Numbered from the stretch's first letter, positions 1-64,000 are shown. The stretch: 64,000 nt of DNA from Halobacterium jilantaiense (GCF_900110535.1 NZ_FOJA01000001.1:62001-126000); one strand, 5' to 3'. Numbers and translations: made by a program. The notes: generated from the sequence alone by a model not told the origin.

Positions 1-1
1 G

Positions 2-1285
2 ACGTTCGCCGAGATTCACGAGCGTTTCGGCACGCCGACGACCGCCATCACGCTCACGGGCGCGGTCGTGCTCGTGCTCATCGCGTTCGTCCCCATCCTC
101 GAAATCGCGAAGCTCGCCAGCGCGTTCCAGATTCTCGTCTTCGTGCTGGTGAACGTCGCGCTCGTCGCGTTCCGCGAGGGGTCGACCGAGGACTACGACC
201 CCGAGTTCACGGCACCGCTGTACCCCTGGATGCAGGTGTTCGGGGTCCTCAGCGGCCTCGCTCTGCTCACCCAGATGGGGCTCGTCGCGCTCGGCGGTGC
301 CGTCGTCATCACCGCCGGGAGCGTGGTCTGGTACGTCGTCTACGCCCGGCCGCGCATCCGCCGGGAGGGAGCCGCGACCGACGTCATCCGGCGACGCCTC
401 GGCCGCGACGTGCTCACGGAGACCGCGGACGCCGTCGGAGCACTCGACGCGCCCGGCGACACGCCCGAGGTGCTGGTGGCGCTCACCCGGGACGCGACCG
501 AGGAGCGCGAACGCTCGCTGCTCTCGCTGGCCGCCGACCTCGTGCGACCGACCGACGGCAGGGTCGTCGTCGTGCGGTTCGACGAGGTGCCCGACCAGAC
601 GCCCCTCGACCACGCCGCGGAGGTCCAGTCCCCGGCCGACGTGCGCTTCGAGGCGCAGACCGAGGGCCTCAGCGCGGAGTTCGATGTCGACGTGGAGTAC
701 GGCGAAATCGTCAGCCACGACACCAAGCGCGCCATCGTGAACTTCGCCGACCACCGCGGCGTCGAGACCGTCGTCGCCGAACACGAGCGCCTGCGCCTCC
801 GCTCGCGGCTGCTCGGCGACCCCATCGACTGGGTCGTCAGGCACGCCCCGTGTGACGTGTTGCTCGTGGAGAACCGCGGCTACGACAGCCCGCAGAACGT
901 CGTTCTGGAGGGCGACGGCGGTCCCTACGACCCCGCGACGGTCGCCGTCGCGGACACGCTCGCCGGCGCGGCGGCCGGCCACGTCACGCTCCGGTTCCCG
1001 CTGTCCGAGACCCACCCGGACACGCGCCAGGCGACCATCCACGCCTATCAGGACGAACTCGCGGGCCTGCTGTCGGCACCGGTCCGGACCGCCGACCTGC
1101 GGCCGGACGGCGGACAGACCCCCGACCCGGACGTGGTCGTCCGCACCGGCTTCCGGCAGCGCGTCGGCGGCGGCCGCGGCGACCACACGCCCACGGCCGT
1201 CGACTGCACGGAGGTCACAGTCTACCCGCACGAGTCCCGGCAGCCCGGACTGCTCCGCCGGCTCGCCGAGCGGCTCGTGTTCTGA
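2..1285 (+). CDS. APC-family amino acid permease with C-terminal universal-stress domains (5' partial)
   Basis: The reading frame is open from base 2, so the start lies before the window; about 427 residues are visible. The first ~110 residues are hydrophobic and fit the last four or so membrane helices of an APC-type transporter. Arg-rich cytoplasmic sequence follows, then a long soluble tail with two UspA-like repeats: one with the 'LLSLAADL', 'HDTKRAIVNF' and 'HAPCDVLLVENRG' pattern, and a weaker second copy after it. Haloarchaea commonly carry such permease-Usp fusions. The probable role is amino acid or cation-amino acid uptake with nucleotide-sensing control by the Usp part. The substrate cannot be read from this fragment. 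It converges on the Nudix gene downstream. Confidence 0.8.
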   Translation, partial: TFAEIHERFGTPTTAITLTGAVVLVLIAFVPILEIAKLASAFQILVFVLVNVALVAFREGSTEDYDPEFTAPLYPWMQVFGVLSGLALLTQMGLVALGGAVVITAGSVVWYVVYARPRIRREGAATDVIRRRLGRDVLTETADAVGALDAPGDTPEVLVALTRDATEERERSLLSLAADLVRPTDGRVVVVRFDEVPDQTPLDHAAEVQSPADVRFEAQTEGLSAEFDVDVEYGEIVSHDTKRAIVNFADHRGVETVVAEHERLRLRSRLLGDPIDWVVRHAPCDVLLVENRGYDSPQNVVLEGDGGPYDPATVAVADTLAGAAAGHVTLRFPLSETHPDTRQATIHAYQDELAGLLSAPVRTADLRPDGGQTPDPDVVVRTGFRQRVGGGRGDHTPTAVDCTEVTVYPHESRQPGLLRRLAERLVF

Positions 1286-1313
1286 GCCGGCAGCCGGTCG
1301 CGGGTCCAGTCGC

Positions 1314-1898
1314 TCAGAAGAACGCGTCGGCGCGCTCGCCGCTGGGCTCCCCCAGTCGAGCGGGCCGCTCCGCGAACCACGCGGCACCGTTCACTTCGCT
1401 GGCCTGCACGGCGACGCTGCCGCCGGTGTACTCCGCGTCGAAGTAGACGTGCAGTGTGTGACTCACCCGGCCGTCGGCGTCGTCCTCGCTGCGCCACCGG
1501 CAGCGGTTGAGGTGCCAGAGGCCGGCAATCTCGCAGTCGACGCCCGCCTCCTCTCGGGTCTCTCGGACGGCCGCGTCCTCGACGGACTCCTCGCCCTCTA
1601 GGCCGCCGCCCGGGACGCCCCACGCTGACTCTCCCCGCGGCAGAACGAGCAGCGCGCGCTCACGGTCCTCGACGCCGCCGCTGTACGACTCGCTGCGCTC
1701 GGCGGCCTGCTCCGGGGCGCGCACGGTCCACGTGTACGCGCTCCCGACGTAGCCGTCGCGTGCGTTCTCGACGTACTCGGGGAACGCGCCGGCCTCCACC
1801 TCGACTGTCTCCTCGCTGACGGGGACCGGCCCGTACTCGGCCCGCAGCCGTTCGACCTGTTCGTCGACGAACCCGCGGTTGAGGTGTTCGCTGGACAC
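1314..1898 (-). CDS. Nudix hydrolase
   Basis: A 194-residue protein with a complete Nudix box (GGGLEGEES...RETREEAGV), so it probably hydrolyses a nucleoside diphosphate linked to another moiety; the substrate is unknown. About 100 residues precede the box, longer than in MutT-size proteins. I chose the GTG at 1898 (VSSEHLNRGF...) because translation from the in-frame ATG at 1988 would add about 30 low-complexity residues and would overlap the region just upstream of surE, which is transcribed divergently. Haloarchaeal Nudix proteins usually start near this sequence. The start is less certain than the family. Confidence 0.8.
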   Translation of the reverse strand: MSSEHLNRGFVDEQVERLRAEYGPVPVSEETVEVEAGAFPEYVENARDGYVGSAYTWTVRAPEQAAERSESYSGGVEDRERALLVLPRGESAWGVPGGGLEGEESVEDAAVRETREEAGVDCEIAGLWHLNRCRWRSEDDADGRVSHTLHVYFDAEYTGGSVAVQASEVNGAAWFAERPARLGEPSGERADAFF

Positions 1899-1991
1899 GG
1901 CTGGACACACCGTGTTGGCGTCCGTGCAAGTAGCTTCCGCCGACCGCGCACTCCCGAAACGCTCTTTCGCCGTCCGACCGACGACCACACG

Positions 1992-2765
1992 ATGGACTCA
2001 GAGCCCGAGATTCTCGTGACGAACGACGATGGAATCGACGCCCCCGGCATCCGCGCGCTCGCCGAGGGCCTCGACGCCGTCGGGAACGTCACTGTCGTCG
2101 CGCCCGCCGACGACAAGAGCGCGACCGGCCGCGCGATGTCCAGTGAGGTCCGCGTCCACGACCACGACCTCGGGTACGCCGTCGAGGGGACACCTTCCGA
2201 CTGCGTCGTCGCCGGGCTGGAGGCGCTCGGGCCGTACCCCGACCTCGTGGTCGCCGGTGTGAACGAGGGCGGGAACCTCGGGATGTACGTCCTCGGCCGG
2301 TCCGGCACCGTCAGCGCCGCCGTCGAGTCGGCGTTCTTCGGCGTGCCCGCCATCGCCGTCTCGATGTACATGCGCGAAGACCAGTTCGGCGAGCCGACGG
2401 CCGTCGAAGACTACGAACACGCCGTCGACGCCACCACGCACCTCGCCGACGCCGCCGTCGAGACTGACGTCTTCGAGGCGGCGGACTACCTGAACGTGAA
2501 CGCGCCCCACCCGGAGGCCGACGCGACCGGCGAGATGGTCGTCACGCGCCCCTCCCACGCGTACGACATGACCGCCGACCAGCACGGCGACACCGTGGCG
2601 CTCCGGGACCGGCTCTGGGACGCGATGGCGTCCGGCGACATCCCCGACCCGGAAGGGACCGACCGGCGGGCCGTCCTCGACGGCCACGTCTCTGTGTCGC
2701 CGCTGACGGCACCGCACACGACCGAACGCCACGACGCGCTCGACGACCTCGCCGACCGGTTCTGA
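1992..2765 (+). CDS. surE: 5'/3'-nucleotidase SurE
   Basis: A 257-residue SurE-family phosphatase, which removes phosphate from nucleoside monophosphates with a divalent metal. The N-terminus has the metal-binding signature VTNDDGIDAPG, followed by the conserved stretches VVAPADDKSATGRA and AGVNEGGNLGMYVLGRSGT, and length is normal for the family. The ATG at 1992 places the DDG motif about ten residues from the N-terminus as expected; an in-frame upstream start would add unrelated residues. It sits between two Nudix genes read on the other strand, a neighbourhood suggesting nucleotide clean-up, though no shared transcript is possible. Confidence 0.95.
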   Translation: MDSEPEILVTNDDGIDAPGIRALAEGLDAVGNVTVVAPADDKSATGRAMSSEVRVHDHDLGYAVEGTPSDCVVAGLEALGPYPDLVVAGVNEGGNLGMYVLGRSGTVSAAVESAFFGVPAIAVSMYMREDQFGEPTAVEDYEHAVDATTHLADAAVETDVFEAADYLNVNAPHPEADATGEMVVTRPSHAYDMTADQHGDTVALRDRLWDAMASGDIPDPEGTDRRAVLDGHVSVSPLTAPHTTERHDALDDLADRF

Positions 2766-2770
2766 CGCGA

Positions 2771-3268
2771 CTACTCCACCCGGCAGTCCCGCAGCATCGC
2801 CTCGGCGTCTAGCACTCCAGCGACGCTCGGGGGCGAGCCGTCGAACCAGCCCACGCGCTCGATTTCGTCCGCGCGCTCCCCGAGATCGTCCCCGAACTCG
2901 GTGGCGTCGGTGCGCGCCGCGAACGCCACGAACCACCCCCGGATCGACTCGTCGCCCGACCGGAACACCTGTTCTTCGACGCGCCGCGGGCCGAGTACGG
3001 TACAGTCCAGCCCGGTCTCCTCGCGGACCTCGCGGCGCGCCGCGGCCGCGAACGTCTCGCCGTCCTCGACGCCGCCGCCCGGCAGCACCCAGCCGTCGCT
3101 CCAGTGCGTCTCGACGAACGCCACCTCGCCGTCGGGGTTCCAGACGACCGCGCCGGCCGCCGTCCAGCCGTCCGCGTCCGGCGACAGGTCTTCCGGTGGC
3201 ACCTCGAACTCGCGCACCACGTGGGTCGCGTCAGAGCGCGCGACGAGGCCGGCGAGCGCGTCGTTCAT
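2771..3268 (-). CDS. Nudix hydrolase
   Basis: A 165-residue protein with a clear Nudix box (GGGVEDGETF...REVREETGL) near its middle, preceded by a beta-rich segment containing WTAAGAVVW typical of ADP-ribose or NDP-X type members. Substrate cannot be decided. It is convergent with surE, only five bases separating the stops, and is a different subfamily from the Nudix protein at 1314-1898 (shorter N-terminal part, little identity outside the box). Confidence 0.88.
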   Translation of the reverse strand: MNDALAGLVARSDATHVVREFEVPPEDLSPDADGWTAAGAVVWNPDGEVAFVETHWSDGWVLPGGGVEDGETFAAAARREVREETGLDCTVLGPRRVEEQVFRSGDESIRGWFVAFAARTDATEFGDDLGERADEIERVGWFDGSPPSVAGVLDAEAMLRDCRVE

Positions 3269-3402
3269 GCGCGACCCTCGATTGCCGGCCGATAAAAAGC
3301 TGACCCGACCGGCACGCCGAATCTGGCCGCCGGGCTGCGGGTCGGCGACGCTCGTCTCTGCGAGTGGACGGTCGGTGGCTGCTACCGGTACTCCTCGCGG
3401 CG

Positions 3403-4011
3403 TCAGTCGTCGTTCGTGTAGGCGTCGTGGGCGAGCCCGGCGAGCGCGCAGGCGCAGACGACGAGCACGACGACCGCGACCGGTCCGCTGACCACGGCTG
3501 GCGAGGCGAGGTGGCTCACGGTCGTGGCGAGCGCGACTGCGGACACGGAGACGGCCGACAGCGCTCGGTTGTCCCCGTCGTCGGCCGGTTCGGGCGTCCT
3601 GTCGAGGAGGGCGTCGACGTCGACGTCTGGGTCCAGTTCCAGGCGGCAGGCGCGTTTGTCGAACTCCACGAGGTCTGCGGCCGCCATCTTCGGCGCGTGA
3701 TGCTGGTAGACGGCTGCCTGGACGGACTTGCGGTCGTCGTACGTGACGGAGACCGGGTCCGCGATTCCCTCCTCCCAGGCAGCGATGGTGGACGCGAGCT
3801 CCGGGACCTCGGCTGCGTTGTTCTCGGCGTCGTCGAGCAGGTAGAGTATCTGACGGCGGCGGCGGTTCGCGAGGACGTCGAACACTCTGTCTACGTCGTC
3901 GGCGTTGTCGTCGGTCGTGGCTGACCGGTGCTGGAGTGTGCCGACACCACTCTCGTCCTGATTGTCCGGTTCTCTCCCCGATTCGTCGGGCTTAGTTTGT
4001 GAAACACTCAC
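3403..4011 (-). CDS. DUF7344-like winged-helix membrane protein
   Basis: A 202-residue protein starting with GTG. Residues ~38-120 form an ArsR-like winged helix beginning VFDVLANRRRRQILYLL, the haloarchaeal pattern annotated as DUF7344. It includes 'VYQHHAPKMAAADLVEFD' in the wing and third helix. After an acidic linker come two hydrophobic segments (~152-172 and ~176-194), so the HTH is likely tethered to the membrane. Haloarchaeal genomes carry many paralogues; the target genes are unknown. It is divergent from the secreted protease gene, with a 430-base intergenic region between, which makes a regulatory link possible but unproven. Confidence 0.75.
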   Translation of the reverse strand: MSVSQTKPDESGREPDNQDESGVGTLQHRSATTDDNADDVDRVFDVLANRRRRQILYLLDDAENNAAEVPELASTIAAWEEGIADPVSVTYDDRKSVQAAVYQHHAPKMAAADLVEFDKRACRLELDPDVDVDALLDRTPEPADDGDNRALSAVSVSAVALATTVSHLASPAVVSGPVAVVVLVVCACALAGLAHDAYTNDD

Positions 4012-4076
4012 ACGATTCTCCCCGGTAGCATCCTCTCACCCTGCCGCATTAAATCTTTATGAACTGACGATTCGGG

Positions 4077-4090
4077 GTCGAAATTTCGAC
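4077..4090. promoter_or_regulatory. Perfect palindrome, candidate operator
   Basis: GTCGAAATTTCGAC reads the same on both strands. It lies about 66 bases upstream of the DUF7344-like GTG and just before a TATA-like TTTTTATG. Position and symmetry fit a dimeric regulator site; no regulator is identified. Confidence 0.35.
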
Positions 4091-4210
4091 ACTGGGGGGC
4101 TGAAACATCTTTTTATGCAAAATGGTGGAGCGGCTAGTTATGGTGGTTGTTAACACGAAAAGTCGGGCTAACCGCAGCTTAACCGATTCATCACTCCGAC
4201 GAAATCACCC

Positions 4211-4300
4211 AGTGACCCGAATACGGACGGCGGGAAGGGGGCCGTCGCCCACTGTAACCAGTTCCTAACCCTGCCACTCCCGAACCGAATACGGGTCGCT
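4211..4300. repeat. Imperfect inverted repeat upstream of the protease
   Basis: AGTGACCCGAATACGG at 4211-4226 and CCGAATACGGGTCGCT at 4285-4300 are inverted copies matching at 13 of 16 positions, with a 58-base spacer. They lie 140-230 bases before the protease start and could be paired operator sites. Confidence 0.35.
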
Positions 4301-4441
4301 GTGCAACCCAACGACCTCGTTTCGTCCGACGCCAGTGAGAAATAACGGCATAATCGGGTGGTAGCGTCTCCATATTCCGCCGACTACTGATTCACCCTCC
4401 CGCAGTTGGTCGAGATGCGTGGTACCGCCGCGCACAGTACA

Positions 4442-7400
4442 ATGAATCGGAAGGCAGTCTTCGCCACGATATTCGCGGTGCTGCTCGCGCTCGCCCCCGC
4501 AGCGGGGATGGCGGGCGCTACGGCGGCACCAGCAGGGGGAACAGACGCAGTAGCTAATGCACTCGACGGCGACGTAGAGAACCCGAACGCGGCCGTCGAG
4601 TTCGGCGCACCAGGTGACGTCGACGCGGCCCTCCAGGACGCCGAGGGCACGGTCGAAGTCGTCCTGCGGCTGGAAGCGATCGACCGCGCCAGCATCCAGG
4701 ACGTCACCGGGCAGGCAGCGATTCAGTCACTGAAGACCCACGCCGCCGCGACCCAGCAGAACCTCCTTCGGTTCGCCGGGCAGACCGACGGCGTCGAGGT
4801 CGTCGAGCAGCTCTGGATCGCGAACGCGGTGCTCGCGGAAGTCGACACCGACGAGGTCAGCATCGAAGAGCTGACCCGGATCAAAGGTGTCGAGCGAGCG
4901 CACGCGAACTTCGAGCTCACGGTGCCCGAGCCCGCCCAGCAGCGCGCCGCCAGCGCGGACGGCGTGCAGGTGGACTCCTACAACACCACCTACGGCCTCT
5001 CGCAGATCAACGCTACCGAGGTCTGGGACGAGTACAACACGATGGGTGACGGCGTCGGCGTCGCCGTCCTCGACACCGGTGTCGACCCGGACCACCCGGA
5101 CATCGACATCGACCCGGACAACTTCGTCGAAGCCACCGAGGACGGCGTGGAGAACGTCGACCCCTACGATAGTGCTGAACACGGCACCCACACTTCGGGT
5201 ACCGTCACCGGTGGGAACGCCAGCGGCGAGTACATCGGCGTCGCGCCCGACGCGACGCTCTATCACGGCCTCGTTATTTCGGGCGGTAGCGGCTCGTTCG
5301 TGCAGGTCGCCAACGGGATGCAGTGGGCCGCCAACGAGTCCGGTGTCGACGTCGTGTCGATGAGCCTCGGCGGAGAGGGGTACTCCGAGCAGATGATCGA
5401 GCCCACGCAGAACATCGAGGCCGCCGGCAAGATTCTCGTTGCCTCGGCGGGTAACAGCGGCGCAGGGACTTCCGGCAGCCCCGGGAACGTCTACGAGGCA
5501 GTCGCAGCCGGCGCGAGCAACGAAGCCGGCGGCATCGCCGACTTCTCCAGCGGCGAGGAGATCGACACCGAGTCCGCGTGGGGCGACGCCGCGCCCAGCG
5601 ACTGGCCGGACTCCTACACCGTTCCCGACTACGCCGCGCCCGGTGTGGCCGTGAAGAGCGCCGCGCCCGGCGGCGGCTACCAGGAGCTGTCCGGAACGTC
5701 GATGGCCGCGCCGCACATGAGCGGCGCAGTCGCGCTGATGCTGTCCGCGGCGGGCGATATCGACCAGGCGACCGTCGAGGACGCGCTGACCGAGTCGGCG
5801 TGGACGCCCACCGAGGACCCCGACCCGACCCGGTACGGTGACGGCATCATCGACATCTACAACGCGACCGACCAGGTCGCACTCGAACAGGAGATCACTG
5901 GCACGGTGACTGACACCGACGGCAGCCCCATCGCGGGCGCGACCGTCTCCACCGACCAGGGCTTCGAAGCGACGACGAACGCCGAGGGCGAGTACACGGT
6001 GCTCGCGGAGACCGGGAACGTCTCGGTGACCGCCGACGCCTTCGGAGCGGAGAGCGCGACCGAGACCGTCGAAGTCGGCGACAACGAGACCGCCGTCCAG
6101 AACTTCAGCCTCGAACCCGCGCTCGGTGTCACTCTGGAGTCCGGACAGGCCAGCGCCATCGAGGGCGGTGAGAACGCCTCCGCGACTGTCAACGTCGCGA
6201 ACCTCGACTCGTACACCGCCGAACTCGCCGACGGCTACAGCGAGGCCGACGCCACGCTGTACCTCAACGGCGACGAGATTCAGTTCGGCGAGACGGTCGA
6301 ACTCGGCGGTTACAGCGGCACGGCGACCGTGACTGTCGAGACGGCCGCGAACACGACGGGGAGCCTCTCCATCGAACACAGCTTCGCGGGCCTCGGTGAC
6401 AGCGTCAACGTCACCACCGGCCCGACCGAGGTCTACGAGAACTTCGTTCAGGTCGGCGTCGTCGACGACGACGGCGGCTACGGCGGCGCGGTCGCCTCCA
6501 CCATCGAGGCGGAGACGCCCGGGAACTACTCGGTGTCCGTCATCGGCTCCGACACCGCCATCGACTCCGTCGACGAGTACGACGCGTACGTCGTCCAGCA
6601 GATCGACGAGGACAACGCCGACGCGTTCACGTCCGCAACGGCGGGCTACAGCGTCGGGACCGTCTACCTCGACCAGTGGGCGTCGGACTCCAACGGCATC
6701 GAAGCGCGGTCGTCCGCGCTCGGCGACCCGGCGGAGACCGACGACGGCTTCAGCGGCGAGCAGCCGCAGTACGTGAACGTCGCCGACCACCCCATCTTCG
6801 AGGGAACCGGTGACGAGCCGATTCTCCTCCACGAAGCCACGTTCTCGGACAAGACGTGGTTCAGCGGCACCGACGCCGAGGTCCTGGCCGACGTCTCCAA
6901 CGGCGAGGTCCAGGGCGCTGGCGTCGCAGTCAGCGAGGCGCGCTGGGACATCCTCGGCGCGTCTCTCGGCTACAGCTCGTTCGTCGGCGACGACGACTTC
7001 ACCGAGGACGCGGACACCATCCTCGGCAACATGGTCACCCTCGCCGTGGACACGCCGGATCCGGCAGGCACGGTGAGCGTCACCGACACGATGGTCACGC
7101 CGGACAGCTCGGCGACCGTGACCCTCGAGACCGACGTGTCGAACGCCACGGGCTACGAGGCCACCATCGAATTCGACCCGGAGAAGCTCCAGGTCGAGGA
7201 CGTGTCCGGTGAGAACATGGCCGACCCCGTGATGGAGGTCGACAACGAGGACGGCGAGATATTCCTGACGCAAGCGCAGGCGTCGGGTGCCGACGCGCCC
7301 GAGATGGCCGAGATCGAGTTCGAGGTCATCGATATGCAGAACGGCGAGGAGGCCGACGTCAGCCTCGTCGGCTCCGAGTCCGCGGTCTACGACCCGAGCG

Positions 7401-7735
7401 GTGAGGCCTACACCACCAACTGGGACAACGGCCACGTCATGGTGCTCGAGGGCGACCTCGGTGACGTGAACGCGGACGGCGAGATCACTGCTGGTGACGC
7501 GGTCATCGTCCAGCGGTACATCGCCGGTCTGCCGACCGACGTGCCGGACGAACAGATCGAAGTGCTCGGCGACGTCAACCAAGACGGCCAGATCACGTCC
7601 GCCGACGTGACCTACATCCTGCAGATCGTCGCCGGCATCGAGGAGCCGCCGGAGATGAACGCGGTCGGCAGTCAGTCGCCCGTCGCCACTTCGGTCTTCG
7701 AAGCGACCGCCGGTCCGAGCGCAGTCGCGCTCTAG
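4442..7735 (+). CDS. Secreted subtilisin-like serine protease with cohesin-like and dockerin domains
   Basis: A 1097-residue exported S8 protease. The ATG at 4442 gives MNRKAVFATIFAVLLALAP, a Sec-type signal peptide; a start 12 codons upstream would spoil it. An I9-like propeptide spans ~70-163. The catalytic domain (~195-480) shows Asp211 in VLDTGVDPDHPD, His247 in HGTHTSG, Asn338 in SAGNSG and Ser420 in SGTSMAAPH, so it should be active. A carboxypeptidase-regulatory-like beta domain follows (~484-558), then a beta linker and an alpha/beta domain resembling a class-I amidotransferase fold (~671-873). The C-terminus has a cohesin-like domain (~876-1000) and a type-I-like dockerin (~1004-1072) with two calcium loops, DVNADGEITAGD and DVNQDGQITSAD. 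Its neighbour encodes a membrane-anchored cohesin-like protein, the likely partner. No C-terminal sorting signal is seen. Confidence 0.92.
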   Translation: MNRKAVFATIFAVLLALAPAAGMAGATAAPAGGTDAVANALDGDVENPNAAVEFGAPGDVDAALQDAEGTVEVVLRLEAIDRASIQDVTGQAAIQSLKTHAAATQQNLLRFAGQTDGVEVVEQLWIANAVLAEVDTDEVSIEELTRIKGVERAHANFELTVPEPAQQRAASADGVQVDSYNTTYGLSQINATEVWDEYNTMGDGVGVAVLDTGVDPDHPDIDIDPDNFVEATEDGVENVDPYDSAEHGTHTSGTVTGGNASGEYIGVAPDATLYHGLVISGGSGSFVQVANGMQWAANESGVDVVSMSLGGEGYSEQMIEPTQNIEAAGKILVASAGNSGAGTSGSPGNVYEAVAAGASNEAGGIADFSSGEEIDTESAWGDAAPSDWPDSYTVPDYAAPGVAVKSAAPGGGYQELSGTSMAAPHMSGAVALMLSAAGDIDQATVEDALTESAWTPTEDPDPTRYGDGIIDIYNATDQVALEQEITGTVTDTDGSPIAGATVSTDQGFEATTNAEGEYTVLAETGNVSVTADAFGAESATETVEVGDNETAVQNFSLEPALGVTLESGQASAIEGGENASATVNVANLDSYTAELADGYSEADATLYLNGDEIQFGETVELGGYSGTATVTVETAANTTGSLSIEHSFAGLGDSVNVTTGPTEVYENFVQVGVVDDDGGYGGAVASTIEAETPGNYSVSVIGSDTAIDSVDEYDAYVVQQIDEDNADAFTSATAGYSVGTVYLDQWASDSNGIEARSSALGDPAETDDGFSGEQPQYVNVADHPIFEGTGDEPILLHEATFSDKTWFSGTDAEVLADVSNGEVQGAGVAVSEARWDILGASLGYSSFVGDDDFTEDADTILGNMVTLAVDTPDPAGTVSVTDTMVTPDSSATVTLETDVSNATGYEATIEFDPEKLQVEDVSGENMADPVMEVDNEDGEIFLTQAQASGADAPEMAEIEFEVIDMQNGEEADVSLVGSESAVYDPSGEAYTTNWDNGHVMVLEGDLGDVNADGEITAGDAVIVQRYIAGLPTDVPDEQIEVLGDVNQDGQITSADVTYILQIVAGIEEPPEMNAVGSQSPVATSVFEATAGPSAVAL

Positions 7736-7838
7736 CCGGTCGAACCACCCGCCGACACCCCTACCCGGTCCATATTTCAGTACGTCCGCGGTCCGAGTCT
7801 GCAAAAAACTGATACCCACCACGCGACATTTCGATACG

Positions 7839-8561
7839 ATGATTGACACCACACACCGTTCGATCGCCGTCGCGGCGCTCGTCGTGGCCGTCGCCGTCAC
7901 CACGGCGGCCGCCCCAGTCGTCGCGGCGACCGCCGGAACTGACGGACGCACGCTCGACAGCCAGGACCAGCCCCGGATGCAGTTGGGGTCCGCCACCGTC
8001 GACCCCGGCGAGACGACGACAGTCGAACTCGCCACGGACGCCACCGGCGTCGCCGGCTACCAGGCGAACGTCACGTTCGACCCGGCCGTCGTCTCCGTCG
8101 AGTCGGTCGCCGGCTCCGACAGCTTCGGCGACCCGGTCGTGAACGTGAACAACGACGAGGGCTGGGTGTTCGTCACGCAGTCGCAGGTCGACGGCACGGA
8201 CGAGCCCGTCCTCGCCACCATCACGTTCGCGGCCGTCGGCGACGACGGCGCGCGTTCCTCGCTCGGATTCGTCGACGAGGAGACCGTCCTCAACGACGCC
8301 GACTCCACGACCGTCGAGGTCTCGCTGTCGCCCGGCGAGGTGACGGTCGCCGCCGGCGACGTGTCCAGCGACGCCAGCGGTAGCGACAGCAGTAACGAGG
8401 ACAGCCAGAACGACGTCGACAAGCAGAAATCCGACGCCAGTGACGGCGGCGGGGGTGGCGGCCCGCTCGGCGGCGTCGACCCGGTCGTCGTCGGCGGTGG
8501 TGCGGCCGCCCTCGGCGGCACCGCCGCGGCGGGCGTCTACCTCGGCCAGCGCCTCGGGTAG
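7839..8561 (+). CDS. Membrane-anchored cohesin-like domain protein
   Basis: A 240-residue exported protein. The N-terminus has a signal peptide ending near VVAATAG. Residues ~45-170 form one cohesin-like beta-sandwich: QLGSATVDPGETTTVEL, GYQANVTFDPAVVSV, GWVFVTQSQ and LATITFAAVG match the order of strands in the cohesin-like domain of the upstream protease. A Ser/Asp-rich linker and a Gly stretch follow, then a hydrophobic C-terminal helix (VVVGGGAAALGGTAAAGVYL) ending in a short polar tail, a likely membrane anchor. It starts 103 bases after the protease stop, on the same strand. This is the domain plan of a one-module anchoring scaffoldin. Binding to the neighbour's dockerin is inferred. 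Confidence 0.85.
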   Translation: MIDTTHRSIAVAALVVAVAVTTAAAPVVAATAGTDGRTLDSQDQPRMQLGSATVDPGETTTVELATDATGVAGYQANVTFDPAVVSVESVAGSDSFGDPVVNVNNDEGWVFVTQSQVDGTDEPVLATITFAAVGDDGARSSLGFVDEETVLNDADSTTVEVSLSPGEVTVAAGDVSSDASGSDSSNEDSQNDVDKQKSDASDGGGGGGPLGGVDPVVVGGGAAALGGTAAAGVYLGQRLG

Positions 8562-8644
8562 CCCGCCCGGCACCCGGAGCGCGGCGCGCACGCGGACCGC
8601 GACCCACCGAAATTTCTTGCCGAGGGAAACAGAACAACGACGTG

Positions 8645-9082
8645 ATGCCCCAGCCCTCCATCGAGCGCCGGTCATCGCTCAGCCACCTCCTGCTCGTCTG
8701 GGTCCTCGTCGGGTCCTCGCTCGCGGGCCTCGGCGTCGCGCTCGTCGAGGCTCTCCCCGTCACGACTCCCGTAGCTCCCGTGAACGTCGGCTTGCTGTTC
8801 GGGACTGCCCTCGTCGCCGCGCTCTGGACTGGTGGCTTCCGGCCGTCGCTCCGCGCGAGCGCCGGCTACTTCGTCGCCACGCACACCCTGCAGTTCCTGC
8901 TCGTCGTCGGCTCGGTGTTTTTCACCTCGCCCGACTCGGGGCTCTCCCCGTGGCAGGTCGTCGCGCTCCAATGCGTCTCGATAGCGATTCTGGCCGCACT
9001 CGCGTTCACGGCGCTCGGTGAGCGAGTCCGCGCTACCGTATGGACGTGGGGACGGCGACTCGCCAAGCGACCGCCGGAGTGA
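8645..9082 (+). CDS. Small multi-pass membrane protein
   Basis: A 145-residue protein with four hydrophobic segments (around 13-33, 42-62, 72-95 and 103-123) and a basic C-terminal tail. No family is recognised. Either the GTG at 8642 or the ATG at 8645 may start it; they differ by one residue. It stands alone, convergent with the chorismate mutase gene. Confidence 0.65.
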   Translation: MPQPSIERRSSLSHLLLVWVLVGSSLAGLGVALVEALPVTTPVAPVNVGLLFGTALVAALWTGGFRPSLRASAGYFVATHTLQFLLVVGSVFFTSPDSGLSPWQVVALQCVSIAILAALAFTALGERVRATVWTWGRRLAKRPPE

Positions 9083-9107
9083 GTCGATAGTGGCCGGTCC
9101 GCGGTCG

Positions 9108-9374
9108 CTACCGGTTCTCCCGCTGCTCGACCTTGTTCAGTTCGATGAGCAGCCGGAAGATGGCCTTCACGAGGTTGTCGTCGACGTCGAACGCCGCGGC
9201 GTTTTTCCCGGCGCGCTCCATCACCGCCTGCTCCTGGGACTCGTCGGTCGTCGCCAGCCCCTGTTCGTCTTTCACGTCGGCGATGGTCTCGGCGACGTAG
9301 GTGCGTCGCGCGATGAGGTCGACGATTTCGCGGTCGATGCTCTCGATCTCCTCTCGGAGTTCGTCCAGTGTCAT
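9108..9374 (-). CDS. Chorismate mutase (AroQ type)
   Basis: An 88-residue all-helical protein of AroQ-type length that converts chorismate to prephenate for Phe and Tyr synthesis. It shows LREEIESIDREIVDLIARR in helix 1, the conserved IADVKDEQGL, and the C-terminal IFRLLIELNKVEQR. The ATG at 9374 overlaps the stop of the shikimate kinase gene (ATGA), typical of translational coupling; an in-frame ATG at 9437 would give a longer, low-complexity N-terminus inside the kinase gene. The pair forms a shikimate-aromatic operon. Confidence 0.92.
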   Translation of the reverse strand: MTLDELREEIESIDREIVDLIARRTYVAETIADVKDEQGLATTDESQEQAVMERAGKNAAAFDVDDNLVKAIFRLLIELNKVEQRENR

Positions 9375-10225
9375 GTCGTTCGGGCCCCGGTCAGTTGCGT
9401 CGTCGTCTCCCTGACCGTCCCCGGGTTCTCGTTCCATAGCGTAGCCACCTCCTGGATGCCGTCGGCGTCCCCGACCGCCACGTAGCTCGGCCCCGTCCCG
9501 GACAGCGACACGCCGGTCGCGTGCGGGAGCGCCGCCACCGCGGGGTCGGTCGGGAAGTCGAGTGCCGCACAGAACGCCAGCCCGTTGACCGTCATCGCGG
9601 TGCCGTAGTCGCCGGCCGCGGCGAGGTCCGCGACGTGGTCGGCGAGCCCCGCGACGCGCTCGCAGCGCGACACGTCGGCGTCTGCGGAGTACGCGCGCTC
9701 CGGCGGCGTCCAGACCGCAGCGTGCCAGTCCACCTCGTCGCGGACGACGAGGTCGTCCTCGCGGTTGTCCGTCAGCGTTAGCCCACCGAGCATGCTCGCG
9801 GTCGCGTCGTCGAACGCGCCCGTCACGGTGACGCCGGCGTCTCGCGCGGCCTGCACGCCCAGCCGAGCCGCTTCGATTCGCTCTACGTCCTCGGCGACCC
9901 CGAGCGCGTCCAGCGTCGCGAGCACCGTCGCGTTCGCCGCGGCACTCGAACTCTTCAGCCCCGCGGCGAGCGGAATCTCTCCGTCGGTGCGGACGTGGCC
10001 GCCCTCGCCGTCGCCGTAGCGTTCGGTCGCGAGCGCCACGCAGCGCTCCACGAGGCCGGTGTCGGCGTCGGCGTGGTCGGCGATGTCGCCGGACACGCTC
10101 TCGCGCTCCGGTTCGAGGGACACGGTCGCCTCGACGTCGAAGTCCAGCGCGAACGCCGAGCCGACGCCGGTCGCCAGCGCGTTCAACACCGTTCCGGCGG
10201 CCGGCGCGACTGCACGCCCGTCCAT
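9371..10225 (-). CDS. aroK: Archaeal shikimate kinase (GHMP superfamily)
   Basis: A 284-residue protein of the GHMP fold used by archaea instead of the bacterial P-loop AroK. It phosphorylates shikimate at the 3-position. Visible motifs are APAAGTVLNALATG at the N-terminus, the phosphate-binding IPLAAGLKSSSAAANA loop, and SLSGTGPSYVAV near the C-terminus. Its stop overlaps the start of chorismate mutase, so the two are cotranslated and serve aromatic amino acid synthesis. Length is normal. Confidence 0.93.
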   Translation of the reverse strand: MDGRAVAPAAGTVLNALATGVGSAFALDFDVEATVSLEPERESVSGDIADHADADTGLVERCVALATERYGDGEGGHVRTDGEIPLAAGLKSSSAAANATVLATLDALGVAEDVERIEAARLGVQAARDAGVTVTGAFDDATASMLGGLTLTDNREDDLVVRDEVDWHAAVWTPPERAYSADADVSRCERVAGLADHVADLAAAGDYGTAMTVNGLAFCAALDFPTDPAVAALPHATGVSLSGTGPSYVAVGDADGIQEVATLWNENPGTVRETTTQLTGARTT

Positions 10226-10348
10226 GGGGTGTCCTGGCGAGGGCCGTACTTGTGACTGGCGCTCCGGGCAACCCCGGCGAACGGCCGCGGCGAACCGCCG
10301 GCAAACCGCGGGGTTTTCACCGGCTCGCCGTCAACCAACGCCCAAGAG

Positions 10349-10774
10349 ATGAGCGCCCGTAACGACGTCGCGCCGAGCACCCTCGGCGTCGAACTGGCAG
10401 AAGAGGGCGTCTACGTCGAGTACACGGACGGTCGACGCGTGTTCTACAACGGCGTCCCCGAGCGAATCGAGGGCACCCTGCGGACGAACCCCGGCAAGGA
10501 CGTCCACGTGCTCGTGACTGACCCGACGGAGACGGAGGGCGTCCTCGTCTACGTGAACGACCTCAAGACCGACGACGAGATTCTGGAGTCCACGGGCGTC
10601 GGACGCGTGATGTTAGACCCCGGCGAGGAAGAAGAGCTGTTCCCGGGCGTGACAGTGCGAGCGGACGGCTACGCGGTGGAGGTCGAGGCCGACCCCGAGG
10701 CGGCCCGGGGCCGCGTGTTCGTCTTCGAGGAAGACGAACTCGGCGAGTACGCCTACGAGCTGTTCGACGAGTAG
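10349..10774 (+). CDS. DUF5796 family protein
   Basis: A 141-residue acidic, beta-rich protein conserved in haloarchaea (recognised as DUF5796 from MS..NDVAPSTLGVEL and the EGVYVEYTDGRRVFYNGVP start). No enzymatic motif is visible and function is unknown. It abuts the tiny zinc-finger gene on the opposite strand with no gap. Confidence 0.8.
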   Translation: MSARNDVAPSTLGVELAEEGVYVEYTDGRRVFYNGVPERIEGTLRTNPGKDVHVLVTDPTETEGVLVYVNDLKTDDEILESTGVGRVMLDPGEEEELFPGVTVRADGYAVEVEADPEAARGRVFVFEEDELGEYAYELFDE

Positions 10775-10909
10775 CTACTGGAGGTACGACGGCTCCTCGG
10801 CGTCGCAGTTCTGCTCGTGCTGGCCGGCGTCGCCGGCGTCGTCGAACATCAGGCCACACTCCTCGCAGCGGTACCAGGTCATGTCGTCGCGTTCTGTCTC
10901 CTCGACCAT
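10775..10909 (-). CDS. Tiny C2HC zinc-finger protein (DUF7128-like)
   Basis: A 44-residue protein starting MVEETERDDMTWYRCEECG. It has CEEC, then H and C in GQHEQNCDAEEPSYLQ, arranged as a single C2HC-type zinc finger. This is the pattern of the haloarchaeal DUF7128 small proteins. Its stop is adjacent to that of the DUF5796 gene. Small zinc-finger proteins in haloarchaea are often regulatory; no target is evident here. Confidence 0.75.
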   Translation of the reverse strand: MVEETERDDMTWYRCEECGLMFDDAGDAGQHEQNCDAEEPSYLQ

Positions 10910-10980
10910 ACTGGACGACTCGGCACCTGAGCTAAAAACCGTTGCCCCGGCGGCACACGAGCGCGGGCGGGTCGACTCTG

Positions 10981-12078
10981 CTATTCCCCGGCTGGAATCG
11001 TCGCGACGGACGCGCTCGTGCTGTTCGAACCGGACCCGTATCCGGTCTGCTCCGTGTCGTAGAACGCCTCGACCTGCGACTCGACGTTCTCGACGGTGTC
11101 CGTGTGCGTGACGGTCACCGTCTCGCCGTCCTGCGAGACGGAGACGGCGTCGAGGACAGACTGGGTCGCGCTGTCTTCCTCACCCATGCTCGCGTACAGC
11201 GAGAGCACGCCGTCGAAGGCGTTGTAGACCTCCGTGGCGTCGCCCTCCGACGCGGCGACGAGACTCATCGTGGTCGTCACGTTCCCGTCACTCGTCGCGA
11301 ACGATCCGGAGACGTGCGTCACGTTCCCCAGCGCGGAGACGTCCATCTGGTTGCCGACCACGGACTGCTCGCCGGACGGCACGTCCGCCTCGCTCGGCAT
11401 CGCCATCGCGAACCGGACGTAGCCGTCCTCGGTGTCCTCGAACGTCGCTTTCAGGTCGCCGTTGAGGGCGTCTGCGTCGCCGTTGCGCACGTCAATCACA
11501 CTCTCGACGGCGCTCCGGTCGCCGGCGGCGAACGTGCCGTCGCCGAGCACGGCGAGCACGCTGACGTCGTCCTCGTCGCTCTCGTAGGCGTACAGCGTCG
11601 TGTCGCCGTACGTCTCCTCGGTGAGTTCGCCGTCCTGCTTCTCGATCGCAGCGACGACTTCGTCCTCGGTGTACGACGTAGCCAGCACCGCCGCGGCCGA
11701 ACCCTCGCCCTCCATCGGGTTCTCGGGCGCGGTGCCGAATGCGGTCATCGTGTCGAACTTCGACGGGTCGAGGTCGCTGTCGTTCTCCGCCTGATCGAAC
11801 ACCCCGTCGACGTCCGTGGGGCCGTCGTCGTACTCACCGCTGGCCTCCATCGCCGTGTTCGCGATGGAGCGCAGGGACTCGTCGTCGGCCATCCCCGCCG
11901 CGTCGACGTACGAGACGTACTCGGCGGACGCCGGGATGCTATCCAGTTGCGGTTCGGCACTGGTGTCGTTCGCGCCGAGGTTCCCGACGGAGCCCAAGCA
12001 GCCGGCGGTCACGAGCAGCGCGGAGAGCGCGACTGCCAGCAGCGCGAGTCGTCGCGTCGAACGGGGTCTGCCTGTCAT
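10981..12078 (-). CDS. Exported lipoprotein of unknown function
   Basis: A 365-residue protein whose ATG at 12078 gives a basic N-terminus, a hydrophobic stretch and the lipobox LVTAGCLG, so it should be lipidated at Cys23 or so and held outside the membrane. The mature part is acidic and repetitive in composition, with a Ser/Asn-rich end. It looks like a globular haloarchaeal surface lipoprotein without a recognised domain. Upstream, AT-rich bases near 12090-12110 fit a promoter. Confidence 0.75.
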   Translation of the reverse strand: MTGRPRSTRRLALLAVALSALLVTAGCLGSVGNLGANDTSAEPQLDSIPASAEYVSYVDAAGMADDESLRSIANTAMEASGEYDDGPTDVDGVFDQAENDSDLDPSKFDTMTAFGTAPENPMEGEGSAAAVLATSYTEDEVVAAIEKQDGELTEETYGDTTLYAYESDEDDVSVLAVLGDGTFAAGDRSAVESVIDVRNGDADALNGDLKATFEDTEDGYVRFAMAMPSEADVPSGEQSVVGNQMDVSALGNVTHVSGSFATSDGNVTTTMSLVAASEGDATEVYNAFDGVLSLYASMGEEDSATQSVLDAVSVSQDGETVTVTHTDTVENVESQVEAFYDTEQTGYGSGSNSTSASVATIPAGE

Positions 12079-12148
12079 ACTGCAAGCTAGGGACGAAGCG
12101 TTTGAATAGCTTGTGACAGCCCGCACGCGTTGTGAATCCGGCGCTGTA

Positions 12149-12721
12149 TCACTCGCCGAGTAGGTGTCGCAGCCGACCGCCGAGCGCGCCGAACGCGGCG
12201 GGGAACGCGACGCCGAGGACGAGCAGCGTCGGTAACGGCTCCGGAGCGACGACCCGGTGCATGCCGTCGTACTGGAAGACGCCGGTCCAGCGGAAGGCGT
12301 ACAGCGAGCAGGCCGCCGCGAGCAGGTAGCCCGCCGCGATTCCGGCCCCGCGCCGGACGGCGCGCCGTGGGGTGGCCGCGTCTCCTGCGGCGAGCGCGCC
12401 CACCGCGACCAGCAGGACCGGCGGCACCGCGAACAGGAACCACGCCCAGGGATCGGTCGCCGTCGGCGCGACGGGGAGGTCGTAGCCGTCGACCATCGTG
12501 CCCTTGGACGCGCGGAGCGCGACGTGGTGCGCGCCCACCCACAGCCAGCCGGCGACCTGCCAGGCGGCGGGCCCGGCCTCGCGAGCGGTGAACCGGCCCG
12601 CGGGGGCCGCCACAGCAGCCGCCAGAGCGTCCACGCGAAGCAGATAGGTGGCGGCGTAACCGAGCAGCGCGGCGAGCGCACCGAGTGCGGTGCCTCGCTT
12701 CGAGTACGCGTTGTCGAACAC
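12149..12721 (-). CDS. Multi-pass membrane protein
   Basis: A 190-residue protein with about five hydrophobic segments, no recognised family, and a basic C-terminus (GGRLRHLLGE). I place the start at the GTG at 12721 (VFDNAYSKRG), because the sequence further upstream in this frame is arginine/serine-rich antisense of the helicase gene. The start is tentative. It is read in the same direction as, and downstream of, the helicase gene. Confidence 0.6.
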   Translation of the reverse strand: MFDNAYSKRGTALGALAALLGYAATYLLRVDALAAAVAAPAGRFTAREAGPAAWQVAGWLWVGAHHVALRASKGTMVDGYDLPVAPTATDPWAWFLFAVPPVLLVAVGALAAGDAATPRRAVRRGAGIAAGYLLAAACSLYAFRWTGVFQYDGMHRVVAPEPLPTLLVLGVAFPAAFGALGGRLRHLLGE

Positions 12722-12788
12722 GGGCCGCAGTGGTCCCGTCTCCGTACTTGAATACTCGGACCGGGACTGGGGTCCCGCGGGGTCCCGG

Positions 12789-15620
12789 CTACCAGAACGC
12801 CTTCGTGCGGGCGTACTCGCGCTCGCGTTCGAGGATGTCCCGGTAGAAGTCCGCCTCGTCCTCCCGGTGGCGGTTGATGACGCGCGCGGCGTTCCGCGGG
12901 CCGACACCCCGCGCGGACAGCGCGACGACCGCGGGCTTCCCGTGGCTCTGGACGATGCTCGCGTTCCGGAACGCGCGCTGGGTCTGCTCGTCCTGCTCGT
13001 CGTCTTTGTCCGTCGCGCGGACGGCCGTGACGACCTCGTCGGCCCACGGCGAGAGCGCGGCGATACGAGTGGAGCCACAGCGCGGGCACTCCGGCTGGTC
13101 GGCGACCCGGCGGACCTTCGTCTCCTGCTCCCAGTCCGTGCAGTGGACGCAGAACAGCTTCACGCGGTCGTCCTGGATGCGTTCTTTGACCGTCTGGACG
13201 ACGCTCGCGTCCGCGTTCTCGGGCGTGAGCAGTTCGGTCCCCGAGGACCGGCCGCCCGACCCGATTGCCGTACGCTCCCCGACGACTTCGACGTCGAGGT
13301 CGCCGGCCTGCACGGCGTCGAGCACCTCGCTCGCGCGCTCCACGTCGAGGTCCGTGTGGAACACCTCCCGGACGGCCTCGTCGTAGACGGGTGTGTCCTC
13401 CAGCGCACCCAGGAGCCGGGATAGCCCGACGCCGTCCCGGCCCTTCCAGCGTTTGAGCGCGCCGAACTTCGCGGCGACCTGCGCGAGCGTGAACTTCAGC
13501 GTCTCGGACTGCTTCAGGCTCAGTTCGAGAATGGCCTCGACGTGCCCGGGGTCGGTCTCGTGCAGGAGGTCGACCACGTCGTCGGCGCTGACGCCCGCCG
13601 GAACTTCAAGCTCGACCCGGTACGGGCCGACATCGATACCGACAGAGGACCCGGTTCGCTGGCCGAGCAGCGCCGACAGCAGCCGCCCCAGCGTTTCGTT
13701 GGCCTCGTGGCCGAGGCAGGCGTTCAGGACGATGGTCTTCCCGGCCTGCTCGACGACGAGGCGGTCGTCGCTCGGAATCGGCACCCCCTGCTCGACCTGC
13801 CGGGAGACCTGGCCGAGCGCGCCGCGTGCGGTGTAGTCGTCGGTCGGGTACCGGGTGGTGAACTCCCGGGCGACCGCGTTCTCGGTGCCGCCCGCGGCGA
13901 ACTGGTCGCCGGCCGACGCCCGCATCTCGCCGACCTCCTTGGCGACCTCGTAGGGCACCGGAATCTCTTGGCCCGTCCACGAGGGGACTTCGCCCGTCGG
14001 GTCCTCGATGGGCGAGACCTCGACCTGCTGGTCGTCCTCGTCGATGTTGGTGATGCGCCACATCTCGCCGCGCTGCACGAACGTCGCCCCCGGCTCGGCG
14101 AAGTTCACGACGAAGCGCTCGTCGAGCGTACCGACCTGCCGACCGGCCGCCATGTCGTAGACGTCGTAGGTCTCCTCGTCCGGAATCATCGAGAGGTTCG
14201 CGTAGTAGTACTGCCACGTCCCCCCGGACTTCGAGATGGTGTCCTCGTCCTCGTCGACGTACACGACACGGTTCCGGTGGAGTTCCATCGCCACCTCCCG
14301 GAACGTCTCCTCGGGCAGTTGCTTGAACGGGTACGCTCGCGTGATGATCTTGTACGCGTGCCACGCCTCGGTCTCCCCGAAGTCCATCGCGACGCCGACG
14401 ATCTGATTCGCGACGGTGTCCAGACTGCCGTGGTGAATCTGAGTCTCTTCCACGTCGCCGTGGCTCGCCCGTCGCGCGATTGCGAGCGCTTCCAGCGCGT
14501 CGTCGGGATTCCCGGTAATCACCGTGCCTTCGCTGACCTCGTCGCGTCGGTGGCCCGCGCGCCCGACCCGCTGCAGCAGCCGCTTGACCTCACGCGGGGA
14601 GGCGTACTGGACGACGTGGTCGATGCGGCCCACGTCGATGCCGAGCTCCATCGACGACGTGCAGAGCAGGCCGTCCAGCTCCCCTGCCTTGAAGCGGTCC
14701 TCGACGTCGATGCGGGCCTCCTTCGACAGCGACCCGTGGTGGACGCCGATGTTCGCACCGAGTTCCTTGAACCGCGAGCCCAGCGCCTCCGCCGTCTGGC
14801 GCGTGTTCACGAAAATCAGGACGGAGTCGTGGCGCTCCACGAGTTCGCGGATAGCGCGGACGTGGCTCGCCATCTCGGGACTCGTCATCAGTTCGTTCGC
14901 CATCCGCTCGTCCGCGTCCGTCACCTCCGGCTCCCGGACCTCGAAGTCGACCTTCGACGCCACGTCGACCTCGATGATCTCGCAGCCCCGGCCGCCCGTG
15001 AGGAACGCGCCGACCTCGTGGGGGTCGCCGACCGTCGCCGACAGCCCGACGCGCTGGAAGTCCCCCGCCAGCTCGACGAGGCGCTCCATGCCGATGGAGA
15101 GCTGTGCGCCGCGTTTCGCGCCCGCGAGCTCGTGGACCTCGTCGACGACGACGTGCTCGACGTCCGCCAGCCCGTCCCGGAGTTTCTCCCCTGTCAGCAT
15201 CGCCTGCAGCGTCTCCGGCGTCGTCACCAGCACGTCTGGTGGGTCGTCGGCCTGTTTCTTCCGCTGGTAGTCCGTCGTGTCGCCGTGCCGCACGTCCACG
15301 TCCAGCCCGAGCGTCTCCCCCCACCAGTCCAGGCGCTCGCGCATGTCCCGGTTGAGCGCGCGCAGCGGCGTCACGTAGAGTGCGCCGAACCCCTCGGGCG
15401 GCCCGTCGCCGGACACGAGGCTGTTCAGCACCGGCAGCATCGCCGTCTCCGTCTTCCCGGTGCCGGTGGGCGCGACCACCAGCCCGTTCCGGCCGTCGGC
15501 GAGCGCCGGGATGGCGCGGCGCTGTGGCTCCGTCGGCGTCGTGAACCCGCGCTCCGAGAGCGCGCGCCTGAGTTCGTCGCCCAGGTGGGCGAACGCGTCC
15601 ATCCCCTCGGACTCCGACAT
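12789..15620 (-). CDS. lhr: Lhr-type superfamily 2 DEVH-box helicase
   Basis: A 943-residue ATP-dependent helicase of the Lhr family, thought to remodel recombination or replication intermediates. Walker A is APTGTGKTE (~50), Walker B DEVH (~165), SAT-type motif III LSATVGDP, and motif VI QRVGRAGHRRDE; the order is that of two RecA domains followed by a winged helix and the long Lhr core. A C-terminal CVHC...CPRC four-cysteine module (~835-865) is a likely zinc site. Length fits archaeal Lhr proteins, which lack the long extension of E. coli Lhr. It sits next to the rpa operon, consistent with DNA repair work. Confidence 0.92.
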   Translation of the reverse strand: MSESEGMDAFAHLGDELRRALSERGFTTPTEPQRRAIPALADGRNGLVVAPTGTGKTETAMLPVLNSLVSGDGPPEGFGALYVTPLRALNRDMRERLDWWGETLGLDVDVRHGDTTDYQRKKQADDPPDVLVTTPETLQAMLTGEKLRDGLADVEHVVVDEVHELAGAKRGAQLSIGMERLVELAGDFQRVGLSATVGDPHEVGAFLTGGRGCEIIEVDVASKVDFEVREPEVTDADERMANELMTSPEMASHVRAIRELVERHDSVLIFVNTRQTAEALGSRFKELGANIGVHHGSLSKEARIDVEDRFKAGELDGLLCTSSMELGIDVGRIDHVVQYASPREVKRLLQRVGRAGHRRDEVSEGTVITGNPDDALEALAIARRASHGDVEETQIHHGSLDTVANQIVGVAMDFGETEAWHAYKIITRAYPFKQLPEETFREVAMELHRNRVVYVDEDEDTISKSGGTWQYYYANLSMIPDEETYDVYDMAAGRQVGTLDERFVVNFAEPGATFVQRGEMWRITNIDEDDQQVEVSPIEDPTGEVPSWTGQEIPVPYEVAKEVGEMRASAGDQFAAGGTENAVAREFTTRYPTDDYTARGALGQVSRQVEQGVPIPSDDRLVVEQAGKTIVLNACLGHEANETLGRLLSALLGQRTGSSVGIDVGPYRVELEVPAGVSADDVVDLLHETDPGHVEAILELSLKQSETLKFTLAQVAAKFGALKRWKGRDGVGLSRLLGALEDTPVYDEAVREVFHTDLDVERASEVLDAVQAGDLDVEVVGERTAIGSGGRSSGTELLTPENADASVVQTVKERIQDDRVKLFCVHCTDWEQETKVRRVADQPECPRCGSTRIAALSPWADEVVTAVRATDKDDEQDEQTQRAFRNASIVQSHGKPAVVALSARGVGPRNAARVINRHREDEADFYRDILEREREYARTKAFW

Positions 15621-15704
15621 TCTGGGCTCTGGGTAGGGCGGGGACGCGAATAAGAACGTTGCTCGCAGCGATTTCGGGGCGACGCCAGCCGGCCAGAAAC
15701 GGGC

Positions 15705-16445
15705 CTACACGCGGTCGTAGCGCCCGAGCCGCGTGCCGTCCAGCAGGTAGAGCTCGGCGGCCGGACAGCCCGCGGGGAGGAACGGCGCGAGGAACCCCTG
15801 GCCGTCGACGTTCACCCACGTCCCGCCGGAGAGGTCGTTGAACGCCGGGAACACCGCGAGGTCGCCGTTCACGTCGAGGCTGCGGTCGTAGTGGGTCTCG
15901 AACGGCTCGGCCGCCAGCGGCCCGCGAAGCCACGCGCGCTCGACGCGCGTTCCGCCGACCTCGTCCTCCAGCCGGACCGCGGTGTGCTCGTGGCCGACGC
16001 AGACCGTCTCGGCCTCCAGCACCTCGGGGCTCGGCCAGGTGTGGCCGTGCGCGAACCCCACGTCACCGATTCGGACGCCGTCGGTCGGCGTCACTTCGAC
16101 GTCCGGGAAGGCCTCGCCGATGCCGCCGTCGTGGTTGCCCGCGACCAGCGTCACCGGCACGTCCAGCGAATCGAACAGCGCGTCGAGTTCGTCGAACTCC
16201 GCGCCGTCCGGAACGCCGATGGCGTGACCGAGGTCGCCGAGGAACACCACGCGGTCGGCGTCCCGCTCGCGGACCAGCCGCCTGAGCCGGCGGCGGCGCT
16301 GCGGCCCCCTGCCCTGCACTTCCAGCCCCTCGCGTCGGAGCGACACCTCGATGCCGGCGTGGTAGTCCGCGACCACGAGCCCGCGCTCGCCCCCCAACTC
16401 CGCCGTCGCTGCGGGCTCCCCGGGGACGGGCTCGACGAGCGCCAT
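15705..16445 (-). CDS. rpe: RPA-associated metallophosphoesterase RPE
   Basis: A 246-residue calcineurin-like phosphoesterase with the full motif set: VVADYHAG, FLGDLGH, AGNHD, GHTWPS and GHEH. It is the third gene of the rpa operon; its ATG overlaps the stop of the preceding gene by one base (TGATG). In Haloferax the same arrangement (rpa1, rpap1, rpe) is known. The enzyme probably acts on nucleic acid ends or nucleotides in the RPA pathway, but its substrate is not established from sequence. Confidence 0.88.
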   Translation of the reverse strand: MALVEPVPGEPAATAELGGERGLVVADYHAGIEVSLRREGLEVQGRGPQRRRRLRRLVRERDADRVVFLGDLGHAIGVPDGAEFDELDALFDSLDVPVTLVAGNHDGGIGEAFPDVEVTPTDGVRIGDVGFAHGHTWPSPEVLEAETVCVGHEHTAVRLEDEVGGTRVERAWLRGPLAAEPFETHYDRSLDVNGDLAVFPAFNDLSGGTWVNVDGQGFLAPFLPAGCPAAELYLLDGTRLGRYDRV

Positions 16446-18082
16446 CAGATGGCCTTCAGGTGGTCGTCGCCGGACTCGTAGCACCGCCCGCTCATCAGCG
16501 CCGACTGGATGGCCTCCTCGATGTCGCCCTCGTCGGCGTCGAGATCGTCGGCCGCGCTCGTCACGACCTCGTCGCGGGGCGCGCCGTCGCCGTCGTCGAG
16601 GTCACTCATCAGGTCGACGACGTAGTCCTCCAAGTCGAGGTCCGCCGGCGGGGACTCGTCGTCCTCCGCGTCGGACTCGGGTTCGTCGTACTCGTCCTCG
16701 GTGAAGTCGTCGAGGTCGTCGTCCTCGTCGCCGTCGGCGTCGAAGTCGCCGAGGCCGTCCCCGTCGTCCGCACCGCCCGCGGCGGACTCGGTGTCGGCTT
16801 CGGCTTCCTCCGGAGCGATGCCGTCGTCGGGGCCGGGCGCGTCGATGTCGTGTTCGCCCGCGTCCGGAATCTCGGTGCCCGTCGAGAAGTCGACGCCGTA
16901 CTCCTCTTTGACTTCCTCGCGCTCCTCCTCGGAGAGCTCGTACATTTCCCCGTCGTTCTCGGCGCTCGCGTCGGCGGCCGCCGGCTCTTCGGTGGCCGTC
17001 CCGCCGTCGTCGCTCTCGTCGGCGGACTCGGGCGTCGCCTCGTCGTCCTCGTTCGGGCTCGCCTCCGCAGCGACCTCGCTCGGCGACGGCGTCTCCGCCG
17101 CCGGCTCGGGGCTCGGTTCGTCGCCGGCGAGCCCGGTCGGCTCGTCCGCTCCGGTCTCGTCGGTTGTGTGGGTCTCGTCCGCGACACCGGTCTCGCCTTC
17201 GCTCGCAGCGTCGGTCTCGTCCGTGGTCTCGGTGTCGACCGCCGCGTCCGGCTCGTCGCCGGTGTCGTCGGTGTCGTCGACGGAACCCGGCGCTTCGGTG
17301 GCCTCGTCCGCCGTCTCCACGGACTCCTCGCTCGGCTCGGCGTCGACTCCGAGGTCGGCCGCGAAGTCCAGGGCGGCGTCGCCCTCCTGGTCGGGCCGGA
17401 CAGTGAGTTCACCGGCAGCGTCTGCGTCCCCGGAGACGACGCGGGCCGCGTCGACGGCGAGGTCGCGGACCCCGGCGAGGTACGCGGGCGTCGTGCCGTA
17501 GTGGTCGAGCGCGCGCGGGATGCCCGACGCGAGGCTGCTGTCGACGTCCGCCTGCTCCAGCACGCGCTGGAGGCTGTCGCCGCGCTCCACGCGCTCGTGG
17601 GCAGCCGCCGCCGTCGCGGCGCGGTCGGCGGTGCGCTCGGCGGTCGTGACGACCCAGCGGTCCCGGGTGTCGGCGTCGACCTCGCTGACGGTCTCCGGCC
17701 GAATCGAGGTGTAGACGATGTCGCTGTCGTCCGGCTCGAACGTCCGGGCCTTCCCGGTAACGGCGACGAACGACGGCGTCTCCGCCGATTCGAGGGCCGC
17801 CAGCGCCTCCGGCTGGTACTGGCCGGCGTAGACGACGAACGCGCCCGTCGGGTCGACGACCCGGGCGCGCACCACGTCGTCGTTGACCTGCTCGACCTCC
17901 GTGAGCACGCCCACGACGAACACGCGGTTGACGCGCGCGCCGGTCGGCGTCACGACGTAGTTCGGCGCGCGCTCCTCGTCGCTCTCGGCGTACGAGAAGT
18001 CAGCGTCGTCGAACTCCGCCGCGAACAGCCGATAGGCGACCTCCCGGCGGTTGACCTCGTCGTCGGACTCCGACTGACTCAT
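16445..18082 (-). CDS. rpap1: RPA-associated protein RPAP
   Basis: A 545-residue protein with an N-terminal COG3390-type OB-fold domain (EVAYRLFAAEFDDADFSY..., VVGVLTEVEQVNDD). A very long acidic, Thr/Glu/Asp-rich low-complexity region follows (~215-470). The C-terminal segment (~470-545) resembles a winged helix (DEVVTSAADDLDADEGDIEEAIQSALMSGRCYE). Haloferax RPAP proteins copurify with their RPA partner. The start codon overlaps the rpa1 stop (ATGA) and the stop overlaps the rpe start, so the three are one translational unit. The acidic linker is longer than the domains it joins. Confidence 0.9.
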   Translation of the reverse strand: MSQSESDDEVNRREVAYRLFAAEFDDADFSYAESDEERAPNYVVTPTGARVNRVFVVGVLTEVEQVNDDVVRARVVDPTGAFVVYAGQYQPEALAALESAETPSFVAVTGKARTFEPDDSDIVYTSIRPETVSEVDADTRDRWVVTTAERTADRAATAAAAHERVERGDSLQRVLEQADVDSSLASGIPRALDHYGTTPAYLAGVRDLAVDAARVVSGDADAAGELTVRPDQEGDAALDFAADLGVDAEPSEESVETADEATEAPGSVDDTDDTGDEPDAAVDTETTDETDAASEGETGVADETHTTDETGADEPTGLAGDEPSPEPAAETPSPSEVAAEASPNEDDEATPESADESDDGGTATEEPAAADASAENDGEMYELSEEEREEVKEEYGVDFSTGTEIPDAGEHDIDAPGPDDGIAPEEAEADTESAAGGADDGDGLGDFDADGDEDDDLDDFTEDEYDEPESDAEDDESPPADLDLEDYVVDLMSDLDDGDGAPRDEVVTSAADDLDADEGDIEEAIQSALMSGRCYESGDDHLKAI

Positions 18083-19347
18083 GCGTCCACCTCCTGGAGG
18101 AAGGCCTCGGCACGCGCGGCCGGGTCGTCGTCGCTCTCCGCGAAGTCGATGGTCTCCAGGTTCGCGCCGTACTCGTCGACGGAGAGGTGGCCCCGGACGG
18201 TGAACTCGCGGCCGACCACGCCCTCGGCGATGGTCTCCGCGACGACGGACTGGTCCATCGCCTCGCGAGCCTGCTCGCGGGCGTCCTCCAGCGTCCCGCC
18301 GTAGACGTCCTCTGTCAGGTCGCGGTCGAGGACTGCGGTGACGGTCTCCGTGCCGTCGTCGAGGATGGCCTTGACTCGGAGGTCGTCCTCGGCGTCGACC
18401 TCGCCGTGCTGCCGGCACTGCCCCTTCTGGACGACGCGGCCGCACTGGGGACAGCGCTGGATGAGCCCGGACCCGTCCCGGACCTCGATGACGTTCCCGA
18501 CGAGTTCCACGTCGTACGCGCCGCCGCGCTCCACGGCCTCTCGAACGGTGAGCCGGGTCGGCCCACCGACGGCCACCTCGCGGTCGAGGCGCTCGACGGT
18601 CGAGAACTCGGAGACGTTCACCGACGGCACGCCGCGGAACTCGCGGACGTAGACATCCTCGGCGCGAATGGACGCGCCCGACTCGATTTCGGCGTGGGGG
18701 TCCCAGTCCGTGAACGGCAGGCGCGCGGACTCGTCGCCCAGCACGCCGGAGAGAATCTCCGTCTCGCCGTCGCGGCCGTCGATGGTCCGGGTCTCCACCT
18801 CGGTCACCTTCGCCTCGACGTTCCGCCCGCGGTCGCCCGGCGACAGGTCGGCAAGACCTCGGTCGCCGCCCACCTCGTAGGGCACGTCGATGTCGTCGGC
18901 TTTCGTGACCGTCGAGGACTCCCCGAAGTTCAGTTCCGGCTGCCCCTCCCACTCGCGGACGCTCGCGTTCCCGATGGTCACGGTGTCGCCCGGTTCGAGA
19001 CCGAACTCCTCCCACGCCGTGTAGGAGATGCGGCCGGTCTCGTCGGCGAGCTCGCCCTCGCCGATGACGTGGTCGTCGCCCTGGTAGCGAATCGAGCGCG
19101 TCCCCGCCGTCAGCACCTTCGCGGTGACGGTGACGTTCCCGGAGTCCGGCCCGATGTCCGCGATGTCGGCGGCCGTCGGGCCCTCCGACGCGCTGGACCC
19201 CTCGTCGCCGTACTTCCGCCGGAGGCTGCGCTTGGCCTCCTCCAGTGGCACGCTGTACTCCACGAGGTTCTGCAGGTTCTCTTTGACCTCCGCTTTGTCT
19301 ACACCGAGGTCGGAGGCGAGATCCTCGGCGTGATCGTCGACGTTCAT
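18079..19347 (-). CDS. rpa1: Replication protein A (RPA1), single-stranded DNA-binding
   Basis: A 422-residue RPA with a short helical N-terminus, three OB folds (~65-165, ~170-270 and ~280-385) and a zinc finger CPQCGRVVQKGQCRQH around residues 297-312. This matches the euryarchaeal RPA that coats single-stranded DNA in replication, recombination and repair. The ATG at 19347 (MNVDDHAEDLASDLGVDK) is preferred over an upstream in-frame ATG at 19458, which would lie past the divergent SDR start. It heads the rpa1-rpap1-rpe operon. Confidence 0.95.
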   Translation of the reverse strand: MNVDDHAEDLASDLGVDKAEVKENLQNLVEYSVPLEEAKRSLRRKYGDEGSSASEGPTAADIADIGPDSGNVTVTAKVLTAGTRSIRYQGDDHVIGEGELADETGRISYTAWEEFGLEPGDTVTIGNASVREWEGQPELNFGESSTVTKADDIDVPYEVGGDRGLADLSPGDRGRNVEAKVTEVETRTIDGRDGETEILSGVLGDESARLPFTDWDPHAEIESGASIRAEDVYVREFRGVPSVNVSEFSTVERLDREVAVGGPTRLTVREAVERGGAYDVELVGNVIEVRDGSGLIQRCPQCGRVVQKGQCRQHGEVDAEDDLRVKAILDDGTETVTAVLDRDLTEDVYGGTLEDAREQAREAMDQSVVAETIAEGVVGREFTVRGHLSVDEYGANLETIDFAESDDDPAARAEAFLQEVDA

Positions 19348-19456
19348 GCGACCTAGTGTCGGTCGGCCTGGCCTAAAAGCGTTCGCGAGCGTGCGCGCGG
19401 GGGCTGTCGCTTCTCCTGCCCGAGCGACTAACTGGGCGGCGTCCGCACGCTCCGCC

Positions 19457-20200
19457 ATGCAGGATACTGCTGTCGTCGCGGGCGTCGGCCCCGGATTCGG
19501 CGAGACGCTCGTCAGGCGGTTCGCCGAGGCGGGGTACGCCGTCGCGGCGTTCGCGCGCTCGTCGGACTACCTCGCGGACCTCGAATCCGACCTGCGCGCG
19601 GACGGTCACGACGCGCTCGGGGTGCCGACAGACCTCGCCGACCCCGACGCAATCACCGAGGGGTTCGACACCGTCCGCGACGAACTCGGCCCCGCGGACG
19701 TGTTCGTCTACAATCCGAGTGTCCCAGCGCCCGGGCACCTCTTCGAGGTCGACGACGACGACTTCGACGCCGTTCTCGACGTCGTCCTCCGCGGCGCGTT
19801 CCACGCCGCCCGCGAAGCCGTCGCCGACATGACGGAGCGCCCACCGGGCACGGAGCGCGGCGCAGACGCCGCGGACGGCGGGACTGTGCTGTTCACGGGG
19901 ACGTCCATCGCGAAGCGCGCGTTCGGGAACCTCGTCGCGTGGGACCTCGCCGGCCCCGGGCTCCGCGGATTTGCGCAGTCGCTCGCCCGGCGCTTCGGTC
20001 CGGAAGGCGTCCACGTCTCCTACGTCGTCGTGGACGGCGCAATCGGCGGCCCCGGAGAGAGCGACACCGCCCGCGACGAGTCCGAGCTCCTCGACCCCGG
20101 AGCGATGGCCGACACCTACCTCGACCTCGTCCAGCAAGACGAGCGCGCGTGGACGTTCGAACTCGACCTGCGGGCGTACGGCGACGAGATGCGGACCTGA
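19457..20200 (+). CDS. SDR-type oxidoreductase, atypical active site
   Basis: A 247-residue short-chain dehydrogenase/reductase-like protein. The N-terminal nucleotide loop is present as GVGPGFGETL, with the DLADPD and VYNPSV positions that bind the cofactor. Ser in LFTGTS is present, but the usual YxxxK catalytic pair is not: the matching stretch reads VAWDLAGPGLRGFAQSLAR. It may bind NAD(P) without being a classical dehydrogenase. It is transcribed away from rpa1 with 109 bases between the starts. Confidence 0.75.
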   Translation: MQDTAVVAGVGPGFGETLVRRFAEAGYAVAAFARSSDYLADLESDLRADGHDALGVPTDLADPDAITEGFDTVRDELGPADVFVYNPSVPAPGHLFEVDDDDFDAVLDVVLRGAFHAAREAVADMTERPPGTERGADAADGGTVLFTGTSIAKRAFGNLVAWDLAGPGLRGFAQSLARRFGPEGVHVSYVVVDGAIGGPGESDTARDESELLDPGAMADTYLDLVQQDERAWTFELDLRAYGDEMRT

Positions 20201-20259
20201 GCGCGGGCCGGGGCGAACAGAGCCAACCATTACGGAGTCGCTCGGCAAGTTCTCTCCAC

Positions 20260-20541
20260 ATGGACGACGCTCTCCGGACACGGCTCTCCCGCATCGAGCG
20301 ACGGCAGCGCCTCCTGGTCGCCCTGCTCGTCCTCCCGAACTACGTGGCCGCCGCCGAACTCGTCGGCTACTGGACCGCGGGCGCGCTCGCCGTCGCGGTC
20401 GCTGTCCTCGCGCTCGTTGTCGTCGTCTCGCGGCGGCGCGGCGGCAACCCCGCGAGCGACACGACCTTGACACCCGCTTCCGGGCAACGAAACCGGTTTC
20501 AGGGCTGGCGACGCCATCCGAGCGTATGCACGTCGTCGTGA
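20260..20541 (+). CDS. Small two-helix membrane protein
   Basis: A 93-residue ORF beginning MDDALRTRLSRIERRQRLLVALLVLP, with two hydrophobic segments (~18-38 and ~40-60), then an Arg/Gly-rich tail. Basic-amphipathic lead plus two helices is common in small haloarchaeal membrane proteins. Its last 16 bases overlap the next gene, so the tail may not be conserved. No function is recognised. Confidence 0.55.
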   Translation: MDDALRTRLSRIERRQRLLVALLVLPNYVAAAELVGYWTAGALAVAVAVLALVVVVSRRRGGNPASDTTLTPASGQRNRFQGWRRHPSVCTSS

Positions 20542-21185
20542 ACGCAGCGATGAGCGCGGACGGCAAGCTCTCCACGCGCCGCCGCGAGCAGGTCGCCATC
20601 AGCGGCAGCGAGGACTTCGAGCGCGTCGACGAACTGCGCGCGAGCGTCGACGCCGTCATGGTCGGCGTCGGAACCGTCCTCGCCGACAACCCCTCCCTGA
20701 CGCTGGACGACAGCGACCACGTCGCCGCCCGCGAGGAGCGCGGCGAGTCCCCGCACCCGGCGCGCGTCGTCGCGGACTCCCACGCCCGCACGCCGCCGGA
20801 CGCCCGGCTGCTGGACGGCGCTGCCGACACGTACGTCCTCGTCGCCGAGGCGGAGCCGGTCGAACACCGGGAGAGCCTGGAGGCCGCGGGCGCGACTGTG
20901 GTCGTCGCCGGCGAGAACCGCGTCGACCTGCCGTCAGCCCTCGACGCCCTCGAATCCCGGGGCGTCGACCGGCTCATGGTGGAGGGCGGCGGCGAACTCA
21001 TCTTCTCGCTGTTCGCCGAGGACCTCGTCGACGAACTCTCTGTCTTCGTCGCCCCCCAGATTATCGGCGGCCGGGACGCCCCGACGCTCGCCGACGGCGA
21101 CGGCTTCGTCGACGACTTCCCCGAACTCGACCTCGCGGGCGTCGAGCGCGTCGACGACGGCGTCCTCCTCACGTACGACTGCTGA
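20526..21185 (+). CDS. 2,5-diamino-6-ribosylamino-pyrimidinone phosphate reductase
   Basis: A 219-residue RibD C-terminal/dihydrofolate-reductase-like enzyme of the archaeal type, which reduces the ribosyl side chain in riboflavin synthesis. Motifs include VNAAMSADGKLSTRRREQ, VDAVMVGVGTVLADNPSLT, and VEGGGELIFSLF for NADPH binding. ATG at 20526 gives the standard N-terminus. Length is normal for the archaeal stand-alone reductase. The right boundary is the start of a mobile-element-like region. Confidence 0.9.
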   Translation: MHVVVNAAMSADGKLSTRRREQVAISGSEDFERVDELRASVDAVMVGVGTVLADNPSLTLDDSDHVAAREERGESPHPARVVADSHARTPPDARLLDGAADTYVLVAEAEPVEHRESLEAAGATVVVAGENRVDLPSALDALESRGVDRLMVEGGGELIFSLFAEDLVDELSVFVAPQIIGGRDAPTLADGDGFVDDFPELDLAGVERVDDGVLLTYDC

Positions 21186-21199
21186 CGGCGTCAGTCTCC

Positions 21200-21600
21200 C
21201 GCTAGTTGCCAGCGCGGTTTCGTTATTCAATCCAGCCATGAAACTGGAACGGCCAAAACAGTACACACAGCTAGCAAACTACTCAAGCCGTCGAGATTGT
21301 ACGACTGTTGCGATTCCAGAGATAACGAGAAGGAGGCTACCACCGATTGCAATCAAATTAACTGGTCTATTTTGTATCTCTGGCGCAAGTGGGTTCTGAA
21401 ATGCACCAGTAATTCCGAGAAGAGCAAGACCGATTGCGCCAAGAATGAGCGTTCCTATTCCCCACTTGAGCTGGCTGCTCATACTCCGAAGGTGCAATCG
21501 GATAACTAAAAGCTGTGCCAGATTCGGTGATTAGCGCAGATGTACTGAACGGTCGCTTCTCTGCTAGCACTGAGTAAAGAAACCGTATCGTTGACTGCTG
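21200..21600. mobile_element. Degenerate TIR-bounded small element (copy A)
   Basis: About 400 AT-richer bases bounded by inverted ends. The left end reads GCTAGTTGCC...GGTTTCGTTATTCA and the right end, reverse-complemented, CAGCAGTC...GGTTTCTTTACTCA; both ends carry an inner CAGTAC block about 55-65 bases in. The same ends occur, better preserved, at 28056-28638. It holds one small gene for a hydrophobic protein and no transposase. No target duplication is clear here, consistent with an older insertion. Confidence 0.55.
21279..21482 (-). CDS. Small two-helix membrane protein inside TIR element A
   Basis: A 67-residue protein from the ATG at 21482 (MSSQLKWGIGTLILGAIG); an ATG five codons upstream is also possible. 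It has two hydrophobic helices joined by a polar loop (FQNPLAPEIQNRPVN) and ends VVQSRRLE. Base composition is clearly less GC-rich than the surroundings. No family recognised. It is enclosed by the inverted repeats of element A, in the same relative orientation as the hydrophobic gene of element B. Confidence 0.6.
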   Translation of the reverse strand: MSSQLKWGIGTLILGAIGLALLGITGAFQNPLAPEIQNRPVNLIAIGGSLLLVISGIATVVQSRRLE

Positions 21601-21640
21601 CTACCGCAGAAACAGACTTCGGTGGTCGAGTGCGCGTCGA

Positions 21641-21925
21641 CTAGTGCTGGTGGCCGGTCGCTTCACCGAACGACTGGCCGAAGCGCTCCTCGAACTGGTC
21701 GAGGGCCGCCTGCTCGATGGCTTCCAGTTCGTCGTCGACCTGCCCCTCGCTGTGGTGGACGACGGCGTGGGCGCGCTGCGCGAACGCCATCAGCGCGATG
21801 TCGCCGACGACCTGCGCGTTCGACTCGTCGTCCTCCTCCGCGAACAGGTCCACGAGCCCCGCAGGGAGCGTGACGTCGTTCGTGTTTCCGTCCGGGTCCT
21901 CGATGGTAAACGTGGCTTCGTCCAT
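21641..21925 (-). CDS. Haloarchaeal DUF7545-like protein
   Basis: A 94-residue acidic protein beginning MDEATFTIEDPDGNTNDVTLPAGLVDLF, followed by a helical part with HAVVHHSEGQVDDELEAIEQ and ending in His (TGHQH). The pattern matches the small conserved haloarchaeal family I know as DUF7545; no function is assigned. It lies downstream of and in the same direction as trxB. Confidence 0.65.
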   Translation of the reverse strand: MDEATFTIEDPDGNTNDVTLPAGLVDLFAEEDDESNAQVVGDIALMAFAQRAHAVVHHSEGQVDDELEAIEQAALDQFEERFGQSFGEATGHQH

Positions 21926-21996
21926 GGACACACGCAGGACGCCCCGACTAAAATGGGTGTGGGTACGGGCCGGCTGTCCGGGACCGAGTACCGCGC

Positions 21997-23100
21997 TCAG
22001 TCGTCGGCGGTCGCGGCCTCGCTGTGCTCGCTGGCGGCCGCGTCGGCCTGCTCCTCCAGATACGCGTCCGCGTCGAGGGCGGCTTTCGAGCCCATGCCGG
22101 CCGCCGTCACGGCCTGCTGGTAGTGGTAGTCGACGACGTCGCCCGCGCCGAAGATGCCCTCCACGGCGGTGGCGGTCTGGCCGCCGCCCTTCCCGCCGAC
22201 GGTGTCGAGGTAGCCGTCGTCGTCCAGTTCGACGCCCGTGTCTTCGAGAAAGTCGGTGTTCGGCGTGTGGCCGATGGCGACGAAGAACGCGCCGACGTCG
22301 AGTTCGAACTGCTCGGTCGCGTCGTCGTCGAGCTTCGCCGTCGGGTGGCCCTCGGGGTGGCGAACGAGCGTCGCGCCCGTCACGCCCTCCTCGGCGGAGC
22401 CGTGGACCTCGACGGCTTCCGTGTTCCACAGCACCTCGATGTCGCCGGCCTCGACCTGGTCGTCGATGCGGTCGGCCCAGTAGTCCTCCGCGCGCAGTTC
22501 GTCGCGGCGGTGGACGAGATAGACGGTGTCCGCGAACTTCGTGAGGAAGCTGGCCTCCTCGGCGGCCGCGTCGCCGCCGCCCACGACGACCATGTCCTCG
22601 CCCTTGAAGAACGCGCCGTCGCAGGTCGCACACGTCGAGACGCCCTGCCCCATCAGTTCGTCCTCGCCGGGGATGCCGAGCGTGCGCGCGCTCGCCCCGG
22701 ACGCCACGATAACGGCGTCCGCCGTGTAGACGTCGCCGTTCGCGAGTTCGACGCGGAACGGCCGCACGGAGTCGTCGATAGACTCGACGATGCCGTGTTC
22801 GAACTCGGCACCGAATCGGCCGGCCTGGTCTTTCATCTCGTTGATGAGCTCCGGCCCGGAGATGCCCTCGGAGAACCCGGGGTAGTTCTCCACCTCGGTC
22901 GTGAGCGTGAGCTGACCGCCGGGCTCGTCGCCCTCGAACAGCAGCGGGTCGTTGTTCGAGCGCGCCGCGTAGATAGCTGCGCTCAGCGCCGCGATACCGG
23001 TTCCCGTGATGATGAGCTTCCGGTGTTCCGCGACGTCCGCTCCGCTCGCACCACCGTCGGTCGCTGCCGCACCGCCCGCGGCGTTCTCGTCGTCAGTCAT
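21997..23100 (-). CDS. trxB: Thioredoxin reductase (NAD(P)H/FAD)
   Basis: A 367-residue FAD enzyme that transfers electrons from NAD(P)H to thioredoxin. The redox pair is in STCATCDGAFF; the second Rossmann loop is VVVGGGDAAAEEA; the FAD-binding end is GIFGAGDVVDYHYQQAVTAAG. The first Rossmann motif is unusual (ITGTGIAALSAAIYAAR rather than GxGPAG). Start MTDDENAAGG at 23100 follows a run of basic non-coding sequence. A ~25-residue Ala/Asp-rich N-terminal extension and an acidic tail are typical halophilic additions. Confidence 0.92.
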   Translation of the reverse strand: MTDDENAAGGAAATDGGASGADVAEHRKLIITGTGIAALSAAIYAARSNNDPLLFEGDEPGGQLTLTTEVENYPGFSEGISGPELINEMKDQAGRFGAEFEHGIVESIDDSVRPFRVELANGDVYTADAVIVASGASARTLGIPGEDELMGQGVSTCATCDGAFFKGEDMVVVGGGDAAAEEASFLTKFADTVYLVHRRDELRAEDYWADRIDDQVEAGDIEVLWNTEAVEVHGSAEEGVTGATLVRHPEGHPTAKLDDDATEQFELDVGAFFVAIGHTPNTDFLEDTGVELDDDGYLDTVGGKGGGQTATAVEGIFGAGDVVDYHYQQAVTAAGMGSKAALDADAYLEEQADAAASEHSEAATADD

Positions 23101-23239
23101 GGATGTACATCGACGACGGGGGCGTTTGTACGTTGTGTTGGCCCCCGACGGTGCCGGTAGCGGCCGGCCGGCTGCCGCCCCGCCTGTGGCCGGGACCCCG
23201 CAGCGAAGCACTTACCGCCGGCGTCGACCCAGTGACGGT

Positions 23240-23524
23240 ATGGCCGCCGACCTCGACGAGAAGACCGACCGCTACGAGGGCCTGCTCGCCGACGCGCTCG
23301 CCGAAGCCGACCCCGTCCCGCCGGCTGACTCCCCGCTCGGGGAGGCTGCCGCAGAGTACCTCGAGATGGCCGAGTCCTACCTGAAAGACGGCCGGCACTT
23401 CCGCGAGCACGACGACCCAGTGAACGCGCTCGCCGCGTTCTCCTACGGCCACGCGTGGCTCGACGCCGGTGCGCGCATCGGCCTCTTCGACGTGCCGGAG
23501 GCCGGCCACCTCTTCACCGTGTAA
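23240..23524 (+). CDS. DUF357 family protein
   Basis: A 94-residue helical protein (MAADLDEKTDRYEGLLADAL ... VNALAAFSYGHAWLDAGARIGLF). DUF357 proteins are widespread in archaea and fold as an antiparallel helical bundle; their role is unknown. It diverges from trxB and is followed by a wHTH gene. Confidence 0.85.
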   Translation: MAADLDEKTDRYEGLLADALAEADPVPPADSPLGEAAAEYLEMAESYLKDGRHFREHDDPVNALAAFSYGHAWLDAGARIGLFDVPEAGHLFTV

Positions 23525-23587
23525 TACCGTGACCCACCGCGAGCGCTTCGGGTACTTTTACGGTACCTCCCCCCGACGCTCAGACCA

Positions 23588-23881
23588 ATGGAGGCCGCGC
23601 TGTGGTACGTCTTGACCGGGACGCGGGGCGGCCCCAACCGGGTACGGCTCCTGCGGGCGGTGAACGACCGCCCGCGGAACGCGAACCAGCTCGCAGAGGA
23701 CCTCGAGCTGGACTACAAGACGGTGCGACACCACCTCGACGTGCTCGTCGACAACGACATCGTCGAGTCCAGCGGGGACGACTACGGCGCGGTCTACCTG
23801 CCGACCGACCGCGTCCGCGACCACTGGGACACCGTCGAGGACATCGTCGACGAACAGGCCGACGACGAGGAATCGACATGA
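23588..23881 (+). CDS. Winged helix-turn-helix regulator
   Basis: A 97-residue single-domain ArsR/MarR-like wHTH: VLTGTRGGPNRVRLLRAVNDRPRNANQLAEDL, then the recognition helix DYKTVRHHLDVLVDNDIVES. Such one-domain regulators are common in haloarchaea. A three-helix membrane protein gene follows at 23967 after 85 bases on the same strand and may share its control. No ligand-binding part is present. Confidence 0.8.
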   Translation: MEAALWYVLTGTRGGPNRVRLLRAVNDRPRNANQLAEDLELDYKTVRHHLDVLVDNDIVESSGDDYGAVYLPTDRVRDHWDTVEDIVDEQADDEEST

Positions 23882-23966
23882 GACACCAGCACACCAGCCA
23901 GCGAAGCGAGAACACGGCGGAATTTGGGAAAGTGTATAACCGTGGTTGCTACCAACGGTGGTGTAG

Positions 23967-24269
23967 ATGACAGTCTGGGCGGAAGTGTCGCGGGTGGCGA
24001 TGGGCCTGAACGTACTGCTGCTGGCGGTGCTGTGCAGCATCTGGGCTCGGAACTACGCCGAGTTCGGGTCGAAGCACTCGCTCGGGCTGCTGGCGTTCGG
24101 GGCGCTGGTGCTCGCGGAGAACGCGCTCGGCCTCTACTACTTCACGTGGCATCCGATGATGGCGGGCTGGTTCTTCGGGCTGCCGGAGACACCCGCGTCG
24201 GCGATGCTGTCGCTGCAGGTGCTGGAGACGTTCGCTATCTCGTTCCTGCTCTGGGTTACCTGGGACTGA
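23967..24269 (+). CDS. Small three-helix membrane protein
   Basis: A 100-residue protein with hydrophobic segments at ~10-28, ~39-60 and ~77-98. Haloarchaea often place a protein of this type after a small wHTH regulator, as here. Function unknown; it carries no cysteine pair or metal motif beyond scattered His residues. Confidence 0.7.
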   Translation: MTVWAEVSRVAMGLNVLLLAVLCSIWARNYAEFGSKHSLGLLAFGALVLAENALGLYYFTWHPMMAGWFFGLPETPASAMLSLQVLETFAISFLLWVTWD

Positions 24270-24389
24270 CGCGTCCGCCTGCGTACGGCTCGCTGTGTTC
24301 TGTTCTCGAACCACGTATCTACCCGCGGGCGTTGCCGCCGTCCGAGACTGGCGACAAGGCTTTTGGCCGTGCCGCGTCCACGGTACAGT

Positions 24390-24572
24390 ATGGCACACGA
24401 GGCGTTCGTGCAGCTGTCCTGTCCCGAGTGCTCGAAGAACTGGGAGAGTACGCCCAGCGAGTTGCCCGCTCACGACGAGAACTTCAGCTGTCCGGAGTGC
24501 CACGCCACCCGCCGGATGGCGCTGTTCACGCGGACTGACCGCGACCTCGAGAATCTGAAGCGACTCCAGTAG
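24390..24572 (+). CDS. Zinc-ribbon protein (DUF7836-like)
   Basis: A 60-residue protein with two CPEC knuckles (SCPECSKNW and SCPECHATRR) forming a zinc ribbon and a helical end RTDRDLENLKRLQ. It matches the small haloarchaeal family I know as DUF7836. It is convergent with the aIF2-beta gene, which also ends in a zinc ribbon but is unrelated in sequence. Confidence 0.75.
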   Translation: MAHEAFVQLSCPECSKNWESTPSELPAHDENFSCPECHATRRMALFTRTDRDLENLKRLQ

Positions 24573-24590
24573 CTACCGCCGACCGCAGAA

Positions 24591-24989
24591 TCAGACCGCC
24601 GACCGCGCGCCGCAGGCCTCACAGTGCAGGCGCTCGGTGCCGTCGACCGTCTCCAGATTCGTGTCCGGCAGCCCGCACTCCGGACAGATGACGTACGTCT
24701 CCACGTACTCGTCGAGCGTGTCGGCGACCCGCGTCTGACCGAACTCGCCCGTGAGCCGCGCGCGCCCGCTCTCGTCGATGCTCGCGGACGTTCCGAGCTC
24801 GTTCTGCAGGAACTTCAGGACGTGGTCCTGCTCGCGGCTGAGGTCGTCCAGCGTCGACTGGAAGTTCTCGTAGACCGTGACGTTCCCCTCCTTCCGGACC
24901 TCGGGGTCGGCGACCTCGAATCGGCTCTCGTTGCCCGCGATGTCGGGTTTCTGGTCCATCGCGCGGTCGAGTTGCTCTTCGTAGTCCAT
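24591..24989 (-). CDS. Translation initiation factor aIF2 subunit beta
   Basis: A 132-residue aIF2-beta, part of the heterotrimer that brings Met-tRNAi to the ribosome. The central domain has HVLKFLQNELGTSASID and RARLTGEF; the C-terminal zinc ribbon is CPECGLPDTNLE...HCEACGA. Length and start (MDYEEQLDRAMDQ) are normal. Confidence 0.93.
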   Translation of the reverse strand: MDYEEQLDRAMDQKPDIAGNESRFEVADPEVRKEGNVTVYENFQSTLDDLSREQDHVLKFLQNELGTSASIDESGRARLTGEFGQTRVADTLDEYVETYVICPECGLPDTNLETVDGTERLHCEACGARSAV

Positions 24990-25132
24990 ACACGCTCGAA
25001 GTGGCGGGCCGCACTAAAGGGTTTCATCCCTGCAACCCGAAACTCGGTACAACCCGTTTACCGTTCACGTGTGGCCGTGCGAACGATTCTCAGGATAATA
25101 CTATAACCCCGTGCCCGTTAGGACGTGTTGTC

Positions 25133-25378
25133 ATGAAGAAGCAGGAGCTCATCCACCTTCACGGCCTTCTCGCCGAGGTCAGCAACTACTACGACCAGAA
25201 CGCAGCAGAGGACGTGGACCTCGACGAGTACGAGGATCTCGGGGTACGACCGACGTCCATTCACAAGTCCAAGACGGACCACAAAGCAGCCGTGTTCGCG
25301 CTCGCAGGAGGCATCACCTCCACGATGGCCACAGAGGACGAGGAAGAGTCGGAAGCCGTCCCCGCTTCTGCCGACTGA
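25133..25378 (+). CDS. UPF0058 family protein
   Basis: An 81-residue metal-binding-like archaeal protein starting MKKQELIHLHGLLAEVSNYY. This N-terminus is diagnostic for UPF0058. The start at 25133 follows an AT-rich promoter-like segment (near 25095-25105), so longer upstream versions are rejected. Function unknown. Confidence 0.88.
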   Translation: MKKQELIHLHGLLAEVSNYYDQNAAEDVDLDEYEDLGVRPTSIHKSKTDHKAAVFALAGGITSTMATEDEEESEAVPASAD

Positions 25379-25483
25379 ATCCGTCGCAACGCGCCCCCCT
25401 GTAGCTCGAACTGACTAGCGACCGCGCTCCCGTTCCGCTGCTCGTGACGGCTGCCCGCCCACCGCGACGCACCTCTCTTCGCG

Positions 25484-25861
25484 TTACGCGTCGTCTCCGT
25501 TCCCGTCCGCGGTTTCCTCCTCCTCCTCTACGACGTCGACGGTCAGTACGTCCAGCGGGATGTTCTCCAGTCGTTGACCGATCTCCTTGCGAGCGATGCG
25601 GGACGCGTGTTCCTCCCGTTCGACGTTGAACACCGTCATCGCGAGTTCGAGGGCCACCAGACTCTCGTCGGCCGCGACGAACGCCGGCTCCATCTCCTCG
25701 CCGCAGTGGGGACACGACCGATGTCCCATCTCGATTTCGACGTAGTTCAGGTCCGGGTTCAACATCTCACCGGTCTTCGAGATGGCGATGCGTACTGCCT
25801 CGTCAGCGGACTGCACGTCGTACACTGGGACTGCAGCCTCGACGACCACCCTACAATCCAT
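25484..25861 (-). CDS. UPF0212 family protein
   Basis: A 125-residue protein with MDCRVVVEAAVPVYDVQSADEA at the start and a zinc-knuckle-like CPHCGEEMEP in the middle. UPF0212 is archaeal and uncharacterised. The acidic C-terminus (VVEEEEETADGNGDDA) is a halophilic tail. It diverges from the OGG glycosylase gene. Confidence 0.88.
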   Translation of the reverse strand: MDCRVVVEAAVPVYDVQSADEAVRIAISKTGEMLNPDLNYVEIEMGHRSCPHCGEEMEPAFVAADESLVALELAMTVFNVEREEHASRIARKEIGQRLENIPLDVLTVDVVEEEEETADGNGDDA

Positions 25862-25948
25862 AGCCACGTGAAACATTCGCAAGCATCGTAGAAGAAGCTT
25901 GGCCCGCAACCGACGGCAACTTGACCCGCCGCCCCCGAGACAGGGACG

Positions 25949-26842
25949 ATGGAACGCGGCGCGATTCCCCTCGACTCGGTCCCAGGCGCGGTCGACGTCC
26001 AGGCGACGCTGGAGAGCGGCCAGACGTACCTCTGGTGGCGGCCCGACGGCGACACGTACCAAACCGACGGCCTCTCGGGCGGCGACGCCTGGTACCGCAC
26101 CGTCGTCGGCGACGACGTCCTCGAAGTCCGGCAGAGCGAGACCGCCGTCGAGTGGCGCGCGACCACCGACGCCGCGCCGCTCGTCCGCGAACTGCTCGGT
26201 CTGGACGACGACCTCCACGAGATACGCCGCGCCACGCACACCGACGACCTGACGAGCGCGGCGTGGGACGCCTACGACGGCCTGCGCATCGTCCGCGACC
26301 CGTTCTTCGGCTGTCTCGTCTCGTTCATCTGCTCGGCGCAGATGCGCGTCGAGCGCATCTTCGGGATGCAGGAACGCCTGCGCCGCGAGTACGGCACCCC
26401 CATCGACTTCGATGGGGAGACCGTCCACGGCTTCCCCGAGCCCGACGCGCTCGCGGCCGCCACCGAGCAGGACCTCCGGGACCTCAAACTCGGCTACCGC
26501 GCGCCGTACGTCCAGCGGACCGCCGAGATGGTCGCCTCCGGCGAGCTCACCGAGGCCGACATCCGCGGCCGCGCGTACGAACTCGCCCGCGAGGAACTCA
26601 CCGGGTTCGTCGGCGTCGGCGACAAGGTCGCGGACTGCGTGTTGCTGTTCTCGCTGGGATACCTCGAAGCCGTCCCGCTCGATACGTGGATGCAGACCGC
26701 AATCGAGGACCACTACCCGGACTGCGACCAGGGGAACTACGCCGACACCTCGCGGGCGTTCCGCGAACAACTGGGGCCGTACGCCGGCTACACGCAGACG
26801 TACCTCTTCCATTTCCTCAGAGCAGGTAGAAACGAAGCGTAG
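25949..26842 (+). CDS. ogg: 8-oxoguanine DNA glycosylase (OGG family)
   Basis: A 297-residue HhH-GPD DNA glycosylase that excises oxidised guanine. An N-terminal beta domain (VDVQATLESGQTYLWWR) is followed by the helical domain with the hairpin GFVGVGDKVADCVLLFSLGY, containing the catalytic Lys of GDK, and the catalytic Asp in VPLDTWM. It diverges from the UPF0212 gene. Downstream lies the decayed insertion region. Confidence 0.92.
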   Translation: MERGAIPLDSVPGAVDVQATLESGQTYLWWRPDGDTYQTDGLSGGDAWYRTVVGDDVLEVRQSETAVEWRATTDAAPLVRELLGLDDDLHEIRRATHTDDLTSAAWDAYDGLRIVRDPFFGCLVSFICSAQMRVERIFGMQERLRREYGTPIDFDGETVHGFPEPDALAAATEQDLRDLKLGYRAPYVQRTAEMVASGELTEADIRGRAYELAREELTGFVGVGDKVADCVLLFSLGYLEAVPLDTWMQTAIEDHYPDCDQGNYADTSRAFREQLGPYAGYTQTYLFHFLRAGRNEA

Positions 26843-26850
26843 CGGACCTG

Positions 26851-27069
26851 ATGAACTCGATTCTACGATACGCACTCCAGACACAGCTGCGGCCACAGCG
26901 CGGCTGGTCTCGCGTGATCACTGCTACCCACGAGCACGTCTACGGCGCGATGGGCTGCTACACCGACAGCTAGTCCGGCGACCTCGTCGTCATCCAGCCC
27001 CTCGAGTACGGCGAGCGCGTCGTCTGCCGGATTCAAGTCGGGGAATACGAGGTGGTCCGCGATGTCTAA
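26851..27069 (+). pseudogene. Short ORF interrupted by an in-frame TAG
   Basis: ATG at 26851 opens a frame (MNSILRYALQTQLRPQRG...) that meets TAG at 26971, then continues without another stop to TAA at 27067-27069 (GDLVVIQPLEYGERVVCR...). The reopened part overlaps the start of the next gene by eight bases, as in compact viral or plasmid gene runs. Family not recognised. It is the first of several broken genes after the glycosylase. Confidence 0.5.
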
Positions 27070-27576
27070 CGGTCAGGCGGACCTCGCGGAGATCGCGGAG
27101 TCTGCGGACGCAGCGCTTGGCATCGCCCAACGTGCCCTCGAGTCCGAGATCGCGGACGTCCATTCGCAGATCGACGCTCTGCATGAGCGCACCGAGTTCC
27201 TGCAGGCTGTCCAGAAGGCGTCCAACCTGAAACCCGAAGAGCGCGCCGTCGTCTGTATCCAGACGCTCTACAACGAGGCGAGCAACTGCGGCCCGCAGCT
27301 CGCTGAGATGGAAGTCAGGGGCACGATTACCGCTCTCGGCGAGAGCGTGAAACGCCACCACATTTACCCGGTCTTCGACACCACCGATGACCTCGCCGAA
27401 GCCCCCGACTCCAACGTCGACGGGAGCGTGCTCTCGGTCGTTCGCGAGGACGGAGCAGCCAGAACAACACGCGGATCGTGCTGAACCTCGGGGATTGGGG
27501 TCTGCCAGAGATGGTGCCTGGCCGCGAGCTCGAGACTGGCCAGGACACCGCCCCGCTGGCGGCAGAGGGTGACTGA
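27062..27576 (+). pseudogene. Frameshifted plasmid- or virus-type helical protein
   Basis: The frame from ATG 27062 encodes ~130 residues of heptad-rich helix (LAEIAESADAALGIAQRALE, IDALHERTEFLQAV) and then a basic end at 27484. One base out of phase, from about 27463, a well-formed continuation runs to TGA at 27576 (NNTRIVLNLGDWGLPEMVPG...). A single lost base near 27455-27463 explains both. The intact protein would be about 171 residues. Family unrecognised. Confidence 0.55.
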
Positions 27577-27804
27577 CCGGAATCGTCTACATCACTATCC
27601 CCGTAGATATCCTACAACACGCGAGTGGGGTGGGGAGAGGGAAGAGCCACCGCCAGAGGCCTGATTCGGCTCGCTGAGCCTAAGTCGAGTTGACCGGGGA
27701 AAAAGTCCAGTTTCGTAACCCCGGTATCAGTAGTCACGAGTACAATTACAAACCGTTCGCATCGTTCGCCGACCACACCGCGGGACCCGTGCTGTAGAAT
27801 CTCT

Positions 27805-28002
27805 ACACCGGTCCGCTCAATCATCGAGGACCTCCAAAAGAACCGGCGTGGTGGCATCCCGATGGAGGCGATCATCTACGTCTGCCAGAAGAAAGGCGAC
27901 ATGTCGAAGGCGAAGGTGGAGTCGACGGTAGAGAACTTCCTCGATAACGGCGGCGTGTACAAGCCAGCTAAGGATGGCCAGGACGGGGTGCGGGTGCTAT
28001 AG
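27805..28002 (+). pseudogene. C-terminal winged-helix fragment resembling archaeal MCM
   Basis: An orphan frame without its upstream gene reads RSIIEDLQKNRRGGIPMEAI ... KVESTVENFLDNGGVYKP...RVL and stops at 28002. Order and spacing (helix, GxP, helix, recognition helix ending in a 'G-VY-P' wing) resemble the C-terminal winged helix of archaeal MCM helicases. No ATPase part precedes it. A small independent wHTH from ATG 27862 cannot be excluded. Confidence 0.4.
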
Positions 28003-28055
28003 CGATGGTGGGAGTGGTTGTGTTCAGCTGCGATGTTGATACACTCCGCGTCTAA

Positions 28056-28638
28056 CAGTAGTTGCTAGCGCGATTTCTTTATTCAGACGAGTCCCTGAAA
28101 TTGAAACGGGCGAAACAGTACGTATAGATGCGAGTGTCGCGGAAAAGTCGTCGCTGAATTAGTGACTACGGGGTGTCCAGACGCCTTGCTGTATCGCTCG
28201 GGATAGATAGTAGAGTAAGCCGATGCAACCGGCTGCTACGAATCCAGCCGAGGTCACCGTCAGTTCTTCGCTGATAAGTGCGGTGAGGCCCCAACACGCG
28301 AACCCACCTGAGAGCAGGAGCATATAGCCGACTGTCTCCCCGAATGGCTGCAACCCCTGTGCGGCGACGATAAGGCCCAACAGGACAGTCGCTATGAGAA
28401 CAACCGGCTGTGATTGAACGTAATTACTTCCAACAAGCACAACCAGAAGAACGGTGATACCCACGCCGAACGCGACTCTAATCGGCGAGACCGACTTTAC
28501 GAGGGAGGGCATTATTTGCTATCCATCATCCAATTCAAAAACTGTTTGTCCTCCTCTCGAAGTGTTTGGTAGTCTATCTGTACTGAACGGGCGTTTCACC
28601 GCAATCACTGAATAAAGAAACCGTATTGGCAACTACTG
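28056..28638. mobile_element. TIR-bounded small element carrying a membrane-protein gene (copy B)
   Basis: A 583-base element. Both ends start CAGTAGTTGC; over the first 31 bases the two inverted ends match at 26 positions, including TTTCTTTATTCAG, and an inner TGAAAC...CAGTAC block follows in each. The tetranucleotide CTAA flanks both sides (28052-28055 and 28639-28642) and may be the target duplication. It contains one hydrophobic-protein gene and no transposase, so it would need one supplied in trans. The ends are related to those at 21200-21600. Confidence 0.65.
28159..28512 (-). CDS. Four-helix membrane protein inside TIR element B
   Basis: A 117-residue protein (MPSLVKSVSPIRVAFGVGIT) with about four membrane helices at ~13-28, ~35-52, ~60-83 and ~87-105, ending QQGVWTPRSH. 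Codon use is less GC-biased than core genes. No family recognised. It is wholly enclosed by the inverted repeats of element B, read toward its left end, exactly as in element A, yet its sequence is not evidently related to the element A protein. Confidence 0.65.
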   Translation of the reverse strand: MPSLVKSVSPIRVAFGVGITVLLVVLVGSNYVQSQPVVLIATVLLGLIVAAQGLQPFGETVGYMLLLSGGFACWGLTALISEELTVTSAGFVAAGCIGLLYYLSRAIQQGVWTPRSH

Positions 28639-28642
28639 CTAA

Positions 28643-28739
28643 GCCCATGGTTGAGAAATCACTAACAGTCACAAAATAATATTGAAATAAATAACTCTGA
28701 TAAAGCTTTATTCATCACAATATCTAAACACTATGTACA
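28643..28739 (+). promoter_or_regulatory. AT-rich promoter region of the island membrane gene
   Basis: Nearly all A/T for about 70 bases, with several TATA-like runs (TAATATTGAAATAAATAA, AAGCTTTATTC). It lies directly upstream of the ATG at 28740. The exact box cannot be decided by eye. Confidence 0.4.
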
Positions 28740-29828
28740 ATGAGAGATGGTGGGAAGAGTCAAGAACCACTATTAATTGACTTCATTGCGGAGAAGCTCA
28801 GGTTCAAGAAGATCTCTGATTTTCTACCAGGAAATATAAAACCTGCATACATTCTTGCTTTCCTCGGGCCCTTTATTGATATTGGGATTATCGACCCTTA
28901 TCGGTACATCGTTGCAGACGAGCCGATGTTTGTACAGAGGCCACAATTACTGATCACGCTCGGCGGGTTGGTTTTTGGTGTTTATGGTATTTACTGGATG
29001 CGGGATACCTACGTCGACGCTGCCAAGAGTCTCAGTGTCGCCGAAGGGGCTGATGAGAACGAATTCACCGGTAATTTCGAAGAAATTGTGTCGTTTCGCA
29101 CAAAGCTCTGTGCATTGGGTGTTTTTATAATCATATCGTTTTCCAATATTTTCTTTATCCAAGGTCTATCACAATCAATTAGGCTAGAGGGTGTTCTCGG
29201 AACGATTGTCGTCAACGTCATCTCAAACCCACTCGCCACTTTCCCAGTTATTGTTGAATTTGGGTTAATGTATTTTGGAATTACTGTTCTCATGCCGGGG
29301 AAAATTGAGAATGCTGATGTTAAGTTGTTCTTCTATGATTCTCGACGGATGGGTGGGTTTGGAAAGATCGGCAATCTATTCAAGCGCTCATATTATCTCT
29401 ATTCAATTGGTCTCCTGATGTATTCGCTTGTGATTTATGGGCCCCCGTTAGCCGGAGAATTTGCTGTAAGTATATACCCAAATGCACCACGTTATCTGAC
29501 AATTGCATTCATGATTATGTGGGTATTTGGTGTACTTTCGATTTCATCCTCTATGTATCGCACTCACCGAGTAATATTAAAGAAGAAAAATAAAGAACTT
29601 GATCGAGTAAATGAACGGCTACATACGTTACTTGACCAGCCGTACGACATTGAACTAGACGATCCTCCACATCAGGAGGAATTAAACAGCATTCAAAATC
29701 ATCTCGAAAAAGTCAGATCTACACGTGAATATCCCTCAACATTCATCACATGGACGCAGATTGGAATCAGTGTCGTCCTCCCGCAGCTACTAAATATTTC
29801 TATCCAAGCCACCCTGATTAGCACGTAA
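28740..29828 (+). CDS. AT-rich multi-pass membrane protein of unknown function
   Basis: A 362-residue protein with about six membrane helices (near 33-52, 70-88, 120-142, 155-185, 213-235 and 250-272), then a charged coiled-coil (ILKKKNKELDRVNERLHTLL, ~280-330) and a final hydrophobic segment (~342-360). Base composition is far more AT-rich than anything else in the window, with many ATA, TTA and AGA codons, so it was probably acquired from another lineage. It is intact although neighbouring island genes are broken. No family recognised; a channel or an abortive-infection-type membrane effector are only possibilities. Confidence 0.7.
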   Translation: MRDGGKSQEPLLIDFIAEKLRFKKISDFLPGNIKPAYILAFLGPFIDIGIIDPYRYIVADEPMFVQRPQLLITLGGLVFGVYGIYWMRDTYVDAAKSLSVAEGADENEFTGNFEEIVSFRTKLCALGVFIIISFSNIFFIQGLSQSIRLEGVLGTIVVNVISNPLATFPVIVEFGLMYFGITVLMPGKIENADVKLFFYDSRRMGGFGKIGNLFKRSYYLYSIGLLMYSLVIYGPPLAGEFAVSIYPNAPRYLTIAFMIMWVFGVLSISSSMYRTHRVILKKKNKELDRVNERLHTLLDQPYDIELDDPPHQEELNSIQNHLEKVRSTREYPSTFITWTQIGISVVLPQLLNISIQATLIST

Positions 29829-30158
29829 TCACTATAGACAACTTTTGTTTTAAATACATTATTGCTAAAATAAGTGAAACGGTGCAGAGATGGCGGAAAT
29901 CCTGGTATATCCCCTGGAGTCTCCAGTGTCAATACGATCACTTCCATGGCTTTATACAAGCACACGTAATCCCACCAGAGGCCGCGACAGCACGCATTCT
30001 AGTCCCTGCTCACAGCAGGAGCTACTCTACAGCCACCTACCATCACTCACCCACGAGAGACACCCCACTCGAAAGAACGCGAGTACGACTGCAGGCGTGA
30101 CAGGTAAGATAGCAGTCGCACCGCATCCACGACTGTCGCCGAGTCGTTCTGCTTTCGG
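29829..30158. other. Gene-free remnant DNA
   Basis: The first ~50 bases are AT-rich and follow the membrane gene stop. The rest returns to mid-GC sequence with only short low-complexity ORFs (His/Ser/Arg-rich) and no recognisable product. It looks like decayed insertion material. Confidence 0.5.
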
Positions 30159-30462
30159 GTGTGCGCCAACCGCCACGGCGGCCGGCGACTCCTCAACCTC
30201 GTCCGGGACGACCACCGGTACTGCTACACGTGCTTCAGTCGGCTCAAGGACATCCAAGAGCCCACTGAGGAGTGGCGAACCCGGAAGAGCACGCCCCAGA
30301 AGATCGCGCTCGACCAAGGCGCATCCTTCGAACAGGCTGCCGGCGGCAGCCTCATCCTCGACGCTACCGCGTGCGGCTACGGGAAAATCATCGATCCAGA
30401 GTCAGTCACCGGCTGCCAGTACGCCACCGAACGCGCCACCACAGGCGAAGTCCGCGTCGAAC
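30159..30462 (+). pseudogene. Fragment of a CxxC-type zinc protein from a plasmid or virus
   Basis: The frame reads CANRHGGRRLLNLVRDDHRY and CYTCFSRLKDIQEP, and is open upstream with SFCFRVCA, giving CxxxC and CxxC pairs suggesting a zinc knuckle. It then continues as EEWRTRKSTPQKIALDQGAS... without a natural stop and runs into acylphosphatase sequence. The start is missing, so I read it as a truncated gene fused by deletion to the next one. Confidence 0.4.
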
Positions 30463-30703
30463 GGGGCGGTGCAGGGCGTTACTACCGCGTCAGCACCCGC
30501 GACGCCGCCCGGGAGGCCGGCGTCGACGGCTGGGTGCGGAATCTCCCGGACGGCCGCATCGAGACCGTCTTCGAGGGGGACGAGGCGGCCGTCGAGGCGA
30601 TGGTCGAGTGGTGCCACGAGGGCAGCTCGGCCGCTAGCTCGACGGCGTCGCGGCCGACTACGAGGGCCCCGAGAGGCTCGACGGCTTCGAGGTCCGCTGG
30701 TAG
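30463..30703 (+). pseudogene. acyP: Acylphosphatase, 5'-truncated with two frameshifts
   Basis: Three frames in succession spell an acylphosphatase: GAVQGV (30463-30480), then YYRVSTRDAAREAGVDGWVRNLPDGRIETVFEGD...EWCHEG (from 30480), then DGVAADYEGPERLDGFEVRW ending at TAG 30701-30703. The phases move by minus one each time, which fits two single-base losses (about 30479 and 30638). The catalytic Asn-containing WVRN and the VQGV phosphate loop remain visible. The usual N-terminal strand is replaced by unrelated sequence. Confidence 0.65.
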
Positions 30704-30817
30704 TCCGGACATATCCGGCTAGAACGCCAAGTGGTCCGGTGGCCGACCAGACACCGGGGCACAGCGGACGGGCACGTCCACCACGGACCTTTTAGGGCGG
30801 CCGTCGAAGTGGCGGCC

Positions 30818-32254
30818 ATGATACGCAGCGACCGGATGGCGGCGGTCGACCGGAACGCCGAGGCGTTCGGCGTCCCCCGGAAGCAGCTGATGGAGTCGAG
30901 TGGCAACGCCATCGCGCGCGCAGTCCGTGACATCGCGGGCCCCGGGGCGAGCGTCGCCGTCGTCGCGGGCCGCGGGAACAACGGCGGGGACGCGTTCGTC
31001 GCCGCGCGCTTCCTCGACGACTACGACTTCACTGTCCACCTGCTCGGGCGGCCCGAGTCCATCAACTCGACAATCAGCCGGGAGAACTGGGACGCGCTCC
31101 AGACCGGCGACTACGACACCGAGGCCGTGACCGACTCGCGCACTCTCGACCTCGGCGACCCGGACGTCGTCGTCGACGCCCTCCTCGGCACCGGCGTCTC
31201 CGGCGCGCCCCGGGAACCCGAGGCGTCCGCCATCGAAGCCATCAACGACTCGGACGCCTTGGTCGTCGCCGTCGACGTACCCTCGGGAGTGGACGCCGAC
31301 ACGGGCGAGACGCCGGGCGTCGCCATCGACGCCGACCGCGTCGTCACGTTCCACGACCTGAAACCCGCGCTCGCCGACCGCGAGGACGTCACCGTCGCGG
31401 ACATCGGCATCCCGGACGCGGCAGAACTGTTCGTCGGCCCCGGCGACCTCCTCGGCCTGGAACGCGACCCCCGCGGCCACAAGGGCGACTTCGGCCGCGT
31501 GCTCGTGATTGGAGGCGGTCCCTACACGGGCGCACCGGCGCTCTCCGCGCAGGCCGCGCTCCGTGCCGGTGCCGACCTCGCGTTCCTCGCCGTGCCGGAC
31601 GGAGTCGCCGACGCGGTCCAGGGGTACAGCGAGAACCTCATCGTCGACGGCCTCGTCGGCACCCGACTCGTCCCCGAGCACGTCCCCGAGCTGCTGGAGC
31701 GCGCGAGCGATGTCGACGCGGTCGTCCTCGGCCCGGGGCTCGGCGACGCGGACACCACGCTCGACGCCGTCGCGGACTTCCTCGCGGAGTTCCAGGGCCG
31801 GGCCGTCGTCGACGCCGACGCCCTCCAGGTCGTCCCCGACGTCGACACCGACGCCACGCTCGTCTGCACGCCCCATCAGGGTGAACTCCAGGCGATGGGC
31901 GGTCCCAGTGCGGAGGACTGGCGGGAGCGGGCCGACGCGGTCGAAGCGTTCGCCGCCGACATCGGCCACCCACTCCTCGTGAAGGGCGCACACGACGTGG
32001 TCTCGGACGGCGAGACGACCCGCGTGAACCGCACCGGGAATCCGGGCATGACCGTCGGCGGCACCGGCGACGTGCTCGCCGGCGCGACGGCCGCGATGCT
32101 CTCGGCGCTCGACCCCGTTTCCGCCGCGAGCGTCGGCGCGTACGCGAACGGAACGGCGGGCGACCTGGTCGTCGACGACCACGGTTACGGCCTGCTCGCG
32201 ACCGACCTCGTGGACGCGCTCCCCGACGCGCTCTGGGGTGGTGAGGATGAGTGA
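30818..32254 (+). CDS. nnr: Bifunctional NAD(P)H-hydrate repair enzyme (epimerase/dehydratase)
   Basis: A 478-residue fusion that repairs hydrated NAD(P)H. The N-terminal epimerase half has GRGNNGGDAFVAARFL and VDVPSGVDADTG; the C-terminal ADP-dependent dehydratase half has KGDFGRVLVIGGGPYTGAP, DADALQVV and the catalytic GNPGMTVGGTGDVLAG. ATG 30818 (MIRSDRMAAVDRNAEAFGVP) is the family start. Its last bases overlap the moaC start by eight bases. Confidence 0.95.
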   Translation: MIRSDRMAAVDRNAEAFGVPRKQLMESSGNAIARAVRDIAGPGASVAVVAGRGNNGGDAFVAARFLDDYDFTVHLLGRPESINSTISRENWDALQTGDYDTEAVTDSRTLDLGDPDVVVDALLGTGVSGAPREPEASAIEAINDSDALVVAVDVPSGVDADTGETPGVAIDADRVVTFHDLKPALADREDVTVADIGIPDAAELFVGPGDLLGLERDPRGHKGDFGRVLVIGGGPYTGAPALSAQAALRAGADLAFLAVPDGVADAVQGYSENLIVDGLVGTRLVPEHVPELLERASDVDAVVLGPGLGDADTTLDAVADFLAEFQGRAVVDADALQVVPDVDTDATLVCTPHQGELQAMGGPSAEDWRERADAVEAFAADIGHPLLVKGAHDVVSDGETTRVNRTGNPGMTVGGTGDVLAGATAAMLSALDPVSAASVGAYANGTAGDLVVDDHGYGLLATDLVDALPDALWGGEDE

Positions 32255-32804
32255 GCGTAAGGCCGACGAGACGGAGGCCTCGGAACGACGAGCGGGGAGT
32301 GACGCGACCCGCGAGGCCGACGACGCAGGCGACGACCTGACGCACACGACCGACGAGGGCGACGTCCAGATGGTGGACGTCGGCGACAAGCCCGACACGG
32401 CACGTCGAGCAGTCGCCCGCGGCGAGATACGGCTCTCCGAGTCCACCGTCGACGCGATTCGAGCGGACGAAATCGGGAAGGGTGACGTGCTCGCGACGGC
32501 CCGCGTCGGTGCCGTGCAAGCCGTCAAACACACCTGGGAGACCATCCCGATGTGCCACCAGATTCCCATCACGAACGTCGAGACCGACTTCGGCGTGCGA
32601 GACGACCGCGTCGTGCTGGAGGTCGCCGTCGAGACGACCGGGAAGACGGGCTGCGAGATGGAGGCTCTGGAGGGCGTGACGACCGGCCTGAACGTCGTCT
32701 GGGACATGGTCAAGGCCGCGGAGAAAGACGGCGACGGCCAGTACCCGGGGACGGCAATCCGGGACGTGGAAGTGGTGTCGAAGGAGAAACGCGCTCTGGA
32801 GTAG
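32247..32804 (+). CDS. moaC: Cyclic pyranopterin monophosphate synthase MoaC
   Basis: A 185-residue MoaC, which completes cyclic pyranopterin formation in molybdenum cofactor synthesis. Hallmarks are MVDVGDKPDTARRAVARGEI, HTWETIPMCHQIPIT and GKTGCEMEALEGVTTGLNVVWDMVKAAEKD. A ~35-residue Glu/Asp/Arg-rich N-terminal extension precedes the domain. It overlaps nnr and converges with hflX, whose stop follows without a gap. Confidence 0.95.
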   Translation: MSERKADETEASERRAGSDATREADDAGDDLTHTTDEGDVQMVDVGDKPDTARRAVARGEIRLSESTVDAIRADEIGKGDVLATARVGAVQAVKHTWETIPMCHQIPITNVETDFGVRDDRVVLEVAVETTGKTGCEMEALEGVTTGLNVVWDMVKAAEKDGDGQYPGTAIRDVEVVSKEKRALE

Positions 32805-34112
32805 TCAGGCTTCGGCGACGAGTTCGCTGGCTTTCGCGTGCGAGCGCTCCACGATGGCGGGCCGCGCCTCGAAGTCGACGACGACCTGTTCGTCGCCGTA
32901 GTCGACGTCACGGACGTAAGCGTGGTCGTGGACCCAGGAGACGACGCTCATGGTGTCCTCGGTCATCGGGAGGACGAGCCGCTCGCGCTCGCGAGCCGGA
33001 AGTTCGGCGTCGATGCGGTCCCGGAGTTCGCCGAGATTGATATCGTCCAGGGCGCTGACCGCGACGGGGGTGGGGGCGAGCGCCGAGAGCGCCGCCATCT
33101 TCTCGGCGAGTTCGTCGTCGTCGACGCGGTCGGTCTTGTTGAAGACGGTCACGATGGGCGCTTCGTTGCGCTCGTAGAGCGTGTCGTGGCTCGTCACGAG
33201 CTTCTCGCGAATCTCGTCGACGGACTCGCTGGCGTCCACGACCAGCAACACGAGGTCCGCCTGGTAGACGGATTCGAGCGTGGACTTGAACGACTCCACG
33301 AGCCAGTGCGGGAGGTCGCTGATGAACCCGACCGTGTCCGTCAGCAGGACGTTCCGGCGGTCCAGCTCCATCCGACGCGTCGTCGTGCCGAGCGTCGTGA
33401 ACAGCCGGTCCTGGGACTCCGCGGTGGTGTCGAGGTCCGGGTGGAGGTCCTCGTTCTCGTCCACGTCGACGTCCTCGGCGAGCCGCCGGAGCAGCGTGGA
33501 CTTCCCGGCGTTCGTGTAGCCCGCCAGCGCCACGAGGTCGAAGCCGGACTCCCGGCGGGTGTCTCGGCGCTGGGCCTCCGTCTTCTCGATCTTCTCCAGT
33601 TCGTCCCGAATCCTGGATATCTGGGCTTTGATGTCCTGCTCGCGGCTCTCGTCGTACTCGCCGAGCCCCATGAACCCGGGGCGCTCGTCGCGTTTCGCCA
33701 GACTCGTCTTCGCCTCGGCGCGCGGCAGCTCGTAACGCAACTCGGCGAGCTCCACCTGGAGCTGGGCCTTCCGGGTCTGCGCGCGCTGCCCGAAGATGTC
33801 CAGAATCAGCCGGAACCGGTCGACGACCTCGGTGCCGTCCGGGAGCTGCTGGCCGAGGTTGTACGTCTGGTAGGGGCCGAGGCGGTTGTCGAAAACCACG
33901 CGGTCGGCGTCCGTGCCCGCGACGAGTTCGGCGAGCTCCGCGACTTTCCCCTCGCCGAGCTGGAGCGCGGGGTCGGCGGTCCGGGTCTGGGTGACCTCGC
34001 CCGCGACCTCGTAGCCAGCGGCTCGAACCAGCTCCCGAACCTCCGCGGTCTCGGGCTCGCCGTCGTCGACGCGTTTGGCGACGACGGCCGTCTCTGTCGT
34101 GTCTCCTGTCAC
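32805..34112 (-). CDS. hflX: HflX-type ribosome-associated GTPase
   Basis: A ~435-residue GTPase with the HflX N-terminal domain (VDDGEPETAEVRELVRAAGY, VFDNRLGPYQTYNLGQQL), a coiled-coil helical linker (YDESREQDIKAQISRIRDEL), then the G domain: G1 GYTNAGKSTLL, G3 DTVGFISDLP, G4 NKTD. It is thought to split or rescue stalled 70S-type ribosomes. I chose GTG 34112 (VTGDTTETAVVAKRVDD); the in-frame ATG at 34139 would add nine residues. Confidence 0.92.
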   Translation of the reverse strand: MTGDTTETAVVAKRVDDGEPETAEVRELVRAAGYEVAGEVTQTRTADPALQLGEGKVAELAELVAGTDADRVVFDNRLGPYQTYNLGQQLPDGTEVVDRFRLILDIFGQRAQTRKAQLQVELAELRYELPRAEAKTSLAKRDERPGFMGLGEYDESREQDIKAQISRIRDELEKIEKTEAQRRDTRRESGFDLVALAGYTNAGKSTLLRRLAEDVDVDENEDLHPDLDTTAESQDRLFTTLGTTTRRMELDRRNVLLTDTVGFISDLPHWLVESFKSTLESVYQADLVLLVVDASESVDEIREKLVTSHDTLYERNEAPIVTVFNKTDRVDDDELAEKMAALSALAPTPVAVSALDDINLGELRDRIDAELPARERERLVLPMTEDTMSVVSWVHDHAYVRDVDYGDEQVVVDFEARPAIVERSHAKASELVAEA

Positions 34113-34206
34113 TCGGCCGGAGGTACGCGCCCGGTCCACTTAAGCCCCGGGCGCTGGCCGGGTCGGGCACAAGAGACTTACCAGTTGGTTGCAGAGTGAA
34201 CTCCAT

Positions 34207-34524
34207 ATGGTAGACATCGACCCAACCGCCCTCGGCATCGAGTTCGGCACGGGGGCCGGCATCGGGGCAATCATCGGGTTCGCGGCGAAGAAAGTCGCGA
34301 AACTCATCGCCGTCATCGTCGGCCTCGAGCTCGCGCTGTTCAAGTTCCTCGAATCGCGGGGCATCCTCACCGTCGACTGGGAGCGACTCAGCGGCGGCTT
34401 CATGGAGGCCGCGGAGATGGGGACGGCGACGACTCCGCCGTCCTGGCTGAGCACGATCCTCTCGACGCTCTCGGTGAGCGCGGGCTTCACGGGCGGCTTC
34501 CTCGTCGGCTTCCGGAAGGGATAA
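34207..34524 (+). CDS. FUN14 family membrane protein
   Basis: A 105-residue protein with the Gly-rich FUN14 helix GIEFGTGAGIGAIIGFAAKKVAKLIAV near the N-terminus and a second hydrophobic part ending TGGFLVGFRKG. Family members are small membrane proteins; the archaeal role is unknown. ATG 34207 is the natural start. It converges directly on the SBDS gene, with no intergenic bases. Confidence 0.82.
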   Translation: MVDIDPTALGIEFGTGAGIGAIIGFAAKKVAKLIAVIVGLELALFKFLESRGILTVDWERLSGGFMEAAEMGTATTPPSWLSTILSTLSVSAGFTGGFLVGFRKG

Positions 34525-35250
34525 TTATCGCGTCTTCAGGTCGTCTTTGTCCTTCACGACCTGTGTCTCGCCCTCGCCCTCCGTCACTTCGTTGACGCGA
34601 CTGTAGAGTTCGTCCTGCATCCCTGCGGGGAACGTGATGACGCCCACCCACGAGCCGTCGGCCTGCCACTCCTCGCGTTCGAGGTCGCCGAACTCCCGGA
34701 GTTTCGCCTGACCGCTGCCCGCGTAGTCCGCCGGGAGGTTCACCGCGACGGTCATCTCCTCGAACCGGATGGGGATGACGGGCCGCAGCGCCTCCAGGGC
34801 GTCGTCGACCTGTTCTTCGGCGGGGGTCATCGGGTCGACGGTGAACCCGGCCTCTTCGAGCGCGCTCTCGATGCGGTCCGGCGGGTGGGGCGCGTCGTCC
34901 ATCTGGGGGTTGATGGCGTTCCGCGAGATGGTGTTGATGAGCTTGCGCTTCTTGCGCTCCTCCATCTCCTCGCGCTGCTCGGCGGTGATCTGAATCTCGC
35001 CGCGCCCGATGACCTCCGGGATGATGTCGAGGGGCTCGGTCGTCCCGAACACTTCCTTCAGGTCCTCCTCGGCGGGTCGGTCCCCGCGGGAGGCGTTCTC
35101 GAAGACGTCGCGGGCGGCGATGACGTCCTCGAGCTCGCCCTCGAACTCGTCGCGTTTCATCTCCAGGGCGGCGTCCGGGTCAACGAGCACTTCGAAGCGC
35201 TCGCCGTGTGTCTCCAGGCGAGCCGTCACGGCGTCGTCGAGCGAAATCAT
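34525..35250 (-). CDS. SBDS family ribosome maturation protein
   Basis: A 241-residue SBDS orthologue. It carries the N-terminal FYSH domain (ISLDDAVTARLETHGERFEV, ...FENASRGDRP), the helical middle domain (KRKLINTISRNAINPQMDDAPHPPDRIESALEEAG) and the C-terminal ferredoxin-like domain (PIRFEEMTVAVNLPADYAGS). It helps release anti-association factors from the large ribosomal subunit. It follows the RNase P genes on the same strand, as in other archaea. Confidence 0.93.
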   Translation of the reverse strand: MISLDDAVTARLETHGERFEVLVDPDAALEMKRDEFEGELEDVIAARDVFENASRGDRPAEEDLKEVFGTTEPLDIIPEVIGRGEIQITAEQREEMEERKKRKLINTISRNAINPQMDDAPHPPDRIESALEEAGFTVDPMTPAEEQVDDALEALRPVIPIRFEEMTVAVNLPADYAGSGQAKLREFGDLEREEWQADGSWVGVITFPAGMQDELYSRVNEVTEGEGETQVVKDKDDLKTR

Positions 35251-35327
35251 ACCACACCCTTCGACGGGGGCCTAAAAAGACCTTCTCCCGGACGGCGACC
35301 GGCCGGTGACGGATTCCGCCTGCACTG

Positions 35328-35804
35328 TCACTGACAGTCGCGCCGCGTCACGCCGACCCACCCCTCCGCGTCTACGTCCACGCGGTTGCCGCGCACGACC
35401 CCTGAGTGCGTGCCGTCACCGAACGCGACGCCGTTCTCCCGCGACGGGCCGGCGGTCTGCCCGAGGTAGTTCTCTCTGGCCGCCCGCATCGTTCCGGACA
35501 CGCCCCTGACGGACACGCGAACGGGGTGGTCGCGCACCTCGCTCACGCACGCCAGCGCAGCGCGCGCCCGCTCGACCTCGCCTCGCCGCACGCGAATCAG
35601 GGCCTCTCCCGCGCCGTCGGCGTAGTCGTAGTCGACGATGCGCAGGTCGGCGTCCGCGCTCCCCGGGTCCCCGAGGAGGTTCCCGGCCGCGAACCAGACC
35701 GCGCGCTGGACGTCGCTCCGGTCGAGGACGACATCCGGCCACGCCGTCAGTTCGACCGCGAGATACCGCCAGCGCGGCCGCAAGTGCTTCGGGAGGTGTT
35801 TCAT
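35328..35804 (-). CDS. rnp2: RNase P protein component 2 (Pop5/Rpp14 family)
   Basis: A 158-residue Pop5 homologue; archaeal RNase P proteins assist the catalytic RNA in cutting tRNA 5' leaders. The core reads KHLPKHLRPRWRYLAVEL, QRAVWFAAGNLLGDPGSADA and the C-terminal VRGVSGTMRAARENYL. Its start overlaps the methyltransferase stop (ATGA). About 35 C-terminal residues after the core are extra and halophile-like. Confidence 0.9.
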   Translation of the reverse strand: MKHLPKHLRPRWRYLAVELTAWPDVVLDRSDVQRAVWFAAGNLLGDPGSADADLRIVDYDYADGAGEALIRVRRGEVERARAALACVSEVRDHPVRVSVRGVSGTMRAARENYLGQTAGPSRENGVAFGDGTHSGVVRGNRVDVDAEGWVGVTRRDCQ

Positions 35805-36403
35805 CGCCGGTCGGCGATCAGCACGCCGACCTGGTCGTGGACCAGCTCGACCTCGGTGAGCGCGTAGCCGGCGTCCGTGAACGCGTCCGCGAGCACGCCG
35901 ACAGTCGCCGGGTCGTCGACCTCGGGACTGTAGAAGGGGTCGTCGGGGTTCGGCTCCCCGAAGAACATCACGTCACCGAGCACGATGCGGCGGGGTTCGA
36001 GGTCGGCGACGATGTCGATGGCCTCGCGCTTCTCGGCGTCGCTCAGGTGGTGCATCGCGAAGTTCGAGGTGACCACGTCCACGTCACCGTCGTAGTTCGG
36101 CTCGCGGAACCGCCCCTCGCCGAACGCGACGTTCTCCAGCCCGCGGTCGGCCGCCTTCTCGCGGCCCTGATCCATCATCCCCTCGCTGATGTCGCGGCCC
36201 ACGACCGTGCCGGCGTCCTCGGCCAGACCGAGCGCGATAGCGCCCGTCCCACACCCGAGGTCGAGGACCGTCTCCTCGCCGGTCGCGTCGGCGTGTTCGA
36301 GCACGAGCGCGACGCACTCGTTGTACTCCGGAGTCTTCTCGTCGTCGTACTCGGCCGCCACGTCGTCGAAGCGCGCCGCGTGCTCGTCAAGCGTCTTCTT
36401 CAT
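35801..36403 (-). CDS. Class I SAM-dependent methyltransferase
   Basis: A 200-residue Rossmann methyltransferase: SAM loop VLDLGCGTGAIALGLAED, acidic VVGRDISEGMM, and motif SNFAMHHLSDAEK. It lies between the two RNase P protein genes, overlapping rnp3 by 17 bases and rnp2 by four, so an RNA or ribosome substrate is suggested but not shown. The ATG at 36403 (MKKTLDEHAARFDDVAAEYD) matches related haloarchaeal proteins. Confidence 0.88.
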   Translation of the reverse strand: MKKTLDEHAARFDDVAAEYDDEKTPEYNECVALVLEHADATGEETVLDLGCGTGAIALGLAEDAGTVVGRDISEGMMDQGREKAADRGLENVAFGEGRFREPNYDGDVDVVTSNFAMHHLSDAEKREAIDIVADLEPRRIVLGDVMFFGEPNPDDPFYSPEVDDPATVGVLADAFTDAGYALTEVELVHDQVGVLIADRR

Positions 36404-37091
36404 ACCTGCCGCGTTCGACGCCCGGCGCAATGAACTCCTCGGAGCGCAGCCGGCGGTTCCGCGCCGCCAAGTGCGTCCACTCGCTCAGCCCCGCCCGAAT
36501 CTGGGCCTCGCTGAATCCGATTTCCGTCCCGACGGCGACGAGCTCCCGGGGTGCCCGCAGGTGGAGGTGGCTCGCCGGCCGCGCGCTCACCACGAACGGC
36601 GCGTCGTAGTGCGCCACGAGCTCCCGGAGCTTCCGCAGTCCTCGAAGGGCTTGCACGCGCTCACCGCCGCTCGCGCGCAGCACCCGCGAGAAGTCGAACT
36701 CCAGACGCACGCCGTGGTCTCTCGCGGCCTTCACGACGACGTGATTGACGTCCCCGCCGCCCGCCATCGGCGCTGCCAGCACGTCCACGCGCTCGGACTC
36801 CGCCACGAACCGGTTCGTCGCCGGGGAGTCCGCGCGCGCTGCGAGGACGGTCACCTCCTCCCGGACGTTCGCGATGTGCCCGCTGGCCTGCGAGCGGTCC
36901 GTCACCGACAACTCGACGCCGGTGACTACGTCCACGCCCGTCTCCTCGACGATACGCTCGCGGTCCCGGTCCGGCTCGGCGTCCCGCCAGTTCCGCACCA
37001 CGACGCCGTCGTAGCCGTCGCTGCCGGCCGTCGCCGCCAGCCGCGCCACCGTACTCTCGCCCTCGGGGTGGGCGTGGACCGCCTCGTACAC
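36387..37091 (-). CDS. rnp3: RNase P protein component 3 (Rpp30 family)
   Basis: A 234-residue Rpp30, the TIM-barrel partner of Pop5 in RNase P. It has VYEAVHAHPEGEST at the start, VVVRNWRDAEPDRDRERIVEE, VNHVVVKAARDHGVRLEFDFS and the HLHLRAPRELVAVGTEIG end. The GTG at 37091 is preferred because related proteins begin MYEAVHA. It heads the rnp3-methyltransferase-rnp2 unit followed by SBDS. Confidence 0.9.
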   Translation of the reverse strand: MYEAVHAHPEGESTVARLAATAGSDGYDGVVVRNWRDAEPDRDRERIVEETGVDVVTGVELSVTDRSQASGHIANVREEVTVLAARADSPATNRFVAESERVDVLAAPMAGGGDVNHVVVKAARDHGVRLEFDFSRVLRASGGERVQALRGLRKLRELVAHYDAPFVVSARPASHLHLRAPRELVAVGTEIGFSEAQIRAGLSEWTHLAARNRRLRSEEFIAPGVERGRYEEDA

Positions 37092-37137
37092 GCTCCGGGA
37101 TTGGCGGGCCGCGGTAAAAACGGGTGCGGTCCGCGAC

Positions 37138-37821
37138 CTACGCTTCCGCGCCCGTCGACTGCTCCCGGGACCGGTATTCGATGAGCCGGTCGACCTCCTG
37201 ACGAAGCAACAACTGGTAGGAGTTCCCCACGACGAACACGCCCGCCACGAGGTAGACAACGAGGCCAGCGACCCGGGTCCGCATCGTGTACTGGCTCAGG
37301 TCGTGGAGCGCGAATGCAATGACCGTCGTGGAGAGTACACTCGATGCAATCATGTGGAACGCGACCGAGTCGAGAGGGTCGCTGGAGTTGAATCTCTCCA
37401 TCATCTGGTCGTACTCGTTCACTTCGATGATGGGCAACACCAGCCAGAACACGGCGATGAGGCCAGCTACCAACGCGCCGTCGAGACTCGCCATGCCGTT
37501 CGCGACGAGCAGCAGCGAGGCCACGACGAGGAACGTATTGAATCCGTGGATGAGACTGAACCGCCCGAACTTCGGGCCATTCTCGGGAAGTGATGCTTCG
37601 GTCCCCACCCGTTCTGCGAACCAGCGGCCCGGTCGGATACTCCACCGGATGACCTGCCTGGCTTCGGGTTCGACGTTCAGTAGCTCGAAGTCGAGGAGGT
37701 GCAGGTCTTTGTCGGTCCTCGCAGCGATGTCCACGAGTTCGACCTCGCGAGCAGCCGTCGCCAGTGCGGTAGCCACCAGCAGGAACAGCGGAATCAGCAG
37801 CGACACGTTCAGCGCCGACAT
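37138..37821 (-). CDS. Multi-pass membrane protein
   Basis: A 227-residue protein with five to six hydrophobic segments (near 5-25, 95-110, 118-135, 155-175 and 185-205) and a charged stretch after the first helix. The ATG at 37821 (MSALNVSLLIPLFLLVA) leads straight into the first helix. No family recognised. It is upstream of rnp3 on the same strand but with a 46-base gap. Confidence 0.6.
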   Translation of the reverse strand: MSALNVSLLIPLFLLVATALATAAREVELVDIAARTDKDLHLLDFELLNVEPEARQVIRWSIRPGRWFAERVGTEASLPENGPKFGRFSLIHGFNTFLVVASLLLVANGMASLDGALVAGLIAVFWLVLPIIEVNEYDQMMERFNSSDPLDSVAFHMIASSVLSTTVIAFALHDLSQYTMRTRVAGLVVYLVAGVFVVGNSYQLLLRQEVDRLIEYRSREQSTGAEA

Positions 37822-37917
37822 AGGCAGCGGTTCAAACCAGACGCCTGTCAAAATACCGGGCTGTTAGGCGGTCTGGCGTTCCCGAACAACCAGTCGACGG
37901 CCAATTGGACGGAGCCG

Positions 37918-38337
37918 CTACGACAGCGCGTCCCGCGCGTTCTCGACGGCGGACTCCTTCTTCGCGGGGTAGGCTTCGACTTTCGCGCGCAGCGAGATGC
38001 CGTCGCCGAGCTGGGCGTCGCCGAGGTACGCCTCCTGCTTGTCGAGGTGGACGAACAGCGAGCAGTTGTCGTCGACGCGCTGGTCGAGTTCGCGGCGAAT
38101 CTGCTCGATGTCCGCGCCGTCCCGGAGCTGGCCGAGGACGTGGCGCATCTCGTCGGCGCGTTCGACGCGCGCGGACAGCACGACGATGCGGTCGCCGAGG
38201 TGGCCTTCGCTCTCGGCGCGTTCGAGTTCGACGTCCTCGGGGAGGAAGTGCCGGAGTGCGTCCTCGACCCGGGATTCGCCCTCCGTGTCGTAGCAGAACG
38301 CTCGGAGGTCGATGTAGTGGAACGGAACCTCGCTCAT
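37918..38337 (-). CDS. RNA-binding protein (COG1325-like)
   Basis: A 139-residue single-domain protein, MSEVPFHYIDLRAFCYDTEGESRVEDALRHFLP onwards, with the FVHLDKQEAYLGDAQLGDGI strand pair. It matches the archaeal COG1325 group, predicted exosome-associated or RNA-binding. Its location near SBDS and RNase P genes agrees with a role in RNA processing. Molecular function has not been inferred beyond that. Confidence 0.78.
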   Translation of the reverse strand: MSEVPFHYIDLRAFCYDTEGESRVEDALRHFLPEDVELERAESEGHLGDRIVVLSARVERADEMRHVLGQLRDGADIEQIRRELDQRVDDNCSLFVHLDKQEAYLGDAQLGDGISLRAKVEAYPAKKESAVENARDALS

Positions 38338-38373
38338 TGCGCCGGCGTACGCCGCCGACGCCTAAAAGACCCG

Positions 38374-38613
38374 CTACTCGTCGGCTTCGTCCGCGTCGGA
38401 CTCGTCGTCCTCGTCGTCGCCGCCGACCTCGGCGTCGGGGGCGGCTTCGAGGCTGTCCTCGGGGACGCCGGCCTCCTGGCCGTCCTCGAAGCTGATGGTG
38501 TAGTTGACGTCGCCGAACATCGTCTCGGCGGTCTGCGTGATCTTGCCCGTCTGGCCGTCGTACTCGCTGTGTTTCTCGTGGAGCACGACCGTGTCGCCCT
38601 TCTCGAAGCTCAT
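38374..38613 (-). CDS. Small SH3/KOW-like acidic protein
   Basis: A 79-residue protein, MSFEKGDTVVLHEKHSEYDG then GQTGKITQTAETMFGDVNYTI, the alternation expected for a small SH3-like barrel. It ends in a long Asp/Glu tail. KOW-like barrels often bind RNA or ribosomes, but no assignment is possible. It lies 36 bases upstream of the COG1325-like gene, same strand. Confidence 0.65.
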   Translation of the reverse strand: MSFEKGDTVVLHEKHSEYDGQTGKITQTAETMFGDVNYTISFEDGQEAGVPEDSLEAAPDAEVGGDDEDDESDADEADE

Positions 38614-38820
38614 ACCACGCTGTTCCCCCGCGGTACGCAAAAAACGATTGATTGTCGGCGGCACCGCCCGGTCGCCGTCCGTCGTCGCGTTCGCAGGCGC
38701 TGACGGCGTCCGAAACCGTCAGGAGTGTCGCCGTGGAAGTGTGGGTAATGACTCTCGTCTCCGTCTCTCGCTCGGACTCGCTCGCGCCGCTCTGCGACCG
38801 CCGCCGCGCTCCACGGGCCG

Positions 38821-39396
38821 ATGCCCGTCGATGACCTCTGGTTCCTCGCGCAGCGCGCCAGCCAGCAGGCCGAGCGAGCGTACCACGACCTGACGGCCGA
38901 CTGCGAGGGGTTCGTGGAGTTCGACCGCGAGCGCTCGGTCTCCCGCTGCCAGTTCCGTACGCTCGCCGAGCGCGTCGCGGCGACCGGCGCGCCCTACGGC
39001 GCACACACCGTCGTCTACCGGGAGAACGGCGACCTGCTGTTGGTGCGCCACGAGGGCGTCGACCGCTGGGTGGTGCCGGGCGGCGGCGTCCACGAGGACG
39101 AGTCCTATCGCGCGGCCGCCGAGCGCGAACTCCGCGAGGAGGCGGGCGTCGGAGCCGACTACGAGGGCCTGGCGATGCTGACCGACGTCACGTTCCGCTC
39201 CGGGGGCCACGAGGCCTGGGGCGTCCTGCCGGTGTTCGCGGCGCGCGCCGACGACGCCACCCCGACCGTCGACGACCCGGACGGCGAGATTTCTGACGCG
39301 CGCTGGTTCGACACGCTGCCCGAGGACACCCGGGACCGCGGCGACCTGCGGGCGTGGCGCGAGCGCGCGCTCGGCGGCCGCGCGGCCGGCGACTAA
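38821..39396 (+). CDS. Nudix hydrolase
   Basis: A 191-residue Nudix protein with a helical N-terminal part (DDLWFLAQRASQQAERAYHD) and a complete box GGGVHEDESY...RELREEAGV. The N-terminal ~60 residues distinguish it from the two Nudix proteins near the window start. Substrate unknown. Confidence 0.88.
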   Translation: MPVDDLWFLAQRASQQAERAYHDLTADCEGFVEFDRERSVSRCQFRTLAERVAATGAPYGAHTVVYRENGDLLLVRHEGVDRWVVPGGGVHEDESYRAAAERELREEAGVGADYEGLAMLTDVTFRSGGHEAWGVLPVFAARADDATPTVDDPDGEISDARWFDTLPEDTRDRGDLRAWRERALGGRAAGD

Positions 39397-39483
39397 CCGG
39401 TCAGTAACGGACCGAGCGCGGGCACAGGCCCGCAAAAGCCTTCTCCGTGCCCGCCGAACGGGAAGCCAACTGCGGAGGCGCAG

Positions 39484-40287
39484 ATGGACGGCTCAGACCT
39501 CTCCCCGGGCGACGTGCTCGCGCTCACCGGCTACGGGGTGGCGGGGCTCGTCGGAACCGTCGTCGCCGGCTTCCTCCTCCCCGTCGCGCTCGACCCCGTC
39601 CAGCCAGTGGTCTACGACGCGCTCTACCGGCCGCTCGGACCGTGGACGGCGACCAGCGCGGCGACCGCCGTGCAGTTCGGCTTGGCCGGCGCGCTCGCGC
39701 TCTCGGCCGCCGTGCTGGCCGTGGAACACCTCGGCGGCGGCCGAACCGAGTCGGTGGCGGCCGTCCTCGCGGTCGGCGTCCTCGGGCTGGTGGCCGCGGT
39801 CTTCGCTGGTGTCGCCGTCGGCGCGCCGGCGCTGCTCGCGACCGCCGCCGCGGACCTCCTCCTCCTCGTCGTGGGATTCCTCGCGCTCGGCCGCGTCGAC
39901 GCCTCGCGCGCCGGCCGGGCCGCGTTCGTCGGCAGCACCCCGTCGCTCGCGCTGCTGCTCGTGGTGCTCGCCGTCGGCCTCGGCTGGGGCGGCGGCTACG
40001 ACATTGTCGCCGAGCCAGCGCCCGAGTCGGCCGACGCCGCGGCCGACTTCGCGGACGCGCCCGAACTGCAGGCCGACCTGTTCGCACCCGAAGCCTGCGA
40101 GAACGGCGTCTGCCGGCTGGCGCTGCGAACCTACGACCGCGAAGCCGCGGCCGGCCGATTCCTCGACGACAACGGCGTCCGCTGTCCGCTCGTGAACGCG
40201 CCCGACGCCCGCGACTGGGGCGGGTCGTTCGTCGCCGCCCACGACGGCGACCGTTACAGAATCACCTGCGAAGCGTACGGCGACTGA
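39484..40287 (+). CDS. Membrane protein with extracytoplasmic C-terminal domain
   Basis: A 267-residue protein with five or so hydrophobic segments in the first ~175 residues. A soluble ~90-residue domain follows that contains three Cys (EACENGVC...GVRC) and one near the end (ITCEAYGD), possibly disulphide-linked outside the cell. No family recognised. It stands alone, convergent with the next gene. Confidence 0.65.
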   Translation: MDGSDLSPGDVLALTGYGVAGLVGTVVAGFLLPVALDPVQPVVYDALYRPLGPWTATSAATAVQFGLAGALALSAAVLAVEHLGGGRTESVAAVLAVGVLGLVAAVFAGVAVGAPALLATAAADLLLLVVGFLALGRVDASRAGRAAFVGSTPSLALLLVVLAVGLGWGGGYDIVAEPAPESADAAADFADAPELQADLFAPEACENGVCRLALRTYDREAAAGRFLDDNGVRCPLVNAPDARDWGGSFVAAHDGDRYRITCEAYGD

Positions 40288-40290
40288 GTG

Positions 40291-41121
40291 CTACTCGCCG
40301 GGGCCGAAGGACTTCCCGTCGCGCTCCTCGGCACCCCTGCGGCGGAGCGCGGCGCGGGCGTTGCTCGCCTCGTAGCCGAAGTAGACGTCCTCGCCGTACT
40401 CCTCGGCGACCTCCGCGGCGTGCAACAGATTCTCCACGTCGACGTTCACGGCGTACAGCTCGACGCTGAACGGCGCGCTCAGCGCGTCCTCGAAGCCGGA
40501 CGCGATGGTCTCGATCCAGTACGTCGTCTCGTAGGCGGTGTCGTAGAGGGGGACGACGAACTCGTCGACGACCTCGGAGAGCGCCTCCAGGTCGAGGCCC
40601 GCGCGCTCGTAGAGGTGCCCCGGGTAGGGGTCGGGATACAGCGTGAGGTACGCCTTCCCGGGGATGCGCTCGACCGCCTCCTCGACGAACTCGGTGATGA
40701 CGTCGGCGCGCCACGCCTGCCAGTCGTCGAACTCGGACTCGGCGAACGCCGCCTCGCAGCGCTCGCAGTGGCAGTACTCGGCGCGCGGGAACCCCACGTC
40801 GTCTAAGCGCACGTCCTCGTTCAGTTCGGCACAGGTCTCGACGACGGTGAGCACGCCGTTCCGGTAGTCCTCCGCCAGCGGGCAGATGTACGCCCAGTCG
40901 AAGTACGGACGGTCCCGCGTCGCCTTCTTCCCCTCGTCGTCGACGGGGACCAGTTCGGGGTCGGTGCCGGCGGTGGCGTTGTCACCGAAACACGACACCA
41001 TGTTGACCGCGTTCTCCACGGGGTCGACGTGCCGGCCGGTCACGTCCTTGACCTCGTAGAACCCCCGGTCGAACTCCGGCCAGTCGAGCTCCTCCGCGTT
41101 CCGAGTGACGACGCCGTACAT
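40291..41121 (-). CDS. Uncharacterised protein, possibly a TIM-barrel hydrolase
   Basis: A 276-residue soluble protein beginning MYGVVTRNAEELDWPEFDRGF. Repeated strand-helix units with conserved-looking aromatic ends (YFDWAYICPLAEDYRNG, YLTLYPDPYPGHLY, VVPLYDTAYETTYWIE, DVYFGYEASNA) suggest an eight-fold alpha/beta barrel of glycoside-hydrolase type. A CHCERC cluster in the middle may bind metal. This fold call is by eye only and the substrate is unknown. Confidence 0.6.
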   Translation of the reverse strand: MYGVVTRNAEELDWPEFDRGFYEVKDVTGRHVDPVENAVNMVSCFGDNATAGTDPELVPVDDEGKKATRDRPYFDWAYICPLAEDYRNGVLTVVETCAELNEDVRLDDVGFPRAEYCHCERCEAAFAESEFDDWQAWRADVITEFVEEAVERIPGKAYLTLYPDPYPGHLYERAGLDLEALSEVVDEFVVPLYDTAYETTYWIETIASGFEDALSAPFSVELYAVNVDVENLLHAAEVAEEYGEDVYFGYEASNARAALRRRGAEERDGKSFGPGE

Positions 41122-41161
41122 GAAAAACGGGTACGAACGGGGACCGCCTACGTGTTTCGGC

Positions 41162-41275
41162 TCAGTCGATGCGGTCGACTTCTTCGAGTTCTTCTGCGTC
41201 GTCGCCGAGGACGACCTTCCAGACGAGCGCGATCAACAACAACGCGACGGCGGCCTTGACCAGCTTCCGTGCCAT
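41162..41275 (-). CDS. Very small single-helix membrane protein
   Basis: A 37-residue ORF: MARKLVKAAVALLLIALVWK then VVLGDDAEELEEVDRID. Basic lead, one hydrophobic helix and an acidic tail make a credible short membrane protein. It lies 23 bases after the pyrI stop, same strand. Confidence 0.6.
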   Translation of the reverse strand: MARKLVKAAVALLLIALVWKVVLGDDAEELEEVDRID

Positions 41276-41298
41276 GACTGACACTACCGACGCCGGCA

Positions 41299-41772
41299 CT
41301 AAGGGCTTTGCGGGGTATCCGCGAGGTGTGCCGTGATGTCGTCCCGCAAGATGTCGCCGCAGTACTCACAGCGGAGGCCGTCGTCCAGCACCTCGAACGT
41401 CGGGTCGGCGGGCTCGCCCGCGTTCGTGATGCACTCGCTGTTCGGACACGTCAACACGCCCGAGACGTTCGACGGGCGCTCGACGCGGCGCTTCGCTTCG
41501 ACCTCGTAGTCGCGGACGATGTTCACGGTGGCGTCGGGCGCGATGAGCGACAGCACCTCGACCTCCGAGTCGCTGAGCTCGCGGCCCTCCACTTTCACCA
41601 CGTCCTTGCGGCCGAGGCGCTCGCTCGGGACGTTCATCCCGAGGCTCACCGCTTCGCCGCCCGAGCCGTCGATGCCCAGCATCGCGAGCACGTGCAGGGC
41701 CTGGCCGGCCGTGAGGTGGTCGAGGACGGTGCCGTTCTCGATCTTGGAGACGCGGAGTTCGGTGTCTGTCAT
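41299..41772 (-). CDS. pyrI: Aspartate carbamoyltransferase regulatory chain
   Basis: A 157-residue PyrI that carries allosteric nucleotide control of ATCase in pyrimidine synthesis. It shows [21 protein letters not shown] at the N-terminus, [21 protein letters not shown], and the zinc set CPNSEC ... CEYC. Its start overlaps the pyrB stop (ATGA), so both chains are made from one message. Confidence 0.95.
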
Positions 41773-42674
41773 AGCAGGGAGTCGAGCAGCGCCATCCGCA
41801 CCGGGACGCCGTTGTGGGCCTGTTCGAAGTACGTCGCGTACTCGGTGTCGTCGATCTCCGGCGCGATTTCGTCCACGCGCGGCAGCGGATGCATCACCGA
41901 GAGGTCGTCTTTCGCGTGTTCGTCGAGGAGTTCGGGCGTGACGCGGTACTCGCCCGCGACGGCCTCGTACTCGTCGTCGTCCGGGAACCGCTCGCGCTGG
42001 ATGCGCGTGACGTACAGCACGTCGAGGTTCGGAAGCACGGCTTCGAGGTCCTCGTGCTCCCGGACCTGCGCGCCCGCCTCGTGGAGGTCGTAGCGCACCG
42101 ACCGCGGCAACTGGAGGCTCTCCGGGCTGACGAAGTGCTGGCGTGCGCCGAAGTTCGTGAGCGCGTGCGCCAGCGAGTGCACCGTCCGACCGTACTTCAG
42201 GTCGCCGACGATGCCGATGGAGAGGTCCTCCAGACCGGCGTGCTCGCGGATGGTGTAGAGGTCAAGCAGCGTCTGACTCGGGTGGTGGCCCGCGCCGTCG
42301 CCGGCGTTCACCACGGGCACGTCGACGCGCTCGCTCGCGAGCTTCGCCGCGCCCTGCTTGGGGTGCCGGAGCACCAGCCCGTCGGCGTACCCCTCGACGA
42401 CCCGGACGGTGTCGGCCAGCGACTCGCCTTTCTTCACCGAGGAGTCGTCGACCGACCCCATGTCGACGACGCCCGCGCCGAGGCGCTTGGCCGCCGTCTC
42501 GAAGCTCATCTTCGTGCGCGTGCTCGGCTCGAAGAAGCACAACGCCAGCAACTCGCCCGCGTGCAGGTCGCGAGCAGCCTCCGGGTCGTCGTCGAACTCG
42601 GCGGCCCGCTCCAGGACTGCCTCGATGTCCGACCGGGAGAGCTGTTTGGCGGTCAGCAAGTGGTCCTGTTGCAT
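41769..42674 (-). CDS. pyrB: Aspartate carbamoyltransferase catalytic chain
   Basis: A 301-residue PyrB that makes carbamoyl aspartate. The carbamoyl phosphate site [21 protein letters not shown] is complete, as are [22 protein letters not shown] and [14 protein letters not shown] 42674 ([20 protein letters not shown]) is standard. It diverges from the MinD-like gene across an 82-base gap. Confidence 0.96.
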
Positions 42675-42756
42675 CGGGTGAACACGCGCTCTCCGGGAGC
42701 GTAAATCCCCCGAACCTACCCGAGGTTGAAGTACCGGGACGGGACCACCAACCCCC

Positions 42757-43392
42757 GTGCTGGCAATCGCGGGCGGGAAGGGCGGCAGCGGGAAGACGAC
42801 GACCGCACTCGGCGTCGCGGGCGCGCTCGCCCAGCGCCGCCGCCGCCCGCTGGTCGTGGACTGCGACCTCGACGCGCCGAATCTCCACCTGCGTGCGGGC
42901 GTCGACCGCGACCCCGGTGTCGACGCACCCGACCCGGAAGCCGCCGGTCGCAAAGCCGCCGCGCTTCCCGGCGTGGACGTGCTGCCGGCCGGCGACGCCG
43001 ACGGTGACGACCTCGCAGCCGCACTCGCCGCGCTCCCCGCGGACCGCCCCGTCCTGCTGGACTGTCCCGCGGGCGCGAGCGAGGCCGCTGCGCGCCCCCT
43101 CCGGGTCGCCGACGCCACCGTCCTCGTCACCACACTCGGCCACGAGAGCGTCGAGGACGCTGTCAAGACCGCCGCGATGGCGCGCGCCGTCGGGACGGCT
43201 CCCTGCGTCGCGGCCGTCTCCCGCGAACCGAGCGTGACCGACGGCCTCCGGGCGGCGCTCGGCGTCTCCGAGTGCGTCGCCGTCCCCGACGTTCCTGCGC
43301 CGCTGACTGCCGACGCCGCGACCGCCGCGTACGCGCGCCTCGCCGATGCTGCCGGAGCGGACTCCTTCGCAGGGGGCGAAGCTCAAACGTAA
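42757..43392 (+). CDS. MinD/ParA-like ATPase
   Basis: A 211-residue deviant-Walker-A ATPase: [21 protein letters not shown] at the very start, switch-like [13 protein letters not shown], and [17 protein letters not shown]. It starts with GTG. It is short for MinD and lacks an evident C-terminal membrane-targeting helix. Haloarchaea have several MinD paralogues for localising surface structures; which process this one serves is not evident. Confidence 0.85.
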
Positions 43393-43420
43393 GTGGCTGA
43401 CCTGCTATTGGAGCATGGTA

Positions 43421-43846
43421 TCAGATTAGCCCCTTCCAGATCTGTATTTCTCCGTCTCGTGGGAGGTGGACTCTCACACGAACTTCGTCCTCCGTCTCGT
43501 CTTCGAGGACGGCCGTCGTGTGCTGCTCAGTGTGGTGATTGAATGCTCTGACTGTCCAGATTGCAGCGGTGTTCTCGATGGCTTCGACGGGGAGATTGGT
43601 GGACCCGCCGGAGTCGTCTTCTGGGTCGTCTGCTGGGACGTCGAACGTCCGCCAGTACTCGATTTCTCCGTCGCGCTCGAACACCACTGAAATACTGCGC
43701 TGTTCGGGTACATCGCTGCTGATGTGCCCGCCGGTAATCTCCACAGCGGGAGTAGACTGGTCCTGTGAGAGGGACCCGCATCCCGAGAGGGCTCCGACAC
43801 TCGCCGCAGCAGCGGCGACCGTCTGGCGTCTGGTGAGACGAGGCAC
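43421..43846 (-). CDS. Tat-exported lipoprotein
   Basis: A 141-residue protein from GTG 43846: LTRRQTVAAAAASVGALSGCG is a textbook haloarchaeal Tat lipoprotein signal, with the twin Arg at residues 5-6 and the lipobox Cys soon after. A longer in-frame GTG at 43888 would bury the signal. The mature domain is small and beta-rich (RSISVVFERDGEIEYWRTFDVP). Function unknown. Confidence 0.75.
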   Translation of the reverse strand: MPRLTRRQTVAAAAASVGALSGCGSLSQDQSTPAVEITGGHISSDVPEQRSISVVFERDGEIEYWRTFDVPADDPEDDSGGSTNLPVEAIENTAAIWTVRAFNHHTEQHTTAVLEDETEDEVRVRVHLPRDGEIQIWKGLI

Positions 43847-44147
43847 GTGGAGCCGGTTTGGGTCGGCGAAGTAACTATTTTGTGCCACAAATGAGGGCTA
43901 TAATAGATTCAGGCACTCTGGCGAGGGGACATGCCATGACTTCCAGCGCAGCGAGATGGAACCTCGAAGAGGTCGGCGAAGACGGACTGACTAGAACAGG
44001 GCGGAGGTGGCGTCGACGTACGGGCGACGGTTCTCTCGTCGTAGCGGCCATCCGACCACGACACACCCGCTACTACGCCTCAGCGGAGCATACGAGCCAG
44101 CCCAGCCACCCGAACGCTTAACGTGCGCTGACTACTAACACGGTCGC
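43847..44147. other. Intergenic region with one doubtful small ORF
   Basis: About 300 bases. An ORF at 43936-44121 could encode 61 residues rich in Arg, Thr and His, but it lacks any recognisable feature. AT-rich bases near 43870-43915 fit the promoter of the divergent lipoprotein gene; CTTAACG near 44118 may belong to the promoter of the next gene. Confidence 0.5.
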
Positions 44148-44774
44148 ATGGACGACCGGCTCTCCACTGGCGTCGACGTGCTCGACCGCGAGCTCGGCGG
44201 CGGCGTCCCCCCGGGCACGGTCATCGCCTACGAGGCCCCACCGGCCAGCCAGGGAGAGCTCCTGCTGTACGAGCTCACGCGACCCCGTCCCACCCTCTAC
44301 CTCACGACGAACCGCACCGAAGACGCCGTCCGGGACGCCTTCGAGGCGACGAACGCCCCGACCGGCGACCCCCGGTTCGGCTACATCCCCGCGGCGGACT
44401 CACTGGAGAACGCCCGGCGCGCGTTCCGCTCGATTCCCGAGCAGTCGACGGTCATCTTCGACCCCGTCGACGCCCTGGAGCGCGCCGACCGCGCGCGCTA
44501 CGAGAACTTCCTCAACGAGCTCGGCAACCACGTGCGGAACACCGGCAGCGTCGCCGTCCTCCACTGCCTCGACACCGACAACACTCCCCCGCTGCGAGGG
44601 ACGACGGAACACCTCGCGGACGTCGTCTTCCAGCTGGAGCTCGAGGAGGCCGCGGGCGACATCGAGACGCAACTCACGGTGCCGAAGTTCCGCGGGGGCG
44701 CTGCCCTGGAGACGCCCGTGAAGCTCACGCTCCGCGAGCGCGTCCAGGTCGACACCAGTCGCGACATCGCCTGA
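44148..44774 (+). CDS. RAD55/KaiC-like protein with degraded P-loop
   Basis: A 208-residue RecA-superfamily relative: LSTGVDVLDRELGGGVPPGTVIAYEA is the usual RAD55/KaiC opening. The Walker A that should follow reads EAPPASQGELLLYEL, so Gly-Lys-Thr/Ser is missing. A Walker-B-like STVIFDPVDALE and ...SVAVLHCLD remain. Haloarchaea have related HTR-like proteins, thought to be regulatory. Nucleotide hydrolysis is unlikely. Confidence 0.78.
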   Translation: MDDRLSTGVDVLDRELGGGVPPGTVIAYEAPPASQGELLLYELTRPRPTLYLTTNRTEDAVRDAFEATNAPTGDPRFGYIPAADSLENARRAFRSIPEQSTVIFDPVDALERADRARYENFLNELGNHVRNTGSVAVLHCLDTDNTPPLRGTTEHLADVVFQLELEEAAGDIETQLTVPKFRGGAALETPVKLTLRERVQVDTSRDIA

Positions 44775-44849
44775 GTGTCCAACAGCCGTCGACAGCCGGG
44801 GCGAGCGCGGCCGCTACGCGTCGGGAAGAATGGAGAGAATCCGGGCTGC

Positions 44850-45788
44850 TTACTCGTCGTCGAGGTCGAGGTCCTCGTCGTCGAGTTCCTCGACGATTTC
44901 GTCGGCGTCGACGTCCGCATCCTCGAGGGCGTCCTCGACGTCGCCGAGGTCGCCGCCTGCGCCGCCCATCATGCCGCCCATGCCGGGCATGCCGGCGGGC
45001 TGGCCGTCGATAATCTCCTGGACGATGACGCGGTCGATGCCCAGCATGTCGATGACCTGGTTGAGCACCTGGCTCTTGCCCATCATCCACTGCTGGTTGA
45101 ACTGGAGCTGCTGGGACTGCTCGATGTAGAGGGTCTCCTTCTCGACCGTCTCCGTGGTGGTCTCGGTCTCGCCGTCCTCGTTCTCCTCGGTGACCTCCTC
45201 CTCGACTTCCTCGGTCTCTAGGTCGACGTCGAGTTCGACGTCGAACATCATCTTCAGGAAGCCGACGGCCTGCTCCTCGCGGTCGGTGACCTCGTCGAGG
45301 ACTTCGTAGTCGTACTCGACGTCCTCACCCGCGAGCGGGTGGTTGAAGTCGACGCGTGCGCGGCCGCCGATGATGGCTTCGACGTGGCCGTGCTCGCCGT
45401 CGACGTCGACGTGCGCGCCGGGGTAGCGCTCGTCTTCGGGAATCTTGTTCGCGGAGACGGTGCGGACCTCCTCCTCGTCGTACTCGCCGAAGGCCTCCTC
45501 GGCGACGACGGTACCCTCGTCACCGACGTCCTTGCCCTTCAGGTCGTCCTCGACGGCCTCGAAGATGTGGCCCTCGCCGATGACGATGGTGCGCGGTGAG
45601 AAGTCCTGCTCCTCGGTGTCGACGCCCTCGTCCTCGGCGACCTCCTCGTCAGTGGTGTCGACGAGTTCCTCGCTATCGACGGTGTAGGCGGTGTAGGAGA
45701 GCTCTACGAAGTCTCCCTCCTCGAAGCCGCCCTGTTCGTCGCTGGATTCATCGGCCTGCTCGGCCTCGGTTTCGTCGCTCATACCCAT
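44850..45788 (-). CDS. slyD: FKBP-type peptidyl-prolyl isomerase, SlyD-like
   Basis: A ~312-residue archaeal FKBP: FVELSYTAYTVDSEELVDTTDEE, the insert-in-flap domain with GAHVDVDGEHGHVEAIIGGRARVDFNHPLAGE, and DVEYDYEVLDEV. The following acidic region leads to a separate C-terminal domain (QQWMMGKSQVLNQVIDMLGIDRVIVQEI), a Met/Gly-rich linker and an acidic tail. It acts as a cytosolic folding helper. The start is at 45788 or two codons downstream at 45782. Confidence 0.9.
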   Translation of the reverse strand: MGMSDETEAEQADESSDEQGGFEEGDFVELSYTAYTVDSEELVDTTDEEVAEDEGVDTEEQDFSPRTIVIGEGHIFEAVEDDLKGKDVGDEGTVVAEEAFGEYDEEEVRTVSANKIPEDERYPGAHVDVDGEHGHVEAIIGGRARVDFNHPLAGEDVEYDYEVLDEVTDREEQAVGFLKMMFDVELDVDLETEEVEEEVTEENEDGETETTTETVEKETLYIEQSQQLQFNQQWMMGKSQVLNQVIDMLGIDRVIVQEIIDGQPAGMPGMGGMMGGAGGDLGDVEDALEDADVDADEIVEELDDEDLDLDDE

Positions 45789-45842
45789 ACGCACTCCCGT
45801 TCCACCCTTAAGAATCACGTTTCGCACCTGTGAGCACGGGCG

Positions 45843-46040
45843 TCAGCGCGCGTCCGTCAGGGAGACGACTGCGTCGGCGTCGACGGACAGCCACGTGGTC
45901 GTGTAGTCGGCGGCCGAGACGTCCCGCGGAGAGACGGTGACGCGGTCCGGCTGGTCGGTGTACCGGACCACGTGTAGGCGGAGGTCGGGGTCGTCGTCTG
46001 GCGCGCTGAACGCGTCGCCGCCGCGAGCGTCGACTGACAT
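45843..46040 (-). CDS. DUF7511-like small protein
   Basis: A 65-residue protein with LHVVRYTDQPDRVTVSPRDVSAADYTTTWLSVD, matching the small haloarchaeal DUF7511 pattern. Function unknown. It lies 54 bases upstream of the slyD start on the same strand and diverges from the CYTH gene. Confidence 0.7.
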   Translation of the reverse strand: MSVDARGGDAFSAPDDDPDLRLHVVRYTDQPDRVTVSPRDVSAADYTTTWLSVDADAVVSLTDAR

Positions 46041-46150
46041 GACAGTCGGGAGTGTCACCGGAGTCGCCTTGAACGCTGCTAAGAGCCGAACGTACGGCTA
46101 TGGAGACATCAAGCGCCGGCCTTTTCTCCCGGCACCTCGACCCAGCAGTC

Positions 46151-46783
46151 ATGTACGAGGTGGAGGTGAAGGTGCCGGCAGACCACGACGACGTCCGAAC
46201 GGCGCTCAACGAGGCGGGCGCGGAGTACCTGGGGACGGTGGCGCAGTCGGACACGTACTACGACGCGCCACACCGGGACTTCGCGGCGACCGACGAGGCG
46301 TTCCGCATCCGGACTGTCGCGTCGGCCGTCGCGGACTTCGAGCGTGGCGACGACCTCGCGGCGGATGTCGACGCCGTTCTCTCGGGTGGCGCTTGCGCCG
46401 GCGGCGAGACCAGGGTGACCTACAAGGGGCCGCTCGTCGAGACTGAGTCGAAGACCCGTGAGGAGTTCGAGACGACTGTCGGCGACGCAGACGAGATGGC
46501 CGCGGTCCTCGACGGCCTCGGCTTCGAGCCGGCGGCCGACGTGCGGAAGCTCCGGGCGAAGTTCCGGCTGGCGGAGTTCACCGTCCTGCTGGATGCCGTC
46601 GAGGGCGTCGGCGACTACGTCGAAATCGAGACCGAGGTGGACACGGAAGCCGAGGTCGAGGCCGCCCGCGAGCACGCCTACGAGGTGCTCCGGGACCTCG
46701 GACTGGACCCGACCGAGCAGATTCGGACATCGTATCTCGGCCTCAAGCTCGGCGACGACGAGGTCGCCGCCGAAGATGCGTAG
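46151..46783 (+). CDS. CYTH domain protein (class IV adenylate cyclase/ThTPase family)
   Basis: A 210-residue CYTH protein. The signature MYEVEVKVPA (ExExK) is at the N-terminus, followed by SDTYYDAP, RIRT, RVTYKGP, KLRAKFRL and YVEIETEV, which line the triphosphate tunnel. Archaeal members may be cyclases or triphosphatases; which reaction applies cannot be told. ATG 46151 puts the signature at the N-terminus as required. Confidence 0.9.
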   Translation: MYEVEVKVPADHDDVRTALNEAGAEYLGTVAQSDTYYDAPHRDFAATDEAFRIRTVASAVADFERGDDLAADVDAVLSGGACAGGETRVTYKGPLVETESKTREEFETTVGDADEMAAVLDGLGFEPAADVRKLRAKFRLAEFTVLLDAVEGVGDYVEIETEVDTEAEVEAAREHAYEVLRDLGLDPTEQIRTSYLGLKLGDDEVAAEDA

Positions 46784-46848
46784 TGGGCATAATTCCGGCT
46801 GTCACCGTTTTCGCAAGTTATAGGAACCGAGACTTGGTAGATTCGCCA

Positions 46849-48069
46849 ATGACCGACCGGAACATCCAGGTGCAGTCCCTCGACCGCGGTGCTGTCGAGG
46901 ACGAGGCCGTCGAAATCGTCGAACGAAAGGGCCTTGGCCACCCCGACTCCATCTGCGACGGCATCGCCGAACACGTCTGTGAACGCCTCGCTCAGGAGTA
47001 CCTCGACCGCGTCGGCACGGTCCTCCACTTCAACACCGACGAGACCCAGCTCGTCGCCGGTGACGCCGCCCCCGCCTTCGGCGGCGGCGAAGTCGTCGAC
47101 CCCATCTACATCCTCGTCGTCGGCCGCGCCACCAGCCACTACGTCGACGACGACGGCACCGAGTACCACATCCCCGTCGACTCCATCGCCCTCGAAGCCG
47201 CCCGCGACTACCTCCGAGAGACCCTCCCCAACCTCGACCTCGAGACGGACGTCATCGTCGACGTCAAACTCGGCGAAGGCTCCGGCGACCTCCAGGAGGT
47301 CTTCACTGAGGACGGCCCGAACGTTCCGATGGCCAACGACACCTCCTTCGGCGTCGGCCACGCCCCCCTCACGGAGACCGAGCGCATCGTCCGCGAGACC
47401 GAACGCTCCCTCAACGGCGACTACGCCGACGACAATCCCGCCGTCGGCGAGGACGTCAAAGTCATGGGCAAACGCGAGGACGACCACATCGACCTCACCG
47501 TCGCCGCCGCCTTCGTCGACGCGTACGTCCCCGACATGGACGCCTACACCGCCCAGATCGAGGCGCTCCGCGACCACGTCCACGACCTCGCCACCGACCA
47601 CACCGACCGCGAGGTCACCGTCCACGTCAACACCGCCGACGACTACGAATCCGGCTCCATCTACCTCACCACCACCGGCACCAGCGCCGAACAGGGCGAC
47701 GACGGCAGCGTCGGCCGCGGCAACCGCGCCAACGGCCTCATCACCCCGAACCGCTCCATGAGCATGGAAGCCACCTCCGGCAAGAACCCCGTCAACCACA
47801 TCGGGAAAATCTACAACCTCCTCTCGACTCAGATTGCCGAGGAAGTCGTCGCCGAAGTCGATGGCATCCGCGACCTCCGCGTCCGCCTCCTCTCCCAGAT
47901 CGGCCGCCCCATCGACGAACCCCACGTCGCCGACGTCCACGTCGTCACCGAAGACGGCCTCGACGTCTCCGACGTCGAATCCGAGATTCAGGCCATCGTC
48001 GACGACGAACTCGCGAACGTCACGGACGTCACCAAACGCGTCATCGACGGCGAACTGACTACGTTCTAG
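46849..48069 (+). CDS. mat: Archaeal S-adenosylmethionine synthetase
   Basis: A 406-residue archaeal-type methionine adenosyltransferase, unrelated in overall sequence to bacterial MetK. It shows [60 protein letters not shown] and [32 protein letters not shown]. Codon choice is extremely C-ending even for this genome, consistent with high expression. ATG 46849 is the family start. Confidence 0.96.
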
Positions 48070-48072
48070 TAC

Positions 48073-48117
48073 CTTTTGCGCTGCGCTCGGCGGCTTCGCC
48101 GCCTCGCTCGGCAAAAG
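48073..48117 (+). terminator. Hairpin after mat, possible terminator
   Basis: CTTTTGC (48073-48079) pairs with GCAAAAG (48111-48117) around an inner perfect hairpin GGCGGCTTCGCCGCC (48089-48103). It begins four bases after the mat stop. No long T run follows, so termination is only suggested. Confidence 0.4.
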
Positions 48118-48236
48118 CTACGCCAAAAGCACTCCTCCTTCGGTTCGCTCGCTGCGCTCGCTCCCCTCAGTCGTCGGCCCGAGCGCTCCCGCTGGTCGCG
48201 CTCGGTGAACCGCTCGCCCCGGCCTCTTCGCGGCGT

Positions 48237-48293
48237 CCTCAGAAATGCTTCGCGTTTCTGATGGGCTGCACGAGAGCTTCGCTCTCGTGAACG
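48237..48293. repeat. Two-hairpin palindromic module, intergenic copy
   Basis: CCTCAGAA leads into a 7-bp stem (TCAGAAA / TTTCTGA), then a linker TGGGCTGC, a second stem (ACGAGAG / CTCTCGT with loop CTTCG), and GAACG. The same framework with different stem sequences occurs at 52300-52358. Confidence 0.6.
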
Positions 48294-48536
48294 CTCGGCT
48301 CGCGGATGCTAGCCGCTGCCAGTTGATTGACTGGCCGAATCCCGCCGGCTGCGTAAGTTCAAGTAGCAGGCCGGGACCAGAGCCGTCGTGACCTGACGAT
48401 CCGTGCGGGTCCGGCCGAGACGGGAGTGCGGCGTGCCGGCCCGCAGCAGTCCAGCCGCCTGCTCGCCAGCCCCCGGTCTGCGAGTGTTCTCGGCCGTAGC
48501 GATAGGTGTTTACTGCCGGGATGGCTTGCACCGTCT

Positions 48537-49715
48537 ATGCTTCCGCCCGGAGCCGACACTGTCGTCGTGCGGCACGGCGACGTCGGCGTGAAGTCGAGTC
48601 ACGTCCAGTCCGAGATGGAGCGGACGCTCCGGGAGAACGTCGCCGCGATGCTCGCCGACCGCGGCGTTCCGGGTGAGGTCGACCGCGAGTGGGGTCGCAT
48701 CCTCGTCCGCACCCCCGAACCGGACCGTGCGGCCGACGCCGCGGCCGACACCTTCGGCGTCGTCTCCGCCAGCCCCGCCGTCGCAGCTCCCTCGAATCTC
48801 GACGCCATCACGGACGCGCTCGCCGATACCGCCCGCGAACACTACCGCGAGGGCGCGTTCGCGGTCGACGCTCGCCGCGCCGGCAGCCACGACTTCGACA
48901 GCCGCGACGTCAACCGCGCGGGCGGCGACGCCGTCTGGGCGGCCGTCGAGGACGACTTCGAACCCGAAGTGGACCTCGACGACCCCGATTTGACGTTCTC
49001 TGTCGAAGTCCGCGACGAGGAGGCGTTCGTCTTCCTAGAGACCCGGGACGGACCCGGCGGCATGCCGCTGGGCACGCAGAAACCACTCGTGGCGCTCCTC
49101 TCCGGCGGCATCGACTCACCGGTCGCCGCCTGGCAGGCGATGAAACGCGGCGCGCCGGTGGTCCCGCTGTACCTCGACCTCGGCGACTACGGCGGCCCCG
49201 ACCACCTCGCTCGGGCCGAGGAAGCCGCCAGGAAACTGGACGCGTACGCGCCGAACCGCGACCTCGACCTCCGGGTCGCGCCGGCCGGCGACGCGGTCGG
49301 GCGACTCGCGGAGTCCGTCGGCCGCACCCGGATGCTCTCCTACCGGCGGTTCATGTACCGGGTCGCCGAGCACGTCGCCGAAGACGCCGGTGCAGTCGGC
49401 GTCGTCACCGGTGAGGCCATCGGCCAGAAGTCCAGCCAGACCACGGCGAACCTCGGCGTCGTCGACCGCGCGACGCACCTTCCGGTCCACCGGCCGCTGC
49501 TCACCTGGGACAAACAGGAGATAATCCGGGCCGCCCGCGACATCGGCACCTACCGGGACTCCACCATCGAAGTGGGCTGCAACCGGCTCGCGCCGAGCCA
49601 GCCGCTCACCGCCGCCCCGGTCGAGAGCGTTCGGAAAGACGAGCCGGACGACCTCTTCGAGTGGGCGCGGGAGGTCGCCGACGTCGTCGAGCGCGCGGAG
49701 GTGCCGAGAGCGTGA
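48537..49715 (+). CDS. thiI: tRNA 4-thiouridine synthase ThiI
   Basis: A 392-residue ThiI with N-terminal ferredoxin-like and THUMP domains (VVVRHGDVGVKSSHVQ..., FAVDARRAGSHDFDSRDVNR) and the PP-loop LLSGGIDSPVAAWQAMKRGA that adenylates U8 of tRNA. RMLSYRRFMYRVAE and GQKSSQTTANL follow. No rhodanese domain is present, as usual in archaea. ATG 48537 gives MLPPGADTVVVRHGD. Confidence 0.94.
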   Translation: MLPPGADTVVVRHGDVGVKSSHVQSEMERTLRENVAAMLADRGVPGEVDREWGRILVRTPEPDRAADAAADTFGVVSASPAVAAPSNLDAITDALADTAREHYREGAFAVDARRAGSHDFDSRDVNRAGGDAVWAAVEDDFEPEVDLDDPDLTFSVEVRDEEAFVFLETRDGPGGMPLGTQKPLVALLSGGIDSPVAAWQAMKRGAPVVPLYLDLGDYGGPDHLARAEEAARKLDAYAPNRDLDLRVAPAGDAVGRLAESVGRTRMLSYRRFMYRVAEHVAEDAGAVGVVTGEAIGQKSSQTTANLGVVDRATHLPVHRPLLTWDKQEIIRAARDIGTYRDSTIEVGCNRLAPSQPLTAAPVESVRKDEPDDLFEWAREVADVVERAEVPRA

Positions 49716-50161
49716 CGGAGGTACTGGTCCTCGGTAGCGACGACGCGGACCTCCGGCTGGACCTGTTCGATTACGACACCGCGCGCCGCGCGCTCGCCAC
49801 CTACGACGTGCGGTCGCCGTACGCGAACACGGTCGCCGTCGACACGGTGAGTCTCGGCGGCGCGGTCTCGCTGCTGAACGACCTGAACTGGTATCTCGTC
49901 CGGCTCGCCGACGCCGCGTTCGTCCGGGAGCCGTCGGTCTCGGAGACGGAGTGGCTGTCCCGCGACCTCGCCGCGAAGGTGCGGGACGGCGAGGTCCGGG
50001 CGGCCGAGACCGACGCGCACCTGAAGGTGTACGGCGTCGAGGGCGGCGCGCTCGTCGAGCCGATGTACGTCACACGAACGCAGGGCGAACACCCCGAGTA
50101 CGACCTCCGCGAGGTCGACGAGACGTTCACGGTGCGCGTCAGCGAAGACGAGTTCCGGTAG
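49712..50161 (+). CDS. DUF5804 family protein
   Basis: A 149-residue haloarchaeal protein, VTEVLVLGSDDADLRLDLFDY and LNDLNWYLVRLADAAFVREP. The GTG start overlaps the thiI stop (GTGA), indicating coupled translation and perhaps a link to tRNA thiolation. Function unknown. Confidence 0.8.
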   Translation: MTEVLVLGSDDADLRLDLFDYDTARRALATYDVRSPYANTVAVDTVSLGGAVSLLNDLNWYLVRLADAAFVREPSVSETEWLSRDLAAKVRDGEVRAAETDAHLKVYGVEGGALVEPMYVTRTQGEHPEYDLREVDETFTVRVSEDEFR

Positions 50162-50164
50162 CCC

Positions 50165-51154
50165 TCAGTCGAAGACGCCGGCGGAGAGGTAGCGTTCGCC
50201 GGAGTCGGGGAAGACGGTAACGACCAGCGGGCAGTCGTCGTAGGGGTCGCCGCCGTCCGCGAGCGCGTCGCCGTTCAGGTCCTCGAAGTCCTCGGCGTCG
50301 AAGTCGACCTCCGGGCAGTTCAGTCCGGGGTCGGCGATTCGCTCGGCGACCCGACTGGCGGCCCGGTAGACGGCTCCGCTGGACTGCCCGACGAGGATGC
50401 CGTCCTCGCGGGCGAGGGTCTGAACTGCGGTCTCGGCGTCCTCGACGTCGACTGTCTCGACGGTGTCGATGAGGTCTCTGTCCAGGATGTCGCTGACGAA
50501 CCCCGGCCCCATCCCCTGGAAGTCGTCGTCGCCTGATTCGCCGGTCGAGAGCACGGCGTTTGATTCGGGTTCGACGGCGACCACCTCCATGTCGGGGTAC
50601 TCCTCTTTCAACCGGGTCGCGGTGCCGGTAATCGTACCACCAGTGCCGACGCCCGCGACGAACGCGTCGATTTCGCGGCCCTCCACCTGGTCCAGAATCT
50701 CCTCGGCGGTCGTCCGGTAGTGCGCTCGCGGGTTCGCGGGGTTCTCGAACTGGCCGATGCGGAAGCCGCCGTCCTCGGCGGCGAGACGGTCGGCGACCCC
50801 GTTTGCGGTCTCCATCCCGCCCTCGACGAGTTCGAGGTCGGCACCGTACGCCCGCAGCAACTGCTTGCGCTCCGTGGACATGTCGGCGGGCATCGCGATG
50901 GTGAGGTCGTAGCCGCGCGCGGCGGCGACGACCGCCAGTCCGATGCCGGTGTTGCCGCTGGTGGCTTCGACGAGTCGGTCCCCCGGCTGGATCGCCCCCT
51001 CGCGCTCGGCGGCCAGTACCATCTCCCGCGCGGGCCGGTCTTTCGCCGACCCGCCGGGGTTGAACCCCTCGAGTTTGGCCGCGATGGTTGCGCCCTCGGG
51101 CGCTGGCACGCGCACGAGCGGCGTCCCGATGGCGTCCAGAATGCTGTCCTTCAT
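50165..51154 (-). CDS. cysK: Cysteine synthase (PLP-dependent)
   Basis: A 329-residue fold-type II PLP enzyme forming cysteine from an activated serine and sulphide. It has EGFNPGGSAKDRPAREM with the PLP lysine, EATSGNTGIGLA, and GVGTGGTITGTATRL for the phosphate. The C-terminal ~45 residues (ADPGLNCPEVDFDAEDFEDLNG...) form an acidic extension with two Cys. The choice between O-acetylserine and phosphoserine donors cannot be made. Confidence 0.92.
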   Translation of the reverse strand: MKDSILDAIGTPLVRVPAPEGATIAAKLEGFNPGGSAKDRPAREMVLAAEREGAIQPGDRLVEATSGNTGIGLAVVAAARGYDLTIAMPADMSTERKQLLRAYGADLELVEGGMETANGVADRLAAEDGGFRIGQFENPANPRAHYRTTAEEILDQVEGREIDAFVAGVGTGGTITGTATRLKEEYPDMEVVAVEPESNAVLSTGESGDDDFQGMGPGFVSDILDRDLIDTVETVDVEDAETAVQTLAREDGILVGQSSGAVYRAASRVAERIADPGLNCPEVDFDAEDFEDLNGDALADGGDPYDDCPLVVTVFPDSGERYLSAGVFD

Positions 51155-51261
51155 TGTCTCATCTTACGAGACCCCGGAGTAAACGTGTATCGGGCCGTGG
51201 CAGCGCCTGCCGGCTCTGCCGCTGGCGGCGGGTTTTTGCCGGCGTCCCGCCAACTGGTGGT

Positions 51262-51627
51262 ATGACACTGAGTACGATGGAGCCGAACCCGGCGTGGGAC
51301 GCCGACTCCTACCCGGCGGTCGTCGACGCGTTCGAGAGTCTGGCCGACGGCGCGACCGTCCACGTCTGGGGCGCGGACTGGTGCGGGGACTGCCGCTCGC
51401 AGCTCCCGGACTTCGCGGCTGCGCTGGACGCGTCGGGCGTGGACCCCGAAGTGTACCCGGTCGAGCGCGGCGACGACGGGAAGACGGGGCCGAACGTCGA
51501 GGCCTACGGCGTCGACCTGATTCCGACCGTCGTGGTGGAGAGCCCCGACGGCGAGGAGTTGGCGCGGTTCGAGGAGCGGGAGCGCCAGCCGCCCGCCCAA
51601 TTCCTCGCCGCGCAGCTCACCGACTGA
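51262..51627 (+). CDS. Thioredoxin-like protein
   Basis: A 121-residue thioredoxin fold with the redox motif WGADWCGDCRSQLPDF and the cis-Pro strand VDLIPTVVVESPDG. CGDC is one of the non-classical redox pairs. Its last 11 bases overlap the end of the convergent YyaL-type gene. Confidence 0.88.
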   Translation: MTLSTMEPNPAWDADSYPAVVDAFESLADGATVHVWGADWCGDCRSQLPDFAAALDASGVDPEVYPVERGDDGKTGPNVEAYGVDLIPTVVVESPDGEELARFEERERQPPAQFLAAQLTD

Positions 51628-53818
51628 ACTCGGCGAGCCACTCCGTGATTTCTGCGGCGCTCTCGAGCGGCGGCGAGCACGCGCGCCGGCAGACGTAGGC
51701 GCGCGGGCCGTCGTCGGCGCTCCGGACGGCCCACACGGGTGGGGCGTCCTCGATTTCGAGGTCGGCGAGCCACTCGGCGAGCCCGGCGTCCGTGGGCGGC
51801 CGACGGGTGAGCAGGCGGTCGGGGAGGTACGCTTCGCCGACCGCGGCGCGCCAGTCGTCGGGCGTCCGGTCGGCGGCGACCGTGACCTCGCGGTGCCCCG
51901 TGGCGTTCGTGTCCGCGGCGAGCGCGAGTTCCGGGAGCCGGCCGGGATTGGTGTCGATGCGGCCGCCGTACCGCTGCAGCATCGCGGTCGCGGCCTCGGC
52001 GTAGCCGGCCTCGGGGTCGAAGGCGTCGAGCGCGAGCAGCGTCTCGCTGGCGACGCCGACCGGCGACGGCGTCGACCCGCCGCCGGTCGCCTGCGAGCGA
52101 ACGTCCACGTCCTCGATTTCCTCCGGGGTCTCGTACAGCGCGCCGCTCCCGTCGTCGTAGCAGGCGTCGAGCACGGCGTCCGCGAGGTCGAGCGCGAACG
52201 CGAGGTGGCGGTGGTCGCCGGTCGCCTCGTAGGTGGCGAGCGCGCCGGCCGCGAGGTAGGCGTAGTCCTCGGCGTAGCCGACGCCGGCCACCTCGCCGTC
52301 CTCAGAACGCGCCGCGTTCTGACGGGCTGCGGAAGACGACTCCGTCGTCTTCCGAACGTCGATTGTGCGGCGGGCGAGCCGGTGGCCGTCCCAGAGTTCT
52401 TCGCGGACGAAGTCGACGGCGTCGGCGGCGCGGTCGGCGAACCGGTCGTCGAGCGCGAGCCCGGCTTCGGCGTAAGCGCGCGCCATCAGGCCGTTCCAGC
52501 CGGCGAGTACTTTGTCGTCGCGGGCGGGTCGCGGCCGGTCGGCGCGGGCGGCCCGCAGTCGGGTCTCGGCGGCGTCCAGCCACGCGCCGACCGTCTCCCG
52601 GTCCGCGTCGAAGCCGTCGGCGACTTCACCGACGGACGCCGAGACGGTGAGGACGGTCGTTCCGTTCTCGAAGTTGCCGGCGTCGTCGACGCCGTAGCGC
52701 TCGCAGACGGCGTCGGCGAGAACGTCGTCGCTGGCGTCGCTCGGAGCGTCCTCGGCGTACTCTCGGACGGCGTCCCGAATCTGGTCGGGCGTCCAGACGT
52801 AGAACGCGCCCTCTTCGCGCTCACCGTCGGGGTCGTCGACGGGCGGACTGCGTGCGTCGAGGGTGGCGTAGAAGCCGCCGTCGGGGTGGCCGAGTTCGCG
52901 GTCCACGAAGTCGAGGGTCTCCCTGGCGACCGCTACGTACCGGCTGTCGCCGAGCGCGCGGTGGCCGTCGACGTAGAGCCGCGCGAGTTCGGCCTGGTCG
53001 TACAGCATCTTCTCGAAGTGCGGGACGGTCCAGTCGCGGTCGGTGCAGTAGCGGTGGAAGCCGCCGCCGACGTGGTCGTAGAGCCCGCCGTCGGCCATCG
53101 CGTCTAGCGTCTCGCGGGCGACTTCGGCGTACTCGTCGCCGAGGTGGCTCGCCCGCAAGAGGACGTGCAGCCGGCCGCTCTGGGGGAACTTCTGACCGCG
53201 GCCGAAGCCGCCGTTGGCGCGGTCGGCGGCGCTGGCGATGTCGTCGGCGGCGTCCCCGAGCGGGGAGTCAGCGCCGAGGTCGACTGGCTCCGGGAGGTCT
53301 TCGAGTTCGCCGCGGGCGGCGCTCAGCCACTGGTCCGCGCGGTCTTCGAGTTCGTCGCGGTCCTCGGCCCAGTTCTCGGTGACGTCGTCGAGCAACTGGA
53401 GGAAGCCGGGCTGGCCCTGCTTGGGGTGTTTCGGGAAGTACGTGCCGACGTAGAACGGCTCCCGGTCGGGCGTGAGGAACACCGACAGCGGCCACCCGCC
53501 GCCGCCGCGGACGACCTGACTGACTTTCATGTACAGCGAGTCGACGTCCGGGCGCTCCTCGCGGTCGACTTTCACGGGAACGAAGTTGTCGTTGAGCTTC
53601 TCGGCGACCTCGGGGTCGTCGAAGGACTCCTCGGCCATGACGTGACACCAGTGGCACGCCGAGTAGCCGATGGAGAGGAAGATGGGCGCGTCGTGTTCGC
53701 GGGCTTTCCGGAAGGCCTCTTCGCCCCACTCCTGCCAGTTCACGGGGTTGTCGGCGTGCTGGCGGAGGTAGGGGCTGGCCGCCTCGTCGAGGCGGTTCTC
53801 GTCCGTCGGTTGGGTCAT
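51617..53818 (-). CDS. YyaL-type thioredoxin-domain and six-hairpin protein
   Basis: A 733-residue protein of the DUF255/spermatogenesis-associated-20 family. The N-terminal thioredoxin-like domain has NPVNWQEWGEEAFRKA and the CHWC pair in GYSACHWCHVMAEESF; a glucosamine-epimerase-like six-hairpin domain follows (VGGGFHRYCTDRDWTVPHFEKMLYDQ, DDKVLAGWNGLMARAYAEAG, GYAEDYAYLAAGAL). Between LARR and SEDGEVAGVGY lies an extra stretch of about 20 residues (DVRKTTESSSAARQNAAR) encoded by a palindromic repeat, absent where the family normally has a short loop. ATG 53818 is chosen; sequence upstream is low-complexity. Confidence 0.9.
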   Translation of the reverse strand: MTQPTDENRLDEAASPYLRQHADNPVNWQEWGEEAFRKAREHDAPIFLSIGYSACHWCHVMAEESFDDPEVAEKLNDNFVPVKVDREERPDVDSLYMKVSQVVRGGGGWPLSVFLTPDREPFYVGTYFPKHPKQGQPGFLQLLDDVTENWAEDRDELEDRADQWLSAARGELEDLPEPVDLGADSPLGDAADDIASAADRANGGFGRGQKFPQSGRLHVLLRASHLGDEYAEVARETLDAMADGGLYDHVGGGFHRYCTDRDWTVPHFEKMLYDQAELARLYVDGHRALGDSRYVAVARETLDFVDRELGHPDGGFYATLDARSPPVDDPDGEREEGAFYVWTPDQIRDAVREYAEDAPSDASDDVLADAVCERYGVDDAGNFENGTTVLTVSASVGEVADGFDADRETVGAWLDAAETRLRAARADRPRPARDDKVLAGWNGLMARAYAEAGLALDDRFADRAADAVDFVREELWDGHRLARRTIDVRKTTESSSAARQNAARSEDGEVAGVGYAEDYAYLAAGALATYEATGDHRHLAFALDLADAVLDACYDDGSGALYETPEEIEDVDVRSQATGGGSTPSPVGVASETLLALDAFDPEAGYAEAATAMLQRYGGRIDTNPGRLPELALAADTNATGHREVTVAADRTPDDWRAAVGEAYLPDRLLTRRPPTDAGLAEWLADLEIEDAPPVWAVRSADDGPRAYVCRRACSPPLESAAEITEWLAEFSR
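52300..52358. repeat. Two-hairpin palindromic module inserted in a coding sequence
   Basis: CCTCAGAA with a 10-bp stem (TCAGAACGCG / CGCGTTCTGA), linker CGGGCTGC, a 9-bp second stem (GGAAGACGA / TCGTCTTCC, loop CTCCG) and GAACG. The skeleton equals that at 48237-48293, while both stems differ in sequence yet stay paired. It is read in frame as part of the YyaL-type protein. Confidence 0.65.
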
Positions 53819-53922
53819 GGCTGGCGGTAGGCGTCGGGCCCGGGTAAACCCCGGCGTCGCGTCACTAGACGTTGCCCCCTCGCGTTCGGCTCCGTCCCGG
53901 TGGCCGCTGTCACCCCCACACG

Positions 53923-53993
53923 TTATAAGCACGTTCGTGACTACTCAGTGCTAGTCGAAGGGCAACGCTTACACTCTCGTGCTTACTCGGTGC
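53923..53993 (+). promoter_or_regulatory. purD promoter with direct repeats
   Basis: TTATAA at 53923-53928 is a good archaeal TATA box. TCGTGACTACTCAGTGC (53935-53951) and TCGTGCTTACTCGGTGC (53977-53993) are direct repeats matching at 14 of 17 positions, 42 bases apart, around the expected transcript start. They could be operators. Confidence 0.5.
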
Positions 53994-53997
53994 GGGT

Positions 53998-55284
53998 ATG
54001 ACAGAGCGCGTCCTCCTGCTCGGCGGCGGCGGCCGCGAGCACGCCGTCGCCGAAGCCCTGGCGTCCGACTGCGAGCTGTACGCCGCGGCGGGCAACCGAA
54101 ACCCCGGCGTCGCCGGACTCGCCGACGGGTTCACCGAACTGGACACGACCGACCCCGACGCCGTGCTCGACCACGCGGAGTCAGTCGACGCGACGCTCGT
54201 GGTGGTCGGGCCGGAGAGCCCGCTGGCCGCGGGCGTCGTCGACGCTCTGGAGGACGCGGGCATCTACGCGTTCGGCCCGAAACAGGCCGACGCGCGCATC
54301 GAGACGGACAAGCCGTTCCAGCGGCAGTTCATGGCCGACAACGACGTCCCCGGGCAGGCCGAGTTCGCGGCGTTCGACGACTCCGCGGCGGCCGCCGACT
54401 ACGTCGAGTCCGTCGACGGTCACGTCGCCGTCAAGCCCGCTGGTCTCACCGGCGGGAAGGGCGTCCGCGTCACCGGCGACCAGGTGTCGAAAGCCGAGGC
54501 CGCCGAGTACGTCCGCGAGAGCGGCCACGACGAGTGGGTCATCGAGGAGCGTCTGGAGGGCGTCGAGGTCACCGTGCAGGCGCTCGTCGCGAACGGCGAC
54601 GTGCGCGTCACGCCGGTCGCACACGACCACGGCCGCGCCTTCGAGGGCGACGAGGGGCCGAACACGGGCGGTATGGGCAGCGTCGCCGGTCCCGGCAAAC
54701 TCCTCCCGTTCGTCACCGAGGACGACTACGCGGCGGCCGTCGACACCATCGAGGCCGTCGTCGAGGGGCTGGACGACTACCGCGGCGTGCTCTACGGCCA
54801 GTTCATGCTCACCGCCGACGGGCCGAAAGTCGTGGAGTTCAACGCCCGGTTCGGCGACCCGGAGGCGATGAACACGCTGCCCGCGATGGAGACGCCGCTG
54901 CTGGAGGTACTCGTCGCCGCCCGCGACGGGGAGCCGCTGCCGGACCTCTCTTTCTCCGAGACGGCGACGGTCTGCAAGTACGTCGTTCCCGAGGACTACC
55001 CGACGGACCCCGAGGGCGGCACGAAGCTCACCGTCGACCCCGAGGACCTGCGCGACGCCCGGCTCTACTACGCCAGCGTCGACGAGCGCGCGGACGGCGT
55101 CTACACCACGACCTCGCGGTCGTACGCGGTCGTCGGGACGGGCGACTCGCTCGCGGCGGCGAACGACGCCGCCGACGCCGCGCTCGGCGACCTCCCCGAG
55201 GGCCTGCGCGCCCGCCGCGACGTCGGCTCCGAGGCGCTGCTGCAGGCGCGCGAAGCGACGATGGCCGACCTGCGCGGGGACTGA
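53998..55284 (+). CDS. purD: Phosphoribosylamine-glycine ligase
   Basis: A 428-residue GAR synthetase, the second step of purine synthesis. It shows VLLLGGGGREHAVAEALA, VVVGPESPLAAGVVD, the ATP-grasp loop VAVKPAGLTGGKGVRV, NTGGMGSVAGPGKLLPF and FNARFGDPEAMNTLPAMET. Start and length are normal. It has its own promoter and converges on the YjdF-like gene. Confidence 0.96.
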   Translation: MTERVLLLGGGGREHAVAEALASDCELYAAAGNRNPGVAGLADGFTELDTTDPDAVLDHAESVDATLVVVGPESPLAAGVVDALEDAGIYAFGPKQADARIETDKPFQRQFMADNDVPGQAEFAAFDDSAAAADYVESVDGHVAVKPAGLTGGKGVRVTGDQVSKAEAAEYVRESGHDEWVIEERLEGVEVTVQALVANGDVRVTPVAHDHGRAFEGDEGPNTGGMGSVAGPGKLLPFVTEDDYAAAVDTIEAVVEGLDDYRGVLYGQFMLTADGPKVVEFNARFGDPEAMNTLPAMETPLLEVLVAARDGEPLPDLSFSETATVCKYVVPEDYPTDPEGGTKLTVDPEDLRDARLYYASVDERADGVYTTTSRSYAVVGTGDSLAAANDAADAALGDLPEGLRARRDVGSEALLQAREATMADLRGD

Positions 55285-55285
55285 G

Positions 55286-55906
55286 TCACTCCAGCAGGCT
55301 CCGGGCGTACCTGACCGGACGGTCGAGGTAGCCCGTGCCGAACGCCGCGAGCAGCACCGCGCCGAGCGTGTTGAACACGAGGTCGTTGACGATGTCGCTG
55401 ACGCCTCGCACGGCCAGCGGTTGGCTGGCACCGAGTTCGGTGGCGAGCACGCCGGACGCGAACTCCAGCAGCTCCCAGAACACGCCCGCGGCGAGCACGA
55501 ACACGACGATGAACACCGCGCGGAACTCGCCCGGAACGTCGATTTCGTCGGAGTGTTCCTCGAAGGTCCGTAGCGTGACGTAGCCGATGCCCGCGATGAG
55601 CACGGCCGAGACGGTGTGCGTGACGCTGTCGTACCACCCGAACCAGTCGTAGGGGCCCAGCGACCCGACCGTGTGCAGGAACACCGACAGCGTGACCCAG
55701 AGCACGAGCGGGGGGTCCATCGAGTAGTCGTACTCGCGGCGGACCAGTGCCGGCAGCAGGGTCACGAACAGGCTGAAGCCGACGCCGAGCGCGAGCCCGA
55801 GCCGGACCGTGGCGAGCGTGTACCCGAACAGCACGAGCAACACGACCTGCATGGCTCTGACGGCGAGTCGCTGGACGCGTTCGGGGGAGTCTGGCGTGGG
55901 AGTCAC
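55286..55906 (-). CDS. YjdF/DUF2238-like membrane protein
   Basis: A 206-residue protein with about six hydrophobic segments and the signature loop GPYDWFGWYDSVTHTVSAVL with GVFWELLEFASGV, typical of DUF2238/YjdF membrane proteins. GTG 55906 overlaps the stop of the preceding membrane-protein gene (GTGA), so the two are coupled. Function unknown. Confidence 0.75.
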   Translation of the reverse strand: MTPTPDSPERVQRLAVRAMQVVLLVLFGYTLATVRLGLALGVGFSLFVTLLPALVRREYDYSMDPPLVLWVTLSVFLHTVGSLGPYDWFGWYDSVTHTVSAVLIAGIGYVTLRTFEEHSDEIDVPGEFRAVFIVVFVLAAGVFWELLEFASGVLATELGASQPLAVRGVSDIVNDLVFNTLGAVLLAAFGTGYLDRPVRYARSLLE

Positions 55907-56487
55907 GAGTCTCTGAGCGTGGGTTCGTCCGGGCTGCCGTCGGTCTCGGTGCGCCGGAAGTACAACTCGAAGACGCCCCCGATCACGACAGCGACGAGGG
56001 TGACGTAGACGAAGTCCCACTGAATCTGGGCCTGGCTCCGGATGTAGTCCGAGCCGAGCAACTGGTCCGAGGCGTACCGGCCGATGGTCCAGACGCCCTG
56101 GACGGCCATCGTCGTCAGCGCGGCGAACGCGATGGAGAACCGCCGGCTCATCTCCACGCCCGTGAACGCGTCTAACTGGGCGACGCCGACGAGCGCGAAC
56201 GCCGCGACGGCCGTGTACCCGGTGAACTCCTGATGGAGGCCGACGGACTGGCCGACGAACGATGCGGCTCCGACGAGCAACAGCGGCCACGGTGCCAGCA
56301 CGCGCCAGTCGTCGGCCACCGCCGCCGGGAGCGCGACGAGCACGACGAACCCGACCTCGAAGCCGCTCCAGAGGAACTGGCGAGTGAGCGCGCTGTGGAC
56401 GGCCGAGAGCGCGACGGCCGCGACCAGCACCCACCCGATGGCGGCGTTCGTCCGGTCGGCGCTGGCCTCTGCTGTGGGGTCCGACAC
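55903..56487 (-). CDS. Multi-pass membrane protein coupled to the YjdF-like gene
   Basis: A 194-residue protein with about six hydrophobic segments, starting MSDPTAEASADRTNAAIGWV. It may be distantly related to the next protein (similar helix count and length). No motif identifies it. It overlaps the YjdF-like start by four bases. Confidence 0.65.
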   Translation of the reverse strand: MSDPTAEASADRTNAAIGWVLVAAVALSAVHSALTRQFLWSGFEVGFVVLVALPAAVADDWRVLAPWPLLLVGAASFVGQSVGLHQEFTGYTAVAAFALVGVAQLDAFTGVEMSRRFSIAFAALTTMAVQGVWTIGRYASDQLLGSDYIRSQAQIQWDFVYVTLVAVVIGGVFELYFRRTETDGSPDEPTLRDS

Positions 56488-56526
56488 ACCCGTTCTTCGG
56501 CGGAGCCGCCTAAAGATATGGGCCGG

Positions 56527-57087
56527 TTACTCGCCGGTCGGCCCGGCGTACTCCCGTGACGGGAGTTCGGCGACCTCGACGTCTGCGGTCGTCTCCGGGT
56601 CGCAGTCCCGCGCTGCGTCGACGCTCTCGCGCGCGAGTTCGACGGCGTCGGACAGTTCCGGGCCGGCGGTGGCGCTGTCCAGGTGGCCGAGCGCGACGGC
56701 CGCGCCGCTGCCGATGGCCGTCTGCTGGCTGTCCCCGAGCGCGCCGCCCTCCGGCCCGACGCGGCGGAACCAGGCGCGCCCGTCGCCGTCGCGGGCCGCC
56801 ACGACCGCCTCGACGCCGAGGTCCTCCGCGGCGTCCGCGGCCAGCCGCGCGAACGACGTGATGCCGATGTCGCGGCCCGCCTCGACGTCGAGTTCGCGGA
56901 GCGTCGCGTCCACGCGGCGGCCGAACTCGCCGACGTCGCCGGGGTCGCCGACCGCGCCCGCGAGCGCCTCGTCGAACGCGAACAGGCGGTGTGCGCCCTC
57001 GCTGGTCGCGTCGCTGTCGTCGACGACGCCCGTGTCCGCGGCGAACGCGACCCCGCCCTCGGTCTCGATGGCGACGACAGTCCCCAT
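56527..57087 (-). CDS. Proteasome-beta-like Ntn-hydrolase family protein
   Basis: A 186-residue protein beginning MGTVVAIETEGGVAFAADTG, the first strands of a 20S proteasome beta-type fold, with Thr at position 3. FGRRVDATLRELDVEAGRDI and GSGAAVALGHLD correspond to later helices. Unlike true beta subunits it has no long propeptide; removal of Met-Gly would expose the Thr. The usual active-site Lys is not evident, so catalysis is uncertain. Haloarchaea carry such paralogues beside real proteasome genes. Confidence 0.75.
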   Translation of the reverse strand: MGTVVAIETEGGVAFAADTGVVDDSDATSEGAHRLFAFDEALAGAVGDPGDVGEFGRRVDATLRELDVEAGRDIGITSFARLAADAAEDLGVEAVVAARDGDGRAWFRRVGPEGGALGDSQQTAIGSGAAVALGHLDSATAGPELSDAVELARESVDAARDCDPETTADVEVAELPSREYAGPTGE

Positions 57088-57120
57088 CGAATCACCTCTC
57101 AGTCGGGCTCCGGAGTCCCG

Positions 57121-57480
57121 TCATCGCGCCCTCCAGCGCCGGATGGCGCGCCGAACGAGGATGCTGGCTGCGAAGCCGGCCACCGTCCGCACCAGGCGGC
57201 CGCGGATGCCGCTGCCCCGGCTGCCGTCAGCGGTCTCGCTGGCGTCCCGCTCGCCCGCGCTCGTGGCGTCCGTCTCCTGGTCGGCGGCGCGCTGGCTCGC
57301 TCGTCGTCGGCGCACGAGATACGCCGCCCCGAGGCCGGCGGCCGCGAGCGCGAGGGTCCGCCGCCGAGAGCCCCCGCTCCCGTCGCTGCCGTCGGTGGTC
57401 GCCGCCCCCGGCTGTTCTGTCCCCCGGTTCGCCGTCGTCTCGTCGGTCGGTCCCGTGACTGCCGACAGGAGGCTGCTCAT
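57121..57480 (-). CDS. Small basic protein with two short hydrophobic segments
   Basis: A 119-residue protein with TLALAAAGLGAAYLVRRRRAS and VRTVAGFAASILVRRAIRRW, two hydrophobic pieces each followed by Arg clusters, separated by Ser/Thr/Asp-rich linkers. It may lie on the membrane surface. No family recognised. It lies 33 bases upstream of the proteasome-like gene on the same strand. Confidence 0.55.
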   Translation of the reverse strand: MSSLLSAVTGPTDETTANRGTEQPGAATTDGSDGSGGSRRRTLALAAAGLGAAYLVRRRRASQRAADQETDATSAGERDASETADGSRGSGIRGRLVRTVAGFAASILVRRAIRRWRAR

Positions 57481-57664
57481 TGCATCGCGTCGAAGGCCGG
57501 CGGCGGGTATAGTTAGCCGGCACCCACGCGGCGCAAAGCCGCGCCTACCGGTCCGCGGCCGGCTTCCGAGATGGCCTGTGTCTGTTTCCCGCCGGCAGCA
57601 CGGCTCTTAGGCGGCTTTGCTGTGCCGGCCGGGAGCTTTCGGGCCGCCCGCCGTAGTTCCGCCG

Positions 57665-58199
57665 ATGCGTCTACCCACGGGAACGGAGTCGTCGACCGAG
57701 GACTCGCAGGCGTCGCCTGCGACAGACCAGCGGGAACGCGGGGCGCTGCGGTGGCTGCTGAACGGTGCCGTCGGCGGCACGGTGGCCACGGCAGTGATGA
57801 CCGCCTACCGGATGCCTGTCGCCGCCTCGCTCCCGCCGACCGCGAAGTTCTGGTCGACGTACGTCGCTGGCGGCGACCCGGACGACCATCCAATCCCCGC
57901 GCTCGTTCTGCACGCCGCCTACGGCGCGGCCGCCGGTGTCGTCTTCGGGGCGCTGTTCCGGCCGTTCGGCGCGGGCCACGGACAGCGAGAACGAGCAGGA
58001 GGCCGGCGGCGTCGTCCTCGGCGCGCTGTACGGCCTCGCGTTGTCCGTCGTCGGGGAGCGCGTCCTCCTCGGCGGCCTGCTGTCGACGGACCTCGACGCG
58101 ACGGAGTCGCTCGTGTTCCACGTCGGCCACCTCGTCTACGGGCTCTCCCTCGGGTCGTGGGTCGCCTCCGGGTCGACGTACGAGGACCTGAAACCGTAG
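57665..58199 (+). pseudogene. Membrane protein gene split by one frameshift
   Basis: From ATG 57665 the frame encodes MRLPTGTESSTEDS... then hydrophobic helices up to VVFGALFRPFGAG (about 57973). The continuation (ATDSENEQEAGGVVLGALYGLALSVVGE ... YEDLKP, stop 58199) is in the next phase. One extra base in the GCGGG run near 57970-57975 explains this. The restored protein would have about 177 residues and four helices. It may be a sequencing error or a recent mutation. Confidence 0.65.
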
Positions 58200-58246
58200 C
58201 CGTCGGCCACGCGTCCGGCGTTCTCGTGGCGTCCTCGGGCCCGGGC

Positions 58247-58516
58247 TCAGTCCTCGATTTTCGCCACGATTCTGTCGGCCTGCTCGCGCGCGGTCTCCTC
58301 GCCGACGTGTTTGTCGACGAGCACGGACTGGACCGCCCAGTCGTCGCTGTCCGCGCGCTTCCCCGTGCGGACCTCGCTCCCCTCGGAGACGGTGTCCGAG
58401 ACCTCGTCGGCCCACTCCGGGGTGCGAATCGTCTCGAACTCGTCGGGGTCGCGGTACCGGACGTGGATGTAGTCGTCGCCGGTCTCGACCGCCTGCGGGG
58501 CTGGGTGGTCGGCCAT
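58247..58516 (-). CDS. Small uncharacterised haloarchaeal protein
   Basis: An 89-residue acidic protein, IHVRYRDPDEFETIRTPEWADEV and VRTGKRADSDDWAVQSVLVDK, ending EQADRIVAKIED. It reads like a small alpha/beta domain conserved in haloarchaea. No function recognised. Confidence 0.65.
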   Translation of the reverse strand: MADHPAPQAVETGDDYIHVRYRDPDEFETIRTPEWADEVSDTVSEGSEVRTGKRADSDDWAVQSVLVDKHVGEETAREQADRIVAKIED

Positions 58517-58621
58517 GTAGCTGTCTTCGCCGCCGACTCTAAAAGTCGTTTTGACGTTGTAAATAACGCGATAGGGGTTATTGAGGCATTAGAACCACTC
58601 TATTCTATGCCCCGACTTGGC

Positions 58622-58641
58622 TGGCTTGTCGTGGCAAGCCA
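58622..58641. promoter_or_regulatory. Inverted repeat upstream of the copper-binding protein gene
   Basis: TGGCTTG (58622-58628) and CAAGCCA (58635-58641) are exact inverted copies separated by six bases, about 40 bases before the ATG at 58678. An AT-rich stretch lies at 58550-58615. The position fits an operator. Confidence 0.35.
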
Positions 58642-58677
58642 CGCGGTCAACACGCTGGCCGGCGAACGTCTGCCCGC

Positions 58678-59034
58678 ATGTCACTCGCAGAGACCGTCTC
58701 CGAAATCGACCACCTGAGCGACGACCAGCGCGACTGCATCGAGAACTGCAACGAGGCCAGCGAGGTCTGTGAGTGGTGCGCAGACGAGTGCCTCGCCGAC
58801 GACGAGATGGAGGAGTGCGCCCGACTCTGCCGGGACGTCGCGGACCTCACCTCCCTGCACGCCCGCTTCATGGCGCGAGACTCCCAGTACAGCGGGGACC
58901 TCGCAGCAGTCTGCGCAGACGCCTGCGAGGCCTGCGCCGACGAGTGCGAGCAACACGACGCCGACCACTGCCAGGTCTGTGCCGACGTCCTCCGGGACTG
59001 CGCTGAGACCTGCCGCGACATGGCGAGTGCGTAG
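58678..59034 (+). CDS. Cys-rich four-helix-bundle copper-binding protein
   Basis: A 118-residue protein with 15 cysteines in helical CxxC and CxxxC spacing (CIENCNEASEVCEWCADEC, VCADACEACADEC, CQVCADVLRDCAETC), the pattern of the Csp/DUF326 four-helix bundle that stores Cu(I) in its core. No signal peptide, so it is cytosolic, as in Csp3-like members. It likely buffers copper. Confidence 0.88.
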   Translation: MSLAETVSEIDHLSDDQRDCIENCNEASEVCEWCADECLADDEMEECARLCRDVADLTSLHARFMARDSQYSGDLAAVCADACEACADECEQHDADHCQVCADVLRDCAETCRDMASA

Positions 59035-59166
59035 GCGAGACCGCCTGCCGACGCCCGCGGACGCGACCGACGGCCCCCGCCGTCCCGCGGCGACTGCGCG
59101 CCGCGTCGGCGTCCGGAGCCGAGCAGTGCCTCGCGGAGCCCCAGCGCTCGGCGCGGCGGCCACGCG

Positions 59167-60186
59167 ATGAGCCTCGCGGACCGCGTCTACGGGCTGCGGG
59201 ACTGGGTCCCAGTCCCGGTCGGCGGCTACCGCGTGCGACTGTTCCGGTGGGTACTCCTCGACGCGGACCGGCGGGCCGTCACCGGCGCGCTGCTCACAGT
59301 CACGTTCGCCGCCACCCTCGGCGTCAGCTACCTCTGGACCATCGAGATGCAGCAGCTGTTGACGGAGACCGACAGCGTCCAGACGGTGCTCACGCAGCTA
59401 CTCAGCGGCATCATCCTCCTGGTGTCCATCGTCGTCTCCATCAACTCCATCGTCCTCACGCACGACATCACGTCGCTGACCGCTCAGAAGGACCGCGTGG
59501 AGGGCACGACCGACTTCCGACGTGCCGTCGGCCAACTGGTCGGCGGGGAGCGCGGCCCCACCACTCCCGAGCGGTTCCTCGAACAGGTGGTCACCGCGAT
59601 GCAGGAGCGGACGCGCGCCCTCGAGGACTCGCTGTCCGACGGGGAGCCCGAGGAGTTCGTCGAGGACGTCGAATCGTTCGCCGACCTCGTCGACGACTCC
59701 GTCGGGAGCCTGGACGCGCCAACCGAGCAGGTCGGCGGCGCTGACTTCGGCACGCTGTGGGTCGCGCTGAACGCGAACTTCGGCGAGGTCACAGACGAAC
59801 TGGCGGCCATCCGGCTGCGGCACGCCGACCACATCGAGGACGTCCACGAGGCGCGCTTCGACGCACTCCTCGAAGGCGTCGAGCTGTTCGAGACCGGCCG
59901 CGAGTACTTCAAGACGCTGTACTACACGCGCGAGATATCGGCGTTCTCGCGGACGCTGCTGGTCATCTCGCTGCCGGCGGTGCTGGTGACCGCCTGGACC
60001 ATCCTCGCGCTGGACGCCGGCAGTGTCCCGCGCGTCTGGCTGTTCGGCCTCCCGCCGCTGCAGGTCTTCATCGCGACGACGTTCACCGTCTCCCTGGCAC
60101 CCTACCTCACCCTGACGGCGTACGTCCTGCGGACGGCGACGGTCGCCCGCCACACCACCTCCAGCGGTCCCTTCGTGCTGGACTGA
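59167..60186 (+). CDS. Membrane protein with central soluble helical domain
   Basis: A 339-residue protein with two helices near 38-58 and 75-97, a ~150-residue acidic soluble helical region, then two helices near 262-285 and 293-325. The helix layout resembles bestrophin-like or other oligomeric membrane proteins, but no motif confirms this. It is convergent with the DUF421 gene. Confidence 0.65.
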   Translation: MSLADRVYGLRDWVPVPVGGYRVRLFRWVLLDADRRAVTGALLTVTFAATLGVSYLWTIEMQQLLTETDSVQTVLTQLLSGIILLVSIVVSINSIVLTHDITSLTAQKDRVEGTTDFRRAVGQLVGGERGPTTPERFLEQVVTAMQERTRALEDSLSDGEPEEFVEDVESFADLVDDSVGSLDAPTEQVGGADFGTLWVALNANFGEVTDELAAIRLRHADHIEDVHEARFDALLEGVELFETGREYFKTLYYTREISAFSRTLLVISLPAVLVTAWTILALDAGSVPRVWLFGLPPLQVFIATTFTVSLAPYLTLTAYVLRTATVARHTTSSGPFVLD

Positions 60187-60195
60187 CCGAGCCGG

Positions 60196-60744
60196 CTACG
60201 AGTCGTCGAAGAACTCCTCGTCGAGGATGTTCTCGTCGAGGTTCGCACCGAACGTTTCGGGGTTCTCGACGGACGCCACGACCGAGAACTCGCCGCTGGC
60301 CTCCAGGACGACGGCCTCCACCTCGTCCAGCGAGCTGTGGTCTTTCTTCCGGGCCGCCGTCTGGAGTTCGGACTCGGTGACGCGCTGCTCGCGCATCGCC
60401 GGCCGGAGGAACTGCCCGCGGAAGTACAGCAGCGTCGGCGGGTTCGTCACGGCGCGCCCGAACACCGGCCAGCGCACCTGCAGCTTCGTGACGACGAACT
60501 GGAGCGCGATGAGCAGGGCGAACGCCACGACGGCCTCCGTCAGCGAGACGGCTTTCGCCGTGAGCGCGCGGCCGAACACGGAGCCGATGGCGACAGTGAC
60601 GATGAAGTCGAAGGCGTTCATCGTCGACAGCGTCCGGCTCCCGGACAGTCGCAGGAACAACACCAGCGTGACGTACATGCTGACACCGACGACTGTGATG
60701 CGGACGAGCGGCTCCCAGCCGTCGAAGAACAGCGGCTCAGTCAT
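60196..60744 (-). CDS. DUF421 (YetF-like) membrane protein
   Basis: A 182-residue DUF421 protein: two or three N-terminal helices, SGSRTLSTMNAFDFIVTVAIGSVFGRAL as the family signature, then VTNPPTLLYFRGQFLRPAMREQRVTESELQTAAR and a soluble beta domain (VEAVVLEASGEFSVV). Family members are linked to stress and spore biology in bacteria; role here unknown. It overlaps the channel gene by eight bases. Confidence 0.88.
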   Translation of the reverse strand: MTEPLFFDGWEPLVRITVVGVSMYVTLVLFLRLSGSRTLSTMNAFDFIVTVAIGSVFGRALTAKAVSLTEAVVAFALLIALQFVVTKLQVRWPVFGRAVTNPPTLLYFRGQFLRPAMREQRVTESELQTAARKKDHSSLDEVEAVVLEASGEFSVVASVENPETFGANLDENILDEEFFDDS

Positions 60745-61738
60745 CGTCGGAGGGCGGCCAGCGCCAGGCGTCGCTGTGCACGACGCCGAGCAGCTTCCGG
60801 CGGCGGTCCGCCTGCCCGTCGACGGCCGCCGCGAACTCCTCGTCTTGGACTGTCGGCACGCCCGCTTCCTGCACGCGGTCGAGGTCCGGCGGGTCCGGGG
60901 CGTTCGCTGCCGGGTCGAAAAACGACTCGTTCAGGGTCTCCAGGTAGTTGTCGACGGCGCTGCGGGCGTTCGCCACGAGCGCGCGGTTCGGCTGGGCGTC
61001 CCGCTGGACGCCGAACCGCAGCACCGTCAGCGCCTCGTCGAAGATGGCGACCCCCATCGCGGACGCCTGGGTCGCCTCCTCGCTGTGGTAGTAGTGCAGG
61101 ATCGGGTAGGCCTTGTGCTGGGTCGCGAGCGTGTCGAGCTCGGTGGCCAGCGAGTTCAGCGGGAGGTCGAGTCCACGGAACCCGCCCGCGTCCCAGCCGG
61201 TCTCCACGGCCGCCTCGGCGGAGTCTCCGAGGCCGGTGACGCTGCTCGCGAACGACCGCTTCTCTGTGACCGCGCTCAACACGGAGAACACGTAGGAGAC
61301 GCCCATCGTGACGAACAGCATCCCGCTGGCGGTCGTCAGGGACGCCGCGACCTGCCAACCGCCGGTCGGCGGGTAGTAGTCTCCGTTCCCCATCGTGAAC
61401 ATCGTGTACGCGACGAAGTATAACCGGTTCGCCCACGTGATAGGGCGGCTGTCGCGGGCGTTGACGAGTGCGTCCCCGCCGGCCCCGAACACGAGCGTCC
61501 AGCCGCCCCAGATGAGCGCCACCCACGTGACGAGCGTCAGCGTGAGGATGACGGGCCCGGCGAGGCTGAGCGCCCGCGAGCGGCGGCCGCCGAGTCGCCG
61601 AATCACCGCCCAGAGCCCGGGTATCAGTCGGGTGGAGATGGGGCCAGCGCCGCCGTCGACCCACAGTGTCGTCCAGAGGATGTCGACGACGGCCAGCACC
61701 AGCACCGCCACCCCCGCAGCGAGGTAGACGTAGTTCAT
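60737..61738 (-). CDS. Potassium-channel-like protein with GNGD filter
   Basis: A 333-residue protein with an N-terminal helix pair (~3-22 and ~55-85), a pore segment MFTMGNGDYYPPTGG and a following inner helix (SGMLFVTMGVSYVFSVLSAV). The filter aligns with TxGYGD of K+ channels, with Asn for the usual Tyr/Phe. A ~170-residue cytosolic helical region follows; it lacks an RCK Rossmann motif. Cotranslated with the DUF421 protein. Ion selectivity is uncertain. Confidence 0.75.
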   Translation of the reverse strand: MNYVYLAAGVAVLVLAVVDILWTTLWVDGGAGPISTRLIPGLWAVIRRLGGRRSRALSLAGPVILTLTLVTWVALIWGGWTLVFGAGGDALVNARDSRPITWANRLYFVAYTMFTMGNGDYYPPTGGWQVAASLTTASGMLFVTMGVSYVFSVLSAVTEKRSFASSVTGLGDSAEAAVETGWDAGGFRGLDLPLNSLATELDTLATQHKAYPILHYYHSEEATQASAMGVAIFDEALTVLRFGVQRDAQPNRALVANARSAVDNYLETLNESFFDPAANAPDPPDLDRVQEAGVPTVQDEEFAAAVDGQADRRRKLLGVVHSDAWRWPPSDDD

Positions 61739-61882
61739 CGCGGCGTCCGGACGGAGCGCCGGTCACGGCCCGCGTTCGCTTCGAGACCGCCGCTCCGTCG
61801 TTCCTGACAGGAATGCATCGACACCTCATACCTACGTGTTACCGCCTGATAAGCCCGGGACTGGCACCTGCAAGGCGCGGCG

Positions 61883-62986
61883 TCAGGCCTCCTCGACTCG
61901 GCTCGGCGGCGACGGTTCGACGTCCAGCAACCCCGCCACGTCCGCCTCCAGGCGGCGAGCCTGCTCCAGACGCATCTCTCGGGCCCGTTCCTCGCTGACG
62001 GCCTCCGAGCCGCCGAGGCGCTCCGAGAGCGGGTCGTACGTCGAGCAGCCGAAGCCGAACCGCTGCAGGTAGTCACGCACTGGCTCGGGCGACAGCCCGA
62101 ACGCGATTGCCACCCGGCTCAGGTCGTAGAGGTCGTCGAACGCCGGCACGCCGACGCGGTCGTCGTAGACGCCGGGGTCGCCGACCGTCACGGGGGCCTC
62201 CTCGGTCTGGGCGACGAGGCCGCCGACGTCGGCGGCCAGCGAGACGACCTCCGACGGGAGCGCCGCGTCCGGTGCCCGCCACTCCACGGTCGGCTGACAG
62301 CGCCGCAGCCGAACCGGGTTCAACACGGCATCCTCCGGCGTGAACGCGCGCTCCACGCGTGACGGCGAGACGCCGCGCTCGGCGGCGAGCGACGTGAACG
62401 ACTCGAAGGCGCGGTCGACGCGGTCCTCCCACTCCGCGACCGAGTCGACGTACGACCAGAGGTCGCAGTACGGCGTGAACGCCGTCCCGCACTCGCGCCG
62501 GTAGGCGTGGGCGCGAGCGGAGCGCTGGGAGCGCTGCCCGCAGTAGTACGGCGAGGAGCTGACGAGCGCCAGCGCCGGGTCGAGCGCGGTCAGGAGGTTC
62601 AGCTGGCTGGTCGGCTCGGTGCGCTCGAAGTGGAGGTGCGTGCCCGCGCAGTTCTTCGCCGCCCGCACGCCGTCGCCGTAGATGCGCTCGAAGAGTTCGC
62701 CGCGCTCGGACGGCGCTGGGTCGTCCACCTCTGTCAGTGGGGTTCCGAGCGGGACGAGGCGCTTGCCCTCGGCCCGGGCCGCCCGGATGGCGGTCCCGAG
62801 GACGTCTTCGAGGTCACGCCGGAGCGCGACCTCCGAGTCCCGGGGCGCGGTCCGGACCTCCAGCAGCGGCCCCACGAACTCGGGTTCGATTCGCTCGTGG
62901 GCGTCGGCTATCTGCCGACCGCCGCACAGGCAGCCGTGCTCGTCGATTACCCATAGCTCGAGCTCAATGCCCGTTGTGAGTGTCAT
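61883..62986 (-). CDS. GCS2-family glutamate-cysteine ligase-like protein
   Basis: A 367-residue carboxylate-amine ligase of the GCS2/YbdK type: TTGIELELWVIDEHGCLCGG, VGPLLEVRTAP, GTHLHFERTEP and a C-terminal YDPLSERLGGSEAVSEE. Haloarchaea make gamma-glutamylcysteine as their main thiol, but this protein is a divergent family member and may use other substrates. ATG 62986 (MTLTTGIELEL) aligns with the family start. Confidence 0.82.
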   Translation of the reverse strand: MTLTTGIELELWVIDEHGCLCGGRQIADAHERIEPEFVGPLLEVRTAPRDSEVALRRDLEDVLGTAIRAARAEGKRLVPLGTPLTEVDDPAPSERGELFERIYGDGVRAAKNCAGTHLHFERTEPTSQLNLLTALDPALALVSSSPYYCGQRSQRSARAHAYRRECGTAFTPYCDLWSYVDSVAEWEDRVDRAFESFTSLAAERGVSPSRVERAFTPEDAVLNPVRLRRCQPTVEWRAPDAALPSEVVSLAADVGGLVAQTEEAPVTVGDPGVYDDRVGVPAFDDLYDLSRVAIAFGLSPEPVRDYLQRFGFGCSTYDPLSERLGGSEAVSEERAREMRLEQARRLEADVAGLLDVEPSPPSRVEEA

Positions 62987-63118
62987 TGGTGTCCCCGAAC
63001 GACGTCCACTCCGACCACCCCGTGACCCGTCGTTCGTACCACGACAGAACACCGAGCGCACGGTTGCGCTCGTCCCTTTCGAGTGCAACCCCTTCACGAG
63101 GGGTCGGACACCCCGCTG

Positions 63119-63784
63119 TCACTCGACGCGTGCGACCGGGAAGTCCGCCGCGACGACGTTCGCTATCGTCGACCGGTGGGCGCGCGAGAGCCGCTCGGAG
63201 AGCGCCTGGTGGCTGACGTCGAACTCGTCAGCGAGCTCTTCGAGCGTGACCTTCCGCGGGATGTCGTAGAAGCCGTGCTGGAGCGCGGTCTCCAGAGCGA
63301 CGTACTGCTTGCGGCTGAGTCCGTGCTGGCGCGAGCGCACCGACTCCGTCGGGTCGTGGACGGACTCCACGTCGACGTCCAGCCCGGCGTCCCGGCAGCC
63401 GTGGTACCAGTCCTCCATCGGGCCGCGGTCGGCGAACAGCGCCCGGAAACACCACTTCTCGTCGGCGGCCCGCGTGCGCATCACGGCTCCCGCCTCCGGG
63501 AACATCGTTTCGAGGCGGTCGCTCGCGTCGTCCGCCCACTCCACCTGATAGACGCACTCCTTCTCCAGCGTCGCCAGCGGCGAGACGGACGCCACGCTCG
63601 GGTCGTCGCGGAGCGCGGGCTCCACGTCCTCGTAGTGGCCGTCGAAGACGAGGACGGGCAGCATCGAGTCAGACCCGGCGGCCACCGTCCGGACGGCGTC
63701 CACCCGGGCGTCCGGGACCGTCCGGAGCGTCGCCGCGAGCGCGAGCTGGTCGGCCGGCACCGCCGCCTCCACGACAGAGGTCAC
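63119..63784 (-). CDS. Bat-type helix-turn-helix regulator
   Basis: A 221-residue regulator of the bacterio-opsin-activator kind: an N-terminal sensory beta domain and a C-terminal HTH_10 domain LSRKQYVALETALQHGFYDI ... LEELADEFDVSHQALSERLSRAH. Starts with GTG at 63784, overlapping the stop of a possible 50-codon ORF. It lies 132 bases upstream of the GCS2-like gene on the same strand and may control it. Confidence 0.85.
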   Translation of the reverse strand: MTSVVEAAVPADQLALAATLRTVPDARVDAVRTVAAGSDSMLPVLVFDGHYEDVEPALRDDPSVASVSPLATLEKECVYQVEWADDASDRLETMFPEAGAVMRTRAADEKWCFRALFADRGPMEDWYHGCRDAGLDVDVESVHDPTESVRSRQHGLSRKQYVALETALQHGFYDIPRKVTLEELADEFDVSHQALSERLSRAHRSTIANVVAADFPVARVE

Positions 63785-63933
63785 CGGCCGCCCACCTCCA
63801 CGGCTCCCTGCCCAAGTGGCCTCTCGGCCCGCGTCTCGCGTTGTCTCGCTCGTGACTCGACCGAGCCGACGCTGCGAGTGCTCGACCGACCAGTGCGACC
63901 GGAACCGACGTCCGTGGTACCCCGTGTCTCCAT
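63781..63933 (-). CDS. Possible short ORF coupled to the HTH regulator
   Basis: ATG 63933 encodes 50 residues rich in Arg, Ser, Thr and Gly (METRGTTDVGSGRTGRSSTR...), ending in TGA that overlaps the regulator's GTG (GTGA). The overlap and an AT-rich stretch upstream near 63975 favour translation; the composition argues against a folded protein. Confidence 0.3.
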   Translation of the reverse strand: METRGTTDVGSGRTGRSSTRSVGSVESRARQRETRAERPLGQGAVEVGGR

Positions 63934-64000
63934 TGTTTCGACCCTCGGTGTGGTGGAACCGCTACCAGCGACAGCGGCAATGTTATTTGGCGTGTAGCGC

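Follow-up and report, generated by a model that had tools for sequence, protein, structure and literature searches.

The window, the whole 64,000-nucleotide stretch of the Halobacterium jilantaiense genome that was analysed, carries two adjacent genes on the plus strand, here called A and B, with the following features.

3403..4011, minus strand: gene of a DUF7344 protein, divergent from gene A (PF24035, 79.6 bits)
4442..7735, plus strand: gene A, secreted subtilase of family S8 whose C-terminal part carries a cohesin and a dockerin (ORF, Pfam; start ATG checked)
4442..4525, plus strand: gene A Sec-type signal peptide, end approximate (MNRKAVFATIFAVLLALAPAAGMAGA; N-terminal mean hydropathy 2.2)
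5045..5830, plus strand: gene A subtilase catalytic domain (Peptidase_S8, PF00082, 144.6 bits, cut-off 21.8)
5063-5095, 5180-5200 and 5693-5716, plus strand: gene A catalytic motifs D, H and S (aligned over 30 relatives)
5894..6115, plus strand: gene A CarboxypepD_reg-like domain (PF13620, 50.7 bits)
7073..7450, plus strand: gene A cohesin, end approximate (PF00963, AlphaFold2 model, fold match)
7457..7615, plus strand: gene A dockerin (Dockerin_1, PF00404; solved dockerins found by sequence profile)
7463-7498 and 7571-7606, plus strand: calcium loops of the dockerin, both complete (located in the sequence)
7511..7516, plus strand: Q17-R18 in dockerin helix 1, putative cohesin-recognition signature (dockerin comparison)
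7616..7732, plus strand: gene A tail beyond the dockerin, without a membrane segment
7839..8561, plus strand: gene B, membrane-anchored cohesin partner (ORF; PF00963, 36.5 bits)
7839..7928, plus strand: gene B signal peptide, end approximate (sequence; N-terminal mean hydropathy 2.4)
7977..8348, plus strand: gene B cohesin (Pfam, AlphaFold2 model, fold match)
8358..8477, plus strand: gene B acidic linker rich in S, D and G (sequence)
8478..8558, plus strand: gene B C-terminal membrane segment, without a PGF sorting motif (hydropathy, position)

The open reading frame of gene A opens at a TTG (4406), and the in-frame ATG at 4442, which starts the signal peptide, gives a product of 1097 amino acids ending at the stop at 7735. 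The Asp, His and Ser motifs of S8 subtilases were all intact in the alignment. An inactive protease was considered, as an automatic motif check had found seven relatives without the D or H motif, and was rejected because the alignment placed D, H and S in 30/30 sequences, in variant contexts. The dockerin scored 44.4 bits (cut-off 22.9; residues 1018-1070 in the hmmscan of the 1109-amino-acid protein) and, like type I dockerins, has a length of approximately 60 amino acids and two calcium loops. The cohesin before it scored 27.9 bits against a cut-off of 24.1 in the genome-wide PF00963 search and was absent from the hmmscan listing for the whole 1109-amino-acid protein; it is the weaker call by sequence alone and is settled by its predicted structure. 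No membrane segment was found at the C-terminus of gene A (hydropathy maximum of 0.91 over the last 120 amino acids). The initial annotation had read gene A as a subtilase ending in a cohesin and a two-loop dockerin, which agreed with Pfam, the cohesin fold and the loop coordinates.

Gene B starts 104 nucleotides downstream of gene A on the same strand and encodes 240 amino acids, of which residues 47-170 matched the cohesin profile above the cut-off of 24.1 bits. Its proposed layout of a signal peptide, a single cohesin and a C-terminal membrane segment was confirmed by the ORF, Pfam and hydropathy, with the qualification that the membrane segment is weakly to moderately hydrophobic (mean hydropathy of 1.42) and has no PGF motif, both of which count against anchoring.

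AlphaFold2 models built from alignments of relatives reached a pLDDT of 93.9 and a pTM of 0.78 for the gene A tail (cohesin and dockerin), and 97.4 and 0.90 for the gene B cohesin. The best 50 solved-structure matches for each model were cohesins, with VIA Z values of 15.7 (A) and 17.9 (B) against the clostridial cohesin 4uyp_A and 13.9 and 16.8 against the Archaeoglobus fulgidus cohesin 2xdh, and both domains show the cohesin jelly-roll fold. As the matches of the A tail were all taken by its cohesin, the dockerin fold was assigned from Pfam and from the solved dockerins found with the sequence profile. Profiles and folds thus kept the cohesin label for both beta domains, and chance resemblance was ruled out by profiles, folds and conservation.

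The window genome (2.95 Mb, 2 contigs, 99.99% complete) contains two cohesins and one dockerin above the cut-offs, all in genes A and B; the genome-wide profile search detected no further cohesin and no further dockerin above the cut-off. That these sole modules fall in two adjacent genes indicates that the pairing is not due to chance. With two cohesins, one per protein, the genome lacks the multi-cohesin scaffoldin of a cellulosome. It also lacks dockerin-borne polysaccharide-degrading enzymes, the only above-cut-off dockerin being on a PF00082 protease, as the initial annotation had supposed.

The survey of 391 haloarchaeal genomes detected cohesins in 153, dockerins in 172 and both in 93 (odds ratio of 3.1, p 7e-8). 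Dockerin-like domains without a detectable cohesin occurred in 79 of the 391 genomes and cohesins without a dockerin in 60, so that neither domain implies the other. Sixty loci were fetched and annotated, and we compiled 30 haloarchaeal pairs in which a gene for an S8-cohesin-dockerin protein is followed by a single-cohesin gene, demonstrating that the pair is conserved among relatives. Order and strand were constant in 30/30, with intergenic gaps of -76 to +194 nucleotides. A C-terminal membrane segment was detected by hydropathy in 29/29 complete B proteins, whereas it was found in 0/30 A proteins; the 30th B protein, truncated by a contig end, was left out of this count. A PGF motif was present in 17 of the 29 complete B proteins. 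Holders of the pair include Haloarchaeobius, Natronorubrum, Halobiforma, Halorubrum and a plasmid of Halomicrococcus gelatinilyticus, the single match of the plasmid search, where the two genes are annotated as 'S8 family serine peptidase' and 'cohesin domain-containing protein'.

The cohesin-membrane gene was also found with other cargo. At nine loci, two of which were checked with Pfam, it follows a gene whose product joins a calcineurin-like phosphoesterase to a dockerin and has no cohesin itself; several of these gene pairs overlap at their ends. At one locus a beta-helix-cohesin-dockerin protein is paired with a cohesin gene. These loci indicated that the layout of a dockerin-bearing enzyme and a cohesin-bearing anchor is independent of the protease. 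The term 'minimal', originally applied to the pair, is therefore apt for the window genome and inapt in general, as the pair exemplifies a module that is widespread in haloarchaea, can bear different cargo and, in one genus, includes scaffolds with several cohesins.

The A. fulgidus genome contains one dockerin and two cohesins in total, the second cohesin lying in ORF2375. The ORF2375 dockerin and the ORF2376 cohesin of this archaeon have been reported to bind strongly and specifically in experiments (PMC9705933); as here, the dockerin and cohesin proteins are encoded by consecutive genes and are noncellulosomal. The present pair differs in its subtilase cargo, its identity of only about 15-18% and its halophilic, strongly acidic proteins. 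Proteases bearing dockerins are likewise known in bacteria, where scaffoldin cohesins bound to the cell have been proposed to hold a clostridial S8 protease with a double dockerin (PDB 8x39/8x3a) and a Ruminococcus flavefaciens dockerin-peptidase (PMC12484212; PMC5301203). Those enzymes are accessories of polysaccharide-degrading cellulosomes, whereas the window genome has no dockerin protein other than the protease, which comes with a dedicated anchor gene. The scaffoldin-like proteins of ANME archaea, which are not cellulosomal, bear up to 5 cohesins, and their cargo is mostly substrate-binding proteins (PMC9012536), in contrast to the protease cargo here and up to 14 cohesins in the related genus g26. 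Nothing on point about haloarchaeal cohesin-dockerin pairs was found in the literature searched. The principle is already known from the A. fulgidus pair and the clostridial dockerin-proteases.

For the comparison of dockerins, residues were numbered from the Asp starting the first calcium loop as 1. Work by Pages in 1997 reportedly placed the recognition positions of clostridial dockerins at 10, 11, 17 and 18. The recognition residues in clostridial dockerins are K-R. The first recognition pair has been confirmed with the numbering shifted by one (PMC5301203). All 35 scored cohesin-adjacent dockerins, spanning three cargo types, carried Q17-[Q/R]18 (Q17-R18 in the window), and residues at the recognition positions are accordingly conserved as in type I dockerins, with identities different from the clostridial K-R. 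The same signature was found in only 7/37 dockerin-like domains taken from genomes in which no cohesin was detected, the remainder being FA, YQ and others. The difference gave a Fisher p of 6e-14, or 4e-6 with the non-subtilase cargos alone (10/10), values that overstate independence because the scored dockerins are related. The seven signature-bearing solitary dockerins apparently belong to one family of large proteins.

Distances over the 30 pairs correlated more strongly between the dockerin and the B cohesin (r 0.72) than between S8 and the dockerin (0.55) or S8 and the B cohesin (0.52). The partial correlation of dockerin and B cohesin given S8 was 0.61, and it stayed at 0.60 (p 0.0002) after removal of near-duplicates (27 pairs) with permutation within clades. 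The mirror-tree and signature tests both count related sequences, whose shared ancestry is not fully removable. The dockerin and the A cohesin co-diverged as strongly (r 0.73, partial 0.59), so that co-divergence does not choose the partner cohesin.

We consider it likely that genes A and B form a two-gene protease anchor at the cell surface, in which the A dockerin would bind the B cohesin. Gene A encodes a secreted protease with intact catalytic motifs, a cohesin and a calcium-loop dockerin and with no membrane anchor of its own, and gene B a secreted cohesin on an acidic linker that is followed by the membrane segment. The calcium-folded dockerin of A would dock onto the B cohesin mainly through helix 1 (Q17-R18), and the exported protease would thereby stay attached to the envelope rather than drift off into the brine. 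The tethering by the small protein suggested in the initial annotation is thus the best-supported reading, with a putative binding for which the gene order, the fixed strand, the division into anchor and enzyme, the co-divergence, the signature, the anchor-only cohesins elsewhere and the A. fulgidus precedent all argue. Since this pair of genes turns up repeatedly among haloarchaea, enzymes are probably snapped onto the cell surface in this manner in general.

The A cohesin may in addition take the dockerin of another A, so that several proteases might queue on each anchor; such protease-to-protease chaining is possible, as A has both modules. A stronger form of this idea, that the A dockerin mainly binds an A cohesin (of another copy or its own) and builds protease chains that B starts or ends, or in which B has another role, agrees with the equal co-divergence of the two cohesins with the dockerin. 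We regard it as unlikely, as the cohesin-less phosphoesterase-dockerin proteins still adjoin a cohesin gene, some subtilase-dockerin proteins near multi-cohesin scaffolds have no cohesin, and nearly all subtilase loci keep B. It is more doubtful still that the dockerin is a mere calcium-stabilised end cap and the cohesins generic, non-binding surface beta-sandwiches. Many haloarchaeal dockerin-like domains do occur without cohesins, and three same-genus subtilases from cohesin-free genomes terminate in such domains; against this reading, most of the solitary domains have other residues at positions 17/18, which are no calcium ligands and are Q17-[Q/R]18 in every scored cohesin-adjacent dockerin, and the gene pairing is fixed. 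That the true partner is encoded elsewhere or in another cell, such as on the scaffold of a neighbouring species, with an incidental A-B adjacency, is very improbable given that A and B carry the only cohesins of the window genome and that the adjacency spans 30 loci in several families, even though a second Haloarchaeobius subtilase of A type (L067) without an adjacent B suggests that dockerins can act in trans.

Solitary dockerins of another type, with Y17-Q18, were found at L102-L104 in cohesin-free genomes. A Halobacterium subtilase with dockerin repeats, Subt-(Dockerin_1)2 NP_280653.1, was noted in 2008 with no cohesin mentioned (PMC2605481), and is probably of the same solitary type as these loci.

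The surface anchor proposed for A and B appears to have a larger counterpart in genus g26 (G043, G207 and G361), in which scaffolds with 14, 8, 4, 3 and 2 cohesins lie beside many dockerin-bearing subtilases. The 14-cohesin scaffold (2087 amino acids) has a PGF-CTERM just below the cut-off, the 8-cohesin scaffold has 1258 amino acids, and a cluster of about 38 kb in G207 includes eight dockerin-bearing subtilases. Elsewhere, 2000-amino-acid beta-propeller proteins terminate in the same dockerin type. In the literature consulted, the highest count for one archaeal protein is 5 cohesins (PMC9012536). The g26 scaffolds and subtilases are a candidate many-protease version of the bacterial cellulosome. 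The broadest reading, to which we give even chances, is a general haloarchaeal plug-and-socket display of enzymes with at least two unrelated cargos (subtilase and calcineurin-like phosphoesterase), which in this one genus would have become a true protease cellulosome, where scaffolds anchored in the membrane and bearing 2 to 14 cohesins would assemble several subtilases per cell surface. If true, g26 would hold the first archaeal protease-dedicated cellulosome-like machine found, within an incomplete coverage of the literature. Archaeal cohesins and dockerins have long been termed enigmatic and described as lacking large scaffolds (Peer 2009, cited in PMC9012536), and the conserved protease-anchor pair with its simple signature proposes a testable job for them. 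It would extend the plug-and-socket principle outside plant-polymer breakdown and, for surface display, offer orthogonal modules that are stable in salt.

In this species, the pair probably came by horizontal transfer. Genes A and B sit in a segment (2766-9107) between surE and a chorismate mutase gene; at this site A and B were unmatched in five sister genomes, in which different inserts occupy the position, as do short repeats of the 3' end of chorismate mutase. Cohesins were found in 0/12 other genomes of the genus, which counts against the pairing model. The closest A found (L071, 74% identical) is in genome G152, whose genus label, g9, is also that of Halorubrum tebenquichense. The cohesins of A and B are homologous, and their adjacency could have arisen partly from duplication. 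The DUF7344 gene was observed as the same divergent neighbour at L071 and L076, and its product is a candidate regulator, peripheral to the mechanism.

The combination of dockerin and cohesin was also found with another cargo, as a dockerin-bearing calcineurin-like phosphoesterase was followed by a cohesin-membrane gene, close behind or overlapping, in the loci L089-L092, L110, L111, L113, L121 and L122. In three genomes of genus g26, subtilase-dockerin gene clusters adjoined scaffolds of 2 to 14 tandem cohesins.

L100:5662-11925, minus strand, multi-cohesin scaffold
L175:566-4342, plus strand, multi-cohesin scaffold
L098, L101 and L077, multi-cohesin scaffolds

No dockerin was found within the fetched neighbourhood of the small cohesin-membrane proteins of L108, L109 and L114-L120. 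The subtilases of L102-L104, from the genus of the window, possessed a C-terminal dockerin-like domain of a different type (Y17-Q18, counted from the first calcium-loop Asp), and cohesin was absent from their genomes.

The protease gene A and the cohesin gene B were located in a variable site bounded by surE and chorismate mutase (window 2766-9107). In sister genomes this site held different inserts, a PIN-like gene among them, and the 3' end of chorismate mutase was repeated there in short copies, which suggested an insertion hotspot. The neighbouring genes were as follows.

1314-1988, minus strand, NUDIX-like gene on one side of surE
2771-3268, minus strand, NUDIX-like gene on the other side
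3403-4011, minus strand, DUF7344 protein, divergent from A

Relatives of the DUF7344 protein adjoined A in 8 of the 30 pair loci. In the sister genome L164, surE was still adjoined by a NUDIX remnant.
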